Shown here one piece after another: positions 1 to 64,000 of a DNA stretch of 64,000 nt (positions are counted from its first letter, which is position 1; each line of letters starts with the position of its first letter). Where the stretch lies: assembly GCF_007827695.1 (NCBI RefSeq), contig NZ_VITA01000009.1, forward strand, positions 1-64,000. Reading direction: 5' to 3'. The notes beneath the pieces are model-generated. The model searched no databases, was not told where the DNA came from, and was given only the letters and a program-made list of their open reading frames with translations. Source of the stretch: Sinorhizobium medicae (GTDB lineage: Bacteria; Pseudomonadota; Alphaproteobacteria; Rhizobiales; Rhizobiaceae). The translations under genes and the position numbers were made by a program.

Positions 1-440
<440 letters not shown>

Positions 441-703
441 GGGTACGCTTCCTGTGGTCAAATCGGATGGATCAGCCGGCGGGGCCGGTTTGTCGAGCCG
501 TTTAAGGGTTTCGTCGCATTTGCGCAAGACTTAATTGCGTACGCCGGAACGGCAAGGCCCGACCGCTTTCGAAGGGCGGCTGCAAGGGGCACCGGACGCA
601 CGGCCGTCGCAAGCCTGTGGGGCGGAAACCAGAGGATAAACAGACGCATGCGGCGCGGAGTTAAAGCGCGGCAGAATTTTTATCTTGTTCTTGAGAAAGA
701 GGC

Positions 704-777
704 TGGAGCGGGTAGCGGGAATCGAACCCGCGTATTCAGCTTGGAAGGCTGCTGCTCTACCATTGAGCTATACCCGC
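704..777 (-). tRNA. tRNA-Gly (anticodon TCC)
   Basis: Read on the minus strand, the 74-nt sequence begins GCGGGTATAGCTC and ends with an encoded CCA (complement of 704-706). The anticodon loop reads CTTCCAA, so the anticodon is TCC. The T arm reads GGTTCGATTCC, and the acceptor stem pairs GCGGGTA with TACCCGC. It lies between tRNA-Tyr and tuf on the same strand and is probably co-transcribed with them. Confidence 0.97.
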
Positions 778-800
778 GGGCCTTCGATCCAGAAGCAGAA

Positions 801-885
801 TGGTGGAGGGAGTTGGATTTGAACCAACGTAGGCTGAGCCAACGGATTTACAGTCCGTCCCCTTTAACCACTCGGGCATCCCTCC
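801..885 (-). tRNA. tRNA-Tyr (anticodon GTA)
   Basis: This 85-nt class II tRNA with a long variable arm is read on the minus strand. It begins GGAGGGATGCCCGAG, has the anticodon loop CTGTAAA (anticodon GTA) and the T-loop region GGTTCAAATCC, and ends with an encoded CCA. It is 23 bp upstream of tRNA-Gly and belongs to the same tRNA-tuf transcription unit. Confidence 0.97.
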
Positions 886-1101
886 ATTTTTCTGTCGGGA
901 TCAATCGACCAAGCATTTGAGATCGCGAAGGAACCGGCGCCGTTTGTCGCCGCCTCTCGATCTGCGCCGGGTATATGACCGCCTGCATTCATCCTGTCAA
1001 CACGGCGAATTCGAAAATTTGAGAATTTCTCCACAGCCGGCTGCGACGGCGATATTCCGAAATCAGTTTCAACCCGTATCGAAGCCAACTATAAGAGCCG
1101 C

Positions 1102-1977
1102 ATGAGCAAGGACAAAACGGGCGACAAGAGCGCCAGAGACACCCATTATGCAAATCTCCGGCGGGCGCATCGAGACGGCCGCCGCGAACGCGGGGAAATC
1201 CCGACGCCGCGCCAGGACAAGCGCGGCAAGCCTTCTGCCGACTGGAAGCCGCCGGCACTCGCCCCCGATCAGGTGCTGCTCTATGGCCTGCACACGGTCC
1301 GCGCCGCCCTCGACAATCCGGAACGGCGGATCATCCGGCTCTCGGTCACACAGAACGCCGCAGCGCGCCTTGATCTCGGCGACTCGGCGGCGCTTCCCTT
1401 TCCGGTCGAGACCGTGACGCCGCAGGAGCTCGATCGGATTCTCGGACCAGACGCCATCCACCAGGGCGTGATGCTGGAGACGCGGCCGCTGCCGCACCGC
1501 AAGCTCGAGGCGCTTCGCGACTGCCCCCTGATCCTCGTCCTCGATCAGGTGACCGATCCCCACAATGTTGGAGCGATCATGCGTTCGGCGGTTGCATTCG
1601 ACGCCGGCGCCCTCATTACGACGATGCGCCATAGTCCCACCGAATCGGGCGTATTGGCGAAATCGGCCTCCGGCGCGCTGGAACTCATCCCTTACATCCA
1701 GATCAGCAATCTCGCCGATACGATCGACGAGCTCCACGCCCTCGGCTTCATGACGATCGGCCTCGATTCGGAGGGGCCACAGCCGCTCGAAGGTACATTC
1801 GCAGGCGACAAGATCGCGCTCGTGCTCGGCTCGGAAGGCAAGGGTTTGCGGCAGAAAACGCGGCAGACGGTCAAGGCGCTCGCCCGTCTCGACATGCCCG
1901 GTGCAATCAAATCGCTGAATGTGTCGAATGCCGCCGCGATCGCCATGTATGCGGCGAGACATCATCTCAAGGGATAG
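1102..1977 (+). CDS. rlmB: 23S rRNA (guanosine-2'-O-)-methyltransferase of the TrmH/SpoU family
   Basis: The protein is predicted to methylate the 2'-O of a guanosine in the 23S rRNA peptidyl-transferase loop (G2251 in E. coli) using S-adenosylmethionine. The 291 residues carry a basic N-terminal tail, an L7Ae-like RNA-binding segment at about 55-130, and a SpoU methylase domain with a trefoil knot at about 145-290. The three SPOUT motifs are visible: DQVTDPHNVGAIMRSA, LVLGSEGKGLR and IKSLNVSNAAAIAMY. It is transcribed away from the tRNA-tuf unit. The family is certain. The exact target nucleotide is inferred by homology. Confidence 0.93.
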   Translation: MSKDKTGDKSARDTHYANLRRAHRDGRRERGEIPTPRQDKRGKPSADWKPPALAPDQVLLYGLHTVRAALDNPERRIIRLSVTQNAAARLDLGDSAALPFPVETVTPQELDRILGPDAIHQGVMLETRPLPHRKLEALRDCPLILVLDQVTDPHNVGAIMRSAVAFDAGALITTMRHSPTESGVLAKSASGALELIPYIQISNLADTIDELHALGFMTIGLDSEGPQPLEGTFAGDKIALVLGSEGKGLRQKTRQTVKALARLDMPGAIKSLNVSNAAAIAMYAARHHLKG

Positions 1978-2251
1978 GAGCCGGTGGGACGATCGTTGCC
2001 GCAAGCCCGGCCGTCGGACAGCCGTCCCGCAATCTTTTCCATGTCGTGACGTTGAGGTCCATTTCGCAACGCGCGAGGTAGGAGATATCGCCGATGCGGA
2101 TGCAGGTCGTCTGGCCGAGTTCGTATTTGCCTCCGTCGCGGTGGCGGCAGGTGCATCGCCGGTCCGGCGCAGACGCAGAAACACCTTCGGCAGCCAGAGC
2201 GACAGCCGCGAGCGACAACGCCAGAAACCGCAGGGCGCGCACGCGTTTCAT
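1967..2251 (-). CDS. Small secreted cysteine-containing protein of unknown function
   Basis: This 94-residue protein starts at the ATG at 2251 (MKRVRALRF). A further ATG lies 18 nt upstream but adds only six non-signal-like residues. Residues 1-27 form a typical Sec signal peptide, with a basic start, a Leu/Ala-rich core and an A-x-A type end. The mature part holds five cysteines, including a CTC pair, which suggests a disulfide-bonded periplasmic protein. I do not recognise the family. Its 3' end overlaps the end of rlmB by 11 bp in convergent orientation. Confidence 0.6.
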   Translation of the reverse strand: MKRVRALRFLALSLAAVALAAEGVSASAPDRRCTCRHRDGGKYELGQTTCIRIGDISYLARCEMDLNVTTWKRLRDGCPTAGLAATIVPPAPIP

Positions 2252-2293
2252 GCCAACAGAATAGCGCAATTTCGATCCAACCCAAAACGGAGA

Positions 2294-2319
2294 ATGCCGG
2301 CTGATTGCTCAGCCGGCAT
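2294..2319 (-). terminator. Perfect 11-bp hairpin, candidate terminator after azoR
   Basis: ATGCCGGCTGA and its exact reverse complement flank a TTGC tetraloop. On the minus strand the hairpin is followed by TTCTCCGTTTT, a weak U-rich tract. It sits between the azoR stop (2453) and the start of the small secreted protein (2251), where an azoR terminator would be expected. Confidence 0.55.
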
Positions 2320-2452
2320 CCTCCGCAACGAACGGCACAAAGCGCCGGTCGAATTCCTGGGGGTTCAGCATTCGTGGAATGACTGAAACGCTCCACCCTT
2401 TGTTGCCCGTATCTCCGGATGGAAAACCGCTATGCGCTTTTCCTGGAATTGC

Positions 2453-3073
2453 TTAGCTTGCGAGCTTGAAAACGTTCCCCTCAGCGATCGTCTTTTCGGC
2501 TTCCGCGATAGCGAACTGCTTCTGATCGGCGCCGAGGTTCAGACCCTCTGCGCGGATGAACTCGATGTCCGTTATGCCGAAGAAGCCAAAGACCGAGCGC
2601 AGGTAGGTTTCCTGGTGATCCATGGCGGAGGCCGGCGCCACGGAATAGTGACCGCCACCGGTCGAGGCCACGATCACCTTCTTGCCCTTGGCCAGGCCTT
2701 CCGCTCCGGCTTCGCTATAGCGAAAGGTCTTGCCGGCGACCGCCAGACGGTCAATCCAGGCCTTGAGCTGGCTAGGGATCGAGAAGTTGTACATCGGCGC
2801 ACCGACGACAACCGTTTCAGCGGCGAGGAATTCCTCGAGCATCTGACGTCCGATGCGCACGTCAGCGGCAAGATCCGGATCCACTCCTTCCAGATCGGCA
2901 GGCGCCATGATCTGAGCGCCCGTCAGGTGCGGAACGCGCTCGGATGCGAGATCCCTATAGGTGATGTCAGCGTCGGGTCGGTCCGCCTTGATCTGCGATA
3001 CGATCGCTGCCGTCAGGCGGCGGGAGACGGAGTGTTCGCCGAGAATGCCGGAGTCGATATGAAGGATTTTCAT
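2453..3073 (-). CDS. azoR: FMN-dependent NADH-azoreductase / quinone reductase
   Basis: This cytoplasmic flavodoxin-fold enzyme carries out two-electron reduction of azo dyes and quinones with NAD(P)H and protects against electrophilic quinones. The sequence shows the family signature MKILHIDSGILGEHSVSR at the N terminus (FMN phosphate-binding loop), PMYNFSIPSQLKAWIDR near residues 98-114, and STGGGHYS near 143-150. The length of 206 residues is typical. The start at 3073 is preferred over 3082 because AAGGTG lies about 8 bases upstream and MKILHID is the canonical family start. It is divergent from a LysR regulator, so quinone- or thiol-stress control is plausible. Confidence 0.93.
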   Translation of the reverse strand: MKILHIDSGILGEHSVSRRLTAAIVSQIKADRPDADITYRDLASERVPHLTGAQIMAPADLEGVDPDLAADVRIGRQMLEEFLAAETVVVGAPMYNFSIPSQLKAWIDRLAVAGKTFRYSEAGAEGLAKGKKVIVASTGGGHYSVAPASAMDHQETYLRSVFGFFGITDIEFIRAEGLNLGADQKQFAIAEAEKTIAEGNVFKLAS

Positions 3074-3157
3074 GGGAAGCACCTTTGCTTTCGTTGCGGT
3101 GCATCACATATGATCTGCAAACAATCCCTCGATAAGTCAGTGAATCTTCGACATTCC

Positions 3158-3173
3158 GTTTCCTCAGGGAAAC
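3158..3173. promoter_or_regulatory. Inverted repeat in the azoR/LysR divergent promoter region
   Basis: GTTTCC-tcag-GGAAAC is a perfect 6+6 dyad in the 206-bp region between two divergent genes. LysR-type regulators bind short imperfect dyads of the T-N11-A class in such positions, so this is the best operator candidate seen here. No footprint-level evidence is available. Confidence 0.4.
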
Positions 3174-3279
3174 AATTCCGCTTATACCCCACACATGGTG
3201 GCTTGGGCTCGATGGCAGCTGTCACGATAATGGACGCGCCAGAACCCGCACGACCTTCCATATCATCCAGGAGGCATTC

Positions 3280-4224
3280 ATGCAGGACCTGAACGACATC
3301 GCGCTTTTCGCTGCGGTCGTCAAGAACAATGGTTTCAGCGCCGCTGCGCGCGATCTGAACGTGCCGAAATCCAAGCTCAGCAAGCATGTCGCGCGCCTTG
3401 AGGAGCAATTGGGTGTTCGCCTGCTCGAGCGTTCGACCCGCAAGCTTAGGATGACCGAAATCGGCCGGATCTTCTACGAACACGCTCAGGGGCTGCTCGA
3501 CGGCGTGGCCGCAGCCGAAGCCGAGATCGCGGCCGTTCGCGCCGAGCCGACCGGCGTCGTCCGGCTGGCCTGCCCGATCGGCTTCACGCCGATGCTCGCC
3601 GATATCCTGCCCGCCTTCCACCGCAGATATCCGGGCGTCCGGCTTTTGATCACAGCCACCAATCGGCGCATCGATCTGATCGAGGAACGGATAGACGTCG
3701 CCCTGCGCGCACGCGACCAGCTCGACACGGACAATCAGCTGATCGTGCGAAAGTTCGGGGAAGTGCGCCAGCGACTCGCCGCCAGTCCGACGCTTCTCGC
3801 ACGCCTCGGCGAAATCACCACCGATAAACTGTCGCAAATGCCGACGCTGTCGATGAACGAGCAGAACCCCAATGACATTTGGCGCCTCGTGCACGCAACC
3901 GGGGGAACGATCGAGATCGCTCACCGGCCAGTCATAGGCTGCAGCGATTTTCTCATCCTGGAGCGCGCTGCCATCGAAGGTATGGGGATAGCCCTGCTCC
4001 CCGACCATATCTGCGAGCGGGCCTTCCGTAGCGGCGCCCTCGTTCCGGTCCTGCCGGAGTGGACCTCCGGCAATGTCATGGTCCACCTGGTCTTTCCCTC
4101 GCGCCACGGGCTGCTGCCCGCGACCCGCGCCCTGATCGACTATCTGGCGGAAAACCTGATCAAGGCGCTGGAGCGGTGCCGCGAGGTGGAGCCGCCGCGG
4201 CCGGCGGCATCGTTCGAGATCTGA
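3280..4224 (+). CDS. LysR-family transcriptional regulator
   Basis: The 314-residue protein has an N-terminal winged helix-turn-helix (residues 1-60; the recognition region includes FSAAARDLNVPKSKLSKHVARL) followed by a LysR substrate-binding domain from about 90 to 300. The VPKSKLSKHVARLEEQLGVRLL segment is typical of the subgroup related to DsdC/AaeR-like LTTRs. The start at 3280 is preceded by AGGAGG in caggaggcattc. It is divergently oriented to azoR, so it probably regulates azoR and itself. The inducer cannot be read from the sequence. Confidence 0.9.
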   Translation: MQDLNDIALFAAVVKNNGFSAAARDLNVPKSKLSKHVARLEEQLGVRLLERSTRKLRMTEIGRIFYEHAQGLLDGVAAAEAEIAAVRAEPTGVVRLACPIGFTPMLADILPAFHRRYPGVRLLITATNRRIDLIEERIDVALRARDQLDTDNQLIVRKFGEVRQRLAASPTLLARLGEITTDKLSQMPTLSMNEQNPNDIWRLVHATGGTIEIAHRPVIGCSDFLILERAAIEGMGIALLPDHICERAFRSGALVPVLPEWTSGNVMVHLVFPSRHGLLPATRALIDYLAENLIKALERCREVEPPRPAASFEI

Positions 4225-4425
4225 TGCGGACGCCGGTTGCTCCGGGGGTATGCCTGTAAAGCGCGGTGACATCGGGAGTTTTGTTCGCGGTCAAAAACGA
4301 TCCCTCAGACCTTGCCGCCATCACGGACGAGGGATGTCTGTCTGCCCCATGCTGAGGGGACGGGATATGGAGTGGTCATGATGCCCTACCCTGATTGTCG
4401 GGTCAGAGCAGAGCCTTTGGACCGG

Positions 4426-4794
4426 TCAGGCGCGTTCAGTGCGGCCGGGCTTAGGCTTCGCCGGCGGTTTGATCTCAAGGTTCTTCGGTAGCGGCTTCGA
4501 CGAGCACCGCAGATGCACCTCGCGTGCGAAAAGCCGACGCGCATCCTCTCGTTCTGCGTCGGCCGCGGCCGCGATCGGAATGCCGAACGGCCCAAGCAGC
4601 AGACCGGAAGCAAGGCCGATTGCCATGCGCGATCCGACCTTGTTGTCGAATTCCAATGCCTTCAGCCGGATTTCTTTGCACTCGGCCGTGTTGTATTTCG
4701 GATCGTCATGCGGCAGTTGTGCTGCATATCGGTCAGGCGTGGTTGTGCAGCCGGCAAGCACGAGGCCGACGGCGGCGATCATGAAAATGCGCAT
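4426..4794 (-). CDS. Small predicted lipoprotein
   Basis: The 122-residue protein has a short signal peptide ending in the lipobox LAGC (Cys16), so it is predicted to be lipid-anchored in the cell envelope. The mature protein contains a glycine/alanine-rich hydrophobic stretch near residues 57-78 and a Lys/Pro-rich C-terminal tail. Two further cysteines (about 39 and 97) could pair. I do not recognise a named family. It stands alone between LysR and tRNA-Thr. Confidence 0.7.
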   Translation of the reverse strand: MRIFMIAAVGLVLAGCTTTPDRYAAQLPHDDPKYNTAECKEIRLKALEFDNKVGSRMAIGLASGLLLGPFGIPIAAAADAEREDARRLFAREVHLRCSSKPLPKNLEIKPPAKPKPGRTERA

Positions 4795-5136
4795 ATTTCC
4801 CCCAGCGGTTTTACAATCCCCAGATGCAACCTAAAGCATGCCTTGGCGATCGGCGAAAGGCCCCCGCTATTCTGTCCCCAATACAACTTCCAGCGCCGCC
4901 AGCCGCAGGAACTGCAACTCGCCGGTCTCGCACCCCAGGCTTTGTGGTTAAAGCCGGCGCTTAGGACCGGTTTGGGGCGGAACACATAGGGGCTCGGAGC
5001 TCGCTCAGAGGAAGATCTGCACCAGCCGAAAGATCCATCGTCCGACATGTCCGACAAAAGAGCGTCGGAAAAGTCGGATCGTATGTCGGAAGAAAAGTGG
5101 GAAACTTAGTGAAACCGTGGCGCCGCAAGGCGTTGA
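4795..5136. other. Gene-free stretch with a cluster of GTCGGA/TCCGAC repeats
   Basis: No convincing coding region was found between the lipoprotein gene and tRNA-Thr. Near its tRNA end, positions 5041-5090 contain two copies of TCCGAC (5041, 5050) followed by three copies of GTCGGA (5064, 5073, 5085). This can fold as a hairpin in either transcript or serve as repeated half-sites. Short open frames here lack a ribosome binding site. Confidence 0.6.
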
Positions 5137-5212
5137 TGGTGCCCCCAGAGAGACTCGAACTCCCGACCTACTGATTACAAATCAGCCGCTCTACCAACTG
5201 AGCTATAAGGGC
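5137..5212 (-). tRNA. tRNA-Thr (anticodon TGT)
   Basis: Read on the minus strand, the 76-nt tRNA begins GCCCTTATAGCTCAG, has the anticodon loop TTTGTAA (anticodon TGT) and the T arm GGAGTTCGAGTCTC, and ends with an encoded CCA. The acceptor stem contains G-U pairs, which are tolerated. It is a separate transcription unit from the tRNA-Tyr/Gly/tuf group. Confidence 0.96.
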
Positions 5213-5394
5213 ATGTTAGTGCGGGAGTTACCATATTCTTCCTCGGTGTAAAGCAAAAATACGGCTTCTCCCAATTTTTCGGATGCGTTCAGGCCGAGGC
5301 CGTGCCAGAAAAAGCGAGCTTGGCGTCCAGAGCTGAGCGCTGCCTTACCGGACGACGATGAAGTATCCCTGCCCTGTAACGACGGACTGAGTTC

Positions 5395-6168
5395 ATGGCC
5401 CGCAAGTTCAACTCACTCGCCTTCATCGCATCACCGGCAGAGGAAGCGCAGAAGGCGGCCGAGGATCTCCGGGCGATCTATGGAGATCACGATGCGGAAA
5501 AGGCCGATGTGATCGTCGCGCTCGGCGGCGACGGATTCATGCTGCACACGCTGCACAAAACGATGAACACAGGCAAGCTCGTATACGGCATGAACCGCGG
5601 CTCGGTCGGGTTCCTGATGAATCGCTACAGCACCGACAACCTGCATCAGCGCATCTCCAATGCGGACGAGAACGCATTTCATCCCCTCGAGATGCGCACC
5701 ACGGACGTTTCCGGCGAGAAATTCACGGCGCTTGCGATCAACGAAGTTTACCTGTTCCGCCAATCGTACCAGGCCGCAAAGCTGAAGGTCATTGTCGACG
5801 GCAAGACGCGCCTTGACGAATTGACTTGTGACGGACTGCTTCTCGCGACCCCTGCCGGCTCCACGGCCTATAACCTTTCCGCGCATGGACCGATCCTGCC
5901 GCTGGAAGCGCCGCTTCTCGCGCTGACGCCGGTCAGTCCCTTCCGGCCGCGCCGCTGGCGCGGTGCGCTATTGCCCAATCATGTCACTGTGGACATCGAA
6001 ATTCTGGAAGCCGACAAGCGCCCGGTCAACGCCGTCGCAGATCACCAGGAGGTCAAGTCCGTCGTCAACGTGCGCATCGCCGAATCCGAGAAGCTTACTG
6101 CGCGCATCCTTTCGGATCCGGACCATTCCTGGTCCGATCGCATCCTGGCCGAGCAGTTTTCCAATTGA
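5395..6168 (+). CDS. nadK: NAD kinase
   Basis: The enzyme phosphorylates NAD to NADP and is the only known NADP source in bacteria. It is cytoplasmic. The 257-residue length matches the short alphaproteobacterial form. The catalytic GGDGFMLHTLH motif is at about residues 45-55 and the conserved TPAGSTAYNLSAHGPILPL segment at about 155-173. The HPLEMRTTDVSG region between them is typical. The start codon is ATG at 5395. A small secreted protein gene follows after 86 bp on the same strand. Confidence 0.95.
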   Translation: MARKFNSLAFIASPAEEAQKAAEDLRAIYGDHDAEKADVIVALGGDGFMLHTLHKTMNTGKLVYGMNRGSVGFLMNRYSTDNLHQRISNADENAFHPLEMRTTDVSGEKFTALAINEVYLFRQSYQAAKLKVIVDGKTRLDELTCDGLLLATPAGSTAYNLSAHGPILPLEAPLLALTPVSPFRPRRWRGALLPNHVTVDIEILEADKRPVNAVADHQEVKSVVNVRIAESEKLTARILSDPDHSWSDRILAEQFSN

Positions 6169-6254
6169 AATCACGCGTTGCATGCCGATATGATGTGGTT
6201 CCGAACGGTAGCATGCCTTACGATCCCGACGCCCGGTTGCGAAGGATATCCGGA

Positions 6255-6755
6255 ATGTTTAGGGCCCTGCTCATAGTGCTTTGCCTGACCCTGCCTGCGA
6301 GCGGGCTCTCAGCCCAGGAAAACGACCTGCTGCCGCCAAATGTGATATTCGTGACGAGCACTGGCTTTTGGGAAGAGTCCGGAGGCGCGCTGCAACGGGA
6401 CGCCGACAGCAATCAGGATGCCGGCGAGAAATCTGCGATACCGGGCGGGCAGCGCGGCTACTACAAGCTGATTGCCCTGCGGCAGTCGGACGGGACCGCG
6501 CAAATCCATCTGCAGCAGATCGCCTCAAGCCCCACAGGCCCCGAGGTGGTTTCTTCCGCGGAACTCGAGGAATTCACAGCGCTGAAACCTTATGTCACCG
6601 ACATCCGCCCCGAAACATCGACGGGGATCACGCCGCAGCCCGGAATGTTCGCGACCGTTTATCTTAAGACCGATCCGGGCGCGACGGAGCCAGAGTCCTG
6701 GACGGTGCTGATCGACGAGCTCGGAGACATCAAGATCGAGCGGGCCACAAACTGA
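6255..6755 (+). CDS. Secreted or periplasmic protein of unknown function
   Basis: The ATG at 6255 is chosen because the next residues (MFRALLIVLCLTLPASGLSA) form a clean signal peptide and GAAGGATATCCGGA precedes it. An in-frame ATG further upstream would add 30 residues that do not look like a leader. The mature protein is about 145 residues long, acidic, and lacks membrane segments and cysteines. No family was recognised. It follows nadK and may be co-transcribed with it. Confidence 0.65.
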   Translation: MFRALLIVLCLTLPASGLSAQENDLLPPNVIFVTSTGFWEESGGALQRDADSNQDAGEKSAIPGGQRGYYKLIALRQSDGTAQIHLQQIASSPTGPEVVSSAELEEFTALKPYVTDIRPETSTGITPQPGMFATVYLKTDPGATEPESWTVLIDELGDIKIERATN

Positions 6756-6821
6756 AATCCAGATCAGTCTTGTAGAGCGCCCCCGCCTCGTCCTTCACGC
6801 CCACACTCGTGTCATTTCCAA

Positions 6822-6852
6822 CGCAAACGCGGCGCACGGCGCCGCGTTTGCG
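6822..6852. terminator. Perfect 14-bp hairpin between convergent genes
   Basis: CGCAAACGCGGCGC and its exact reverse complement are separated by a 3-nt ACG loop. The hairpin lies 66 bp after the stop of the secreted protein (plus strand) and 15 bp after the end of prfB (minus strand), so it can terminate both. There is no long T-tract on either side, so efficiency is uncertain. Confidence 0.6.
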
Positions 6853-6867
6853 CGTCGGATAAAAACA

Positions 6868-7999
6868 TCAACTCAAATCGTCGACCGCCGCATCCGCCCC
6901 ACCGCTTACGCGATGCGCAAGGGCTGCCTCCATGAACTCGCTCAGTTCACCGTCCAGCACGTCGCCCGGGCTTGTGCTTTCGACGCCTGTCCTCAAGTCC
7001 TTCACGAGCTGGTAGGGCTGCAGGACGTAGGAGCGGATCTGGTGACCCCAGCCGATCTCGGTCTTCGATGCCGCCTCGGCGTTGGCCGCCTCCTCGCGCT
7101 TCTTCAGTTCGGCCTCGTAAAGCCGCGCACGGAGCATGTCCCATGCCTTGGCGCGGTTCTTATGCTGTGAGCGTTCCTGCTGGCACTGCACCACGATGCC
7201 GCTCGGCATATGCGTGATGCGCACGGCCGAATCGGTCGTGTTGACGTGCTGACCGCCGGCGCCGGAGGAGCGGTAGGTATCGATCCTGCAATCGCTTTCA
7301 TTGATGTCGACCTGGATCGATTCGTCCACCACGGGATAGACCCAGATGGACGAGAAGGACGTATGACGGCGCGCATTGCTGTCATAGGGGGAAATGCGGA
7401 CCAGCCGGTGCACGCCCGATTCCGTCTTCAGCCAGCCATAGGCATTGTGGCCCTTGACCAGGAGCGTTGCGGACTTGATGCCGGCCTCTTCCCCATCCTG
7501 GATTTCCATGAGCTCGACCTTGTAGCCCTGGCGCTCGGCCCATCGCGTATACATGCGAAGCAGCATGTTGGCCCAGTCCTGGCTTTCCGTGCCACCGGCG
7601 CCCGAATGGACTTCGACATAGGTATCGTTCTGGTCGGCCTCCCCGGAGAGCATGGCCTCCACCTGCTTTTTAGCTGCGTCGTTGCGCAGTTGGCGGAGCG
7701 CTTCCTCGGCCTCCGAGACGATTGCCGAATCGCCTTCCTCTTCGCCGAGTTCGATGAGCTCGATGTTGTCGTTGAGCTGCTGCTCGAACCGACGCAGGCC
7801 ACTGATGCCATCGTCGAGCTGCTGGCGCTCCCGCATCAGTTTCTGTGCCTCTGCCGCGTCGTTCCAGAGCGACGGGTCTTCGGCCTTGTTGTTCAACCAG
7901 TCCAGTCGTCTTACCGCCTGATCCCAGTCAAAGATGCCTCCTCAGCAGGCTTATGGCCTGCTTGATTTCGTCGACGATGTTCTCGATTTCGCTGCGCAT
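6868..7999 (-). CDS. prfB: Peptide chain release factor 2, expressed by programmed +1 frameshift
   Basis: RF2 recognises UGA and UAA and hydrolyses peptidyl-tRNA. Translation starts at the ATG at 7999, and 23 codons are read before an in-frame TGA at 7930-7928. The slip site is CTT-TGA-C, preceded by AGGAGG, which is the classical RF2 autoregulatory arrangement. A +1 shift, skipping the T at 7930, continues as L-D-W-D-Q into the long frame. The GGQ motif ([17 protein letters not shown]) needed for hydrolysis is present in the long frame, and so is an SPF-type anticodon-mimic region. The coding path is complement(join(6868..7929,7931..7999)). It lies downstream of mrcA on the same strand. Confidence 0.97.
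7925..7945 (-). promoter_or_regulatory. prfB recoding signal (internal Shine-Dalgarno plus slippery CTT-TGA)
   Basis: On the minus strand the internal AGGAGG is followed by CAT, then CTT TGA C. In established RF2 biology, low RF2 leaves the ribosome stalled at UGA. The upstream Shine-Dalgarno-like sequence then promotes a +1 slip on CUU/UUU. All elements are visible here. Confidence 0.93.
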
Positions 8000-8152
8000 G
8001 GTCCTGCTTCTTGGGTGGTTTTTCGAAACGTGTCGGTCAAATAGCGATGCCCGCCGCCGATGTAAAGGCGACGGGCATCATGTTGGTTCGTGCAGATCTT
8101 GCTCCCGAAGCCGGTATCCACTTTCGGGCGACATGCATCTGGAAGGAGGGAA

Positions 8153-10606
8153 TCAGAACAGGCCGTTGGAGCCGGAGGTTACGGCCTGGTTGGCCTGCGG
8201 AGAGCTCCTCAATATCTCTTCCGGCGGTGCATACTCGTCCAGGTCGCCAATGACGGAGAAGGTGTCCGCAGGGCCGGTGCCCGGCTTGAAGGCTTCGATA
8301 ATCGTATCCGGCTCGCCCTCGACGGCCGCCATGCCGGTCTTACGGTTGACGGGAATGAGGCTCATGCCTTCGGGAACCACGAATTTGCCGGGACGCGTCC
8401 CCTCCACGGCGTTCTGCATGAAGGTGTTGAAGATCGGCGCTGCCAGGCCCCCGCCCGTCGCTCCGCGACCGAGCGGAGCCGGTTCGTCGAATCCGAGATA
8501 GAGCCCCGCAACGAGATCCGGCGTATAGCCCACGAACCAGGCGTCCTTCTCGTCATTGGTGGTGCCGGTCTTGCCCGCGACGGGACGGTCCAGCTTGATC
8601 TTGCCCGCTGCCGTCCCGCGTGCGACCACGCCTTCCATCATGGAGGTGATCTGATAGGAGGTCATCGGATCGAGGACCTGTTCGCGCTTGTCGATCAGCT
8701 CCGGCTCTTCCTGCTCCGCCCAGTCGCCGGCATTGCAGTTTTCGCAAGCGCGATCCTCGTGGCGGAAAATGGTTTTGCCGTAGCGATCCTGGATGCGGTC
8801 GATCAGCGACGGCTTGATCTGCTTGCCGCCATTGGCGATGACGGCATAGGCGGAGACGAGACGCAGAACGGTCGTTTCGCCGGAGCCGAGCGACATTGCA
8901 AGAAGCGGCGCCATCTTGTCGTAGATCCCGAAACGTTCGGCATATTCGGCGACGATGTTCATCCCCAGGTCGTTGGCGAGCCGTACCGTCATCAGGTTAC
9001 GCGATTTCTCGATGCCGAGACGCAACGTCGAAGGTCCGGCAGAACCGCCGCCATAGTTCTCGGGCCGCCAGACCTGGCCGCCGGCAACGATCTCGATCGG
9101 CGCATCCAGAATGACCGATGCCGGCGTATAGCCGTTGTCGAGGGCCGCAGCGTAGACGAAGGGCTTGAAAGCGGAGCCGGGCTGGCGCATTGCCTGGGTT
9201 GCACGGTTGAATTCGGATTGCCCATAGGAGAACCCGCCGACCATAGCCAGCACGCGGCCGGTATGCGGATCCATTGCGACCAGCCCACCCTGCACTTTCG
9301 GCGGCTGGCGCAGCCGATACTCGCTCGCCTCTTCCAACGGCTCGACATAGATAACGTCGCCCGGTCCGACGACCCCTTCCGGCGATTTTGCGGTCTTGCG
9401 CTTTCCGCCTGCGGAGCGATAGGCCCACTGCATGTTCTTCGCCGCGATACGCCCGGTCACCCGTTCCGCCACGATCTTGCCCGAGGCCTCCTTGTCCGGC
9501 TGGATACCGATTTCGGCGCCTTCGCTATCCACCGAAAGGACAACCGCCAGTTTCCATTCCGGCACGTCGCTGAGCCTCGGAATCTTGCTCAGCGGCTCTC
9601 CCCAGTCGCCGCCGATCTCGATCGTTTTTACAGGACCGTGAAAGCCACGCCGCTCGTCATAGCTCAAAAGCCCGGCCTGCAACGCCTTGCGTGCCGAGAT
9701 CTGCAGCCGTGGATCCAAAGACGTGCGCACGGAAAGCCCGCCCTCGTAAAGCGCCTTGTCACCGTATTTCTGAATGATCTGCCGACGCACCTCCTCGGCA
9801 AAGAAGTCGGAAGCAAAAAGGTGTGCACCGCCGCGGCGGGGCGAGACGCCGAGCGGCTGCTGTTTTGCCTCTTCGCCGTCGGCCTTGGTGACATAGCCGT
9901 TTTCGACCATGCGATCTATGACCCAGTTGCGACGCTCGATCGCAGCCTCGACGTTACGGTACGGGTGATAATTGGCCGGTCCCTTGGGCAGGGCCGCCAG
10001 ATAGGCGGTCTCGGCTATCGTCAGTTCGGTTACGGACTTGTCGAAATAGGTCAGCGCCGCCCCTGCTATGCCGTAGGAATTGAGGCCGAAGAAAATCTCG
10101 TTGAGATAAAGTTCGAGAATCCGGTCCTTGCTGTAGGCCTGTTCGATGCGGAAGGAGAGGATCGCTTCCTTGATCTTGCGCTCATATGTCTGGTCGGAAC
10201 TCAGAAGGAAGTTCTTGGCGACCTGCTGGGTAATCGTCGATGCACCGACCGGGCGCCGGCCGGAGCCGAGATTCTGCAGATTGACGGCAATGGCGCGCGC
10301 CAGACCGGTCACGTCGATGCCGGGATGCCGGTAGAAATTCTTGTCCTCCGCCGAGATGAATGCAGCCTTGACGCGATCGGGTATCGCCTGGATCGGCAGA
10401 TACAAGCGGCGCTCACGTGCATATTCGGCCATCAATGCACCGTTGCCGGCATGAAAGCGCGTCGTCACCGGAGGCGAATAATTGGCCAGCACCTCGTAAT
10501 CCGGCAGGTCCTTCGTTACGGCGCCGAGATAAACGGCGACGGCCGCGGCAGCGCCAAGCAGCAGAAACGCACCAATGCCGAAAAAATATCCAATCAGTCT
10601 GATCAT
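8153..10606 (-). CDS. mrcA: Penicillin-binding protein 1A, bifunctional peptidoglycan synthase
   Basis: This class A PBP polymerises glycan strands and cross-links peptides at the outer face of the inner membrane. Residues 1-28 form one N-terminal membrane anchor. The GT51 glycosyltransferase domain (about 50-230) contains EDKNFYRHPGID with its catalytic glutamate. The transpeptidase domain (about 400-730) contains GSAFKPF (SxxK nucleophile), a SRN motif and KTGTTNDEKDAW (KTG). The length of 817 residues is usual. amiC lies upstream and prfB downstream on the same strand, with gaps of 435 and 153 bp. Confidence 0.96.
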   Translation of the reverse strand: MIRLIGYFFGIGAFLLLGAAAAVAVYLGAVTKDLPDYEVLANYSPPVTTRFHAGNGALMAEYARERRLYLPIQAIPDRVKAAFISAEDKNFYRHPGIDVTGLARAIAVNLQNLGSGRRPVGASTITQQVAKNFLLSSDQTYERKIKEAILSFRIEQAYSKDRILELYLNEIFFGLNSYGIAGAALTYFDKSVTELTIAETAYLAALPKGPANYHPYRNVEAAIERRNWVIDRMVENGYVTKADGEEAKQQPLGVSPRRGGAHLFASDFFAEEVRRQIIQKYGDKALYEGGLSVRTSLDPRLQISARKALQAGLLSYDERRGFHGPVKTIEIGGDWGEPLSKIPRLSDVPEWKLAVVLSVDSEGAEIGIQPDKEASGKIVAERVTGRIAAKNMQWAYRSAGGKRKTAKSPEGVVGPGDVIYVEPLEEASEYRLRQPPKVQGGLVAMDPHTGRVLAMVGGFSYGQSEFNRATQAMRQPGSAFKPFVYAAALDNGYTPASVILDAPIEIVAGGQVWRPENYGGGSAGPSTLRLGIEKSRNLMTVRLANDLGMNIVAEYAERFGIYDKMAPLLAMSLGSGETTVLRLVSAYAVIANGGKQIKPSLIDRIQDRYGKTIFRHEDRACENCNAGDWAEQEEPELIDKREQVLDPMTSYQITSMMEGVVARGTAAGKIKLDRPVAGKTGTTNDEKDAWFVGYTPDLVAGLYLGFDEPAPLGRGATGGGLAAPIFNTFMQNAVEGTRPGKFVVPEGMSLIPVNRKTGMAAVEGEPDTIIEAFKPGTGPADTFSVIGDLDEYAPPEEILRSSPQANQAVTSGSNGLF

Positions 10607-11041
10607 CAGTCAGGTACCGGTATCTTATTATCGTCCCTTTGCAGGATCGTGTCCGTAAGCTCATGGTCCGCGAACGAAGTCGACCCCGCCAAACTCTTTC
10701 AAAAGAAATCGTCTGGTATTTGCAGTTGCACGCATCCGGGCTTCTCATATGGTGAGGAAGCGGAAGCATCAACACTGTTTCCCAACAAATCGGGACGCCC
10801 TTCCCTAAGGGGCCCGGATTGTGAGCAAAATAGGGCTGTGTACGGGTTATTCAGTGCGCATCTCGCTGAAAAGCTTATCGCTGTTACCCTGCCGACACAA
10901 ATCACTTCACTGGGGAGGGACGACGAAAAGCGTGTAAAGCTCTTCATCCCAACGTGCTCTAACGTATTGTATCCGTCATATTCATGATCTCAGGCCCTTC
11001 CGGCACGGGATCGGATCGGCGGCTAAAAACACCGTGCGCCT
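10607..11041. other. Intergenic region upstream of mrcA
   Basis: This 435-bp region between amiC and mrcA holds no convincing gene. The open frames crossing it are extensions of antisense frames or lack start signals. It should contain the mrcA promoter and the amiC 3' end, but I cannot point to a clear -35/-10 pair or a hairpin with a T-tract. Confidence 0.5.
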
Positions 11042-12292
11042 TCAACCGCCGTTTGCAACCGCGGTGTTTCGATAGCTCTGTACGGCGGCGGCAAGCAGCG
11101 CGGACACCTTCTTTCGCCATTCCGGATCGAGCAGTTGCTTCTCATCTTCCTTGTTGGACATGAAGCCGAGCTCGAGCAGCACCGAGGGCACGTCCGGTGC
11201 CTGCAGGACCCGAAATCCCGCATGGCGGTGCGGGTTGTTGATCAGCTTGATCTGCCCTTCGAACGAAGCGATGACGCTTCGCGCGAGATTGACCGAAAAG
11301 GCCTGCGTTTCGCGACGGGTGAGATCGATGAGGATGTCGGCGACTTCGGCCGGTTCGCTTTCAAGCGGTATCCCGGCGATCTCGTCGGACAGGTTTTCGC
11401 GCGCGGCGAGATCGGCGGCAAGGTGATCGGACGCCTTGTCGGAAATCGTGTAGACCGTTGCACCTCGAATGTCCCTTTGCTTCAAAGTGTCGGCATGCAG
11501 GGAAATGAACAGGCTGGATCCTCGCTGACGCGCGATCTGCACGCGTTGAGGCAAGGAAAGAAACTCGTCGCGTTCCCGCGTCAGGAACGCTTCGATGCCA
11601 GGCTCTCGATTGAGCGTTTCCACCAGTTCTTTTGCGAAGGCCAGTGTGACGTGTTTCTCTTCGGTTTTCGTGACGCTGCCGATTGCGCCGGTATCGATGC
11701 CGCCATGGCCGGCGTCTATGGCAATCACGAAAGCATCAGCCTTGGCGGGTGCTGCGGCCGGCCTGTCGGTTTTGACGGCGCGCACCGTGCCCGTCCACTT
11801 CTGCTCTGCGAGGATCTTGTCGAAGCGGTCCTGGCCTATCCTCTCGGCGTCGAGCACGAGGCGAAATCCCTTTCCATCCTCCATCGGCTTCACTTCCGCA
11901 TGAGTCAATTCCGTCGGCTCCTTGGCGGAGAGCACAAGCCGTGAGGCCCCTGCGCCCATTCCTCCATAGCGGATGGCGTCGAACAGCCCGCGGGGCTCCA
12001 GGCTCTCGGGCTTAAGCCCGAAGGAGGTTTCCGGCAGGTCCACGATGATGCGGACGGGATTGGCTACGTAGTGGACCGAAAAGACCGGTTCGCGATCGAA
12101 CTCGATCACCAGCCGCGTGCGGGCATCATCGCCGGCGATCCGCGCCGCGTAGGCAAGGAGAGGCACCGGCTCGCCGGCGTGCACGCCCACGACCGGCAGC
12201 AGGAGAAACAAAACGGCAGCGACCAGCCTGCGCAAACCGCAATGGCGGGCGATCATCCGCATGGAATACAGCTGATTTGCCGAACGCTTCAC
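11042..12292 (-). CDS. amiC: N-acetylmuramoyl-L-alanine amidase, AmiC type
   Basis: This periplasmic zinc amidase cleaves peptide stems from muramic acid during cell separation. After a signal peptide (about 20-39 from the GTG start), an AMIN domain (about 50-165) is followed by an Amidase_3 domain (about 190-410). The metal-binding motifs AIDAGHGGIDTGAIG and SLHADT are visible, and ELGFMSNKED near the C terminus carries the catalytic Glu region. The first in-frame start is a GTG at 12292 with GGGG upstream. An ATG at 12262 (MRMIARHCGLRR) is an equally reasonable start, giving a shorter, cleaner signal peptide. Confidence 0.93.
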   Translation of the reverse strand: MKRSANQLYSMRMIARHCGLRRLVAAVLFLLLPVVGVHAGEPVPLLAYAARIAGDDARTRLVIEFDREPVFSVHYVANPVRIIVDLPETSFGLKPESLEPRGLFDAIRYGGMGAGASRLVLSAKEPTELTHAEVKPMEDGKGFRLVLDAERIGQDRFDKILAEQKWTGTVRAVKTDRPAAAPAKADAFVIAIDAGHGGIDTGAIGSVTKTEEKHVTLAFAKELVETLNREPGIEAFLTRERDEFLSLPQRVQIARQRGSSLFISLHADTLKQRDIRGATVYTISDKASDHLAADLAARENLSDEIAGIPLESEPAEVADILIDLTRRETQAFSVNLARSVIASFEGQIKLINNPHRHAGFRVLQAPDVPSVLLELGFMSNKEDEKQLLDPEWRKKVSALLAAAVQSYRNTAVANGG

Positions 12293-13019
12293 TTGAACCC
12301 CGCATCCTTTCGTTCAAAGTACCGGCAAAGGGCTCTCCGGCACAGCTTACCTTCTCTTCGACCAATGAACCCTCAGGGTTAACCAAAGCTTGACACGGGC
12401 CCCGCCGCATCGTCGCTCCACAACCGCGATTTCGACCTGAAGATCTGGCTACACCCGCGCAAGCGAATCGATCAATATTGTGGCGGCAAAGGCTTTTCCC
12501 TTGCCAATGTGACATGGAAAACATAAAAGCGTGACAAGGAGAAAGTGTTGACGGGATAGAAACGTCGGCCGGGCAGCCGGAGCTTTTAGACGAGCTTGGC
12601 GCCAGGGAGTGATCGAGCCGGTCCAACCGGTTGCAACCGTATCAAGCTTCCTCGGCCGCAGGTGTTCATCCGCCGTCGCCGCATTTCCTCCCCCGTATAC
12701 TGGTTCGCAAATTTCCGGCGGTGGCCGGAGTTCTTGATGGTGATTTTCACCGGATGCCCGCAAGCGGGCGCATTCATCGGGCCTCTTCCAGAGGTCCAGG
12801 ACATTGGCATTCTTGTTTGGTCTTTGATGTGACTCAGCAGTATCGGTCAGAAACAGGGCGGCCCCGGGACTCTCAGTTTCCGGCTGCCGTCTCGCTGCTG
12901 CACCATCGCCTGCGCCAAACAGGACCTTTTATATCCGGCGCAGCCTCCGACGTGTTCGACAGCCTTCTTGAAAAAGGCTCTTTATCTGTCGTGACGCCGC
13001 GCCGAGGAGCACAGCTTAG
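12293..13019. other. Long intergenic region and probable rne 5' leader
   Basis: This 727-bp region lies between the divergent amiC and rne genes and has no supported gene. Near the amiC side there is a dyad AACCCT-c-AGGGTT (12368-12380) followed by TTAACC. A candidate rne promoter lies at 12501-12529, which would leave a leader of roughly 480 nt. RNase E mRNAs in other bacteria carry long 5' leaders used for autoregulated decay, so a structured leader is likely here. Confidence 0.55.
12501..12529 (+). promoter_or_regulatory. Candidate sigma70-type promoter for rne
   Basis: TTGCCA (12501-12506) and TAAAAG (12524-12529) are spaced by 17 bp. The match to TTGACA/TATAAT is partial. It is the best pair noticed in the long amiC-rne gap, and it is not experimentally supported. 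Confidence 0.35.
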
Positions 13020-15848
13020 ATGGCAGAGAAAATGCTTATCGATGCGTCTCACTCAGAGGAGACGCGCGTCGTTGTCGTACGCGGAAACCGCATAGAAGAA
13101 TTCGATTTCGAATCGGAACATAAAAAGCAGATCCGCGGCAATATTTACCTGGCCAAGGTAACAAGAGTGGAGCCGTCGCTCCAGGCAGCTTTCGTCGACT
13201 ACGGCGGCAATCGCCACGGATTTCTGGCCTTCGCCGAGATCCATCCCGACTATTATCAGATCCCCCTCGCCGATCGTCAGGCCCTGTTGAAAGCGGAAGC
13301 GGAAGAAGCGCGCCGCGAAGACGACATCGAGCCGATGGAGACCTCGGCCGAACGGAAATCTGCGTCTTCTACCGATTCGGTGGCCGAAGTGGTGGCACAG
13401 GCCGAAGCCGCCGAGGCGGCCGGAGAGGCCGCTGAGGCGCAAGCCGCTGCGGAGAAGCCCAAGGCCAAGCCGAAGCGTACACGCCGTGCGAAGCCGAAGG
13501 CAAGCGAGGAGACCGCGGCGAGCCAGGAGTCGGAGGCGCCTGAAGGTGGCCCGTCTGAAGACGGCGAAAGCGACAAGAGCGAAATGGCCGCGATCGTCGA
13601 AACCGACTCGATCTCCGAGGATGTCGACGCGCGCCGCCAGCGCGACGACGACGATGACGACGACAATCACGACGGCGAAAAGGAAATCATCGAATCCGTC
13701 GGCGCCGAAGACGCCATGGAAGAGGTGGCGGAGCGCCAGTTCCGCAAACCGCGCAAGCAGTACCGGATTCAGGAAGTGATCAAGCGTCGGCAGATCCTGC
13801 TGGTGCAGGTCGCGAAAGAAGAACGCGGCAACAAGGGTGCGGCACTCACGACCTATCTTTCGCTCGCCGGCCGCTACTCCGTGCTCATGCCGAACACGGC
13901 GCGCGGTGGCGGCATCTCTCGCAAGATCACCAACCTGCAGGACCGCAAGCGCCTGAAGGAGATCGCCCGCGGCCTCGACGTGCCGCAGGGCATGGGTGTG
14001 ATCCTGCGCACCGCCGGAGCCAATCGCACCAAAGTCGAGATCAAGCGTGATTTCGAATATCTCATGCGTCTGTGGGAGAACGTCCGGACGCTGACCCTGA
14101 ACTCGACGGCCCCCTGCCTTGTTTACGAGGAGGGCAGCCTGATCAAGCGATCGATCCGCGACCTCTACAACAAGGACATAAGCGAAATCGTCGTCTCGGG
14201 CGAGGAAGGCTACAAGGAAGCCAAGGGCTTCATGAAGATGCTGATGCCCAGCCACGCGAAGGTCGTGCAGCCCTATCGCGACGTTCACCCGATCTTCTCG
14301 CGCTCCGGCATCGAAGCGCAACTCGACCGCATGCTGCAGCCGCAGGTGACGTTGAAGTCGGGCGGCTACATCATCATCAATCAGACCGAAGCGCTGGTTT
14401 CCATCGACGTGAACTCCGGTCGTTCGACGCGGGAGCATTCGATCGAGGACACTGCTCTCCAGACGAACCTCGAGGCAGCCGAGGAAGTAGCGCGGCAATT
14501 GCGCCTGCGCGACCTCGCCGGCCTCATCGTGATCGACTTCATCGACATGGAAGAGAAGCGGAACAACCGCTCGGTCGAGAAGAAGCTCAAGGATTGCCTC
14601 AAGAACGATCGCGCCCGCATCCAGGTCGGCCGGATCTCGCATTTCGGCCTGCTCGAAATGTCTCGCCAGCGAATCCGTGCCTCGGTGCTGGAAAGCACGA
14701 TGCAAACCTGCCCGCACTGCAACGGCACGGGCCACATTCGTTCGCAATCCTCTGTCGCTTTGCATGTGCTGCGCGGCATCGAGGAACACCTGCTCAAGAA
14801 CACCACGCATGACATCAGCGTAAGAACGACCCCCGACATCGCGCTCTATCTGCTCAATCAGAAACGCAGCTCGATTACGGACTATGAACAGCGCTTCGGT
14901 GTTTCAATCTTCATTGAAGCGGACGCCCATGTCGGCGCCCAACACTTCGCGATCGATCGCGGTGAACCGGTCGAAAATCCGGTCAGGATCGACCAGATTC
15001 TGCAGTTCGAGCCGGAACCGGAGGAAGAAGAAGAAGAAGAAGAGGTCCTGATCGAAGAAGAACTCGACGACGAGGAAGCGGAAGAGACCGCTGCCGAGCA
15101 TCAGGACCAACAGAAGGGGCAGCCCGACGATCAGGGCGGCCGCAAGCGCAAGCGCCGCCGCCGCCGGCGCGGCAAGGGCGCGGGTCAGGGAGCGGACGCA
15201 GTTTCCGCAGAGTCTGCCGATGCGGCTGAAGACGAGGCCGGCGACGAGGCCGCCGCGGACGACGCCGAGGATGAACTCGACGCTGCGGACTCCCTGAATG
15301 GCGATAGTGAGCAGAAGCGCAAGCGTCGCCGGCGTGGCAAGCGCGGCGGACGCCGCAATCGTCAGGAAGAACTGGCTGGTTCCGAAGGCGAAACCGGCGC
15401 GACGGCAGAAACCGTCGAAGAGCCTGGTGAAGAGTCCGTCGACAGTACTGCAGCAGAGATTCCAGCAGTCTCTGCGGCTGAGGAAGCGCCGGCCGACGTC
15501 GCTGCTGCTGCCGCCGTCGAGGGAGTGGCCGAAGAGCCGAAGCCGGCCAAACCGCGCCGCAGCCGTAAGAAAACGACCAAGACCGAGGAACCGGCGGTGA
15601 ATGCCGACGAGGTCGCCGAAAAGGTGGTCGAGGCTCAGCCGGAACCCGCAGAGCCTGCGCCTCAAATAGTCGAGGAAGCAGTCGAGGAAGCGGTCGAGGA
15701 CCTCGAAGGCGCCAAGCCCGCGCGCTCAAATCGAGACCTGTCGGCGATCGCATCCAAGCCGGTCGTGACGTCCAGCAAAGGCGAGAGCGAAGAAGAGCCG
15801 ACAAAGCCCAAAAAGGGCGGCTGGTGGCAGCGCCGCGGTTTCTTCTGA
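13020..15848 (+). CDS. rne: Ribonuclease E, degradosome scaffold
   Basis: This endoribonuclease acts in mRNA decay and rRNA/tRNA processing. The 942 residues show an S1 domain split by an acidic/Ala-rich insert of roughly 160 residues (about 90-250), with LAKVTRVEPSLQAAFVDYGG before it and YRIQEVIKRRQILLVQV after it. Next come the 5' sensor and the DNase I-like catalytic region, with its metal ligands in VSIDVNSGR and VIDFIDMEE. The Zn-link CPHCNGTGH follows near residue 562. The disordered C-terminal half has two arginine-rich RNA-binding blocks and ends in KKGGWWQRRGFF. A terminal GWW motif binds PNPase in Caulobacter RNase E, so the same contact is likely. This is an alphaproteobacterial architecture. 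Confidence 0.96.
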   Translation: MAEKMLIDASHSEETRVVVVRGNRIEEFDFESEHKKQIRGNIYLAKVTRVEPSLQAAFVDYGGNRHGFLAFAEIHPDYYQIPLADRQALLKAEAEEARREDDIEPMETSAERKSASSTDSVAEVVAQAEAAEAAGEAAEAQAAAEKPKAKPKRTRRAKPKASEETAASQESEAPEGGPSEDGESDKSEMAAIVETDSISEDVDARRQRDDDDDDDNHDGEKEIIESVGAEDAMEEVAERQFRKPRKQYRIQEVIKRRQILLVQVAKEERGNKGAALTTYLSLAGRYSVLMPNTARGGGISRKITNLQDRKRLKEIARGLDVPQGMGVILRTAGANRTKVEIKRDFEYLMRLWENVRTLTLNSTAPCLVYEEGSLIKRSIRDLYNKDISEIVVSGEEGYKEAKGFMKMLMPSHAKVVQPYRDVHPIFSRSGIEAQLDRMLQPQVTLKSGGYIIINQTEALVSIDVNSGRSTREHSIEDTALQTNLEAAEEVARQLRLRDLAGLIVIDFIDMEEKRNNRSVEKKLKDCLKNDRARIQVGRISHFGLLEMSRQRIRASVLESTMQTCPHCNGTGHIRSQSSVALHVLRGIEEHLLKNTTHDISVRTTPDIALYLLNQKRSSITDYEQRFGVSIFIEADAHVGAQHFAIDRGEPVENPVRIDQILQFEPEPEEEEEEEEVLIEEELDDEEAEETAAEHQDQQKGQPDDQGGRKRKRRRRRRGKGAGQGADAVSAESADAAEDEAGDEAAADDAEDELDAADSLNGDSEQKRKRRRRGKRGGRRNRQEELAGSEGETGATAETVEEPGEESVDSTAAEIPAVSAAEEAPADVAAAAAVEGVAEEPKPAKPRRSRKKTTKTEEPAVNADEVAEKVVEAQPEPAEPAPQIVEEAVEEAVEDLEGAKPARSNRDLSAIASKPVVTSSKGESEEEPTKPKKGGWWQRRGFF

Positions 15849-15882
15849 GATACGCCGCTCGTCAAGAGCCGGTGCGAGGAGC

Positions 15883-16060
15883 TGCCCCCTCATCCGCCTG
15901 CCGGCACCTTCTCCCCGCAAGCGGGGCGAAGGGCACAAGCGGCACTCTCCTGGCCTTGCACACCGGCTGTATAGTCGCGGCGAGCGGGCGACAGGAGTTC
16001 TTTCTCCCCATCATGATGGGGAGAGGGTCGCGACAGCGGGATGTGGGCGGCGAGAGACCC
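15883..16060. repeat. RIME-like intergenic palindromic element
   Basis: Two hairpin-forming blocks lie between rne and the convergent aminotransferase gene. One is CTCCCCGC-aa-GCGGGG near 15911-15926, flanked by the CCTCATCCGCCTGCCGGCAC sequence typical of rhizobial repeats. The other is a perfect 20-bp palindrome CTCCCCATCATGATGGGGAG at 16004-16023. This composition matches Rhizobium-specific intergenic mosaic elements (RIMEs), which occur in many copies in Sinorhizobium genomes. Confidence 0.8.
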
Positions 16061-16098
16061 AATCGCTTTCGCGGTTGAAGGATCAGCCATCGGACCCT

Positions 16099-17247
16099 CT
16101 ACCCCAGCCATCGCGCGATGCGGTTCATCGCCTCCTCCATATCGGCACCGGAGCCTGCATAGGAGAAGCGCATTGTACGATGCCCTTCGATGGGGTCGAA
16201 GTCGAAGCCGGGCGTTGCCGCAACGTTGATCTCGGCCAGCATCCGCCGGGCGAAAGCCATGCTGTCATTGGTGAAACGGCTGACATCCGCATAAGCGTAA
16301 AATGCGCCGTCCATCGGCGAGGCGATCGAAAAGCCGATCTGCGGCAGCCGGTCGAGCAGCAATGCGCGGTTGGCGGCATAAGCGCGCTTGTACCCGTCGA
16401 GCTCCTCATTGGCGCCGAGAGCCGCCTCCGCGGCAATCTGCGACAGCTCGGGCGGGGAAATATAGAGGCTCTGCGCAATACGTTCAAAGGCGCGCACCCG
16501 CGCCTCGGGCAGAACCATCCAGCCAATACGCCAGCCGGTCATGCAGTAGTACTTCGAGAAGGAGTTGATCACGATCGCGTCGCCGGCGACTTCGAGCGCC
16601 GTCGTCTCCTCCCCGTCGAAAGTCAAGCCGTGATAGATCTCGTCGGAAATGAAGGCGATGGCGTTGTGGCGGCAATAGTCGGCGAGAGCCTTCAGCCGCG
16701 CTTTACCGGTGACTGTTCCCGTCGGATTTGCGGGGCTTGCGAGAAGCACGCCCTTCAGGGGTTTTCCGTCACGCGCTGCGGCGCGCTCGAGGCTTTCAGG
16801 CGTCAGGGTGAAGCCGGAATCGGCATCGGCTTCGATCTCGACCACGACGAGCCCGAGGGCTGCCATGATGTTGCGATAGGCAGGATAGCCTGGTCGGGCG
16901 ATGGCCACGCGGTCGCCCGGATCGAACAAAGCGAGGAAGGCGAGATTGAAGCCTGCCGACGATCCGGTGGTCGCGGCAATTCGCTGCGGATCAAGCGACA
17001 GACCATGGCGCCTGTGGTAATGCGCGGCAATCGCCCTCTTCAACGAAACCGTTCCCAAAGCGTCCGTATAGCCGAGCCGACCATGACCGAGCGCCTCCCT
17101 TGCTGCATCGAGCGCGGCTTTCGGCGCCGGATGCGCCGGCTGGCCGATGGCCATGGATATGACCGGGTGACCGGCATCACGCCGCCGCGTGGCCTCCGCC
17201 AGCACATCCATGGCGTGGAACGGCTCGACTTCGCTGCGTTTCGACAT
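16099..17247 (-). CDS. PLP-dependent class I/II aminotransferase
   Basis: This fold-type I aminotransferase (382 residues from the ATG at 17247) has the lysine that forms the Schiff base in NSFSKYYCMTGWRIGW near residue 235. Conserved Asn/Asp/Tyr cofactor contacts are in SPANPTGTV and FISDEIYHGL. The C-terminal Arg carboxylate contact is in RTMRFSYAGS. The ATG is preferred over an in-frame TTG nine bases upstream. The substrate cannot be read reliably; the group is usually annotated as aspartate/aromatic or general aminotransferase. It is divergent from the DsbA-like gene. Confidence 0.88.
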   Translation of the reverse strand: MSKRSEVEPFHAMDVLAEATRRRDAGHPVISMAIGQPAHPAPKAALDAAREALGHGRLGYTDALGTVSLKRAIAAHYHRRHGLSLDPQRIAATTGSSAGFNLAFLALFDPGDRVAIARPGYPAYRNIMAALGLVVVEIEADADSGFTLTPESLERAAARDGKPLKGVLLASPANPTGTVTGKARLKALADYCRHNAIAFISDEIYHGLTFDGEETTALEVAGDAIVINSFSKYYCMTGWRIGWMVLPEARVRAFERIAQSLYISPPELSQIAAEAALGANEELDGYKRAYAANRALLLDRLPQIGFSIASPMDGAFYAYADVSRFTNDSMAFARRMLAEINVAATPGFDFDPIEGHRTMRFSYAGSGADMEEAMNRIARWLG

Positions 17248-17483
17248 TTGCACCAAATGACTGGTCCTTTCGGCTTTGTTGACGCCCTTTGCCCCATTGC
17301 TCGCCGCTTCACAAGTCTACGAACGCCGCAATTCGGCCGACTTTGCCGTTTCGTGTCCGTGTTACGCCCCCTATGGTTCAACCAATCGAAGCGGGCCGGA
17401 CTTGTCGTCGCCTCCAAACTGGCGCATTGAACAGTGCGCACGAAACCGATGACAGACAGAGAACAGCAGACCACGAGGAAAGA

Positions 17484-18251
17484 ATGACGCTCAAGATGAA
17501 GATGATTGCCACAGCATCCGTGATAGCGCTTGCTGCCGGCGTGGTCCTGCCCGCTCCCGCGGCGGCACTCGATGCCAAGCAGAAGGAAGAATTCGGCGCC
17601 TTCATCAAGGAGTATCTGCTCGCCAATCCGGAGATTATGCTGGAAGTGCAGGAGGCGCTGTCCGCCAAGCAGCGGGCAAAGCAGCAGGAATCCGCCCAGG
17701 CGGCAATCGCCGGCAACAGCGAGGCGATCTTCAACTCCACCCACGACATAGCTCTCGGCAATCCGAACGGCGACGTGACGATCGTCGAGTTCTTCGATTA
17801 CAATTGCGGCTATTGCAAGCGCGCTCTGTCCGACATGGACGCCATCCTCGCTGAGGACAAGAATGTCCGCTTCGTTCTCAAGGAGCTTCCCATTCTCGGA
17901 CCCGAGTCGCTGGCGGCCCACAAGGTCAGCGCCGCCTTCCGCACGGTAGCACCGGAGAAATACGGCGATTTCCACCGAGCGCTGCTCGGGTCGGAGGAGC
18001 GGGCGACTGAGGAAACCGCGATCGCCGTTGCCGCCAAGCTTGGCGTAACGGAGGAGCAATTGCGCGAGAAAATGGAAGACGGGTCGTATGACGCTTCCAT
18101 GCGGGAGGCCTATTCGCTTGCCAGCGACCTCGGCATTACGGGCACGCCTTCCTATGTCATCGGCAATGAGGCGGTGTTCGGCGCCGTCGGCGCGCCGGAG
18201 ATCGAAGAGAAGGTCGCCAACATGCGGGCCTGCGGCAAGACCGTCTGCTGA
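17484..18251 (+). CDS. Periplasmic DsbA-family thiol:disulfide oxidoreductase
   Basis: The ATG at 17484 is preceded by GAGGAAAG and begins a clear Sec signal peptide ending near AAALDA, so the 255-residue precursor is exported. The mature protein is a thioredoxin fold with a DsbA insertion. The redox motif is CGYC in FDYNCGYCKRAL (near residue 110), and the cis-proline loop is GTPSYVIG near the C terminus. The subgroup resembles Com1/BdbD-like proteins. An N-terminal coiled segment (EEFGAFIKEYLLANPEIMLE) may mediate oligomerisation, as in ScsC-type isomerases. Oxidase versus isomerase activity is undecided. Confidence 0.88.
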   Translation: MTLKMKMIATASVIALAAGVVLPAPAAALDAKQKEEFGAFIKEYLLANPEIMLEVQEALSAKQRAKQQESAQAAIAGNSEAIFNSTHDIALGNPNGDVTIVEFFDYNCGYCKRALSDMDAILAEDKNVRFVLKELPILGPESLAAHKVSAAFRTVAPEKYGDFHRALLGSEERATEETAIAVAAKLGVTEEQLREKMEDGSYDASMREAYSLASDLGITGTPSYVIGNEAVFGAVGAPEIEEKVANMRACGKTVC

Positions 18252-18353
18252 CGTCGTGCCATCTCGGCGGAGGCGTTCGTTGTCAAAACAGAGCGAGACT
18301 TGTGGACAAATCCCACGGGGACTCAGGGGGCTTTTCCTTAGGGGACCATCAGT

Positions 18354-18390
18354 CTATAGGTAACCCTCGATTACCCTATAGGTAACCCTC
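18354..18390. repeat. Two direct copies of CTATAGGTAACCCTC upstream of aroQ
   Basis: The 15-bp sequence occurs at 18354-18368 and again at 18376-18390, 22 bp apart (about two helical turns). The second copy ends 17 bp before the aroQ start codon. Spacing by whole helical turns fits a regulator binding one face of DNA, but a simple duplication is also possible. Confidence 0.8.
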
Positions 18391-18407
18391 CATCACCGGA
18401 ATCCCTT

Positions 18408-18854
18408 ATGGCTTCGACTATCTTTGTGCTGAACGGCCCAAACCTGAACGCGCTCGGCAAACGCGAACCGGGTATCTATGGCGGCAAGACGCTTGCCGAC
18501 ATAGAGGCCATGTGCAAGGCGGAGGCAAAGCTCCTGGGGTTTGATATCGACTTCCGCCAGTCGAATCATGAGGGCACGCTGGTCGACTGGTTACACGAAG
18601 CTGGCGAAAAATCCGTCGGCATCGCGATCAACCCAGCCGCCTACGGACACACCTCTATCGCCATGCACGATGCCATTCGTGCGATTACTGTCCCGGTGGT
18701 GGAACTGCATCTTTCGAATATTCACGCGCGCGAGGAATTCCGGCATAAGTCGATGATCGCGCCAGCCGTCAAAGGCGTTATCTGCGGCTTCGGCGCTCAG
18801 AGTTACATTCTGGCGCTGCATGCGTTAAAGAACCTGACGGAAAAATCCAAATAA
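18408..18854 (+). CDS. aroQ: Type II 3-dehydroquinate dehydratase
   Basis: This enzyme catalyses step three of the shikimate pathway, dehydrating 3-dehydroquinate to 3-dehydroshikimate. It is a small cytosolic dodecameric enzyme of 148 residues, the usual length. The flexible active-site loop is GPNLNALGKREPGIYG (residues 8-23) with the catalytic Arg and Tyr. FRQSNHEGTLVDW, NPAAYGHTSIAMHDA and ELHLSNIHAREEFRHKS carry the remaining conserved contacts. accB follows after 23 bp, and the aroQ-accB-accC order is widespread in rhizobia and other Proteobacteria. Confidence 0.97.
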   Translation: MASTIFVLNGPNLNALGKREPGIYGGKTLADIEAMCKAEAKLLGFDIDFRQSNHEGTLVDWLHEAGEKSVGIAINPAAYGHTSIAMHDAIRAITVPVVELHLSNIHAREEFRHKSMIAPAVKGVICGFGAQSYILALHALKNLTEKSK

Positions 18855-18877
18855 GAAGAACACGAGGCTCACATCCC

Positions 18878-19354
18878 ATGGCTGAAAAGAAACCGGGTAT
18901 CGATCAGGCGCTGATTCGTGATCTCGCCAATATCCTCAACGACACCGACCTGACTGAGATCGAAGTGGAGCAGGACGATCTGCGCATCCGCGTTTCGCGG
19001 AACGGCACGCCTGTCGCGATGTCGATGCCGGCGATGCCTGCCTACCAGGTGCCGCCCGCCGCCACCGGCGGCCAGTCCGCCCCTGCAGCCCAGTCTGCCT
19101 CCGAAGGCGGCCACAACGCCAAGAACGCGGTGACGGCGCCCATGGTCGGCACCGCCTATCTCGCCCCGGCTCCAGGCTCCCGCCCCTTCATTGAAGTCGG
19201 CGCAACGGTCAAGGAAGGCCAGACGATCCTGATCATCGAAGCCATGAAGACGATGAACCAGATTCCGGCTCCCCGCTCCGGCAAGATAACGGAAATTCTC
19301 GTGCAGGACGCGGCCCCGGTCGAATATGGCGAACCCCTGATCGTGATCGAGTAA
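18878..19354 (+). CDS. accB: Biotin carboxyl carrier protein of acetyl-CoA carboxylase
   Basis: This is the carrier subunit for the first committed step of fatty acid synthesis. The 158 residues contain an N-terminal helical region, a Pro/Ala-rich flexible linker (about 48-80) and a C-terminal biotinyl domain. The biotinylated lysine is in EAMKTMNQI near residue 122, and the thumb sequence [11 protein letters not shown] is present. It lies 23 bp after aroQ and 12 bp before accC, so all three are probably one operon. Confidence 0.97.
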
Positions 19355-19366
19355 GGCACGGTGGCG

Positions 19367-20710
19367 ATGATCTCAAAAATCCTCATTGCCAATCGCGGCG
19401 AAATCGCTCTGCGCGTGCTGCGCGCGTGCAAGGAGCTTGGCATTGCGACCGTAGCCGTGCACTCGACGGCCGACAGCAACGCCATGCATGTCCGGCTCGC
19501 CGACGAGAGCGTCTGCATCGGTCCGCCGCCTTCTCGCGACAGCTATCTGAACATCCATCAGATCGTTGCCGCTTGCGAAATCACCGGCGCGGATGCGGTG
19601 CATCCGGGCTACGGCTTCCTCTCGGAAAACGCCAAGTTTGCCGAGATCCTCGAGGCACACGGCATCACCTTCATTGGCCCGACCGCCGAGCACATCCGTC
19701 TCATGGGCGACAAGATCACCGCCAAGAAGACCGCGGAAGAACTCGGCATACCAGTCGTTCCGGGGTCCGACGGTGAAGTGAAGCCGGAGAATGCGCTGGA
19801 AATTGCCCGCCAGATAGGATTTCCCGTACTGATCAAGGCGACGGCCGGCGGCGGCGGCCGCGGCATGAAAGTCGCCCGCACCGAAGCCGAACTCGAAAAT
19901 GCGGTTGCGACGGCACGCTCCGAGGCCGCAGCAGCGTTCGGCAATGATGCCGTCTACATGGAAAAATTCCTCGGCAAGCCACGCCACATCGAAATCCAGG
20001 TCGTCGGCGACGGCGAAGGCAATGCGATCCATCTGGGTGAGCGCGACTGCTCGCTGCAGCGCCGCCACCAGAAGGTCTGGGAGGAAGCAAACTCTCCGGC
20101 GCTCAACGTCGAACAGCGCATGAACATCGGCCAGATCTGCGCCGAAGCGATGCAAAAGCTGAAATATCGCGGTGCGGGCACGGTCGAGTTTCTCTATGAA
20201 AACGGAGAGTTCTACTTCATCGAGATGAACACGCGCCTGCAGGTCGAGCACCCGATCACGGAAGCGATCACCGGTATCGATCTCGTGCACGAACAGATTC
20301 GCGTGGCATCCGGCGCCGGCCTCTCGGCCAAGCAGGAGGATATCGTCTTCTCCGGTCACGCCATCGAATGCCGCATCAATGCCGAGGATCCGCGTACCTT
20401 CGTCCCCTCCCCGGGCACGATAACGCATTTCCACGCTCCGGGCGGTCTTGGCGTACGCGTCGACAGCGGCGCCTATCAGGGCTATCGGATACCCCCTTAT
20501 TACGACAGTCTGATCGGCAAGCTGATCGTTCACGGCCGGACCCGTGTCGAGTGCATGATGCGGCTGCGCCGCGTGCTTGACGAATTTGTCATCGACGGGA
20601 TCAAGACAACGCTTCCCCTTTTTCAAGACCTGATCAACAATCAGGATATCGCAAACGGCGATTATGATATCCATTGGCTGGAGCACCATCTGGCCACAAC
20701 GTCCGCATAG
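19367..20710 (+). CDS. accC: Biotin carboxylase subunit of acetyl-CoA carboxylase
   Basis: This ATP-grasp enzyme carboxylates the biotin on AccB. The 447 residues show the N-terminal [16 protein letters not shown], the glycine-rich ATP loop [12 protein letters not shown] (near 159-170), the [14 protein letters not shown] segment and the metal/bicarbonate site [14 protein letters not shown] near 286-299. The ATG at 19367 is preferred over a GTG six bases upstream because [11 protein letters not shown] is the family start. It is directly downstream of accB. Confidence 0.97.
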
Positions 20711-20719
20711 GATACGCCA

Positions 20720-21334
20720 TTGAAGGAGACGCGCAGCAAACAACCGGATATCACGCCGGACATGTTGTTGCGCGCCTACTCGATCGGCCTCTTTCCCATG
20801 GCGGATTCAGCCGACGACCCGGAACTTTTCTGGGTCGAGCCGGAAATCCGCGGCATTATTCCGCTGGACCGATTTCACGTCTCGCGCAGCCTTGCCAAGG
20901 TGATACGCAGGCGTCCCTTCGACATTCGCTTCGATACGGCCTTCTCCGAAGTCATCGAAGGGTGCGCGCAGCGCGCACCGGACAGGCCGACGACCTGGAT
21001 CAACGACACGATCCGCGCGCTCTATGCGGCGCTGCATAAAATGGGCCATGCGCATAGTGTCGAAGCCTGGGAGGGAGATACGCTTGTGGGCGGTCTCTAT
21101 GGCGTTTCGCTCGGCGCCGCCTTTTTCGGCGAGAGCATGTTCTCGCGGCGCACAGATGCTTCCAAGATCTGCCTGGTTCATCTGGTCCAGCGTTTGAGAT
21201 CGAAAGGCTTTCAACTCCTCGACACGCAGTTCACGACAGAACACCTGAAGTCTTTCGGCGCCGTCGATGTGCCGAAGGTCGAGTACGAGGTCCTGCTCGC
21301 GAAAGCCATAGCTTCGCCGAATCTGGATTTTTGA
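20720..21334 (+). CDS. aat: Leucyl/phenylalanyl-tRNA--protein transferase
   Basis: This enzyme transfers Leu or Phe from tRNA to N-terminal Arg/Lys of proteins, marking them for ClpAP (N-degron pathway). The 204-residue protein contains the family signatures [55 protein letters not shown] and [16 protein letters not shown]. The start is a TTG at 20720 with AGGA just upstream. The first ATG, at 20762, would lose conserved N-terminal residues. It lies 9 bp after accC and is probably in the same operon. Confidence 0.94.
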
Positions 21335-21455
21335 AGGGCATCGCCGCCACATTATGACCTTGCCACACCATGCATAGGGCGCGGCCTCGTCTTCGGCAAG
21401 GACTTCACCCTCTCAATTATTCGATTCGCATCCGTGGCAGGGAGGCGTTCTTCAG

Positions 21456-21923
21456 ATGAATTTCGTCGCCCGCAAGGACCAATTGGAAGAGATCAAGTCG
21501 GGCTTGCCGAGCGTCACCGAAATGGTTCGCTTCGATTCGGGTAAAGCCTATGCGGACTTCCAGGAGGGCGACAAGGTCGCGGCTTACGGTACGGCCGATT
21601 TGATCGCAGCCGGAGCGGGTGCGAAGATTGCGGCGAAAGCCGGCCTTCTGGTGATTGCACTCGCCTTGCTGAAAAAGGGCGGTTTCCTGATCGTGGTCGC
21701 CGACGTCGCTATCGCACAGTTTCTAAGAGGGCTGCTCGGTCGAAAGACACCCACCCGCCGCCTGACAGAAATCAAATCAAATCCGCGGTTAGGATCTATT
21801 GTTTCTCTGCCGTGTCCGGCGGCGGAACTTCGGACGTCGTCTTGCAGGACTGCAGCCAGACGTCATAGACGGGGTGCTCGACGGCATTCAGGCCGGGGCT
21901 GTCCGCAAACATCCAACCGGTAA
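21456..21923 (+). pseudogene. C-terminal remnant of a DUF2167 membrane-anchored protein
   Basis: The first roughly 95 residues resemble only the C-terminal end of DUF2167 proteins: NFVARKDQLEEIKSG, GKAYADFQEGDKVAAYG, then two hydrophobic segments rich in Ala/Gly and a KRxxGRK-like tail. Full family members are about 300 residues with a signal peptide and a large periplasmic domain, which is missing here. After about residue 98 the frame runs on without homology into DNA antisense to the neighbouring DUF2155 gene. A ribosome binding site (GGGAGGCG) precedes the ATG, so a short product may still be made. Confidence 0.6.
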
Positions 21924-22248
21924 AAATACGGCGGATCTTTCGGTCGAGGGTGATCTCGTCGACTTCCACGAAGGTGGTCGTCTTCGGCGCTTCTGTTTCG
22001 TCCCGGCTGTAGCAGACGCGCGGAGTTACCTGCAGAGCGCCGAACTGCACCGTTTCACCGATATAGACGTCAAAGCTGGTAATACGGCCGGTGATCTTGT
22101 CGATGCCCGAGAACACCGCGACGGCATTGGGAAGGCGGGCCGCCTGCGCGGGCTCTGTGGTTGAAACCACCGGAGCGGCGAGGAGAAGGGCAATGGCCGC
22201 AAGCCGGGCCCCCCGGCCAAACAAATCCCCCAGACTGAACCCCGCCAT
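21796..22248 (-). CDS. DUF2155 domain secreted protein
   Basis: This 150-residue protein starts at the ATG at 22248, which has GGGGGA upstream. An ATG seven codons earlier has no such site. A signal peptide with a long Ala/Leu core ends near AQAARL. The mature part carries the DUF2155 features: AVFSGIDKITGRITSFDV, the paired cysteines in TPRVCYSRDETEAP and WLQSCKT, and GWMFADSPGLNAVEHPVYDVW. Family members cluster with an NDUFA12 homologue in alphaproteobacteria, as here. The biochemical role is unknown. Confidence 0.85.
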   Translation of the reverse strand: MAGFSLGDLFGRGARLAAIALLLAAPVVSTTEPAQAARLPNAVAVFSGIDKITGRITSFDVYIGETVQFGALQVTPRVCYSRDETEAPKTTTFVEVDEITLDRKIRRIFTGWMFADSPGLNAVEHPVYDVWLQSCKTTSEVPPPDTAEKQ

Positions 22249-22430
22249 TACCGACAATCCCCCGCACATTACTTTTCAGCTTGGATGGACTTCAGGCGCT
22301 AAACCCGAAATGTGGCTGCGCCGTGATCGTTACAATCCGTTAGACCGGGACGCGGGCGGAAAACCGCACGCACTTTTCCTTATCCCGCTCTGGCAGCGAT
22401 ACGATGCCTGATGCAGCCCCGCTGCATAGC

Positions 22431-22826
22431 TCAGGAGCGCGGCGTCCAGGCGTCGTAATCGCCAGTCACACGCGGGCGCTTGCCGGTGCCGGCGATCGAA
22501 CCCTTCGGACGATAAGCATAGGGCGTACCGGTCGGATTGGCCCGGTGCGGCTTCTGCCACTCACGGGCGACATAATTCTCATCGGCGGGCGCGACATCGG
22601 TGCGATGGTGCATCCAGCCGTGCCAACCCGGAGGAATGGCGGAGGCCTCGGCAGGACCATTATAGATCACCCAACGCCGCGTCCGGCCTTCGGAATCCTT
22701 GCCGCCCTGATAATAGACATTACCGAACTCGTCTTCGCCGACGCGCTGACCGTGGCGCCAGGTATGAAAGCGGGTACCGATCGTCTGTCCGTTCCACCAG
22801 GTGAAAATCTGCAGCAGGAGCTTCAT
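22431..22826 (-). CDS. NDUFA12/B17.2-like accessory subunit of complex I
   Basis: The 131-residue protein matches the NADH:ubiquinone oxidoreductase 17.2-kDa subunit family: FTWWNGQTIGTRFHTWRHG, VGEDEFGNVYYQGG, RRWVIYNGPAEASAIPPGWHGWMHH. It is one of the supernumerary subunits shared by alphaproteobacterial and mitochondrial complex I, located at the hydrophilic arm on the cytoplasmic side. The C terminus ends in a Gly/Arg/Thr-rich tail typical for the family. It is upstream of the DUF2155 gene on the same strand with a gap of about 180 bp. Confidence 0.92.
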   Translation of the reverse strand: MKLLLQIFTWWNGQTIGTRFHTWRHGQRVGEDEFGNVYYQGGKDSEGRTRRWVIYNGPAEASAIPPGWHGWMHHRTDVAPADENYVAREWQKPHRANPTGTPYAYRPKGSIAGTGKRPRVTGDYDAWTPRS

Positions 22827-22978
22827 ATGCCTCGTCCTTTACCGGCCGATGGGAGCCAGCCGGATATCAAAATCTCGCCCCCGCTTATGCCGCGCCGCTT
22901 ACGGCTTGTCCAGTGATTCCGCCCTCAGTCACCTGCATCTTGACGCGATTCGACCGCACAAGAAGATCCCCGTCGAGG

Positions 22979-23482
22979 TCAGGAGAGACGCTTTTCGAGG
23001 ATGATCGCCGGTATGCCGGACTGTTCGTCGCCGCAACTGGACGTTTTCGCGACTTCCGCAAATCCATGCGCCTGATAAAAGGCGAGCGCGTGAAGGTTTT
23101 GCGGCTCTACCTCCACCAGCATGCATTCCGCATCGGGGAAGCAGGTCTCAAGCTCCGCAAACATATCGCGTCCGACACCACGACGTTGGAATCTGGGCAG
23201 GACATAGAGCTGGTGCAGAACGACCGTCTTTTGCAGCGACTCCGACATGGCGGCATAGCCCATGCCGGCAAGCTCGCTGCCGGTGTCGGCGACGACGAAT
23301 TCGGAATGTTTGCGCTGCAGCCGGGCTCGAAGAGCATCTATGGAATGCCACTTCGCCGTCAGCTCCTTAACCTTTTCGACACCGTAGAACGTGTCGTAGG
23401 TTGCATGCCACGTCTCGGCGAGCAGAGCGCGAACCTTATCGAGGTCGCGCTCGCCTGCGGTACGGACGAAGAACACCGTCAT
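22979..23482 (-). CDS. GNAT-family N-acetyltransferase
   Basis: The 167-residue protein has a single GNAT fold. The acetyl-CoA pyrophosphate-binding loop is [12 protein letters not shown] (near residues 97-108), following the beta-4 segment LHQLYVLP. The motif B region is [11 protein letters not shown]. The substrate cannot be inferred. Its ATG overlaps the TGA of gatB (ATGA), so the two are translationally coupled. Confidence 0.88.
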
Positions 23483-24981
23483 TCCTCGAATCCGAGCTTG
23501 GACTTTACGAGCGCCTGCACCGCCTGCGGGTTGGCCTTGCCGCCGGTCGCCTTCATCACCTGCCCTACAAACCAGCCGGCAAGCGAGGGCTTCGCCTTCG
23601 CCTTTTCCACCTGGTCGGGGTTGGCTGCGATGATCTCGTCGACGGCCTTCTCGATCGCACCGGTATCGGTTACCTGCTTCATACCACGGCTCTCGACAAT
23701 CTGCGCCGGATCGCCGCCCTCGTTCCAGACTATTTCGAAGAGGTCCTTCGCAAGCTTGCCGGAGATGGTCCCATCCTTGATGAGATCGATGATGCCACCA
23801 AGCTGTGCCGGCGAGACGGGCGTTCCCTCAATAGGCTTTCCAGCCTTGTTCAGCGCGCCGAGAAGGTCGTTGATGACCCAGTTCGCCGCGGTCTTGCCGT
23901 CGCGACCAGCTGCCACGGCCTCGAAGTAGTCGGCGATCGCCTTTTCCGACACGAGAACGGACGCGTCGTAGACGGACAGGCCGAGATCTCTGACGAAGCG
24001 CTCCTTCTTGTCGTCCGGCAACTCCGGCAGGTGTGCCTTCAGCGCCTCTACGAACGCATCGTCGAATTCGAGCGGCAGCAGATCCGGGTCGGGGAAGTAG
24101 CGGTAGTCGTGCGCATCTTCCTTCGACCGCATGGAACGCGTCTCGCCCTTGCCCGGGTCGAAGAGACGCGTTTCCTGATCGATTGCCCCACCGTCTTCAA
24201 GGATGGCGATCTGGCGACGGGCCTCGTATTCGATCGCCTGACCGACGAAGCGGATCGAGTTGACGTTCTTGATTTCACAGCGCGTGCCGAATGCTTCGCC
24301 GGGGCGGCGAACGGAGACGTTGACGTCCGCGCGCATCGAGCCCTCGTCCATATTGCCGTCGCAGGTGCCGAGATAGCGCAGGATCGAGCGAAGCTTCGTG
24401 AGATAGGCCTTCGCCTCGTCCGACGAACGCAGATCCGGCTTCGAGACGATCTCCATCAGCGCAACACCCGAGCGGTTGAGATCGACATAGGACATGGCTG
24501 GATGCTGGTCGTGCATCGACTTGCCGGCATCCTGCTCCAGATGCAGACGCTCGATGCCGATCTCCACATCTTCGAAATGGCCCTGGCGGTCCGGTCCGAC
24601 GGAGATGATGATCTTGCCTTCTCCGACAATCGGGTCCTTGTATTGCGAGATCTGGTAGCCCTGTGGCAGGTCCGGATAGAAGTAGTTCTTCCGATCGAAG
24701 ATCGAACGATTGTTGATCTTTGCCTTCAAGCCGAGGCCCGTGCGCACGGCCTGCTTGACGCATTCCTCATTGATCACCGGAAGCATGCCGGGCATTGCAG
24801 CATCGACAAGCGAAACGTTGGCGTTCGGCTCGGACCCGAACTCGGTCGATGCACCGGAGAACAGCTTCGAATTGCTCAGCACCTGCGCATGGACTTCCAT
24901 GCCGATGATGACCTCCCAGTCGCCGGTGGCGCCCGGAATGAAGCGTTTCGGATCAGGAGTGCGGACGTCGACGATGCTCAT
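23479..24981 (-). CDS. gatB: Aspartyl/glutamyl-tRNA(Asn/Gln) amidotransferase subunit B
   Basis: This is the kinase-like subunit of GatCAB, which converts mischarged Glu-tRNA(Gln) and Asp-tRNA(Asn) to the amides. The 500 residues begin with [15 protein letters not shown]. The cradle domain contains the segment [26 protein letters not shown] in three adjacent motifs. The helical and YqeY-like tail domain (about 350-500) ends in [17 protein letters not shown]. The ATG at 24981 is chosen for the family length and the GAAGAG upstream. It is separated from gatA by a YjhX-like gene on the other strand. Confidence 0.96.
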
Positions 24982-25315
24982 GTCATGCTCTTCTTTGAGG
25001 CCTGAATTCGTGGTTTCTCGGTAGAGCAATTGGCCACTGGGTGCAAGCTTGTAAGGGGCGGCCGCGTATCGGGTGCCGGGCGATCACGGTTCTTGTCCTC
25101 GCCCTTGCAACCTTGACGTTTGCGCGGCGATCTCCTAAAAACGCCGCGTCCGACAGGAGCTTTTATGTTCAACCAGTCTGAGTCCCGGTAAGGGCCCTGC
25201 CCGCTTTCACTGAATAGCGTGCACGGGCCGAAAACGTGAACCCCCGCCGATCACGTCGTGATTTGCGGAACGTTTTCTTGCGTTCTCACGAATGCCATTC
25301 CGGAATACTCGACCC
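24982..25315. other. Intergenic region between gatB and the YjhX-like gene
   Basis: This 334-bp divergent region must hold the promoters for gatB (minus) and the small YjhX-like gene (plus). Only tiny open frames are present. One of eight codons has AGGAGC before its ATG near 25164, but it has no other support. No hairpin or known motif stood out. Confidence 0.5.
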
Positions 25316-25570
25316 ATGGACATTTCGCGCGCCGAACAGCGCATACTTCATCATTTGGCCCAGGGCGGCCGCATCGAAATCACCCGCGAGGGTAAAACCA
25401 TTACTGAAATTCGCTGCTTTACGAGGGACGGCTGGGTTTACCCTGGCGTCGATCTCGAACTCTTTCGCAAGCTGAAACGAAAAAGAGCGATCCGCTCGTC
25501 CGCCGGTAAGCCCTACCGCATTACCGAACGCGGGCTGCATCTGGTCAGATCGGAACTCAACAACCGTTGA
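25316..25570 (+). CDS. yjhX: YjhX-like small protein (UPF0386 / putative toxin family)
   Basis: The 84-residue protein matches the YjhX family across its length: MDISRAEQRILHHLAQGG, EITREGKTITEIRCFTRDGW, PYRITERGLHLVRSELNNR. The fold is predicted to be winged-helix-like and DNA- or nucleic-acid-binding. E. coli YjhX is annotated as a toxin paired with the YjhQ acetyltransferase. Here no YjhQ-type partner is adjacent, although an unrelated GNAT gene lies 2.5 kb away. The ATG at 25316 starts exactly at the family start. The function in rhizobia is not established. Confidence 0.82.
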   Translation: MDISRAEQRILHHLAQGGRIEITREGKTITEIRCFTRDGWVYPGVDLELFRKLKRKRAIRSSAGKPYRITERGLHLVRSELNNR

Positions 25571-25584
25571 GCCGGCGATCCAAT

Positions 25585-25615
25585 GGGATACCGGAGATCT
25601 CGTCTCCGGTATCCC
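25585..25615. terminator. Perfect 12-bp hairpin between convergent genes
   Basis: GGGATACCGGAG and its exact reverse complement are separated by a 7-nt loop. It begins 14 bp after the stop of the YjhX-like gene (plus) and lies 57 bp beyond the gatA stop (minus). No T-tract follows on either strand, so it may act as a transcript-stabilising stem or a weak bidirectional terminator. Confidence 0.55.
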
Positions 25616-25672
25616 AGACCAGGGCTGGCCGTCGCGGCGGGATTACCGCCGGCTTATGGCCGCCCTGCGCGG

Positions 25673-27154
25673 TCACCACCATTTGGAGGGCGTGAAGCGG
25701 CCAGCCGCCTGCTCGATGACGTGAGCCGTCTTGAACAGCGTTTCTTCGTCGAAGGGTTTGCCGATGAGCTGCAAACCGAGCGGCAACCCCTTGTGATCGA
25801 GCCCGCCCGGCACTGCGATGCCCGGAAGCCCGGCCATGTTCACCGTCACGGTAAAGATGTCGTTCAGATACATCTTCACCGGGTCTGATGCGAGGTCTTC
25901 ATCGGCGATGCCGAAGGCGGAGGACGGCGTGGCCGGCGTCAGGATAGCATCGACGCCGGCGTGGAAGGCGAGTTCGAAGTCGCGCTTGATCAGGGTGCGG
26001 ACTTTCTGCGCGCGAAGGTAATAGGCATCGTAATATCCCGCAGAGAGAACATAGGTGCCGATCATGATGCGGCGCTTGACCTCTTGCCCGAAGCCCGCCG
26101 CCCGCGTCTTCTCGTACATGTCGACGATGTCCTTGCCGTCGACGCGAAGGCCATAACGAACGCCGTCGTAGCGCGCGAGGTTGGACGAGGCTTCGGCTGG
26201 AGCGACGATGTAGTAGGCGGGCAGCGCGTATTTGGTATGCGGCAGCGAGATATCGACGATTTCGGCGCCGGCGTCCTTGAGCCAAGCAACGCCCTGCTGC
26301 CAGAGCGCCTCGATTTCCTCGGGCATGCCTTCGACGCGGTATTCCTTCGGGATCCCTATCCGCATGCCCTTGATCGACTGGCCGATCGCCGCTTCGTAAT
26401 CCGGCACCGGCAGATCGACGGATGTCGTATCCTTCGGATCGACGCTCGCCATCGACTTCAGGAGGATCGCGGCATCGCGCACGTCGCGAGCGATCGGGCC
26501 CGCCTGATCGAGCGACGACGCGAAGGCGATCACGCCCCAGCGCGAGCAGCGCCCATAGGTCGGCTTGATGCCGACGGTTCCGGTGAATGCCGCCGGCTGG
26601 CGGATGGAGCCACCGGTGTCCGTCGCCGTGGCTCCGGCGCACAGGCGTGCAGCGACCGCAGCCGCAGAACCGCCGGAAGACCCGCCCGGAACCAGGTCGA
26701 GATTGGATTCCTTGGCACGCCACGGGTTCTTGACCGGCCCGTAATAGGAGGTCTCGTTCGACGAGCCCATCGCGAACTCGTCCATGTTCAGCTTGCCGAG
26801 CATGACGGCGCCGTCGTTCCACAGGTTCTGGGTGACAGTTGATTCATAGTGCGGCCTGAACCCGTCGAGTATATGGCTGCACGCCTGCGTATGGAGGCCC
26901 TGCGTGCCGAAGAGATCCTTGATCCCGAGCGGTATACCCTCGAGCGCACCCGCCTTGCCGGCCCCGATGCGCGCGTCAGAGGCTTTTGCCATCTCGCGTG
27001 CCTTATCGGGCGTGACCGCGATATAGGCGTTGATCGTCTCATTGGCTGCCTCGATCGCGGCAAGATAGGCGTCGGTCAACTCGACCGCGGTGATTTCCTT
27101 GTCGGAAAGCTTCGCGCGGGCTTCTGCGATCGTGAGGCTCGTAAGGTCGGTCAT
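25673..27154 (-). CDS. gatA: Aspartyl/glutamyl-tRNA amidotransferase subunit A
   Basis: This is the amidase-signature glutaminase that supplies ammonia to GatB. The 493 residues contain the Lys of the Ser-cisSer-Lys triad in [12 protein letters not shown] (near 75-86) and the serine-rich signature [16 protein letters not shown] near 155-170. [21 protein letters not shown] follows as two adjacent motifs. The ATG at 27154 (MTDLTSLTI) is the family start; the open frame continues upstream only as shadow. It is 49 bp downstream of gatC and co-directional with it. Confidence 0.96.
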
Positions 27155-27203
27155 GGCGTATTTGGACTTTCGCAATCGGGACGACTGGGCGGGCGGCGGA
27201 CGG

Positions 27204-27491
27204 TTACTCGACCACCTTCGGGACGACGAAGAAATTGCGGTCCGAATTGGGTGCATTGGCGACAATGTCGGCCGCCTTGTCGCCATCTGCGACAACGTCC
27301 TCGCGCTTCTTCATCGTCATAGGCATCACCGATGTCATCGGCTCGACTCCGTCGACATTCACTTCGGAAAGCTGCTCGACGAAGCCCAATATACCGTTGA
27401 TCTCGCTCGTCATCCGCTCGGCTTCCTGGTCGCTGACGGCGATGCGGGCAAGGCGCGCGACGCGCTTGACGGTGGCAAGGTCTACGGACAT
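27204..27491 (-). CDS. gatC: Aspartyl/glutamyl-tRNA amidotransferase subunit C
   Basis: This small helical stabilising subunit wraps around the GatA-GatB interface. The 95 residues show [40 protein letters not shown] and the C-terminal [11 protein letters not shown]. The ATG at 27491 gives the family length. It heads the gatC-gatA unit. Confidence 0.95.
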
Positions 27492-27586
27492 GGCGGTCTC
27501 CGGTATCGCAAAGTTTCCCCCGCTATAAAGGCGAGACGCCGGGCACGCAACGGGGGAATAGCGCAGAGACTGGAGCGGCGTGCCGT

Positions 27587-28291
27587 TTACGCGTTCACGA
27601 TGCCGCCGACCTCGGGCGTGGCGACGAGGGTCGAGGCGCCGTCCATGCCGGCCACGAAGGTCTCCGGGGTCTGGTCGATGATCGGAAAGGAACCATAATG
27701 GCAGGGGATGGCCGTCGCGAACTTGAAGTAGCGTTGGCATGCGAGCGCCGCCACCGCACCACCCATGGTGAAACGGTCGCCGATCGGCACGATGCCGATT
27801 TCCGGCTCGTGCAGTTCCTGAACGAGCGCCATGTCGGAAAAGATGTCCGTGTCTCCCATATGGTAGAGCGTCGGCTCGTCGTCGAAATGGAGAACGAGAC
27901 CATTGGCATTGCCGAGCGAATGGGAAACGCCATCCTCGGTTATCTGGGCCGACGAATGCAAAGCGTTGACGAAAGTGGCGGAAAAGCTCCCGAGACGAAT
28001 GGTCCCACCGGTATTGCCCGGCTCCAGTTTCGCCACGCCCTGACGACCGAGCCACATGCAGAGATCAAAATTGGCAAGAACCGTTGCGCCGGTTTCCTTG
28101 GCGATCGCGACGGTGTCGCCGACATGGTCGCCATGGCCGTGCGTGAGCAGGATGTGGGTCAACCCCGCCGTAACCGCCCTGCGCTCGCCATCCCTAAAAG
28201 CCGGATTGCCGGTGAAAAACGGATCTATCAGTATTTTGGCTTTCGCCGTTTCGACGTGGAAGGCGGAGTGCCCCAGCCATTTGATTTTCAT
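27587..28291 (-). CDS. UPF0173 metal-dependent hydrolase (metallo-beta-lactamase fold)
   Basis: The 234-residue protein is a cytosolic metallo-beta-lactamase-fold hydrolase of the YtkL/UPF0173 group. It has [14 protein letters not shown] at the N terminus, the metal site [11 protein letters not shown] (HxHxDH) near residues 49-59, [12 protein letters not shown] with a bridging Asp, and the terminal CHYGSFPI histidine. The in vivo substrate of the family is unknown. It is divergent from ruvX, and the open frame upstream of 28291 is a shadow of ruvX. Confidence 0.92.
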
Positions 28292-28409
28292 GATCTTCTC
28301 CTCAGATCGCGAAGTACCGGATCTTTCCGGCCACAAATTGATCGATTTATCTGTAGGACAAGCATATGGATCAGGCCAGCGCAGTGGAAAGATCGAATCG
28401 GTAAATCCC

Positions 28410-28907
28410 ATGGCTATTCTTACGATCGAGGAACTGGCCGAACGGTTGCCGCCATACCAGGCGGTGGCGGGCCTGGACCTCGGAACGAAAACGATCGGCC
28501 TTTCGGTTTCGGATCTCGGGCGGCGCTTTGCGACGCCGCGTGACGTGATCCGCCGCGTCAAGTTCGGCATCGACGCGCAAGCGCTCCTCTTTTTTGCGGA
28601 AAAGGAAAAGGTCGCGGCCTTCGTTATCGGCCTGCCGGTCAATATGGACGGCTCGGAGGGGCCGCGCTGCCAGGCGACCCGTGCATTCGTACGCACGATG
28701 GGGGAAAGGACGGATATTCCCTTCGTCCTCTGGGACGAGCGTCTGTCGACGGTCGCCGCGGAACGGGTGTTGATCGAGATGGACGTCTCCCGGAAAAAGC
28801 GAGCCGATCGCATCGACTCGGCCGCCGCATCCTTCATTCTTCAGGGAGCACTGGATAGATTGGCATTGCTGGCGAGAGGCGCTTCCGGCGATCGCGACGC
28901 GCCGTAA
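28410..28907 (+). CDS. ruvX: Putative Holliday junction resolvase / pre-16S rRNA nuclease
   Basis: This is an RNase H-fold protein of the YqgF/RuvX family. In E. coli the homologue has been implicated in 5' maturation of 16S rRNA. Residues 20-28 AGLDLGTKT carry the first metal-binding Asp, [15 protein letters not shown] lies near 75-89, and the later acidic residues are in [12 protein letters not shown] and [10 protein letters not shown]. The 165-residue length includes an N-terminal extension of about 18 residues that is common in rhizobia. Its last 67 bp overlap the convergent DUF6105-type gene. Confidence 0.92.
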
Positions 28908-29176
28908 TGCCGTCGGTACCAGGCTGTGATCTGCCTCCGCTTTCTCATTGCGACAAGGCCGAAGACGATGAGGCTGTCGATGATCATGGCGCGGGCGACG
29001 AGCGGCGGAATGGTTTCCGGCGGCATCCCGAGGATATGCCCATAGACGCGAAAGACGAGGTCATGCGCCTCGCGCGTCAGCATGAAGATGCCGAAGCTCA
29101 TGTCGTAGTAGGAGAGCCCGTACCAGCCGGTAAGCAGCGTCACGGGACCGCCCCAGAGGATCAGCAGCCACTTCAT
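28841..29176 (-). CDS. Small membrane protein, DUF6105-like
   Basis: The 111-residue protein has two predicted membrane helices (about 3-22 and 61-79) with aromatic-rich flanks ([16 protein letters not shown]). The sequence resembles rhizobial DUF6105 proteins. The last 22 codons overlap the end of ruvX on the other strand, so this tail may be poorly conserved. It overlaps the upstream 60-residue gene by ATGA, indicating translational coupling. No function is known. Confidence 0.65.
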
Positions 29177-29355
29177 GAAGCACTCCCCTCCGCCTGCTGG
29201 CCGCGAACGCGTGGACCTATCGCGCGATCAAACACGACGAATGCGGTCAGGACGGCAGCGAGGGTCGCTATGTCGAGCGCCAGGCCGGCAAAAAAGATCA
29301 CCATGATGATCAACAAGGCAGTTCTCACCAACCGCTCCATTCGTAAAAATCGCAC
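29173..29355 (-). CDS. Very small membrane protein of unknown function
   Basis: The 60-residue frame encodes one or two hydrophobic helices (about 8-42: LVRTALLIIMVIFFAGLALD and the following Ala/Val-rich stretch). Its stop overlaps the start of the DUF6105-like gene by four bases, the usual sign of a coupled pair. No family was recognised. The alternative start at residue 6 (MERLV) is possible. Confidence 0.55.
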   Translation of the reverse strand: MRFLRMERLVRTALLIIMVIFFAGLALDIATLAAVLTAFVVFDRAIGPRVRGQQAEGSAS

Positions 29356-29525
29356 CGCCAGTATCTCCGGTGGAGAGGCCGAAACGCAACGTAAACCCTT
29401 TGTTAAGGTTAATATTCAGCGTCGCTCCGGCTTGTGGCCGCCGGTTCAGCGCACTACAGCAATCTGAGCGTCCGGCAAGACGCAGCCGTACCGCATGCGC
29501 GAACCGTCCTCGAGCTGGAGCCCTG

Positions 29526-30461
29526 ATGACCATCGTCTTCGAAAGCATTCTGCCGGTCTTCCTGCTCGTGCTCCTCGGGGTCGCGCTCCGCCGGTCGACA
29601 CTTGTCGACCAGGGCATGTGGGTCGGGCTCGAACAGTTCGGCTATTATTTTCTCTTCCCCGCCCTGCTCTTCTCGACTTTGGCGAAGGCTGATCTGGCGG
29701 GATTGGAGGTCGACGCGACGGCAGTTGCGACTGTCGGTAGCGTGACATTGATGTCTGCGGCCCTTCTCTCGACCTGGCCCCTCCTGCGTAAGGGCGGGAT
29801 TCCGGCCGCCACCTTCACATCGATCTTTCAGACGGCCACGCGCTGGAATGCTTTCATTGCACTGGCGGTCGCCGAAAAACTCTTCGGTGCGATCGGCCTC
29901 AGTCTGACGGCCCTCATAATGGCGCTGCTCATCATCCCGATCAATTTCTTCAATATTGCTGTTCTGACCTGGTTCGGCGGCGCCGGCCGCGGAATCGGGT
30001 TTTTCTTTTTGAAGATCGTCACCAATCCGCTGATCATCTCTTCGGCGCTCGGAATAGCATTCAATCTTACCGGCCTTGAGCCCTATGACCCGGTGATGAC
30101 GGCGATCGATATGCTGGCGAGCGCCTCGCTCGGGCTCGGGCTGATCCTGGTCGGCGCCGGGCTCAAGGTCGCCGACACCCTGACGCCGAGCGTGCCCGCA
30201 CTTCTCGCGGTCGCCCTAAAGCTGATCGTCATGCCAATGTTCATGGTCGGTGGAAGCGTGCTCCTCGGCATACGGGGCGATGCCCTGCTCGTCATCGCCG
30301 TGGGCGCGGCCGTCCCGACCGCCATGAACGGCTATCTCCTGGCCAAGCAAATGGGAGGTGATGCAGGGCTTTACGCTTCCGTCGCGACGATCCAGACCGC
30401 GGCTTCGTTCGTGACCATACCGCTCGTGCTTCTCATTACCGGCTATGTTGCGGCCGGATAA
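29526..30461 (+). CDS. AEC-family (auxin efflux carrier-like) transporter
   Basis: This predicted inner-membrane permease of 311 residues has about ten helices arranged as two five-helix repeats. It starts at the ATG at 29526 (MTIVFESILPVFLLVLLGVALRR), preceded by GGAGCC. The conserved Asn in TNPLIISSALGIAF and the glycine-rich ASASLGLGLILVGAGLK helix are typical. Members export or import small carboxylates; the substrate here is unknown. Its stop lies 19 bp inside the convergent AidB-like gene. Confidence 0.88.
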   Translation: MTIVFESILPVFLLVLLGVALRRSTLVDQGMWVGLEQFGYYFLFPALLFSTLAKADLAGLEVDATAVATVGSVTLMSAALLSTWPLLRKGGIPAATFTSIFQTATRWNAFIALAVAEKLFGAIGLSLTALIMALLIIPINFFNIAVLTWFGGAGRGIGFFFLKIVTNPLIISSALGIAFNLTGLEPYDPVMTAIDMLASASLGLGLILVGAGLKVADTLTPSVPALLAVALKLIVMPMFMVGGSVLLGIRGDALLVIAVGAAVPTAMNGYLLAKQMGGDAGLYASVATIQTAASFVTIPLVLLITGYVAAG

Positions 30462-32095
30462 AGCAAATCGAGGACGTAGGCCGAATCGAAACGCGAATCG
30501 AGCATGCCGTAAGTCGAGCGCCAGCCCGCGGCGAGGCGGGATTCCAGGAACGCATCGGCGATGCGCCCCGCCCCGAGCCTGTAGAGCTCGGCGGCAGCCG
30601 CGGCCAGCGCAAGTTGCTCGACCAGCATCCGCGCGGCGCCTTCGTCACGCTCGCAGAGCGACATGGCGGCACGCAGAACTTCAATCGTCTTTCGCCCGGC
30701 GGGACCGAGATCGCGGCCGATCGTTGCGAAGAGCTGCTCGAACAGTTCCTTCCGTCGCGAAAGTACCCGCAGGACATCGAGCGCCATGACGTTGCCGGAC
30801 CCTTCCCATATCGCATTGACCGGCGCTTCGCGGTAGTGGCGGGCAAGCGCCCGCTCCTCGACATAGCCATTGCCGCCCATGCACTCCATGGCCTCGTAGA
30901 TCAGCGCGGGGGCGATCTTGCAGCACCAGTATTTCGCAACCGGCGTCATGATACGGGCGTAGGCAGCATCCTCCGCGCTGCTATGGGCATTGTCGAAAGC
31001 TTCGGCAAGCCGGAACGACAGCGCGCTTGCAGCTGCGACATCCAGAGCCATGTCGGCAAGCACCCTGGTCATCATGGGCTGGCTGACAAGCGCCTTGCCG
31101 AAGACCTTGCGACCGCGTGTATGATGCACCGCTTCGGCGAGCGACGCGCGCATCATACCGGCCGAGGCGAGCGCACAATCGAGCCGGGTCAGCGTCACCA
31201 TATCGAGGATCGTGCGAATGCCGGCATCCGGCGCTCCGAGCAGGAAGCCGAAAGTATCCGAAAACTCGACCTCGGAGGATGCATTCGACCGGTTGCCGAG
31301 CTTGTCTTTCAGGCGCTGAAAACGCAGGCCGTTCGCCCCTCCGTCCTCCAGCAGCCGCGGGACCAGGAAGCAGCCGAGCCCCTCCCGGGTCTGCGCCAGC
31401 ATGACGAAGGCATCACTCATCGGCGCGGACATGAACCATTTGTGTCCCGTGAGGCGATAAATGCCCTCGCCCACGCGTTCGGCCGTGGAGGTATTGGCGC
31501 GCACGTCCGTGCCGCCCTGCTTCTCGGTCATGCCCATGCCGATCGTGACGGCGGATTTCTGCATCCACGGCCGGTTGGTCGAATCATATTTGCGCGAGAG
31601 GATCTTCGGCGCCCATTCCTTCTGGACGGCGGGCGATGACGTGATCGCCGCGACCGATGCGCTGGTCATCGTCAGCGGGCATAGATGGCCACATTCGAGC
31701 TGCGCCGTCAGGTAGAAGCGGATTGCCCGAACCTTGTGCGAACGGCCGCGCTCATCGGGCAGGTTCTCCCAGGCTGAGGAATGCAGCCCCGTCGTCATGG
31801 AGCGGCGCATCAGCGCATGCCAGGCGGGATGGAACTCGACGACGTCGAGGCGCTCGCCGCGGGGCCCGTGCGTCTTCAGTTTCGGCACCCCTTCATTGGC
31901 CATACGGGCCAATTCCTGTGCCTCGGGCGAAGTCACGTAACGCCCAAGTCCATCGAACTCGTCGCGTAGCGACTTCGGCATACTGGAGGTGATGTCGACC
32001 ACCAGCGGGTCGGAGCGAAAGGCATTGACACCGGACCAGGGCTTAGGCTGGTTCAGTTCTGCAAGTTTCTGCTCGGTCCGGTTCATCTGATTCAT
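30443..32095 (-). CDS. aidB: AidB-like acyl-CoA dehydrogenase family protein
   Basis: The 550-residue flavoprotein is longer than normal acyl-CoA dehydrogenases and has the AidB layout. An N-terminal extension (LNQPKPWSGVNAFRSDPLV) is followed by the dehydrogenase core with MGMTEKQGGTDVRANTS and TGHKWFMSAPMSDAFV, then a C-terminal helical domain with YEAMECMGGNGYVEE and IWEGSGNVMALDVLR. E. coli AidB is induced by alkylation damage and binds DNA and FAD. Whether this one protects DNA or acts on an acyl-CoA is not decidable from sequence. No Ada box was identified upstream. Confidence 0.88.
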   Translation of the reverse strand: MNQMNRTEQKLAELNQPKPWSGVNAFRSDPLVVDITSSMPKSLRDEFDGLGRYVTSPEAQELARMANEGVPKLKTHGPRGERLDVVEFHPAWHALMRRSMTTGLHSSAWENLPDERGRSHKVRAIRFYLTAQLECGHLCPLTMTSASVAAITSSPAVQKEWAPKILSRKYDSTNRPWMQKSAVTIGMGMTEKQGGTDVRANTSTAERVGEGIYRLTGHKWFMSAPMSDAFVMLAQTREGLGCFLVPRLLEDGGANGLRFQRLKDKLGNRSNASSEVEFSDTFGFLLGAPDAGIRTILDMVTLTRLDCALASAGMMRASLAEAVHHTRGRKVFGKALVSQPMMTRVLADMALDVAAASALSFRLAEAFDNAHSSAEDAAYARIMTPVAKYWCCKIAPALIYEAMECMGGNGYVEERALARHYREAPVNAIWEGSGNVMALDVLRVLSRRKELFEQLFATIGRDLGPAGRKTIEVLRAAMSLCERDEGAARMLVEQLALAAAAAELYRLGAGRIADAFLESRLAAGWRSTYGMLDSRFDSAYVLDLLYPAAT

Positions 32096-32279
32096 GGGCC
32101 GGTTCTAGCGCAAGTTTCCGAGGCGCGAAACAGGGACGCCTGGGCGACGCAAGTTTTCTTCCAAACGGGAGACCGGCGCTTGCCGCCCGGTTTTCTTTGG
32201 AAGAGGTGGCGCGGCGCTTGCCGCGCCGGGGGCCACGTTCTATAGAGCGACCCGAATTCCAGAAATGCAAGGGCGGCCC

Positions 32280-33221
32280 ATGATCACCTTCCCGCATCGC
32301 CACCTGCTCGGCATCAAGGGGCTAACGGAACAGGATATCACGCTCCTGCTCGATCGCGCCGATGAAGCCGTCAAGATCTCTCGTCAGAGAGAGAAGAAGA
32401 CCTCCTCGCTGCGCGGGCTGACGCAGATCAATCTTTTCTTCGAGGCCTCGACCCGGACGCAGTCGTCTTTCGAACTCGCCGGAAAGCGGCTCGGGGCCGA
32501 TGTCATGAACATGTCCGTGGGCAACTCGTCGGTCAAGAAAGGCGAGACGCTCATCGATACGGCGATGACGCTGAACGCCATGCATCCCGATGTGCTGGTC
32601 GTCAGGCACTCATCGGCGGGGGCTGCCTCGCTTCTCGCCCAGAAGGTCTCCTGCTCCGTCGTCAATGCCGGCGACGGCCAGCACGAGCATCCGACGCAGG
32701 CGCTGCTCGACGCGCTGACGATACGGCGTGCCAAAGGCAAGCTCTCGCGGATCATCGTGGCGATCTGCGGCGACGTGCTGCACTCGCGCGTCGCCCGTTC
32801 CAATATCCTGCTGTTGAACCAGATGGGCGCGCGCGTGCGCGTCGTTGCGCCGGCAACTCTGCTTCCCGCCGGCATCGCCGAGATGGGCGCGGAGGTCTAC
32901 CACTCCATGGCTGAAGGCCTGAAGGATGCCGACGTGGTCATGATGCTGAGGCTTCAGCGCGAGCGCATGGCCGGCTCCTTCGTGCCTTCGGTGCGCGAAT
33001 ACTTCCATTACTACGGGCTCGACGCCGAAAAGCTGAAGGCTGCCAAGGACGATGCGCTGGTGATGCACCCAGGACCGATGAACCGAGGGGTCGAGATCGC
33101 CTCGGAGATTGCCGACGGTCCGCAGAGCGTCATCGAACAGCAAGTCGAGATGGGCGTCGCCGTACGGATGGCGGTGATGGAAACATTGCTACTTTCCCAG
33201 AACCAGGGGCCGCGCGTATGA
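32280..33221 (+). CDS. pyrB: Aspartate carbamoyltransferase catalytic subunit
   Basis: This enzyme forms carbamoyl-aspartate in pyrimidine synthesis. The 313 residues contain the carbamoyl phosphate loop [29 protein letters not shown], the [16 protein letters not shown] motif and the terminal [11 protein letters not shown]. The ATG at 32280 ([10 protein letters not shown]) is the family start; an upstream in-frame ATG adds five residues. It overlaps the following pseudo-dihydroorotase gene by four bases (ATGA), suggesting equimolar synthesis of complex partners. No PyrI-type regulatory chain is present. Confidence 0.96.
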
Positions 33222-34510
33222 CCAGACCACTCGTTCTGCAAAACCTGCGCATCGTCGATCCTTCGCGAAGCCTCGACGAAAACGGCACCATCATCGTCAC
33301 AGACGACGGCCGCATTCTTGCCGCGGGAAAAGATGCCCAGAATCAGGGCGCACCTGCGGGCGCCGTCGTCAAGGATTGCGCCGGCCTCATCGCTGTCCCT
33401 GGGCTGGTCGATGCGCGCGTCTTTCTCGGAGAGCCAGGCAGCGAGCACCGGGAGACGATCGAATCGGCTTCGCGCGCGGCGGCGGCCGGCGGCGTGACTT
33501 CGTTCATCTCCATGCCCGATGCCGAACCCGTGATCGACGAGATCGCGCTCGTCGAATTTGTACAGAAGACCGCCCGCGACAAGGCACTCGTCAATGTTTA
33601 TCCGGCCGCGGCGCTGACCAAGGGCCTGCTCGGAAAGGAAATGACCGAGATCGGACTGCTTCGCGATGCGGGCGCCGTCTGCCTTACAAACGGGCGGCAG
33701 CCGGTCCACGACACGCTCGTGCTGCGCCGCGCGATGACCTATGCGCGCGAGTTCGGCGCAGTCGTCGCGCTCGAGACCCGCGACAAATATCTCGGCGCCA
33801 ACGGCGTCATGAACGAAGGATTGCTGGCGAGCTGGCTCGGCCTTCCGGGCGTGCCGCGCGAAGCCGAAATCATTCCGCTCGAGCGCGACCTCCGCATAGC
33901 GGCCTTGACGAAGGCGGCCTACCACGCCGCGAAGATATCCGTTCCGGAATCGGCCGCATGCATCCGCGTTGCCAAAGAGAGCGGCAGCAGCGTTACCAGC
34001 GGTATCTCGATCAACAACCTGACGCTGAACGAGAACGACATCGGCGAATACAGGACCTTTTTCAAGCTCTCGCCGCCCTTGCGCACCGAGGATGATCGTG
34101 TCGCGATGGTCGAGGCACTCGCCAGTGGCACGATCGACATCATTGTTTCCTCCCATGATCCGCAGGATGTCGATACCAAGCGCTTGCCTTTCGCGGACGC
34201 CGCAGATGGGGCGATCGGCCTCGAAACGCTGGCGGCCGCGGCGCTCAGGCTCTATCACAGCGGACATGTTCCGCTGATGCGGCTGATCGATGCTTTATCG
34301 ACCCGCCCGGCCGCGATCTTCGGCCTCGACGCCGGAACGCTGAAGCCTGGGGCGCGAGCCGATATCGCCGTCATCGATATCGACGAGCCCTGGGTTCTCC
34401 ACAAGGAGACACTCGTCTCGCGCTCGAAGAACACGCCTTTCGAAAATGCACGCTTTACCGGACGGGTCGTCCAAACTTATGTTGCGGGCGAACTCGTGCA
34501 CTCGGCATAG
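33218..34510 (+). CDS. pyrC': Degenerate (non-catalytic) dihydroorotase-like subunit
   Basis: The 430-residue protein has the full amidohydrolase/dihydroorotase fold but has lost the metal ligands. The usual DxHxHLREPG after strand 1 reads [10 protein letters not shown], so both histidines are gone. The lysine/histidine segments downstream read ETRDKYLG and [14 protein letters not shown] instead of His-bearing motifs, and the catalytic Asp of the DHAPH region reads SSHDPQ. Such pseudo-dihydroorotases (PyrC'/PyrX) hold PyrB in an active dodecamer in Pseudomonas-type ATCase. The overlap with pyrB supports that role. A catalytic pyrC should exist elsewhere in the genome. Confidence 0.88.
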
Positions 34511-34539
34511 CCGGCGCGGCTCAACGGAAGGGGGGACCG

Positions 34540-35151
34540 GTGGACATATTTTCCTGGCAGTTGGGGCTGCCTTCTACGCTCGCATGCCTTGTTTTCGGTT
34601 ATCTGCTGGGCTCGATCCCATTCGGCCTCATTCTGACGCGAATGGCGGGCCTCGGTGATGTGCGCAAGATCGGCTCCGGCAATATCGGTGCGACCAATGT
34701 GCTTAGAACCGGCAATAAGAAGCTTGCGGCCACCACGCTGCTGCTGGATGCGCTGAAGGGGACGGCGGCTGCAGCGATCGCGTCCCTCTGGGGAGTAGAG
34801 GCAGGCATGGCCGCCGGGCTGGCCGCCTTTCTCGGGCACCTTTTTCCGGTCTGGCTTTCCTTCAAGGGCGGCAAGGGCGTTGCGACCTATATCGGAGTTC
34901 TGCTCGGCCTCGTGCCGGTGATGGTGCTTCTTTTCGCCGCCGCCTGGCTGGCCGTCGCGAAGATCTCCCGCTATTCCTCTCTTTCGGCGCTCGTCGCCAC
35001 CGCCATCATTCCCGTCGCACTCTATGCGACCGGCAACGGCAAGGTGGCCCTGCTCTTTGCAGTCATGACGCTTATCGCCTGGGTCAAGCACCGCGCCAAC
35101 ATCCAGCGACTCATGAGCGGGACCGAAAGCCGGATCGGGGAAAAGGGCTGA
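34540..35151 (+). CDS. plsY: Acyl-phosphate glycerol-3-phosphate acyltransferase PlsY
   Basis: This inner-membrane enzyme acylates glycerol-3-phosphate at sn-1 using acyl-phosphate. The 203 residues have five to six helices. The conserved cytoplasmic motifs are [14 protein letters not shown] with [34 protein letters not shown], and the late [14 protein letters not shown]. The start is a GTG at 34540 with AAGGGGGG upstream. It lies 29 bp after the pseudo-dihydroorotase, and its stop overlaps the dprA start (TGATG). Confidence 0.95.
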
Positions 35152-36302
35152 TGCCGCAAGGGGGCGCTCGTGGCGCCGTGGTTGCGCTGACGGAGCGGCA
35201 GAAGATCGCCTGGCTGCGGCTGATCCGCAGCGACAATGTAGGCCCCGCGACCTTCAGAGATCTGATCAACCATTTCGGCACTGCCGAGGCGGCGCTGGAG
35301 GCGCTGCCGGAACTCTCGCGTCGTGGCGGGGCGGAACGGTCCTTTCGTGTCGCCACAGTGGAGGATGCGGAACGTGAACTCGAAGCCGCATACCGGTTCG
35401 GCGCAGTTTTCGTGGGCATCGGCGAGCCTGAATATCCGGATGCGCTCAGGCAGATCGACGGCGCCCCGCCGCTTGTCGCGACGAAGGGTGACCTCAAAGC
35501 CACGGCCCGCCCCTCGCTCGGTATCGTCGGTTCGCGCAATGCTTCGGTTAGCGGCGCGAAATTTGCTGCCATGATCGCCCGCGATGCCGGCGCTGCCGGA
35601 TATGTCATCACGTCCGGTCTAGCGCGCGGCATCGACACCGCCGCCCACCGCGCAAGTCTGAGGACAGGCACGATCGCGGTGCTCGCCGGTGGCCTGGACC
35701 GCCCTTATCCGCCGGAAAACATCGGACTGCTGCAGGAGATCGTCTCCGGCGGCGGGCTGGCGATCAGCGAGATGCCGTTCGGCTGGGAGCCGCGTGCCCG
35801 CGATTTCCCGAGACGCAACCGGCTTGTCGCAGGAATTAGCCTCGGTGTTGCCATCGTCGAGGCCGCCAACCGGTCGGGTTCTCTCATCACTGCGCGTTAT
35901 GCCGCGGATTTCGGGCGGCTGGTCTTTGCCGTCCCCGGATCGCCTCTCGATCCGCGTTGCCACGGCACAAACGACCTCTTGAAGCAGGGGGCGACCGTCA
36001 CGACCTCCTCGGCGGACGTGATCGAGGCGCTGGCGCCTCTCAGCCGCGACGATCTTTTCTCGCGGCTGCACGTCAACGAACCCGCGCTCGAGGAACTTCG
36101 GCCGGTACCGCGAGCGCCGGACGACAGCGATCGATCGCGCGTCGTCGAAGCGCTCGGACCGACGCCGGTCGAGATCGACGACCTCATTCGACATACCGGG
36201 CTCGCCGCACCGCAGATCCATCTGGTCCTCGTGGAACTCGACCTTGCCGGCCAGCTCTGCCGGCACGGGGGCAATCTGGTATCCATTGCGACCGCCGAAT
36301 GA
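35151..36302 (+). CDS. dprA: DNA-processing protein DprA
   Basis: This cytosolic protein loads RecA on incoming single-stranded DNA in transformable bacteria and is widely conserved in others. The 383 residues contain an N-terminal SAM-like helical region (about 1-75), a Rossmann domain (about 85-290) with [46 protein letters not shown] and GDGlike [21 protein letters not shown], and a C-terminal winged-helix (about 310-380, [19 protein letters not shown]). It is translationally coupled to plsY. Natural competence is not implied, because no com genes are visible here. Confidence 0.94.
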
Positions 36303-36512
36303 CGGTGAATTTTTGCCGATCCACAGGGGCAAATATGGTGGCAAGAACGACGACCACCGGTTGAGCCGATTCGAATGTTGCCGCTTGGTTGCGGCCGAGC
36401 GCTATCTTGCTATTTTCGATAAGACCCCTTGACCGCGCCCGAATCCCTGTCCATGTCGTGGCGTCGGTATTGGCGCGCATGGTCGCCAAAGCAATTGTTT
36501 CAGAGAATGTCG

Positions 36513-39197
36513 ATGAATGTTGTAGTGGTGGAATCGCCTTCCAAGGCCAAGACGATCAACAAGTACCTGGGCCCCGGCTACAAGGTGCTTGCCTCGTTCG
36601 GCCACGTGCGTGACCTGCCTGCCAAGGACGGATCGGTTCGCCCCGACGAAGACTTCGAGATGTCCTGGGAGGTCGACGGCGCTTCCGCAAAGCGGATGAA
36701 AGACATCGCGGACGCGGTGAAAGCGTCCGACGGTCTCATTCTGGCAACCGACCCCGACCGCGAGGGCGAGGCGATCTCCTGGCATGTGCTCGACCTTCTC
36801 AGAAAAAAGAAGGTTCTCGGCGACAAGCCGGTCAAGCGCGTCGTCTTCAATGCGATCACAAAAAAGGCCGTGCTCGATGCGATGGCTCAACCTCGCGACA
36901 TCGATGCCTCGCTGGTCGACGCATATCTCGCCCGCCGCGCCCTCGACTACCTGGTCGGCTTCAACCTTTCGCCCGTGCTCTGGCGCAAGCTGCCGGGCGC
37001 GCGCTCGGCGGGCCGCGTGCAGTCGGTGGCGCTGCGCCTCGTCTGCGACCGCGAATCGGAAATCGAGCGCTTCGTCACCGAAGAATACTGGAATATTTCG
37101 GCACTTCTGAAGACGCCCCGCGGTGACGAATTCGAAGCGCGCCTCGTTTCGGCGGACGGCAAGCGGCTACCGGCAAAGGCAATCGGCAACGGCGAGGAAG
37201 CCAACCGGTTGAAGACCCTGCTCGACGGCGCAAGCTACGTGGTCGAGAGCGTCGAGGCCAAGCCGGTCAAACGCAACCCCTCGCCCCCCTTCACGACTTC
37301 GACGCTGCAGCAGGCGGCCTCCTCCAAGCTCGGCTTCTCGGCTTCGCGCACCATGCAGGTGGCGCAGAAGCTCTACGAAGGCATCGATATCGGCGGCGAG
37401 ACGGTCGGCCTCATTACCTATATGCGTACTGACGGCGTGCAGATGGCGCCGGAGGCGATCGACGCCGCACGCCAGGCGATCGGCAGCCAGTTCGGCGAAC
37501 GTTATCTGCCTGAAAAGCCGCGTTTCTATTCGACCAAGGCAAAAAATGCCCAGGAAGCGCACGAGGCCATTCGCCCCACCGATTTCAACCGTACCCCCGA
37601 CCAGGTCCGCCGCTTCCTCGATGGCGACATGCTGAGGCTCTACGACCTCGTCTGGAAGCGCGGTATAGCGAGCCAGATGGCGTCCGCGGAGATAGAGCGC
37701 ACCACCGCCGAGATTGTCGCCGACAATGCTGGCAAGAGAGCAGGTCTCAGGGCAACCGGCTCGGTCATCCGCTTCGACGGTTTCATCGCGGCCTATACCG
37801 ACATGAAGGAAGACGGCGAACAGACGGATGATGGCGACGAAGACGGCCGCCTTCCGGAAATCAACGCGCGTGAAAACCTCGCCAAGCAGAAGATCAACGC
37901 AAGCCAGCACTTCACCGAACCCCCGCCGCGTTATTCGGAAGCGACGCTCATCAAGAAAATGGAAGAGCTCGGTATCGGTCGCCCCTCCACCTACGCGGCG
38001 ACCGTCACGACGCTTATCGACCGCGATTACGTGGAGATCGACAAGCGCAAGCTGTTGCCGCAGGCCAAGGGCCGCCTTGTCACGGCATTTCTCGAGAGCT
38101 TCTTTACCCGCTACGTCGAATACGATTTTACCGCATCGCTCGAAGAAAAGCTGGATCGGATTTCGGCCGGCGAACTCAACTGGAAGGACGTACTGCGCGA
38201 CTTCTGGAAGGACTTCTTCTCCCAGATCGAAGACACCAAGGAACTGCGCGTCACCAATGTGCTCGATGCGCTCAACGAGGAACTGGCTCCGCTCGTCTTT
38301 CCGAAGCGGGAAGATGGTGGCGATCCGCGCATCTGTCAGGTCTGCGGCACCGGCAAACTCTCCTTGAAGCTCGGTAAATACGGCGCCTTCGTCGGGTGCT
38401 CGAACTATCCGGAATGCAACTATACACGCCAGCTTTCCTCTGACAGCAGCGGTGACGCGGAAGCAGCCGCCTCGAACGAGCCCCAAAGCCTCGGCAAGGA
38501 CCCGCATACCGGCGAGGAAATCACGCTGCGCAACGGCCGCTTCGGCCCCTATGTCCAGCGCGGCGACGGCAAGGAGGCGAAACGCGCCAGTCTGCCGAAG
38601 GGCTGGACGCCGGCAACGATCGATCACGAAAAGGCGCTTGCCCTTCTCTCCCTGCCACGCGACCTCGGTCCGCATCCGGAAACCGGCAAGATGATCTCCG
38701 CCGGGATCGGCCGCTATGGCCCCTTCGTACTCCACAACGGAACCTATGCCAATCTGGAGTCGGTCGAGGACGTCTTCTCGATCGGTCTCAACCGCGCGAC
38801 TTCCGTCCTGGCCGACAAGCAGTCCAAGGGCGCCGGCGGTGCGGGCGGCCGCACCGGCGCGGCAGCCGTGAAGGAACTTGGGGAACATCCTGACGGCGGG
38901 GCGATTACTGTTCGCGACGGCCGCTACGGACCCTATGTCAACTGGGGCAAGGTGAATGCCACCCTGCCTCGGGGCAAGGACCCGCAATCGGTCACGGTCG
39001 AGGAAGCGCTTGCGTTCATCGCCGAGCGAGCAGCGAAAGGCGGCGTGACGAAAGGCAAGACGGCCAAGGGGAAGTCGGCCGGGAGAAAACAAGCCGGAAC
39101 GAAGACTGCCAAGGCGGCCGGAACTGCGACAGCTGAGAAGCCGAAACGCGCAGCAAAGACGAAAACGAAGTCGGCCGCGAAGGCCAAGAAGGACTGA
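36513..39197 (+). CDS. topA: DNA topoisomerase I (type IA)
   Basis: This enzyme relaxes negative supercoils through a 5'-phosphotyrosyl intermediate. The 894 residues carry a TOPRIM domain (VVVESPSKAKTINKYLG at the start and ATDPDREGEAISWHVLD near 102-118), the active Tyr in GLITYMRTDGVQ near 308, and PSTYAATVTTLIDRDYV. One zinc ribbon follows (CQVCGTGKL and CSNYPECNYTRQL), then three TopoI C-terminal repeats (for example GRYGPFVLHNG) and a Lys/Ala-rich tail. An alternative ATG six bases upstream (36507) is equally possible. It is followed by rnr after 2 bp. Confidence 0.96.
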   Translation: MNVVVVESPSKAKTINKYLGPGYKVLASFGHVRDLPAKDGSVRPDEDFEMSWEVDGASAKRMKDIADAVKASDGLILATDPDREGEAISWHVLDLLRKKKVLGDKPVKRVVFNAITKKAVLDAMAQPRDIDASLVDAYLARRALDYLVGFNLSPVLWRKLPGARSAGRVQSVALRLVCDRESEIERFVTEEYWNISALLKTPRGDEFEARLVSADGKRLPAKAIGNGEEANRLKTLLDGASYVVESVEAKPVKRNPSPPFTTSTLQQAASSKLGFSASRTMQVAQKLYEGIDIGGETVGLITYMRTDGVQMAPEAIDAARQAIGSQFGERYLPEKPRFYSTKAKNAQEAHEAIRPTDFNRTPDQVRRFLDGDMLRLYDLVWKRGIASQMASAEIERTTAEIVADNAGKRAGLRATGSVIRFDGFIAAYTDMKEDGEQTDDGDEDGRLPEINARENLAKQKINASQHFTEPPPRYSEATLIKKMEELGIGRPSTYAATVTTLIDRDYVEIDKRKLLPQAKGRLVTAFLESFFTRYVEYDFTASLEEKLDRISAGELNWKDVLRDFWKDFFSQIEDTKELRVTNVLDALNEELAPLVFPKREDGGDPRICQVCGTGKLSLKLGKYGAFVGCSNYPECNYTRQLSSDSSGDAEAAASNEPQSLGKDPHTGEEITLRNGRFGPYVQRGDGKEAKRASLPKGWTPATIDHEKALALLSLPRDLGPHPETGKMISAGIGRYGPFVLHNGTYANLESVEDVFSIGLNRATSVLADKQSKGAGGAGGRTGAAAVKELGEHPDGGAITVRDGRYGPYVNWGKVNATLPRGKDPQSVTVEEALAFIAERAAKGGVTKGKTAKGKSAGRKQAGTKTAKAAGTATAEKPKRAAKTKTKSAAKAKKD

Positions 39198-39199
39198 TC

Positions 39200-41569
39200 T
39201 TGACCAGGATTCCGCGCGACCCGACCGATACGCCCGCAAAGGGTGCAGGCAAGAAAAACGGCCGCGCGGCGAGGACGGCACCGGCCGGGGAGAAGGAGAC
39301 GATCGTCCAGGGCGCCGTTCCTTCCCGCGAGGTGCTGATGCGCTTCATCGCGGAGAACCCGCAGCACGCCTCAAAGCGCGATATCGCCAAGGCATTCGGC
39401 CTCAAGGGCGAGGCACGGGTGGAGCTCAAGACGCTGCTTCGTTCACTCGAGGCAGACGGGCTCGTGGAGAAGAAGCGAAAGTCGTTGATCCGCCCCGGCG
39501 GGCTGCCGCCAGTCACCGTTCTGGACATTACCATTCGCGACATCGACGGCGATCTGATCGGCCGGCCGGCCGAATGGCTTGACGATGACGGGGTCGCGCC
39601 TGCGGTCCTGATCAAGCAGTCAAGCATCGCCAGGGCCAAGGGCAAAACGCCGGTCGGTGGCCTGGGCGACCGGGTGCTCGCGAAGATTTTCCCCTCTAAG
39701 GAGCGCGGGGGCCCTGCCTATACCGCGCGTATCATCAAGGTGCTCGACAAGCGAAAAGATGCGGTGCTCGGCGTTTTCCGTGCGACGCCGGGTGGCGGCG
39801 GCCGGCTGATGCCCATCGACAAGCGCGGCGAGGAACTGCTCATCGATCCGGAGTTTACGGGCGACGCCAAGGAAGGCGATCTCGTCGAGGCGCATCTTTC
39901 GCGCATCGGTCGCTACGGCCTGCCCCGCGCCCAGGTGCAGAACGTCATCGGCTCGGTAGCGTCCGAAAAAGCAATCTCGATGATCGCGATCCACGCGCAT
40001 GGAATCCCTCACGTCTTTCCGGAGCGGGTTTTGCAGGAGGCGGACGCAGCACAGCCCGCAACCATGTCGCATCGCGAGGACTGGCGCTCCCTTCCGCTGA
40101 TCACCATCGACCCGGCCGATGCCAAGGATCACGACGACGCTGTCTATGCGGAGCCCGACCCGTCGCCGGACAATCCCGGCGGCGTCATCGTCACAGTCGC
40201 GATCGCCGACGTCTCCTGGTACGTCAGGGCAAGGTCGGCACTCGATCTCGAGGCGTTGAAACGCGGGAACTCCGTCTATTTCCCGGATCGGGTCGTGCCA
40301 ATGCTCCCCGAACGTATCTCAAACGACCTCTGCTCCCTGAAGGAGGACGTCGACCGACCGGCGCTTGCGGTCCGGATGCGCTTTTCAAAGGAAGGCCGCA
40401 AGGCCGGTCATACCTTCCACCGCATCATGATGCGAAGCGCGGCCAAGCTCTCCTACCAGCAGGCGCAGACCGCGATTGACGGTGCGCCGGACGAAAAGAC
40501 CGGGCCCATTCTGGAAACGATCCTCAAGCCGCTGTGGGAAGCCTATCGCATTCTCACGCGCGGGCGGGAGCGGCGCCAGCCGCTCGAACTCGACGTGCCG
40601 GAACGCAAGATCATCCTGAAGCCGGACGGAACGGTCGATCGTGTGTTCGTGCCGGACCGCCTTGACGCGCACAAGCTCATCGAAGAGATGATGATCCAGG
40701 CGAATGTGGCCGCGGCCGAGACGCTGGAACAGAAACGCCAGGTTCTGATCTACCGAGTCCACGATCAACCGTCGCTCGCCAAGCAGGAGAGCCTGCGTGA
40801 ATTCCTGGCCACGCTCGATATCTCGCTCGCCAAGGGCGGCAACATGCGGGCGAACCACTTCAACGGCATTCTCGCCAAGGCGGACGGAAAGCCCTTCGAG
40901 ACGATTGTCAACCAGATGGTGCTGCGCTCGCAAAGCCAGGCGATCTACAGCCCGGAAAATATCGGCCATTTCGGCTTGAACCTGCTGCGCTATGCGCACT
41001 TCACCTCGCCGATCCGGCGTTATGCCGACCTGATCGTGCATCGCGCGCTCGTCTCCTCGCTCGGGCTCGGCGAAGGGGGCATAACGCCCGAAGAAGAAGG
41101 CACCCTCGACGATATCGCCGCCGAAATTTCGACCTTTGAACGGCGCGCAATGGCCGCCGAGCGCGATACCACCGATCGGCTGATCGCTCATCATCTGAAT
41201 GGCCGCGTCGGCGAGGAGTTCGAAGGACGTGTTTCCGGCGTCACAAAGGCGGGACTTTTTGTCACCCTCCCCTCCTATGGCGCCGACGGGTTCATCCCTA
41301 TATCTACGCTCGGACGCGACTATTTCATCTATGATGAAGCGCACCAGGCCCTCTCCGGCGAGAAAACGGGACTGGGCTACCGCCTCGGGGACCCGGTGCA
41401 GGTCAAACTTGTCGAAGCGGTGCCGCTGGCCGGCGCACTCCGTTTCGAGATGCTGAGCGAGGGGCGAAAAATGCCGACGGCAATGCGCTCGTTCCACAAG
41501 TCGGGCCGGCGCGATCGAACTGGTGCGCGCAAACGGCCCGGGACACGAGCGCCTCGCGGCAGGCAATGA
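39200..41569 (+). CDS. rnr: Ribonuclease R (RNB-family 3'-5' exoribonuclease)
   Basis: RNase R degrades structured RNA processively from the 3' end. The 789-residue protein has an N-terminal winged helix (about 45-110), cold-shock-like domains, and the RNB catalytic domain with ITIDPADAKDHDDAVY (metal-binding aspartates). HFTSPIRRYADLIVHRAL is the RNB signature. The S1 domain with FEGRVSGVTKAGLFVTL follows, and a basic tail ends in GTRAPRGRQ. The start is a TTG at 39200, two bases after topA; no ATG exists before conserved sequence. Co-transcription with topA is likely. Confidence 0.95.
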   Translation: MTRIPRDPTDTPAKGAGKKNGRAARTAPAGEKETIVQGAVPSREVLMRFIAENPQHASKRDIAKAFGLKGEARVELKTLLRSLEADGLVEKKRKSLIRPGGLPPVTVLDITIRDIDGDLIGRPAEWLDDDGVAPAVLIKQSSIARAKGKTPVGGLGDRVLAKIFPSKERGGPAYTARIIKVLDKRKDAVLGVFRATPGGGGRLMPIDKRGEELLIDPEFTGDAKEGDLVEAHLSRIGRYGLPRAQVQNVIGSVASEKAISMIAIHAHGIPHVFPERVLQEADAAQPATMSHREDWRSLPLITIDPADAKDHDDAVYAEPDPSPDNPGGVIVTVAIADVSWYVRARSALDLEALKRGNSVYFPDRVVPMLPERISNDLCSLKEDVDRPALAVRMRFSKEGRKAGHTFHRIMMRSAAKLSYQQAQTAIDGAPDEKTGPILETILKPLWEAYRILTRGRERRQPLELDVPERKIILKPDGTVDRVFVPDRLDAHKLIEEMMIQANVAAAETLEQKRQVLIYRVHDQPSLAKQESLREFLATLDISLAKGGNMRANHFNGILAKADGKPFETIVNQMVLRSQSQAIYSPENIGHFGLNLLRYAHFTSPIRRYADLIVHRALVSSLGLGEGGITPEEEGTLDDIAAEISTFERRAMAAERDTTDRLIAHHLNGRVGEEFEGRVSGVTKAGLFVTLPSYGADGFIPISTLGRDYFIYDEAHQALSGEKTGLGYRLGDPVQVKLVEAVPLAGALRFEMLSEGRKMPTAMRSFHKSGRRDRTGARKRPGTRAPRGRQ

Positions 41570-41603
41570 CAGCCGGACGCATGCGTCCGCACAAGGATCG
41601 AAC

Positions 41604-42059
41604 ATGAAGGCAACCGCGACAGACATGCTTCAGCTTGGCGGAGCGCAGGGCGACGAACGGCCGGTCGGCCGGTCGATCAAGCGTGGCCTTTTCGGGACTT
41701 GCCCGGCCTGCGGCCGTGGCCGGCTGTTTCGCAGCTTTCTCAAATCGGTGGAGGCTTGCGACGCCTGCGGCGAGCGCATGGATCATCACCGGGCCGATGA
41801 CTTCCCACCCTATATCGTCGTCACGATCGTCGGCCATGTCGTACTTGGCGGCTACATGATGACCGATCTCGTGCTGCCGCTTTCGACGTGGCAGCATCTC
41901 GCAATCTGGGCGCCGGTGACGCTTGCCAGTTCGCTTGCCCTCATGCAGCCGGTCAAGGGCGCAGTCATCGGACTGCAATGGGCCTTGAGAATGCACGGCT
42001 TCGGCGGTCATGACGACGGGCCCGAAGACATTCTGCCTCCGCGAGAAACTTCGGCATGA
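41604..42059 (+). CDS. DUF983 small membrane protein with a zinc ribbon
   Basis: The 151-residue protein begins with a soluble segment carrying CPACGRGRLF and CDACGERMD, a four-cysteine zinc-binding motif, followed by the conserved HHRADDFPPYIVV. Two hydrophobic helices (about 70-95 and 100-120) follow. DUF983 proteins are common near rnr and NUDIX genes in rhizobia; their role is unknown. The ATG at 41604 is chosen because it begins the conserved part. It overlaps the NUDIX gene by four bases (ATGA). Confidence 0.87.
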   Translation: MKATATDMLQLGGAQGDERPVGRSIKRGLFGTCPACGRGRLFRSFLKSVEACDACGERMDHHRADDFPPYIVVTIVGHVVLGGYMMTDLVLPLSTWQHLAIWAPVTLASSLALMQPVKGAVIGLQWALRMHGFGGHDDGPEDILPPRETSA

Positions 42060-42772
42060 CGGTGGAGCCGCTCGGCGCCCGCGCTCGCTCGCTGCCGGCC
42101 GACGCGGGCAGCTCTCCGACGGTCAGGACACGCGACGCAGCGTCCATCATGCTCCTCGACCGATCGGGCAAGGACGTTCGCGTGCTGATGGGCAAGCGCC
42201 ACAGCGCCCACGTCTTCATGCCGGATCTTTACGTCTTCCCCGGCGGGCGCCGCGATCCCGGCGACCATGGTCTGGGATTTTCCGGAGATCTGCACCCGGC
42301 GGTCCTAAGGTCGCTCAGGTCAGGCGAAGGGCGGACGATAACGGAGACGCGCGCACGGGCGTTAGCGCTGGCGGCCGCGAGGGAACTCTACGAAGAAGCG
42401 GGCGTCGCCCTGGGCCGGGCGCACGAACGCCCAGGCGCGGCGCTCCCGTTTCTTCCCGATCTTACAAACTTGCGCTATATGGCTCGTGCCATTACTCCTC
42501 CGGGCCTGCCGAGGCGATTTGACACGCGTTTCTTTGCCGTTTTCACGGAAGAAGCCGGGATAGATCCCTCTCGGGTGCTGGAAAGCCAGGAGCTTCAGGA
42601 TTTGCAGTGGATCGATGTCAATGACTTTTCCTCGCTCCGCGTGCCGGAGATCACCGCAATCATTCTCTCTGATCTGAGAAACGGTCTAGAATCGGACCCG
42701 TCGCTTCCTCCTGAAAGAACGGTTCCATTTTATTTTACGCGCCACGGGCGCTTTCACCGTACGCTTCTCTGA
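42056..42772 (+). CDS. NUDIX hydrolase
   Basis: The 238-residue protein contains a NUDIX fold with the sequence FPGGRRDPGD and, after a roughly 33-residue insert, the core AAARELYEEAGVALG (consensus REUxEE). This belongs to the subgroup that acts on CoA or nucleotide diphosphate derivatives and has a long spacer between GX5 and REUXEE. The substrate is not predictable. It is translationally coupled to the DUF983 gene and followed after 11 bp by an MFS gene. Confidence 0.87.
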   Translation: MTVEPLGARARSLPADAGSSPTVRTRDAASIMLLDRSGKDVRVLMGKRHSAHVFMPDLYVFPGGRRDPGDHGLGFSGDLHPAVLRSLRSGEGRTITETRARALALAAARELYEEAGVALGRAHERPGAALPFLPDLTNLRYMARAITPPGLPRRFDTRFFAVFTEEAGIDPSRVLESQELQDLQWIDVNDFSSLRVPEITAIILSDLRNGLESDPSLPPERTVPFYFTRHGRFHRTLL

Positions 42773-42783
42773 GGTCCTGTCGC

Positions 42784-43968
42784 ATGTTGAAGCCGCCGCC
42801 CGGTACCTCAGGACCGGTTGACGAGATCCACTGGCCTTCATTGATCGCGGCGCTCGCGTCGATCACTGCCGTTGGCATTGCCATCGGCCTGGGGCTCCCG
42901 CTGCTCAGCGTCATCATGGAGAAACGCGGCATCGCGCCCACGCTGAACGGGTTGAATGCCGCAATGGCCGGTCTCGCATCCATGGCCGCCGCTCCATTCA
43001 CGATGAAATTCGCCCACCGTCACGGCGTCGCCCCGACCATGCTGCTGGCAATCGCGTTTGCGGCGACGAGTTCGCTCGGCTTCTATTATCTCACGAATTT
43101 CTGGCTCTGGTTTCCTCTGCGCATCGTCTTCCACGGCGCGATCACCGTTCTCTTCATTCTTTCCGAATTCTGGATCAACGCAACCGCGCCGCCCAATAGG
43201 CGCGGCTTCGTGCTCGGCGTCTACGGCACCGTGCTGTCGCTCGGTTTCGCAAGCGGTCCCCTGCTCTTCTCGATACTGGGCAGCGAAGGCTTACTGCCCT
43301 TCGCCGTCGGTGCGGGCGTCATCCTGCTTTCCGCGATCCCGATCTTCCTCGCGCGCAACGAGAGCCCGGTGCTCGACGAAAAGCCGAAACGCCATTTCAT
43401 GCGTTACGTCTTTCTCGTGCCGACCGCCACGGCAGCCGTCTTCATCTTCGGCGCCGTGGAATATGGCGGGCTTTCCCTCTTTCCGATCTTCGGTACACGC
43501 GCGGGCTTCAGCGAATCGCAGGCAGCGCTGCTGCTGACCGTCATGGGCATCGGCAATTTCATATTCCAGATTCCGCTCGGCATGCTTTCCGACCGCGTGA
43601 AAGACCGCCGCACGATTCTGTCGGCACTGACCCTGATCGGCCTCGTCGGCGCCCTGTTCCTGCCGATGCTGGTGGAGAACTGGATATTGATGGCGCTGGT
43701 GCTTCTGTTCTGGGGTGGATGCGTTTCCGGTCTCTACACGGTCGGCCTCAGCCATCTCGGCTCACGGCTTCAGGGAGCCGACCTCGCTGCCGCCAACGCG
43801 GCCTTCGTGTTCTCCTACGCCGTCGGCACGGTGGCGGGTCCGCAGGTGATCGGCGCGGCGATGGATGTGACCGGCAATGACGGCTTTGCCTGGGCAATCG
43901 CAGGCTTCTTCGGGCTTTATGTCGTACTTTCCCTGGTCCGCATCGTTTTGAAACCAAAACGGCCTTGA
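42784..43968 (+). CDS. MFS transporter (YcaD-like / DHA-type)
   Basis: This 394-residue inner-membrane protein has twelve predicted helices. The first starts after a soluble 15-residue N-terminus (WPSLIAALASITAVGIAIGL). The central cytoplasmic loop holds EKPKRHFMRYV, and motif A-like basic residues appear in LSDRVKDRRTIL between TM8 and TM9. The second half contains the segment FIFGAVEYGGLSLFPIFGTR, typical of the YcaD/DHA group. The substrate is unknown. A promoter for rpmG overlaps its stop codon. Confidence 0.87.
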   Translation: MLKPPPGTSGPVDEIHWPSLIAALASITAVGIAIGLGLPLLSVIMEKRGIAPTLNGLNAAMAGLASMAAAPFTMKFAHRHGVAPTMLLAIAFAATSSLGFYYLTNFWLWFPLRIVFHGAITVLFILSEFWINATAPPNRRGFVLGVYGTVLSLGFASGPLLFSILGSEGLLPFAVGAGVILLSAIPIFLARNESPVLDEKPKRHFMRYVFLVPTATAAVFIFGAVEYGGLSLFPIFGTRAGFSESQAALLLTVMGIGNFIFQIPLGMLSDRVKDRRTILSALTLIGLVGALFLPMLVENWILMALVLLFWGGCVSGLYTVGLSHLGSRLQGADLAAANAAFVFSYAVGTVAGPQVIGAAMDVTGNDGFAWAIAGFFGLYVVLSLVRIVLKPKRP

Positions 43969-43992
43969 CTTTTCGGTCGCGATTTGTAGTTT
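43965..43992 (+). promoter_or_regulatory. Candidate promoter for rpmG
   Basis: TTGACT (43965-43970) and TAGTTT (43987-43992) are spaced by 16 bp. This would start transcription near 43999, giving a leader of about 65 nt before the rpmG ATG. It overlaps the stop codon of the MFS gene. Confidence 0.55.
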
Positions 43993-44063
43993 CGCGCCAA
44001 CCTTGACCGTGGCCCGCAACCGGTTGTTCACGGCTTTCATTTTTTCATAAAGGCAGGACGACC

Positions 44064-44231
44064 ATGGCGAAAGCTACCACCATCAAGATCAAGCTGCTGT
44101 CGACGGCCGACACGGGTTTCTTCTACGTCACCACCAAGAACAGCCGCACGATGACGGACAAGATGACGAAGACGAAGTACGACCCGGTTGCGAGGAAGCA
44201 CGTCGAATTCAAGGAAGCCAAAATCAAGTAA
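44064..44231 (+). CDS. rpmG: 50S ribosomal protein L33
   Basis: The 55-residue protein reads [20 protein letters not shown] and continues with [20 protein letters not shown], the typical L33 sequence. It has no cysteines, so it is the zinc-independent (C-minus) paralogue. Start and length match the family exactly. It is monocistronic, with a clear promoter before it and a hairpin terminator 24 bp after the stop. Confidence 0.96.
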
Positions 44232-44255
44232 GCTCGCTGCTTACTTCGATCCCGG

Positions 44256-44287
44256 AGCGCCGCCCCTCGGGGCCGGCGCTTTTTCTT
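44256..44287 (+). terminator. Rho-independent terminator of rpmG
   Basis: AGCGCCG and CGGCGCT form a stem around a CCCC/GGGG inner helix, directly followed by TTTTTCTTT. It lies 24 bp after the rpmG stop. Confidence 0.85.
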
Positions 44288-44394
44288 TGCGTCCTTCCCG
44301 GGACGAGATACCTTCCAAGGAGTTGAGAGGCGGGACGCTGGCGGAAAACCGCAACCACTTCTCCTCATTCCGCTCAGGTGAACGAACGACACAA

Positions 44395-44430
44395 TCGAAA
44401 ACGCCGCCTCTTTCGAAGCGGCGTTTTCGA
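44395..44430. terminator. Perfect 13-bp stem-loop, possible bidirectional terminator
   Basis: TCGAAAACGCCGC and its exact reverse complement flank a 10-nt loop that itself contains TTCGAA. The A-rich 5' arm and T-rich 3' arm (GCGTTTTCGA) give a partial T-tract on both strands. Together with the rpmG hairpin it separates rpmG from pleD. Confidence 0.5.
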
Positions 44431-44756
44431 ATGGGGGTCGGCTGGTTCCGGTTGCAGCACGAGGAATCCGCAAATCCGAGGCCAGCCGACCGACCCCACG
44501 ACCCAGGAGATGCGGCGGACCTGAGCATCATGGGGTAACCGATTGCTGTGGAAGTTTCCTTCCTCGCTTATCAGCATTGCCTGAAACTAAAAAAAAATCA
44601 ATGTATTCTTAATCGCTGAAACAAGGTTGCTCGGGTTTTGGTTAATTCTGTTTCAGAATCGAACAGCGCCTCCTGCTCGATGCGAAAGGGCGACCGTGCA
44701 AGAGCGCCAATAGGGCTCGACGGCCACCGATTGCCTCCAGATCGCTTTATGAAAAT

Positions 44757-46124
44757 TCAGGCCGCGGCTGCGACGACACGATTGCGCCCGCCGTTCTTTG
44801 CCTCGTAGAGCGCCATGTCGGCCCTTTTCAGCAGAGCCTCTGCCGTGTCGCCGTCCGGCCTCAGGCTCGCTATGCCGAGCGACGCGGTGACTGTCAGTAC
44901 CGTCGCAGCCTCCGCAATGTCGAACCCGCGACTCTCGACTGACAGCCGAAGCCTCTCGGCAACGATTGCCGCCATTTCAGGTGTCGTGTCCGGCATGACG
45001 ACGACGAACTCCTCCCCACCGAACCGGCAGGCGAGGTCCGCGCCACGCACCGTTGCGCGGACTCGGTTTGCGAACTCGCGCAGCACGTCGTCGCCGGCAT
45101 CATGTCCGTAGGTGTCGTTCACACGCTTGAAGCGATCGATATCGGTAATGCAGATCGACAGCGGACGCCCTCGGGCGCCCGCACGATCGATCAGCAGTTT
45201 CAAGTGATTCTCCAGATAGCGCCGGTTGTGAAGACCGGTGAGATCATCGGTCACTGCCAACTCGATCGTCTGCTGAACACTTGCGCGCAAGCGGTCATTG
45301 CAGTGCTTGCGCCGGATCTGCGTGAGGGAGCGGGCGACAAGTTCGTTCGGATCGACGGGGCGCATGATGTAATCCGTCACGCCCAGTTCGAGTGCACGGA
45401 CGATCATCTCGTCGTTTCCCTGTTCGGTAACCAGCAGGATGGGAATGAAGCGGGTCCGCTCGAGCGAGCGCAATTGCGAACACAGACGTAGCGGATCGTA
45501 ATCGTCGAAGTTCGCATTGACGATGACAAGGTCGAAACTGTTCTCGGCGGCCTCGAACAGAGCAGCCTGCGGATCCGACAGGACAGCAACATCGGCGATG
45601 GGCCTCAGAGCGCGAGTGAGCCGCTCCTGCGAGGATGCGCGGCCATCGACCAGCAGAACGCTGCCGGGCTCGTCGGGCCGATCAAGGCGACTCAACTCCT
45701 GCAATCCGATCGTCTGTGCCGTCTGCGCCCTGAGACGCAGCTCGTCGCTGACGTTCTTCAAACGCACGAGGCTCTTTACGCGGGACATGAGCTGCAGATC
45801 GTTGACCGGTTTTGTCAGAAAGTCGTCCGCACCGGCTTTCAGCCCGCGCACACGGTCGGACGGCTGGTCTAACGCGGTTATCATCACCACCGGAATATGC
45901 GCGGTGCGGCTGCTGGCCTTGAGCCTTTCGCAAACCTCGAACCCATCCATATGAGGCATCATGATATCGAGCAGAACGAGGTCGACGGACGTCTGTTCGC
46001 AAATAGCCAGCGCTGCGTGTCCGTCTGCAGCCGTCAGCACTTCGAAATATTCAGCAACCAGCCGCGCTTCCAATAGCTTCACGTTGGCTGGTACGTCATC
46101 AACGACGAGGATACGCGCAGTCAT
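44757..46124 (-). CDS. pleD: PleD-type response regulator with diguanylate cyclase domain
   Basis: This cell-cycle regulator synthesises cyclic di-GMP when phosphorylated. Domains of the 455-residue protein are REC1 (1-120, phospho-acceptor Asp53 in LVLLDIMMPHMDG), a degenerate REC2 (about 150-270, with IVNANFDDYDPL in place of a normal acceptor), and GGDEF (about 290-455). The latter has FGGEEFVVVMPD as the active site and RGAD as the upstream inhibitory I-site (RxxD), so both catalysis and product inhibition look intact. It lies 17 bp after divK on the same strand, the same pair found in Caulobacter, where PleC/DivJ phosphorylate both. Confidence 0.95.
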   Translation of the reverse strand: MTARILVVDDVPANVKLLEARLVAEYFEVLTAADGHAALAICEQTSVDLVLLDIMMPHMDGFEVCERLKASSRTAHIPVVMITALDQPSDRVRGLKAGADDFLTKPVNDLQLMSRVKSLVRLKNVSDELRLRAQTAQTIGLQELSRLDRPDEPGSVLLVDGRASSQERLTRALRPIADVAVLSDPQAALFEAAENSFDLVIVNANFDDYDPLRLCSQLRSLERTRFIPILLVTEQGNDEMIVRALELGVTDYIMRPVDPNELVARSLTQIRRKHCNDRLRASVQQTIELAVTDDLTGLHNRRYLENHLKLLIDRAGARGRPLSICITDIDRFKRVNDTYGHDAGDDVLREFANRVRATVRGADLACRFGGEEFVVVMPDTTPEMAAIVAERLRLSVESRGFDIAEAATVLTVTASLGIASLRPDGDTAEALLKRADMALYEAKNGGRNRVVAAAA

Positions 46125-46141
46125 ATCGATCTTTCCGGCGC

Positions 46142-46513
46142 TCAGGCATCGCCCAGATATGTTTTGATCGTTTCAATAAATTTGGGAACGGAAATCGGCT
46201 TGGAAACATAGGCCTCGCATCCTCCCTGGCGGATGCGCTCCTCGTCGCCCTTCATGGCGAAGGCGGTTACGGCAATGACTGGGATCACGTGGAGCTCATC
46301 GTCTTCCTTGAGCCATTTCGTGACCTCGAGACCGGAGACCTCCGGCAACTGGATGTCCATCAGAATCAGGTCCGGCCGGTGCTTGCGCGCAAGTTCAAGC
46401 GCTTCCATACCGTTGCGAGTCTGAATCGTCGCGTATCCCGAAGCCTCAATCAGGTCGCGGAAGAGCTTCATATTCAGCTCGTTATCCTCAACAATCATAA
46501 CCTGTTTGGGCAT
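46142..46513 (-). CDS. divK: Single-domain response regulator DivK
   Basis: This 123-residue receiver domain controls cell-cycle kinases such as DivL/CckA and PleC/DivJ. It has the acidic pocket VEDNELN, the phospho-acceptor Asp53 in [13 protein letters not shown], the switch Thr/Ala in [11 protein letters not shown], and the conserved Lys in [11 protein letters not shown]. It starts at the ATG at 46513 ([10 protein letters not shown]). The intergenic region to the divergent DUF3572 gene contains one CcrM site GACTC (46580-46584). Such sites are often found in cell-cycle promoters. Confidence 0.96.
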
Positions 46514-46669
46514 GTCGGTCCCTTGCTGTCTGCCGCCGCCTTGCAAGTCCCCTGGAGAGATTTAAGTTGCAACAACGGTGACTCGACCCATTTCATCGAT
46601 CGCCAGGCTAGCGCGATTTGGTTGAAAAATAGGTAATTGCGGCCGCCAACCGAGAAGAGAGCGGATATC

Positions 46670-46942
46670 ATGAAGAACGCTGAAGAAACGGCGATCGCCA
46701 TCCTCACCTGGCTCGCGGACGAGCCTGAACTGATGTCACGCTTTCTGGCGCTCACCGGCACCGATCCCACCTCACTGCGCAGCGCGATCGGCGAGCCGGG
46801 ATTCATGGGCGGCATTGTTGCGTTTCTGATGGAGCATGAGCCTACACTGATGGCCTTCTGCAACAAAACGCACACCTCGCCGGAAGAGGTCGTTCGGGCG
46901 CACCATGCCCTCTCCGGAGCGCGTGACTTCGAGGAAGACTGA
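46670..46942 (+). CDS. DUF3572 family protein
   Basis: The 90-residue acidic, helical protein matches DUF3572: EETAIAILTWLADEPELMSRFLALTG, GFMGGIVAFLMEHEPTLMAFC in adjoining segments. The start at 46670 is taken as the family start; an earlier in-frame start exists 33 bases upstream. It has no signal peptide or membrane helix. The gene is found beside divK in many rhizobia. Its function is unknown. Confidence 0.85.
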   Translation: MKNAEETAIAILTWLADEPELMSRFLALTGTDPTSLRSAIGEPGFMGGIVAFLMEHEPTLMAFCNKTHTSPEEVVRAHHALSGARDFEED

Positions 46943-47095
46943 GCGCGGCCGGCAGGCGGCACCAACCGCCGGCCGAAGAGCGTTCCGAAGTCCCGCAGGC
47001 AATCTGCCGGCGCTATTCCAAAATTTACAGCGATATCCAAAACCGCCTCCAGCCGCCGCCTTGAGACTCAGCAGCGTAGAGCGTAAAGTCGCTGC

Positions 47096-47110
47096 GTTCA
47101 ACATTTGTTC
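47096..47110 (+). promoter_or_regulatory. LexA (SOS) box in front of dinB
   Basis: GTTC-AACATTT-GTTC is a perfect GTTC-N7-GTTC direct repeat, the LexA operator established for Alphaproteobacteria. It ends five bases before the dinB ATG at 47116, so a bound repressor would block initiation or early elongation. Confidence 0.85.
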
Positions 47111-47115
47111 CGGAT

Positions 47116-48408
47116 ATGACCGACAGCGCCGCCCCAACCTCCGGTTTCTGCCGTGATTGCCTCAAGGAGCAAACCGCCCAGACGCGACGGTGTCTTGGGT
47201 GCGGCAGCCCACGGCTCCTCCGGCACTCCGAACTCTATCGCCTGACCCTGGCGCATATCGACTGCGACGCCTTCTATGCCTCAGTGGAGAAGCGTGACAA
47301 TCCGGAACTTGCCGACCGGCCGGTGATCATCGGCGGCGGCAAGCGTGGCGTCGTCTCCACGGCGTGTTACATCGCCCGCATTCATGGCGTGCGCTCCGCC
47401 ATGCCAATGTTCAAAGCCCTCGAAGCCTGTCCCCAGGCCGTCGTTATCAGGCCCGACATGGAGAAATATGTGCGTGTCGGGCGCGAGGTCAGAGCGATGA
47501 TGTCGGAACTGACGCCTCTCGTGCAACCGCTATCGATAGACGAGGCCTTCCTCGATCTGAGCGGCACCGAGCGGCTTCACCACGATCCGCCCGCCCGGAC
47601 GCTTGCCCGCTTCGCCAAGCGGGTGGAGCAGGAGATCGGCATTACGGTTTCCGTCGGCCTTTCCTATTGCAAATTCCTGGCCAAGGTCGCCTCGGATCTT
47701 CAGAAGCCGCGCGGTTTCTCTGTCATCGGCCAGGCAGAAGCGGTGACCTTCCTGAAAGACAAGTCCGTTACCCTCATCTGGGGCGTCGGCAAAGTCTTTG
47801 CCACCACGCTCGAAAGGGACGGCATCCGCACGATCGGGCAGCTCCAGACGATGGAAGAGGCGGACCTCATGCGCCGCTACGGTACGATGGGCCAGCGGCT
47901 CTACAGGCTTTCGCGCGGCCTTGACGAAAGGACTGTCGAAATCGAGGGCGAAGCGAAAAGCGTCTCCTCCGAGACCACCTTCAACGACGACCTTGCGCGC
48001 CGCGATGAACTCGTATCGCATCTAAGGCGCCTCAGCGAACAGGTGGCTTCGCGCTTGCGAAACTCCGCCCTGGCCGGCCAGACGGTGGTGCTGAAGCTCA
48101 AGACCTCGGACTTCAAGATCCGCACTCGCAACCGCCGGCTCGAAAGCCCCACCCGCCTTGCCGATCGCATTTTCCGCACGGGCCTGCAACTGCTGGAGAA
48201 GGAGGTCGACGGGACGAAATATCGGCTGATCGGGATCGGCGTCAGCGATCTCGTGGATCCCGACCTCGCCGATCCGCCCGATCTCGTCGATCCGCTGGCT
48301 GCCCGGCGGGCTGCCGCCGAAGATGCGATCAACAGATTGCGGGACAAGTTCGGCAAGGCGACCGTCGAGACCGGATACACGTTCGGCAAGGGACCGCGCG
48401 ATCGATAG
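47116..48408 (+). CDS. dinB: DNA polymerase IV (Y-family) with N-terminal cysteine motif
   Basis: This translesion polymerase has 430 residues. The catalytic core (about 40-400) has the palm motifs [13 protein letters not shown] and [16 protein letters not shown] with the metal-binding aspartates and glutamate, then [17 protein letters not shown] and the helix-hairpin-helix [15 protein letters not shown]. An unusual N-terminal extension of about 40 residues carries CRDC and CLGC, a probable zinc-binding ribbon seen in rhizobial DinB proteins. A perfect LexA box sits just upstream, so it is expected to be SOS-induced. Confidence 0.94.
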
Positions 48409-48533
48409 CCGGTGAGCCTTGCCTCGGCTGCCACATCAAAAATGGGCAATTCCTTAAATATTGAAGGTTAGGCTGATCCCACGGCGCCGCCTTACGCTCT
48501 GCAGCGCCGCCACTTTCTGAACGAGGGTAAGTC

Positions 48534-49760
48534 TTGCGTTCCGCTCTCCGGATGGGATTTGCAGTCTTCATCATGGCGTCGCCATCCGCGTTTGCGGCCG
48601 GCGCCAAAGCGCCTTTGCAGGTCGTCGTATCGCGGGAGCAGCAGTCTCTCGTCGTCTATGATGGCGACACCGTTGTCGCCACGTCGAGAGTGTCCACCGG
48701 CAAGGCGGGACACGCTACCCCGACGGGCATCTTCTCGATTTTGGAGAAGCGCCGGCGTCACGAGTCGAACATCTATTCCAATGCACCGATGCCGTTCATG
48801 CAGCGACTGACCTGGTCGGGCATCGCACTGCATGGCTCGAACCATGTGCCGGACTATCCCGCTTCGCATGGTTGCGTGAGGCTGCCGAGCAAATTCGCAG
48901 CCCGTCTGTTCAAGATGACGAGCCACGGCATGCATGTGATCGTATCGGATCGACAGGTCGCGCCGGTCGAGGTTGCGGACGAAATGCTCTTTCAGCCGAG
49001 CAGGCCGCCGCCGCAAGGGCCAGCCCTGTCGGACATCCCCCTGCGGCCGGCAATCGGGGGTCTCAACCGGAGCGCAGTCGAAGTCGCGATGACCGACAAG
49101 CGCCCCGCGCCCATTGCATCCGCCGAAGAGAAGGCCCCGATCCGCATATTGATCACACGCCGCGGCACCCAAGAAAACGTGCGCGATCTCCAGACACTCC
49201 TCAACACGCTCGGCTACGATGCCGGCGTGCCGGACGGCGTCAACGGCCCGACGACCGCCGCTGCGATCGAAACATTTCAAGGGGAAGAGGGCCGACCCGT
49301 CGACGGCAAGATAACACCGGAGTTGATCGACGCCGTCTTTCGCAAGGCGGGCCGCAGTGCACCGCTGAACGGCGTGCTGCGGGTGCGCAGACAATTCCAG
49401 CCGGTTTTCGAGGCCGAGATCGCCATTGCAGAACCGGAAAGCCCGCTCGGAACGCATCTGCTGCAGTTTCAGAATCTCGACGCGCGAACCGGAGAGGGCA
49501 AATGGTTCGGCATTTCACTCGAGAACAGGCTGTCAAAGGCGACGAAGAAGCGGCTCGGTATCACAGCCGAAGGCGGCCCTGACCTGACCTCTACACTGGA
49601 ATGGACGCTCGATCGCATCACTGTGCCCGAGGACGTTCGCGAACGCATCTCCGGCCTCCTGTCCAACGGTTCGTCACTCTCCATCACCGATATCGAATTT
49701 GGGCTGGAGACCGGCAAGGGTACGGATTTCATCACGATCACCAGAGAGACACGCGAATGA
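48534..49760 (+). CDS. L,D-transpeptidase with peptidoglycan-binding domain
   Basis: The protein is exported (signal peptide about 1-22, ending FAAGA). A YkuD catalytic domain (about 28-145) follows, with IALHGSNHVPDYPASHGCVRL bearing the catalytic His and Cys in two adjoining motifs. Then come a linker, a PG_binding_1 repeat (about 205-265, ENVRDLQTLLNTLGYDAG) and a C-terminal domain of unknown function. L,D-transpeptidases form 3-3 cross-links or attach outer-membrane proteins to peptidoglycan, the latter known in rhizobiales. The start is TTG at 48534 with GAGGGTAAG upstream; an ATG at 48552 is an alternative. The gene is convergent with dnaE. Confidence 0.9.
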   Translation: MRSALRMGFAVFIMASPSAFAAGAKAPLQVVVSREQQSLVVYDGDTVVATSRVSTGKAGHATPTGIFSILEKRRRHESNIYSNAPMPFMQRLTWSGIALHGSNHVPDYPASHGCVRLPSKFAARLFKMTSHGMHVIVSDRQVAPVEVADEMLFQPSRPPPQGPALSDIPLRPAIGGLNRSAVEVAMTDKRPAPIASAEEKAPIRILITRRGTQENVRDLQTLLNTLGYDAGVPDGVNGPTTAAAIETFQGEEGRPVDGKITPELIDAVFRKAGRSAPLNGVLRVRRQFQPVFEAEIAIAEPESPLGTHLLQFQNLDARTGEGKWFGISLENRLSKATKKRLGITAEGGPDLTSTLEWTLDRITVPEDVRERISGLLSNGSSLSITDIEFGLETGKGTDFITITRETRE

Positions 49761-49802
49761 GGAAACTGGTGAACTCCGCTGCATGGTTTGCCCCCTCGCC
49801 GA

Positions 49803-52800
49803 TTAAACCAGTTCGACGTCCACGACACCGGGTGCGGAGCGAAGGGCGGCCGCAATCTCGGGTGATATCCGGTATTTCTCGCTGAGTTCGACTTCGATTT
49901 CCCGCTGCCCGTTATCCTTGATGACGATGAAGGAGACCAGGCCGTCTCCTCTGGCGTTGAGATGCGACGCGATGGAGCGCAACGGTCCGCAGTCGCGCAC
50001 ATAGACGCGCAGCGCCTTCTGCATCTGCAGCGATTCCTCCTCGAGGGAACGCAGTGTGCGAATGCGAAGGCCGATGCCCTCCGGCCGCTCTTCGGCGTCG
50101 ACGGTCATCACCAGCGATTTGCCGGCCTCCAAGAGATCGCGATACTGGTTCAGCATTTCGGAGAAAAGGACTGCTTCGAACTGGCCGGAGGCGTCCGAGA
50201 AGGCGACGATCCCCATCTTGTTACCGGTGCGCGTTTTGCGCTCCTGCTTCGACGTCACCGTCCCTGCGAGGCGGCCCGCCGTCGCTCCCTTTTTTACGGC
50301 GGCCGAAAAATCCGCGAATGTCTGCACGCGCATCTTCGCCAGAAGACTGTTGTAAGTGTCGAGCGGATGAGCGGAGAGATAGAAGCCCAGCACCTGGAAC
50401 TCGCGGTGCAGCTTTTCCGAGGCGAGCCAAGGGGTATAGGGCGGCAACGCGATCTTCTCGGGCCCGGTAGCGGCACCCGCGCCGAACATGTCGCTCTGGC
50501 CGCTCACCTTGTTCTCCTGGGCACGCTGCGCGAAACCGAGGATACGATCGAGCCCGCCGACGAGTTCCGCCCGGTCGTAGCCGAAGCAGTCGAAAGCACC
50601 GGCAGCGATCAGGCTTTCGAAGACACGGCGGTTCAAGAGCTTCGGGTCGATCCTCAGGCAGAAATCCTCGAGACTTGCGAAAGGCCGGTCTTCACGCACG
50701 GCGACGATGTGGTCGACGGCCGACTCGCCGACGCCCTTGAGGGCGGCAAGCGAGTAATAGATGCGCTTTTCGCCGGTTTCGAAGTGACGGTGCGAGGTCT
50801 GCACGGATGGCGCGATCACCTGTATTCCGAGGCGCATCGCGTCCTGGCGGAAATCGTTGATCTTCTCGGTGTTCGACATGTCGAGCGTCATCGAGGCTGC
50901 GAGGAACTCGACCGGATAGTGTGCCTTCATATAGGCGGTCTGATAGGAAACGATGGCGTAGGCGGCCGCGTGCGATTTGTTGAACCCGTAATTGGCGAAT
51001 TTGGCGAGAAGGTCGAAGATCAGATCGGCCTGCGGCTTGGAAACGCCGTTCCTGACTGCGCCATCGACGAAGCGGGCACGCTGCTTGTCCATCTCCTCCT
51101 TGATCTTCTTGCCCATGGCACGGCGCAGAAGGTCTGCCTCGCCGAGCGAGTAACCCGAGAGCACCTGGGCGATCTGCATCACCTGCTCCTGATAGACGAT
51201 GACGCCCTGTGTCTCCTTGAGCAGGTAATCGATCTTCGGATGGATCGATTCGATCTCTTCTTCGCCGTGCTTGCGGGCGTTGTAGATAGGGATGTTCTCC
51301 ATCGGCCCCGGACGATAGAGCGCCACAAGCGCGATGATGTCCTCGATGCAGTCCGGGCGCATGCCGATAAGCGCCTTGCGCATGCCGGCACTTTCCACCT
51401 GGAACACGCCGACCGTCTCGCCGCGCGAGAGGGTCTCATATGTCTTCGGGTCGTCGAGGGGAATGCTTGCAAGGTCGATATGGATGCCGCGCTTGGCGAC
51501 GAAGTCGACCGCCGTCTTCAGCACCGTCAGCGTCTTCAGGCCCAGGAAGTCGAACTTCACGAGGCCTGCCTGCTCGACCCATTTCATGTTGAACTGGGTC
51601 ACCGGCATGTCGGAGCGCGGATCGCGATACATCGGCACAAGCTGCGAGAGCGGGCGGTCGCCGATGACGATACCGGCCGCATGTGTGGAGGCGTGGCGGT
51701 AAAGTCCTTCGATCTTCTGCGCAATGTCGAGAAGCCGGCCGACGACCGGCTCCTTCTCCGCCTCTTCCTGCAGCCGCGGCTCCTCCTCTATGGCCTTGGA
51801 AAGCGGTGTCGGATTTGCGGGATTGTTCGGCACCAGCTTACAGATCTTGTCGACCTGGCCGTAGGGCATTTCCAGGACGCGACCGACGTCACGAAGTGCT
51901 GCGCGCGCCTGCAGCGATCCGAAGGTGATGATCTGCGCTACCTGCTCGCGTCCATATTTCTGCTGTACGTAGCGGATGACCTCCTCACGCCGATCCTGGC
52001 AGAAATCGATATCGAAGTCCGGCATCGACACGCGCTCGGGATTGAGGAAGCGCTCGAACAGCAGCGAGAAGCGCATCGGATCGACGTCGGTAATCGTCAG
52101 TGCATAGGCGACCAGTGAGCCGGCGCCGGAGCCGCGCCCCGGCCCGACCGGGATGTCATGCTGCTTGGCCCATTTGATGAAGTCGGCAACGATGAGGAAG
52201 TAACCCGGAAACTTCATCCGCTCGATGACGCCGAGTTCGAAGGCCAGCCGCTCCCGGTAGTCCTCTTCCTTGTAGCCGGGGGCCATGCCGAGCTTGGCGA
52301 GGCGCCCCTCCAATCCCTCCTCCGCCTGACGGCGCAGCTCGGCCACCTCGGCGCGTTCCGCCTGCTCCGGATCACCCGAAGCGCCGGTAAAGCGCGGTAG
52401 GATCGGGCTGCGGGTCTTCAGCATGAAGGAGCAGCGTCGAGCGATCTCGATCGTATTCTCCAGCGCCTCCGGCAGGTCTGCGAAAAGCGCCGCCATCTCC
52501 TTGCGGCTTTTCAGATAATGGTCCGGCGTCAGACGAAAACGGCTGTCGTCGGAGACCATGGCATTATGGGCGACGGCCATCAGCGCATCATGGGCATCGT
52601 AGTCCGCCGGCGACGGGAAAAACGCCTCATTGGTGGCAACGAGCGGAACGTCGAGCCGATAGGCAAGATCGATCATGCGGTTTTCGTGACTGCGGTCGTA
52701 ATTCCCATGCCTCTGCAACTCGACATAGAGCCGATCGCCGAAAAGTTCGATCAGCGTCTTCAACCGCGCCTCGGCCAGGGCCGGCGAACCCGCCTTCACC

Positions 52801-53300
52801 GCCATATCGATCGGCCCGGTACCTGCCCCGGTAAGCGCAATGAGACCGGATGTGCCGCCCGCCGAAAGCCAGGAGCGGCTTATTCGCACCTGATGGTGCC
52901 CCTCGCCTTCGAGGTAGGCGCGGCTAACCAGCTCCACGAGGCGGGCATAACCGTCATCGGTTGCTGCGATCAGCACAAGCGACGGAAGTTTGACGAACTG
53001 ATGCGCATGGCCGCGCCGCTCGCCTTCGGCCTCATCCTCCATGTCGATCGAGAGCTGACAACCGATGATCGGTTGCAGTCCGTCCCCGGCGGCCTTCTGC
53101 GAGAATTCGAGCGCCGCGAAGAGGTTATTGGTGTCGGCGATACCGATCGCCGGCTGATCGTCGGCGATCGCCTTGCCGATGATCTTCTTCAAGGGCAAGG
53201 CGCCTTCCAGCAAGGAATAGGCGGAATGCACGCGCAGGTGGACGAACTGCGGATCCGCCACAGCCCCTGCGACCTGTCCGATACCCTGGTTGCCTGTCAT
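49803..53300 (-). CDS. dnaE: DNA polymerase III subunit alpha
   Basis: This is the replicative polymerase catalytic subunit (1165 residues, usual length). An N-terminal PHP domain (FVHLRVHSAYSLLEGALP onward) precedes the Pol III catalytic region. Its metal-binding aspartates are in MPDFDIDFCQDRREEV, with GPGRGSGAGSLVAYAL upstream and the finger segment GMRKALIGMRPDCIED. The C terminus holds the helix-hairpin-helix and OB folds. The ATG at 53300 is selected on family length; the frame upstream is non-homologous. A 28-codon SOS-controlled gene ends 157 bp upstream on the same strand. Confidence 0.96.
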   Translation of the reverse strand: MTGNQGIGQVAGAVADPQFVHLRVHSAYSLLEGALPLKKIIGKAIADDQPAIGIADTNNLFAALEFSQKAAGDGLQPIIGCQLSIDMEDEAEGERRGHAHQFVKLPSLVLIAATDDGYARLVELVSRAYLEGEGHHQVRISRSWLSAGGTSGLIALTGAGTGPIDMAVKAGSPALAEARLKTLIELFGDRLYVELQRHGNYDRSHENRMIDLAYRLDVPLVATNEAFFPSPADYDAHDALMAVAHNAMVSDDSRFRLTPDHYLKSRKEMAALFADLPEALENTIEIARRCSFMLKTRSPILPRFTGASGDPEQAERAEVAELRRQAEEGLEGRLAKLGMAPGYKEEDYRERLAFELGVIERMKFPGYFLIVADFIKWAKQHDIPVGPGRGSGAGSLVAYALTITDVDPMRFSLLFERFLNPERVSMPDFDIDFCQDRREEVIRYVQQKYGREQVAQIITFGSLQARAALRDVGRVLEMPYGQVDKICKLVPNNPANPTPLSKAIEEEPRLQEEAEKEPVVGRLLDIAQKIEGLYRHASTHAAGIVIGDRPLSQLVPMYRDPRSDMPVTQFNMKWVEQAGLVKFDFLGLKTLTVLKTAVDFVAKRGIHIDLASIPLDDPKTYETLSRGETVGVFQVESAGMRKALIGMRPDCIEDIIALVALYRPGPMENIPIYNARKHGEEEIESIHPKIDYLLKETQGVIVYQEQVMQIAQVLSGYSLGEADLLRRAMGKKIKEEMDKQRARFVDGAVRNGVSKPQADLIFDLLAKFANYGFNKSHAAAYAIVSYQTAYMKAHYPVEFLAASMTLDMSNTEKINDFRQDAMRLGIQVIAPSVQTSHRHFETGEKRIYYSLAALKGVGESAVDHIVAVREDRPFASLEDFCLRIDPKLLNRRVFESLIAAGAFDCFGYDRAELVGGLDRILGFAQRAQENKVSGQSDMFGAGAATGPEKIALPPYTPWLASEKLHREFQVLGFYLSAHPLDTYNSLLAKMRVQTFADFSAAVKKGATAGRLAGTVTSKQERKTRTGNKMGIVAFSDASGQFEAVLFSEMLNQYRDLLEAGKSLVMTVDAEERPEGIGLRIRTLRSLEEESLQMQKALRVYVRDCGPLRSIASHLNARGDGLVSFIVIKDNGQREIEVELSEKYRISPEIAAALRSAPGVVDVELV

Positions 53301-53457
53301 CGCCGCACTCCGATTCTCGTCGGCGTCGAGGATATCCTGTTTCCTGTCCCCGCTGTCCAGTCTCAAGCGTGGAAGGACAGAGGTTTTGATCAGTCCGTGG
53401 CACACACCGCTAGAGGGGCACTCATGAGCTGGGCGAATGCAGGGGCACGTATGCGGG

Positions 53458-53544
53458 TCACAAGCCCAGGGCGATTACCGAGATGCTCGCGATGAAGAGG
53501 CTCATCGAGGCGAAGGCAGCAAGATCGCGTATGAAATCAGCCAT
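53458..53544 (-). CDS. 28-residue predicted membrane peptide under LexA control
   Basis: The frame starts at the ATG at 53544, seven bases after a strong AAGGAGA ribosome binding site, and ends at TGA 53458-53460. It encodes 28 residues: a short charged head (MADFIRDL) and a hydrophobic helix (AAFASMSLFIASISVIALGL). This suggests one inner-membrane segment. The promoter directly upstream is overlapped by two LexA boxes. Size, topology and regulation match the Caulobacter SOS division inhibitor SidA (29 residues). Sequence homology has not been tested. The possibility that this is a fortuitous frame is reduced by the RBS and promoter geometry. Confidence 0.65.
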   Translation of the reverse strand: MADFIRDLAAFASMSLFIASISVIALGL

Positions 53545-53567
53545 AACTTGTCTCCTTTTCCGCTAAT

Positions 53568-53593
53568 GTTCCTGTTATGTTCCATTTTTGTTC
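53568..53593 (-). promoter_or_regulatory. Two overlapping LexA boxes (three GTTC spaced by 7)
   Basis: GTTC occurs at 53568, 53579 and 53590, each separated from the next by exactly seven bases. This gives two overlapping GTTC-N7-GTTC LexA operators. They cover the spacer and -10 region of the promoter for the 28-residue peptide. Confidence 0.9.
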
Positions 53594-53602
53594 GGTAGTC
53601 AA
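53574..53602 (-). promoter_or_regulatory. Promoter of the SOS-controlled micro-gene
   Basis: On the minus strand, TTGACT (53602-53597) and CATAAC (53579-53574) are separated by exactly 17 bp. Transcription would begin near 53567, giving a leader of about 22 nt with the AAGGAGA site in it. Both LexA boxes overlap this promoter. Confidence 0.75.
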
Positions 53603-53723
53603 GGAAGACTGCATGGAAGACTTGCTGACCGATCTCCATGGTTAACGCGCGCGAATTTCCGCCGCGTCCCGGGTCTGGGATTGCGTGAGTGCCGAGGTCT
53701 GTTCTGATGCCGCGAAGGCCGAA

Positions 53724-54410
53724 CTATCTTAGCTCGACCACCTTGCCGTCCTCGATCGTAACGCGACGGTCCATCAGGGAAGCGAGCTCGTGATTGTGGG
53801 TTGCGATCAGCGCAGCCAGGCCGGACTGGCGCGCCAGCGCTTCCAGCGCCTCGAACACATAGCCGGCCGTCTCCGGATCGAGATTGCCGGTGGGCTCATC
53901 CGCCAGAAGGATTAGCGGAGCATTGGCGACCGCTCTTGCAATGGCAACGCGCTGCTGTTCGCCGCCGGAAAGTTCGGTTGGACGATGGCTGCCCCGATGG
54001 CCGATGCGCATATAGTCCAGGAGAGCCGATGCCCGCTCCGCCGCCTCGGCTTTGGATAACCCCGCGATCAGCTGCGGCATCATGATGTTCTCCAGCGCGG
54101 AGAATTCCGGCAGGAGATGGTGAAACTGGTAGACGAACCCGATCTCGTTGCGGCGGATGGCCGTGCGCCGGTCGTCGCTGAGCCCATTGCAGGAGGCTCC
54201 GTTCACGAGCACCTCCCCCTCATCGGGATGTTCGAGCAGCCCGGCGATGTGAAGCAATGTCGATTTGCCAGTGCCGGACGGCGCCACGAGGGCGACCGTC
54301 TCGCCGCTTCGCAAAGTCAGGTCCGCCCCCTTGAGGATCGGCAGGAAGGTTTCGCCCTCGCCATAATGCCGCTCGATGCCGGAGAGCTGCAGTGCCACGC
54401 GCGCATTCAT
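53724..54410 (-). CDS. lolD: Lipoprotein-releasing ABC transporter ATPase LolD
   Basis: This ATPase powers release of outer-membrane lipoproteins from the inner membrane to LolA. The 228 residues carry Walker A ([12 protein letters not shown]), the Q-loop, the signature [14 protein letters not shown], Walker B ([13 protein letters not shown]) and the switch His (IATHNHELA). It lies 17 bp after the permease gene, and both are on the minus strand. Confidence 0.94.
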
Positions 54411-54427
54411 TTATGCTGATGTCCTTG

Positions 54428-55741
54428 TTATTCGTACCGCAGGGCCTGCACCGGATCGAGGCGCGAGGCGCGCCAGGCCGGGAAGATCGTGGCAAGGAAG
54501 GAAAGCGCGAGCGCCATGATGACGACGGTGACAGTCTCGTCGGCATTCATGTCAGCCGGAAGCTGACTCAGGAAGTAAAGCTCCGGATCGAAAAGCGTGG
54601 CGCCCGAGACCCAGGAGAAGAACTGGCGGATCGATTCGATATTCAGGCAGACGACGACCCCGAGGACGACGCCGGCGATCGTTCCCGTGACGCCTATGGC
54701 TGCGCCGGTCATGAAGAAGATTCGCATCACCGAGCCGGAGGTCGCCCCCATCGTCCTGAGGATCGCGATGTCACTGCCCTTATCCTTCACCAGCATGATC
54801 AGGCCGGAGATGATATTCAGCGCCGCGACCAGCACGATGAGCGTCAGGATCATGAACATGACGTTCCGCTCCACCTCGAGCGCGGAAAAGAACGTCCTGT
54901 TCCGTTCGCGCCAGTCGGTGATGAATATCTGCCGGCCGGCCGCCTTCTCCACCGGCTCGCGAAGCGTGTCGACGGCATCCGGATGCTCGACGAAAAGCTC
55001 GATCGACTGGACGAGGCCCTCGGCGTTGAAATAGAGCTGTGCTTCCTCGAGCGGCATGAAGATGATGGTCGCGTCGTATTCCGACATGCCCATCTCGAAT
55101 ATGGCCGAAACGGTATAGCCCTTGACCCTCGGATTCATGCCCATCGGCGTCACGTCGCCGTTCGGCGAGGTGAGCGTGATCGTCCCGCCCACGCGGATAC
55201 CCAATTGCTCGGCCATGCGCGAGCCGATGGCGACGCCGCTGCCCGAAGCGAAACCGACGAGGTCGCCCGCCTGGATTTTTTCCGAGACCGACTTGAGCTT
55301 GGTGAGGTCGTCAGCGCGTATTCCGCGAACGAGCGCACCCGTCGAGGCATCCCCGAAGCCTTGCGCGAGAACCTGGCCCTCGACGATCGGAATGGCCATG
55401 GTGACGCCGGGAACGGCGGAAAACCTGGTGGCGAGATCGGCGTAATTTGTGAGCGGTCCATCCAGCGGTTGAACGATCATATGGCCGTTCATGCCGAGAA
55501 TGCGTGAAATGAGCTCGGTTCTGAAGCCGTTCATCACCGCCATGACGATGATCAGCGTTCCGACCCCGAGCATGATCCCGATGAAAGAAAAGCCGGCGAT
55601 GACCGAGATGAAGGCTTCCTTCCGCCGCGAACGCAGGTAGCGCCAGGCGACCATACGCTCGAAAGCGGAGAAGGGACGGCCGGAAGGTATGCTGGATGGA
55701 GCGGCAGCCTGCACTTGCTCGTCCGTCGCCGCAGTCATCAT
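54428..55741 (-). CDS. lolC: Lipoprotein-releasing ABC transporter permease (LolC/E type)
   Basis: This inner-membrane permease of 437 residues has one N-terminal helix (about 44-68), a large periplasmic MacB-like domain (about 70-285) and three C-terminal helices (about 300-425, FtsX domain). The N-terminal AWRYLRSRRKEAFISVIAGFS is the family start. Only one LolC/E permease gene accompanies lolD, so a homodimeric permease is expected, as in other alphaproteobacteria. It follows proS by 15 bp on the same strand. Confidence 0.93.
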   Translation of the reverse strand: MMTAATDEQVQAAAPSSIPSGRPFSAFERMVAWRYLRSRRKEAFISVIAGFSFIGIMLGVGTLIIVMAVMNGFRTELISRILGMNGHMIVQPLDGPLTNYADLATRFSAVPGVTMAIPIVEGQVLAQGFGDASTGALVRGIRADDLTKLKSVSEKIQAGDLVGFASGSGVAIGSRMAEQLGIRVGGTITLTSPNGDVTPMGMNPRVKGYTVSAIFEMGMSEYDATIIFMPLEEAQLYFNAEGLVQSIELFVEHPDAVDTLREPVEKAAGRQIFITDWRERNRTFFSALEVERNVMFMILTLIVLVAALNIISGLIMLVKDKGSDIAILRTMGATSGSVMRIFFMTGAAIGVTGTIAGVVLGVVVCLNIESIRQFFSWVSGATLFDPELYFLSQLPADMNADETVTVVIMALALSFLATIFPAWRASRLDPVQALRYE

Positions 55742-55756
55742 TGATCCCTTCGCCTG

Positions 55757-57085
55757 TTATCTCGCCGCGACCAGTTTGTTGATCGCCGCTTCGACTGTCA
55801 TCGTCTCTCGCGCACCGGTCTTGCGGTCCTTCACTTCGACCTCGCCATTTGCGATCGACCTAGGCCCGACGATCACCTGCACCGGCACACCGATGATGTC
55901 GGCGGTCGCAAACTTTCCGCCGGCACGCTCGTCGGTGTCGTCAAGAAGAACGTCGAATCCAGCCTTGCCCAGATCGGAGTAGAGCCTGCCGCAAGCCGTA
56001 TCGCAAGCATCATCGCCCGTTTTCATGTTGATGACGACAATGTCGAAGGGGGCGATGCCCTTCGGCCAGATAATGCCGTTATCGTCATGCGACGCTTCGA
56101 TGATGGCAGGCACGAGGCGGGTCGGGCCGATCCCATAGGAGCCCATGTGCACCGTGTGTTCCTTGCCATCCGGTCCAAGCACCTTGGCTCCCATCGCCTC
56201 CGAATATTTGGTACCGAAATAGAAGATGTGCCCCACCTCGATCCCGCGAGCGGAAAGGCGCTCACCTTCCGGAATGGCGTCGAAGGCAGCCTCTTCATGC
56301 ATTTCCGATGTCGCCGCATAACGCGACGTCCATTTTTCGAAGATCGCATTCATGCTCGCGACATCGTCGAAGTTCGTATCCTCGCCCGGAATGTCGAAGC
56401 CGAGAAAGTCCTTGTGGCAGAACACCTCGGACTCGCCCGTGTCTGCAAGGATGATGAACTCGTGGCTCAGATTTCCGCCGATCGGACCGGTGTCCGCGCG
56501 CATCGGGATCGCGCGCAGGCCCAGCCGGTCGAAAGTGCGCAGATAGGCGGCGAACATCCGCTTGTATGCGTGCTCCGCCCCTGCCCGGTCCAGGTCGAAG
56601 GAATAGGCATCTTTCATCAGAAACTCGCGCGAGCGCATGGTTCCGAAGCGCGGGCGGATCTCGTCGCGGAACTTCAGCTGGATATGATAGAGGTTCAGCG
56701 GCAGGTTCCGGTAGGACTTGACATAGGAGCGGAAGATGTCGGTGATCATCTCCTCATTCGTCGGTCCGTAGAGCATGGGCCGGTCCTGCCGGTCCTTGAT
56801 ACGCAGCATCTCCTTGCCATAGGCGTCATATCGCCCGCTCTCCTGCCAGAGCTCCGCCGACTGCAGCGTCGGCATCAGCAGCTCGATGGCGCCCGACCGG
56901 TTCTGCTCCTCGCGAATGACCGCATTGACCTTGTCCAGCACGCGCTTGCCGAGCGGCAGCCACGTGTAGATGCCGGCGGACTGCTGGCGGATCATGCCTG
57001 TCCTCAACATCAATCGATGGGAAACGATCTCCGCTTCCTTCGGATTTTCCTTCAGGATGGGCATGAAAAAGCGGGACAGGCGCAT
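55757..57085 (-). CDS. proS: Prolyl-tRNA synthetase, short form
   Basis: This enzyme charges tRNA-Pro. The 442 residues are a class II synthetase with motif 2 [21 protein letters not shown] in two adjacent parts, motif 3 [16 protein letters not shown] and a C-terminal anticodon-binding domain. The central INS editing domain of the E. coli enzyme is absent, as in other alphaproteobacterial and mitochondrial-like enzymes. The start at 57085 ([19 protein letters not shown]) is set by homology; the longer upstream frame is unsupported. Confidence 0.95.
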
Positions 57086-57516
57086 GACGGGTTCCAGAAC
57101 TGGTGAATTCGCACTATCGACGGATTCGGGCGAAATGACGTTGGCTTCGGCCGCCTCTACAACGTAATGAAGGCCGCTGCTGCCTTTGAACAGCGCTCTT
57201 GATGTTCCCGCCAACGGGTGAAGGGAACCTCCGAGTCCAGCGTTCATAGCCGCTTCGTGCGCGGAAAGAAACCCTGCCGCCGGCGGAGGATGTTCGGGGG
57301 CTTCGGGCCGTCGCTTTCCTGCCCCCCGGACACCCGGGTTTTCTTCAGGCAAATCGCTTGGATAACGCCGCGCATGCCCGTTATGGTGGCGCCGGAGGGC
57401 ATTAGACTCGCTATGTGTATCGCCGCGGTCATTCGCAAATCCCTGCGAAACGACAACCTGCTTGTATCACTCATGGCTTTTGGTGCCGGGTCTAAGGGGC
57501 AGAAATCTTAAAGAAA
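57086..57516. other. Intergenic region between proS and the LacI-type regulator
   Basis: This 431-bp divergent region should contain the proS and regulator promoters. Short overlapping open frames are present but lack ribosome binding sites and recognisable sequence. It marks the boundary between conserved housekeeping genes and the presumed accessory uptake cluster. No tRNA end or direct repeat marking an integration site was seen. Confidence 0.5.
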
Positions 57517-58503
57517 GTGAAGCTCACCGACATTGCAAGGCGAGCCGGTGTCGGGCATGCGACTGTGGACCGGGTCTTGAACGAACGCGGAGGTGTGAAG
57601 CCGGACACTGCCAAGCGAGTGCTTGACGCGGCGCGGGAACTGGGGCTGGCACGTACACTGCCAAAGCTCTACCGAAACGGACTTCGCTTCGAAGTATTGC
57701 TTGGACGAAGGGACAACCCCCTATGCGCACGGATCAATGACGCCTTCAGACGATTTATCCATCTCATGGACGACAATATCGTCCTCGAACGAACATTCGT
57801 CGACGAAACCAAGCCCGATCTCGTCGCGGCGGCGATCCGGAATAGCCGCTGCAACGCGATTATCGTCTACGGCCAAGAGCATGAGATGATCATCGAGGCG
57901 ATAGCGGAAGTCACGTCTATTGGGAAACCCGTCATTACCCTGGTTTCCGACGTACCGACCGCACCGCGGCTCAACTATGTGGGGATAAACCATTACAATG
58001 CCGGGCGGGCCGCGGCCTTCTTCCTCTCGAAAATGACCAATGAAGGACGTGTCGTTCTGCTGTGCGGCAGCCTGCACTATCGCGCCCATGCCGAGCGGAT
58101 CAGCGGCTTTCGAGATGGGATCGCCGATTATTCGGGGCGCCTCGCCATTGTAGACCTGATCGAAGCGAGAGGCGATGACGCAGCGGCCGAATACATGCTT
58201 TGCAAGGCTTTGACGGAAGGCGAAGTGGCCGGAATCTATAATGCAGGGGCCAGCGACGCTGCTGTGGAGCGGGCAATTTCAACCATGAACCGGCAACTGG
58301 CGCCGGTCCTCGTCGGCCATGATCTGACGGAGAACGCGGCGAGGATGCTGCAAAACGGAGTAATGGCAGTGGTCATCGACCAGAATCCGGATCTGCAGGC
58401 GCAAAAGGCACTGCGCATTCTGGCTGCGCGTTTCGGGATCTCCAACGAGGCCCAGGAAAGTCCGATCGTGCCTTTCACCATTCATGTCAAAGACAATATT
58501 TGA
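57517..58503 (+). CDS. LacI-family transcriptional regulator
   Basis: The 328-residue protein has the LacI helix-turn-helix at residues 1-22 (KLTDIARRAGVGHATVDRVLNERGG in two parts), a hinge helix (DTAKRVLDAARELGL) and a periplasmic-binding-protein-like effector domain (about 60-325). VGHATVDRVLN places it in a subgroup close to sugar/polyol regulators. The start is a GTG at 57517. It sits directly upstream of an ABC uptake operon in the same orientation and most likely controls that operon. The effector is unknown. Confidence 0.9.
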   Translation: MKLTDIARRAGVGHATVDRVLNERGGVKPDTAKRVLDAARELGLARTLPKLYRNGLRFEVLLGRRDNPLCARINDAFRRFIHLMDDNIVLERTFVDETKPDLVAAAIRNSRCNAIIVYGQEHEMIIEAIAEVTSIGKPVITLVSDVPTAPRLNYVGINHYNAGRAAAFFLSKMTNEGRVVLLCGSLHYRAHAERISGFRDGIADYSGRLAIVDLIEARGDDAAAEYMLCKALTEGEVAGIYNAGASDAAVERAISTMNRQLAPVLVGHDLTENAARMLQNGVMAVVIDQNPDLQAQKALRILAARFGISNEAQESPIVPFTIHVKDNI

Positions 58504-58835
58504 TCAGATCGACTGACCATTAAGAGCAGGATCGGAATTGATCTCAGAGATGAGGTAAATCCCTCAATTCAGTTATACCATCGCATCCTCATTCCGCTAT
58601 GTTTGCTCCGGACAGGGCAGAAGATACCTTTTCCGCCGCCGCAAAAGCTCAAGTTTGGATTAGAGGAGGCTAATTCAATCTTGACGTAACTTCGCACATC
58701 GAGAATGGACGGCGAAAGCCGTGCCGTTTTTCTTGGCCGATGCGCAAACAGCGCACCCGCGGTTAGGTCGAACATGTCTGTACAGTATATCCGTCGCTTG
58801 AAGGCGACGGTGGCAAGTATATTTGGGAGGAATCA
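58504..58835 (+). promoter_or_regulatory. Regulatory region of the uptake operon
   Basis: This 332-bp region holds several dyads: TGCGC-aaaca-GCGCA (58741-58755), CTGTACAG (58778-58785) and CCGTCGC-ttgaag-GCGACGG (58791-58810). ACGGC-gaaa-GCCGT (58709-58722) is followed by GCCGTTTTTCTT, which could terminate the regulator transcript. The last dyad is a hairpin just before the GGGAGG ribosome binding site of the binding protein. One of the shorter dyads may be the LacI-type operator. Confidence 0.5.
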
Positions 58836-59858
58836 ATGAACAAAAAACTATCTTCAGGGGCGGGATCGGCCGGTGTCGGCAGGCGTCTTTTCTTGAAATC
58901 CGCAGCAATCGGCGGCGCTGCCGCAGCCGGCGGACTTGCAGCTCCGGCGATCGCTCAGGGCGCTAAACGGAAGGTGATCTTTGTCGCCCATGAGGACATC
59001 CCCTTCTTTTCCCCGGTTCGTGCCGGGTTCAAGGAATTCGGCAAGCTGCGAAACTGGGACACGCAGTTTCTCGCCCGTGGCACACCGGCCAACGTCGCCG
59101 CAACCGTGCGGTTGCAAGTGGATGCGCTGAACTCCAGGCCGGACGCGGTCGGCTTTACCCGCATCAATGAAACCGCTTTCGATGAGAATATCATGCGGGC
59201 AAAGGACGCCGGCATTCCGATCGTGCTCTACAACGTGGCAAGCGACGGCTACGAAAAGCTCGAAGTGCCTTTCGTCGGTCAGGACTTCATTCCCGCCGGC
59301 CGCGTGAACGGCCTTCAGGCGGCCATGTACGCGCATCAACTGACCGGCAAGACCGAAGGCACGATCCTGATCGACAATCCTTCTCCCGGCGTCAGCGCGC
59401 TGGAAGAACGGGCGACCGGCACGGAGCAGGGGATCGACGAATACAACGGGAAGAACGGCACCAACTACAAGTACGAGACATTTACCACCGCAAACTCGCA
59501 GACCGAAGCGCTGTCGCGGATCGATGCCAAGATGCGCGCGACGCCGGACGTGGTCGGTTTCGCCAGCACTGTTTCCGGAAACTGGTTCGCAGCAATCTGG
59601 GCCGAAGATAACGGAATGACCGGCAAGTTCGCCAATGGGGGCTTCGACCTTATCCCCGGCGTTCTGGAGGCGATCGCGGCAGAAACGTCCCACTGGGCGG
59701 TCGGACAGAACCCCTATGCTCAGGGCTGGGTCACCTCGTCACTGCTGGATATGCAGCTTGAGGCCGGATACCAGCCATTCGATTACGATACCGGCGCGGA
59801 AGTCGTCGACAAATCCAACGTCGAGGCCGTGACCAAGCGCGAAGCGCGTTTCGGGTGA
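58836..59858 (+). CDS. Periplasmic sugar-binding protein of an ABC transporter
   Basis: The 340-residue precursor has a twin-arginine signal (GRRLFLKSAAIGG, then a long Ala/Gly core, cleavage near AIAQGA), so it is probably exported folded by Tat. The mature domain is a type I periplasmic-binding protein of the ribose/galactose class, with the hinge and ligand segments VAHEDIPFFSPVRAGFKEFG, LVxNxAS-like IVLYNVASDG and DLIPGVLEAI. Tat export of this group is typical in rhizobia. The ribosome binding site GGGAGG is 8 bases before the ATG. The ligand cannot be inferred with certainty. Confidence 0.92.
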   Translation: MNKKLSSGAGSAGVGRRLFLKSAAIGGAAAAGGLAAPAIAQGAKRKVIFVAHEDIPFFSPVRAGFKEFGKLRNWDTQFLARGTPANVAATVRLQVDALNSRPDAVGFTRINETAFDENIMRAKDAGIPIVLYNVASDGYEKLEVPFVGQDFIPAGRVNGLQAAMYAHQLTGKTEGTILIDNPSPGVSALEERATGTEQGIDEYNGKNGTNYKYETFTTANSQTEALSRIDAKMRATPDVVGFASTVSGNWFAAIWAEDNGMTGKFANGGFDLIPGVLEAIAAETSHWAVGQNPYAQGWVTSSLLDMQLEAGYQPFDYDTGAEVVDKSNVEAVTKREARFG

Positions 59859-59922
59859 GCCAACTGGCGCTTGCTTGCCGCCCGCACTCATGCAGGGCGG
59901 CAGGCCAGCAGGGGAGGGAGAT

Positions 59923-60678
59923 GTGCTTCGAGTAGAAAATCTTACCAAACGCTTTGGTCATGTGACGGCGATCAGCAATGTTTCCTGTTCGATACGCAAG
60001 GGCCGGGTGACGGCATTGCTCGGCGACAACGGCGCTGGAAAATCGACGCTGGTCAAGATGATCTGCGGTACCTACAAGCCGACACAAGGCAGCATCTGGA
60101 TAAGCGCGAAACAGGTCCATATGGAAAGCGCCCGTGATGCCCTCGCGCTGGGTATCACGGCCGTCTACCAGGATCTGGCCTTGGTCGATCAGCGCAATGT
60201 TGTCCACAACATCTCGCTTGGGAATATTCCCACCAAATGGGGTGGATTGATGGTTGACCGCAAGAAGATGCGGCAGACCGCCGAAAGCGCCCTCAACTAC
60301 ATGAATGCAAAGCTCCCCTCGCTCGACATCCTCGTGTCTTCCATGTCTGGCGGCCAGCGCCAGGCGGTCGCGATCGCGCGTGCCTGTGCGCTCGGGGGGC
60401 AATTGGTGGTGATGGACGAGCCCACGGCCGCGCTTGGCATCCGTGAGCAGCGCATGGTGCTCGATGTGGTTCATGACCTGAGGTCCAAGGGCATTTCGGT
60501 CCTGATCATCAGCCACAATCTGGATCATGTGTTCGAAGTGGCCGATGACCTGGTGATCCTGGGCGGCGGCCGCGTCGTCGCAGAAGTCGAGCGAAACTCG
60601 GTAGCCCATGACGACGTCGTCAAATTGATTCTGGCCGGACAGCCCAAAGATGCCGAGACCGAAGGGGAAGCAGCATGA
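59923..60678 (+). CDS. Sugar ABC transporter ATPase, single-domain
   Basis: The 251-residue ATPase has Walker A GDNGAGKSTLVK (near 35), the signature MSGGQRQAVAIARA, Walker B LVVMDEPTAALG and a switch His in IISHNLDHV. It is one ABC domain, unlike the duplicated RbsA type, so it works as a homodimer. The GTG at 59923 is chosen because GGGGAGGG lies just upstream and MLRVENLTKRFG is a family start. Longer in-frame starts at 59875 (TTG) and 59890 (ATG) would place the ribosome binding site inside the gene. Confidence 0.92.
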   Translation: MLRVENLTKRFGHVTAISNVSCSIRKGRVTALLGDNGAGKSTLVKMICGTYKPTQGSIWISAKQVHMESARDALALGITAVYQDLALVDQRNVVHNISLGNIPTKWGGLMVDRKKMRQTAESALNYMNAKLPSLDILVSSMSGGQRQAVAIARACALGGQLVVMDEPTAALGIREQRMVLDVVHDLRSKGISVLIISHNLDHVFEVADDLVILGGGRVVAEVERNSVAHDDVVKLILAGQPKDAETEGEAA

Positions 60679-61685
60679 GCGAGGCAGCAGGTTCGACAAT
60701 GGCGCCGTTGACGCGGCACGATATGGCGTTTCGCCGAAAGCTGGCGATATTCAGCAGCAATTCACGCGAATTGTCGGTCATCTTTGCAGCGCTCGTAATG
60801 TTCGTTGCGCTGAGCTTCTCGACCGATACCTTCTTCACCGAGCTCAACCTTCTCAGCCTGCTGAGACAGATTTCTGTTATCGGGATCATCGCGGTCGGCA
60901 GCACCTTCGTGTTCATTTCAGGCGAAATCGACCTGTCCGTGGGCGCGTTGCACGGCCTGCTGGCCATGGTCTGCGCCAAACTGGCCATCAATATGGGCAT
61001 CGACATGTATGCTGTCGCGTTGGTCGGGGTTCTGCTCGGGGCAACGCTGTCCGGAATCAACGGGGTCATCACGACCAAGCTGAGGATTCCGTCCTTCATC
61101 ACGACGCTCGGCATGCTGAGCATCTACAGCGGCGCCACGCTGGTTCTGTCTACCGGAATGCCGATTTCCGGGCTGCAGGATCCCGGATTTCGCTCGCTGG
61201 TCGCCGGCCGGGCCTTCGGTTTCATTCCGGCGCAGGTCCTATGGATGGTGGCTGCCGGCATTTTCGGCACATATCTGCTGCTTTTCACACGCTTCGGATA
61301 CAATGTGTTTGCGACGGGGGGCAACAAGGCTGCCGCCAAGGCGGTGGGGATCAACACGGACCGCGTGAAGATCCTGGCCTTCGTTTGCAGCGGCGCGCTG
61401 GTCGGCGTGTCGTCCTTCATTCTGCTCGGCTGGTTCCGCGGCGTCGATCCGCAAACGGGCAACGGGCTGGAGCTGAGCGTCATTGCCGCGGTCATCATCG
61501 GCGGTACCGGCCTGTTCGGCGGCCAGGGAAGCGTACTCGGCACATTGGTCGGCGCCCTGATCATCGGCATGATCTCGAACGGAACAGTGCTTCTCGGCGT
61601 GGACTCCTATTACGAGCCGGTCGCACACGGCGCGGTCATTCTGCTCGCGGTGATCATCGACATCTGGGTGCGCGCCCGCCGTTAA
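60675..61685 (+). CDS. Sugar ABC transporter permease (RbsC-like)
   Basis: This 336-residue inner-membrane permease has about ten helices. The conserved EAA-like and family motifs are GEIDLSVGALHGLL, AxRxGINxxRVK-like AKAVGINTDRVKI and IIGGTGLFGGQGSVLGTLVGA. It overlaps the ATPase by four bases (ATGA). It forms the membrane domain for the adjacent binding protein and ATPase. Confidence 0.93.
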   Translation: MSEAAGSTMAPLTRHDMAFRRKLAIFSSNSRELSVIFAALVMFVALSFSTDTFFTELNLLSLLRQISVIGIIAVGSTFVFISGEIDLSVGALHGLLAMVCAKLAINMGIDMYAVALVGVLLGATLSGINGVITTKLRIPSFITTLGMLSIYSGATLVLSTGMPISGLQDPGFRSLVAGRAFGFIPAQVLWMVAAGIFGTYLLLFTRFGYNVFATGGNKAAAKAVGINTDRVKILAFVCSGALVGVSSFILLGWFRGVDPQTGNGLELSVIAAVIIGGTGLFGGQGSVLGTLVGALIIGMISNGTVLLGVDSYYEPVAHGAVILLAVIIDIWVRARR

Positions 61686-61775
61686 GGGCAATGTCCCCTG
61701 CCCGGTCAGTCGATGGCTGCCGGGCAGCGGACGGGCTTCCAACTCATAGAATGCGCCTGAAAAAGGGGAACACTC

Positions 61776-62642
61776 ATGACCAAGGATATGGTCTTCACCC
61801 AATCGATGTGGGCTATGGAACTGCGCGCTCCGGACGGGGTAGAGCGCAGCATCCCGGAAAACCTGGACATGATCGCCGAAGCCGGCTTCGACGGCATCAG
61901 CGGCAATTGCATCGATCTCGTAAAGGCCGCCGATCTAGCCAGGGCAGCCGCCGAACGGGGGCTGGCTGCCGCCGCGGAATGGCAGTGCTTTCCAAAGGCG
62001 GTCGACGATCTGAAGCCGGTCATCGAATTCGCTGCGAAATGGGGCGGACATCATATCTGCCTGCAGGCAGATGTCCGCCCGCGCAGCCTTGCCGAATGCG
62101 TGCCGTTGCTCGAAGGCTGGCACCGGTTGGCCGAGGAATCCCCGGTACCGGTCTGGATCGAGACCCATCGCGACCGGATGACGACCGATCTCTATTTCAC
62201 GCTGGATCTGCTCGACGCCTTCCCCGACATGAAGCTGATTGCGGACCTGTCGCATTTTCTGGTCGGGCGCGAATTCGCATGGCCGATCAGCGATGAAAAC
62301 CACGCCTATATCCATCGCATCCTTGATAACGCCTGGGCTCTCCATGGCCGGGTCGCCAGTCGCGAGCAGGTCCAGATCGAAATCAGCTTTCCCCAGCACA
62401 AGCCGCTGGTGAACCAGTTTCTGGACTGGTGGGAATACGGCATGCGCTCGTATCTGGACAATGCGGAGAATACGCGCCCATTGTCATTCAACTGTGAACT
62501 CGGTCCCCGCCCCTATGCGATCACCAATCGCGACGGGTTGGACACAACCGACCGTTGGCTGGAGGCGCAGCAATTGCGCGACCTGGTGGCGGCGCGGTGG
62601 AACACTGTCAAGGCAGGAAAGAATGGGAGCGTACCGGCATGA
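61776..62642 (+). CDS. TIM-barrel sugar phosphate isomerase/epimerase
   Basis: The 288-residue protein has the xylose isomerase-like/AP endonuclease-2 fold. Candidate metal ligands are the glutamate in VWIETHRDR, the aspartate and histidine in LIADLSHFLV and the glutamate in FNCELGPRPYAI. Such enzymes epimerise or dehydrate sugars and inositol derivatives, and MocC and IolE/IolI-type proteins belong to this fold. It lies in the uptake operon after a 90-bp gap. It probably acts on the imported compound or an early product. Confidence 0.87.
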   Translation: MTKDMVFTQSMWAMELRAPDGVERSIPENLDMIAEAGFDGISGNCIDLVKAADLARAAAERGLAAAAEWQCFPKAVDDLKPVIEFAAKWGGHHICLQADVRPRSLAECVPLLEGWHRLAEESPVPVWIETHRDRMTTDLYFTLDLLDAFPDMKLIADLSHFLVGREFAWPISDENHAYIHRILDNAWALHGRVASREQVQIEISFPQHKPLVNQFLDWWEYGMRSYLDNAENTRPLSFNCELGPRPYAITNRDGLDTTDRWLEAQQLRDLVAARWNTVKAGKNGSVPA

Positions 62643-62652
62643 CGCGTCAGGA

Positions 62653-62672
62653 TTTGAGGGGTTTCCCTCAAA
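62653..62672 (+). other. 8-bp hairpin just after the isomerase gene
   Basis: TTTGAGGG-gttt-CCCTCAAA begins 11 bases after the isomerase stop. The stem is followed by only two or three A residues and no T-tract. It could be a processing or stability element between the isomerase and hydroxylase genes. Confidence 0.4.
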
Positions 62673-62792
62673 AATGGAGCTGCAGCGTCAGGAACGAAAA
62701 TCTAAGTTCGGCTCAACAGGCGGCGACGCTCGTCGCTTCGCAGCGCCGCCGCGCCGGCCTGCGCGCCGCTTCGGATCAGGGAGGAAACATCA

Positions 62793-63791
62793 ATGACTGA
62801 TACGGTTCGATCAGACAGACCCGACACCGGTGGCTGGGTACCGCCGGAGCCTGTCGAGACCGCGCCTGTCTTTATCTGGCCGCCCAAGCCGATCGCTCTG
62901 ATCAAATGGCTGTTCGGATGGGGAGGTTATCTTTTCCCGTTCAACGTGCCGATAATGGTGATCGCCACAGTTATCTGGTGGTATTTCATTCCCGATCTGG
63001 CTGAGATGAAAACCCTCGAATTCGGGTGGATCGTACAGGTTTATCTGGTCAACCTGATAGGCTTGATCATCTGGACCAGTATCTGGCATGTGCGCTTCTA
63101 CGTCCAGCGCGCCCAGAACACCGAGTACAAGTACAACAAGCGCTGGCCGAAGAATACCGAGACATTCCTATTCGGGAGCCAGTTGCTCGACAACATGTTC
63201 CTGACGCTGGTCAGCGGCGTTACCATCTGGACAGCCTATCTTGTCGTCACGCTTTGGGCTATGGCCAATGGATGGCTGCCCTATTTGGACATGCGCGAAC
63301 ATCCGATCTATTTCGGGCTGTTCATGTTTTTGATCGCGCTGTTCCGTGAGGCGCATTTCTACACGGTTCACCGGTTGATCCATTGGGGTCCGTTGTACAG
63401 ATGGGTGCACAGCATCCACCACAAGAATTCCAATCCTACTCCGTGGTCGGGAATGGCCATGCATCCGGTCGAACACTTGCTCTACATGTCCGGGGTGCTG
63501 ATCCATTGGATCATACCGTCCAACCCGCTTCTCGTCATTTATCACCTTCAGCACCTGGCCTTCATGCCCGCGCCCGATCACAGCGGCTTTGCCAAGATCG
63601 TGGTGAACGGCAAGCCGCAGATGGATGTGGCTACCTATATGCATTACCTGCATCACCGCTATTTCGAGGTAAACTACGGTGGCGACGGTTCGGTCCCGCT
63701 CGACCGGCTGTTCGGGACTTGGCACAACGGCTCCGCCGAGGCTCACGCCCGGATGAACGAGCGCTTCAAGAAAAAGAGTCTGCAGCGCTGA
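62793..63791 (+). CDS. Membrane di-iron hydroxylase, sterol desaturase / fatty acid hydroxylase superfamily
   Basis: The 332-residue membrane protein has four to five predicted helices (about 30-70, 75-95, 125-150, 165-190, 230-250). The histidine clusters that bind the non-haem di-iron centre are HFYTVHRLIH, HSIHHKN and HYLHHRY; a further HPVEH motif is present. The family introduces oxygen or a double bond into lipids, sterols and other substrates and needs an electron donor. The GGAGG ribosome binding site is 6 to 9 bases before the ATG. Its place in a sugar-uptake operon suggests a polar substrate. Confidence 0.9.
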   Translation: MTDTVRSDRPDTGGWVPPEPVETAPVFIWPPKPIALIKWLFGWGGYLFPFNVPIMVIATVIWWYFIPDLAEMKTLEFGWIVQVYLVNLIGLIIWTSIWHVRFYVQRAQNTEYKYNKRWPKNTETFLFGSQLLDNMFLTLVSGVTIWTAYLVVTLWAMANGWLPYLDMREHPIYFGLFMFLIALFREAHFYTVHRLIHWGPLYRWVHSIHHKNSNPTPWSGMAMHPVEHLLYMSGVLIHWIIPSNPLLVIYHLQHLAFMPAPDHSGFAKIVVNGKPQMDVATYMHYLHHRYFEVNYGGDGSVPLDRLFGTWHNGSAEAHARMNERFKKKSLQR

Positions 63792-63950
63792 ACCGGCGCT
63801 GCAACCCGGCTGTCTTCTGCCCGGAAGGAAGAACGCGGGCTGGGGCGGCACGACCGAGGATAGACGCGTGCGGCGAAGGCACGGATGCTTCTTCGACCGC
63901 ACGCGCCACGCTTCACCTAAACTTTGCAGGCAAGAACGAGGAGAATCCCG

Positions 63951-64000
63951 GTGCCCCACGACGGAATCGTCATTGTCGGGTCAGGTCATGCGGGTGCGCG
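63951..64000 (+). CDS. FAD-dependent pyridine nucleotide reductase, N-terminal fragment
   Basis: Only 16 complete codons are visible. They read PHDGIVIVGSGHAGAR after a GTG start that follows GAGGAGA. The GxGxxG-like dinucleotide-binding loop (VGSGHAGA) is characteristic of FAD-dependent ferredoxin reductases and related oxidoreductases. Its position directly after a di-iron hydroxylase gene suggests the electron-transfer partner of that enzyme. The rest of the gene lies outside the window. Confidence 0.7.
   Translation, partial: MPHDGIVIVGSGHAGA

What the first reader, a model, noticed from the sequence alone, without database searches (positions are those of the whole stretch)
53458..53602. 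SOS-controlled 28-residue membrane peptide, a candidate rhizobial SidA
The sequence directly shows a strong ribosome binding site (AAGGAGA), a 28-codon frame encoding one hydrophobic helix, and a -35/-10 pair (TTGACT-17-CATAAC). Three GTTC half-sites at exact seven-base spacing give two overlapping alphaproteobacterial LexA operators over that promoter. In Caulobacter, LexA controls SidA, a 29-residue inner-membrane protein that blocks division by acting on FtsW/FtsN. The match in size, topology and control is strong. Homology is untested, and such small genes are routinely missed. A role in delaying division after DNA damage in rhizobia, where bacteroids undergo division arrest, would be notable.
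Basis: partly seen in the sequence, partly recalled or inferred. Interest (0 to 1): 0.88.

Follow-up and report, generated by a model that had tools for sequence, protein, structure and literature searches.

The report
Rhizobial SidA, a division-arrest peptide
A tiny unannotated gene in a Sinorhizobium-like genome encodes a 28-residue membrane peptide that looks like the counterpart of Caulobacter's SidA, which stops cell division when DNA is damaged, and three Rhizobium viruses appear to carry a copy of the same peptide.

Summary
The 28-codon frame, its ribosome site and two overlapping GAAC-N7-GAAC LexA operators are where stated; only the -10 element is weak and not conserved. The frame is a real gene: in 23 of 23 genus loci it evolves as protein (pN/pS 0.11). 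S. meliloti 2011 has a Ribo-seq-detected "sORF25" in the dnaE1 5'-UTR, very probably this gene.
The peptide sits upstream of dnaE from Rhizobiales to Caulobacteraceae, where the counterpart is mostly 29 residues, the published SidA length. In two Caulobacter-type genomes a nucleoside hydrolase gene lies beside it, as the locus tags CCNA_02005 (hydrolase) and CCNA_02004 (sidA) predict. A profile of Rhizobiales peptides recognises 28 of 29 Caulobacteraceae peptides above shuffles, in register. recA and lexA of the same genome carry the same operator.
Best reading: a SidA ortholog, a LexA-repressed inhibitor of the FtsW/I/N complex. Its activity in rhizobia is inferred, not shown, and I never held the SidA sequence itself.
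By-product: three Rhizobium phages encode a 42-residue protein whose core matches this peptide, a possible phage copy of the host checkpoint.

The parts
53458..53544 (-). sORF, 28 codons plus stop: SidA-type single-helix membrane peptide
   Evidence: protein-like conservation in 23 of 23 genus loci
53551..53557 (-). ribosome binding site AAGGAGA, six bases before the ATG
   Evidence: AAAGGAG in 23 of 23 genus loci
53579..53593 (-). LexA operator 1, GAACAAAAATGGAAC; at least one exact box in 23 of 23 genus loci
   Evidence: same kind of box upstream of recA and lexA of this genome
53568..53582 (-). LexA operator 2, GAACATAACAGGAAC, overlapping operator 1; the triple half-site is exact in 13 of 23 genus loci
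53597..53602 (-). -35 element TTGACT, in 23 of 23 genus loci
53574..53579 (-). putative -10 element CATAAC, inside operator 2; not conserved in the genus loci
   Evidence: no promoter under the stricter scan
49803..53300 (-). dnaE1, DNA polymerase III alpha subunit (start ATG 53300, the start annotated in S. meliloti; the longest frame starts at 53405)
53724..54410 (-). lolD-type ABC transporter ATP-binding protein, upstream neighbour
   Evidence: same gene order in S. meliloti CP090106.1

Best explanation
The frame is the Sinorhizobium ortholog of Caulobacter sidA. LexA sits on the two overlapping operators over the promoter and keeps it low. When RecA on single-stranded DNA triggers LexA self-cleavage, the 28-residue peptide is made, inserts in the inner membrane as one helix, and holds the assembled FtsW/FtsI/FtsN complex in its inactive state so that septation waits until the damage is cleared. 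Shown here or in print: the gene, its operators, its conservation as protein, its shared position and sequence with Caulobacteraceae 29-mers, and translation of a dnaE1-leader sORF in S. meliloti. Inferred: LexA control, membrane insertion, FtsW as target, and division arrest in rhizobia.
For: Coding conservation: 23 of 23 genus loci (22 relatives and the window; a 23rd relative, G319, had no dnaE1 match and was not examined) have the 28-codon frame; differences from the window fall 61/11/226 at codon positions 1/2/3, pooled pN/pS 0.114; identity 0.87 in the frame against 0.49 between the frame and dnaE. Position: 27 of 30 loci fetched by peptide similarity in the order, the window included, have dnaE next to the match. 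In dnaE-anchored loci, chosen without the peptide, a strict rule (hydrophobic 22-50 aa frame with ribosome site and an exact GAAC-N7-GAAC starting 30-95 bases before it) is met by 23 of 30, 13 of 90, 14 of 30 and 23 of 80, against 0 of 230 for each of two control patterns. Caulobacteraceae: 32 of 35 loci carry a peptide there, 27 of the 32 read as 29 aa (see the selection told under Tried and rejected). Published: SidA is a 29-aa inner-membrane protein acting on FtsW; sidA is CCNA_02004, CCNA_02005 is a nucleoside hydrolase, CC1926 is dnaE. In L197 and L192 that hydrolase lies beside the peptide on the other strand. Profile built on order-level peptides only: for 28 of 29 distinct Caulobacteraceae peptides at most 15 of 300 shuffles that keep the hydrophobic pattern score as high; hhalign 91.8% probability, 0 of 200 column permutations as good. 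recA and lexA of this genome have the same box. FtsW of this genome has A, F, A at the places of Caulobacter A31, F145, A246.
Against: The C. crescentus SidA letters were never in hand; the 2011 paper that, from recall, first described SidA is not held. Identity to the two Caulobacteraceae peptides aligned is only 21%, and the W of other lineages is missing. The peptide of L197/L192, the one tied to the locus tags, is among the weaker matches (9.7 bits; 6 of 300 pattern-keeping shuffles as high), and for two other peptides 6 and 74 of 300 shuffles do as well. My own hhalign run with other settings gave only 30% probability for the same pair. The hydrolase is found in 2 of 35 loci only. Exact boxes precede the frame in only 14 of 30 Caulobacteraceae loci. 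The FtsW argument is weak: F145 and A246 are the same in all six FtsW aligned, and a genus relative has T at the A31 place. Mesorhizobium (3), Aquibium (1), Azospirillum (1) and three Rhodobacterales loci looked at closely have neither box nor SidA-like frame. No damage-induction or phenotype data are at hand.
Confidence: 0.82

Rival explanations
1. It is a regulatory upstream frame (uORF or leader peptide) whose translation sets the expression of dnaE1, the peptide itself being unimportant.
For: The authors of the S. meliloti Ribo-seq study suggest this for some 5'-UTR sORFs and name sORF25 in the dnaE1 5'-UTR. The frame precedes dnaE in nearly every locus where I found it, and in L192 and L197 its stop lies 25 and 19-22 bases before a dnaE start codon.
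Against: Residues are conserved with low pN/pS and recognisably across orders, while the distance to dnaE varies (-8 to 261 bases by the estimated start; 397 bases in L040). A relative lies downstream of dnaE on the other strand in L196, and the phage relatives lie among genes annotated as hypothetical.
Confidence: 0.08
2. It is an SOS-induced membrane toxin of the TisB/DinQ sort that depolarises the membrane, not a divisome inhibitor.
For: Small hydrophobic single-helix peptides under LexA include such toxins (DinQ: PMC3567139, abstract start seen in the listing; TisB recalled). Size and operator fit.
Against: Shared position and profile with the SidA-bearing locus of Caulobacteraceae. An antisense RNA partner was not searched for.
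Confidence: 0.08
3. The frame is not a gene; the LexA boxes serve dnaE1 alone.
For: Unannotated in the S. meliloti record CP090106.1, whose gene table may be incomplete; no Pfam, NCBIfam or PHROGs family for the 28-mer.
Against: Protein-type conservation, ribosome site, cross-order similarity and a published translated sORF in the dnaE1 5'-UTR.
Confidence: 0.02

Closest known systems
SidA of Caulobacter crescentus (CCNA_02004; PMC4211646 passages, PMC10769358 passage)
   Same: Length (28 against 29), one hydrophobic helix, LexA operator, place before dnaE; R6, D/E7, A10, S13, F17 in register with the Caulobacteraceae 29-mer of L197
   Different: 21% identity to the two Caulobacteraceae relatives aligned; lacks the W of FVWM; stop 157 bases from dnaE against 19-25 in L192 and L197; action on FtsW untested
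sORF25 of Sinorhizobium meliloti 2011 (PMC10117765: abstract, section 24 and passages read)
   Same: Ribo-seq-detected sORF in the dnaE1 5'-UTR; the 28-aa frame is the frame with a ribosome site found there in 22 of 23 genus loci and in S. meliloti
   Different: Its sequence, length and membrane prediction are in files I could not open, so identity is inferred; the authors suggest uORFs, and SidA, LexA and SOS have 0 occurrences in the main text
DidA of C. crescentus (PMC4211646 passages)
   Same: Damage-induced small membrane division inhibitor
   Different: SOS-independent, driven by DriD, binds FtsN rather than FtsW
YneA, DivS, ChiZ, SulA (other SOS division inhibitors)
   Same: SOS-induced division inhibitors
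   Different: sidA, yneA, divS and chiZ are called unrelated genes in PMC4211646 (passage); SulA acts on FtsZ
Hypothetical proteins QNG62709.1, QNH71773.1, QWY82965.1 of Rhizobium phages B1VFA, V1VFA-S, RHph_X66
   Same: Core DIARDGAAFLSMSLFIIAIS matches DFIRDLAAFASMSLFIASIS; 23.7 bits to the order-level profile, 0 of 5000 shuffles of either kind as good
   Different: 42 aa with extensions at both ends; no LexA box in the 900 bases before it; single-query E-value only 5

Membership tests
SidA | About 29 aa, one hydrophobic helix | tested here: met
   28 aa, best 17-residue hydropathy 2.16; membrane location itself not tested
SidA | LexA-repressed promoter | tested here: met
   Two overlapping operators, conserved; same box before recA and lexA. 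In silico only; LexA binding not tested
SidA | Chromosomal place directly upstream of dnaE | tested here: met
   for Caulobacter the place is inferred from locus tags and neighbours
SidA | Sequence homology | tested here: met
   Tested against Caulobacteraceae dnaE-upstream peptides, not the SidA letters themselves:
SidA | Binds FtsW (and FtsN) and blocks constriction | not testable with these tools
   FtsW of the window genome has A, F, A at the places of A31, F145, A246; consistent but weak
SidA | Induced by DNA damage through RecA | not testable with these tools
   No expression data at hand for damaged rhizobia
Leader peptide / uORF of dnaE | Function tied to closeness to dnaE, peptide sequence unimportant | tested here: not met
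   pN/pS 0.114, variable distance, relatives away from the dnaE leader in L196 and phages
TisB/DinQ-type SOS toxin | Membrane depolarisation, antisense RNA control | not tested
   -
DidA | DriD-controlled, LexA-independent | tested here: inconclusive
   LexA operators present, which argues against; DriD site not sought

The most novel reading that the evidence does not exclude
Phages have captured the SOS division inhibitor. Rhizobium phages B1VFA, V1VFA-S and RHph_X66 (and two IMG/VR contigs) encode a 42-residue protein with a SidA core that would block septation of the infected cell at FtsW. It has no LexA box just before it, but a GAAC-N7-GAAC box stands 43 bases before a gene upstream of it in all three phages, so it may act without DNA damage or be tied to the host's LexA through that gene's transcript. 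Host checkpoint peptide and phage protein would share one target on the divisome.
Probability: 0.42. Interest if true: 0.78.

Novelty: new member of a known kind. Interest (0 to 1): 0.63.

Why it matters
The papers I saw treat SidA as a Caulobacter protein, and one calls several SOS division inhibitors of different bacteria unrelated genes. If this holds, one small LexA-controlled peptide is the checkpoint of a good part of the Alphaproteobacteria, sitting in front of the replicative polymerase gene, and easily missed because it is under 50 codons. It gives the unexplained S. meliloti sORF25 a concrete, testable function, and it names a phage protein that may act on the same step.

Tried and rejected
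Reading the frame as chance: rejected by codon-position bias. Reading it as a dnaE leader: kept as a minor rival. The class-wide profile search by peptide alone (171 of 385 genomes at E up to 1) looks mostly like noise and was not counted; I anchored on dnaE instead. Pfam and NCBIfam on the 28-mer, and PHROGs on it and two phage proteins, gave nothing; no solved-structure sequence matches the profile at E up to 1. Phage searches with the Rhizobium tropici peptide and the L197 peptide found nothing, so the phage link rests on the Sinorhizobium query and the profile. In the listings I saw no title or abstract start that names a rhizobial SidA; full texts were not read for this, and the 2011 SidA paper is not held, so it may discuss homologs.

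Selection that could flatter the result: I kept Caulobacteraceae frames of 27-33 aa containing SLA, LAS, LSF, ASV or ASC, and among several starts took the one nearest 29 aa, so '29' is partly my choice; 32 of 35 loci remained (L190, L196, L199 dropped; L190 has a 29-mer with a box). The shuffles do not allow for this choice. The 94 high-scoring frames include members of the profile itself. The class sample of 90 loci is the 30 top-scoring dnaE matches plus 60 that I picked by family from those listed, out of 375 genomes with a match, not a random draw; the other sets are 30 of 39 matched relatives, 30 of 57 matched Caulobacteraceae and all 80 loci kept (589 stretches matched there, best 80 kept). 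The test for the hydrolase saw at most 1.5-1.8 kb upstream, and only 309 bases in L182.

Changed on checking: confidence 0.83 to 0.82 and the toxin rival 0.07 to 0.08, because the L197/L192 peptide is one of the weaker profile matches.

Full report
What is there. On the minus strand of the window, between a lolD-type gene (53724-54410) and dnaE1 (49803-53300), lies a 28-codon frame, ATG 53544 to stop 53458, with AAGGAGA six bases before it. Over its start region are three GAAC half-sites at exact seven-base spacing, which give two overlapping LexA operators. The window is from a Sinorhizobium-like genome: 45000-60000 matches S. meliloti record CP090106.1 over 81% at 89% identity, with the same gene order and an unannotated peptide 93% identical.

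It is a gene. In 23 of 23 genus loci (window included; relative G319 had no dnaE1 match and was not examined) the frame has 28 codons; differences from the window fall 61, 11 and 226 at codon positions 1, 2 and 3, pooled pN/pS is 0.114, and mean identity is 0.87 in the frame, 0.78 in the 110 bases before it and 0.49 between the frame and dnaE. At least one exact box precedes it in 23 of 23 and the triple half-site in 13 of 23. In the 420 bases before dnaE it is the frame with a ribosome site in 22 of 23 loci (L040 has it further up); other such frames appear only in some loci, among them one overlapping the dnaE start in 5 of 23. S. meliloti 2011 Ribo-seq found a novel sORF25 in the dnaE1 5'-UTR (PMC10117765: abstract, section 24 and passages). 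Its letters are in supplements I could not open, so its identity with this frame is inferred. The abstract speaks of growth in minimal medium, so some basal translation occurs.

How far it reaches. A search of 297 genomes of the order with the 28-mer gave 43 genomes with a match at E up to 10; of the 30 loci fetched, 27 have dnaE beside the match. To avoid circularity I then fetched loci by dnaE alone. A strict rule (hydrophobic 22-50 aa frame with a ribosome-site motif, within 450 bases of dnaE, an exact GAAC-N7-GAAC starting 30-95 bases before its start codon) is met in 23 of 30 relatives, 13 of 90 from across the class, 14 of 30 Caulobacteraceae and 23 of 80 named records; two control patterns of the same make are met in 0 of 230 each. 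Bearers, by record title, include Rhizobium tropici, Bradyrhizobium, Tardiphaga, Ancylobacter, Aureimonas, Ahrensia, Phenylobacterium, Maricaulis, Hellea and Aquisalinus; Neorhizobium and Devosia have the peptide without an exact box. Three Mesorhizobium, one Aquibium, one Azospirillum, one Acetobacteraceae and three Rhodobacterales loci looked at with a relaxed rule have neither box nor SidA-like frame; Commensalibacter (L267) has a box without a frame.

The link to SidA. In 32 of 35 a peptide stands before dnaE, 27 of the 32 read as 29 residues, a reading helped by my choice of start. Published facts: SidA is a 29-residue inner-membrane protein that interacts with FtsW and to some extent with FtsN (PMC4211646, passages); sidA is CCNA_02004 (PMC10769358, passage); CCNA_02005 is an inosine-uridine nucleoside hydrolase (PMC3667746, passage); dnaE copy 1 is CC1926 (PMC1839093, passage; that CC1926 and CCNA_02003 are one gene is my inference). 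In L197 and L192 the gene beside the 29-mer, on the other strand, is that hydrolase (PF01156, 264 bits, in L197; 93% identical in L192); in the other 33 loci it was not found in the flank held. The peptide at this place in Caulobacter is therefore very probably SidA, though I never held the SidA letters.

Sequence test. A profile from 23 order-level peptides (A1) scores the 29 distinct Caulobacteraceae peptides at a mean of 13.4 bits; shuffles that keep the pattern of hydrophobic, polar and charged residues average 1.3, and for 28 of 29 at most 15 of 300 of their own shuffles do as well. The weak ones are MVSALHNMLSFAAVTGFVFLMCHVVSLAA (74 of 300), MVSTLHNLLSFASVAGFVWVVCQLSMLVG (6 of 300) and the L197/L192 peptide itself (9.7 bits, 6 of 300; 0 of 300 for plain shuffles). 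hhalign of the two alignments gives 91.8% probability and aligns residue 1 with residue 1; with my own settings the score is 24.9 but the probability only 30%, and none of 200 column permutations reaches it (best 14.0). Shared in register by window and L197: R6, D/E7, A10, S13, F17. Of 97 hydrophobic 26-34 aa frames with 8 bits or more in all loci held then, 94 lie upstream of dnaE and 3 elsewhere (members of the profile are among the 94).

Regulation and target. The genome's recA has GAACAAGAACCGAAC starting 141 bases before its start codon and lexA has GAACACATATGGAAC 63 bases before its own. FtsW of this genome has A, F and A at the places aligned to Caulobacter A31, F145 and A246, where A31K suppresses SidA and F145L and A246T suppress SidA and DidA; the Caulobacter-type FtsW used (L300) has A, F and A at exactly those numbers. 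This is weak: F145 and A246 are the same in all six FtsW aligned, and a genus relative has T at the A31 place.

Phages. The 28-mer found two Rhizobium phage records at E = 5. The protein behind them, 42 residues, is annotated as hypothetical, has its own ribosome site and is present in three phages at 88-100% identity and in two IMG/VR contigs. It scores 23.7 bits with the order-level profile; none of 5000 plain and 5000 pattern-keeping shuffles reaches that, though the best of the latter comes to 23.4, and hhalign gives 94.6%. A GAAC-N7-GAAC box stands 43 bases before a gene further upstream in all three phages, but the three share 89-91% DNA identity there, so its conservation says little. 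Searches of the phages with two other SidA-type peptides found nothing. Homology is likely but not certain.

Verdict. Observation confirmed, interpretation supported: an unannotated member of the SidA kind in rhizobia, part of a family spread over several alphaproteobacterial groups. Function in rhizobia remains to be shown.

Noticed in passing
L312:2501-2629 (MT770738.1:41552-41680), L311, L310: Three Rhizobium phages encode a 42-aa hypothetical protein with a SidA-like core (MNDDRVSLKDIARDGAAFLSMSLFIIAISIACVAMKPVVLPV in B1VFA).
   Followed up: partly
L310:449, L311:1240, L312:1240: GAACGACTTTCGAAC, a LexA-type box, 43 bases before a hypothetical phage gene that lies upstream of the SidA-like gene.
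   Followed up: no
L037, L039, L045, L056, upstream of the sORF: 17 of 23 genus loci have a further GAAC-N7-GAAC box upstream; in the four genus loci whose frames I listed a minus-strand protein of one kind lies there, and a joined sample of it matches DUF5680. The window's 179-base lolD-sORF gap has no room for it.
   Followed up: partly
L196, minus strand, about 5614-5411: A Caulobacteraceae genome without the usual upstream peptide has a SidA-like sequence downstream of dnaE on the other strand; from an upstream ATG it would be 67 aa with a GAAC-N7-GAAC box 40 bases before it.
   Followed up: partly
L192, L197: The peptide's stop lies 19-25 bases before a dnaE start codon, so the replicative polymerase gene may share the LexA-controlled transcript.
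   Followed up: no
L307 (CP090106.1): S. meliloti Ak57 'plasmid pSymB' is 3.7 Mb and carries dnaE, a lolD-type gene and a prolyl-tRNA ligase gene; it looks like a mislabelled chromosome.
   Followed up: no
window 20111, 29961, 31729, 47096, 55518, 59016: Six further GAAC-N7-GAAC matches in the window; 55518-55532 lies inside the permease frame 54428-55741, the others were not examined.
   Followed up: no
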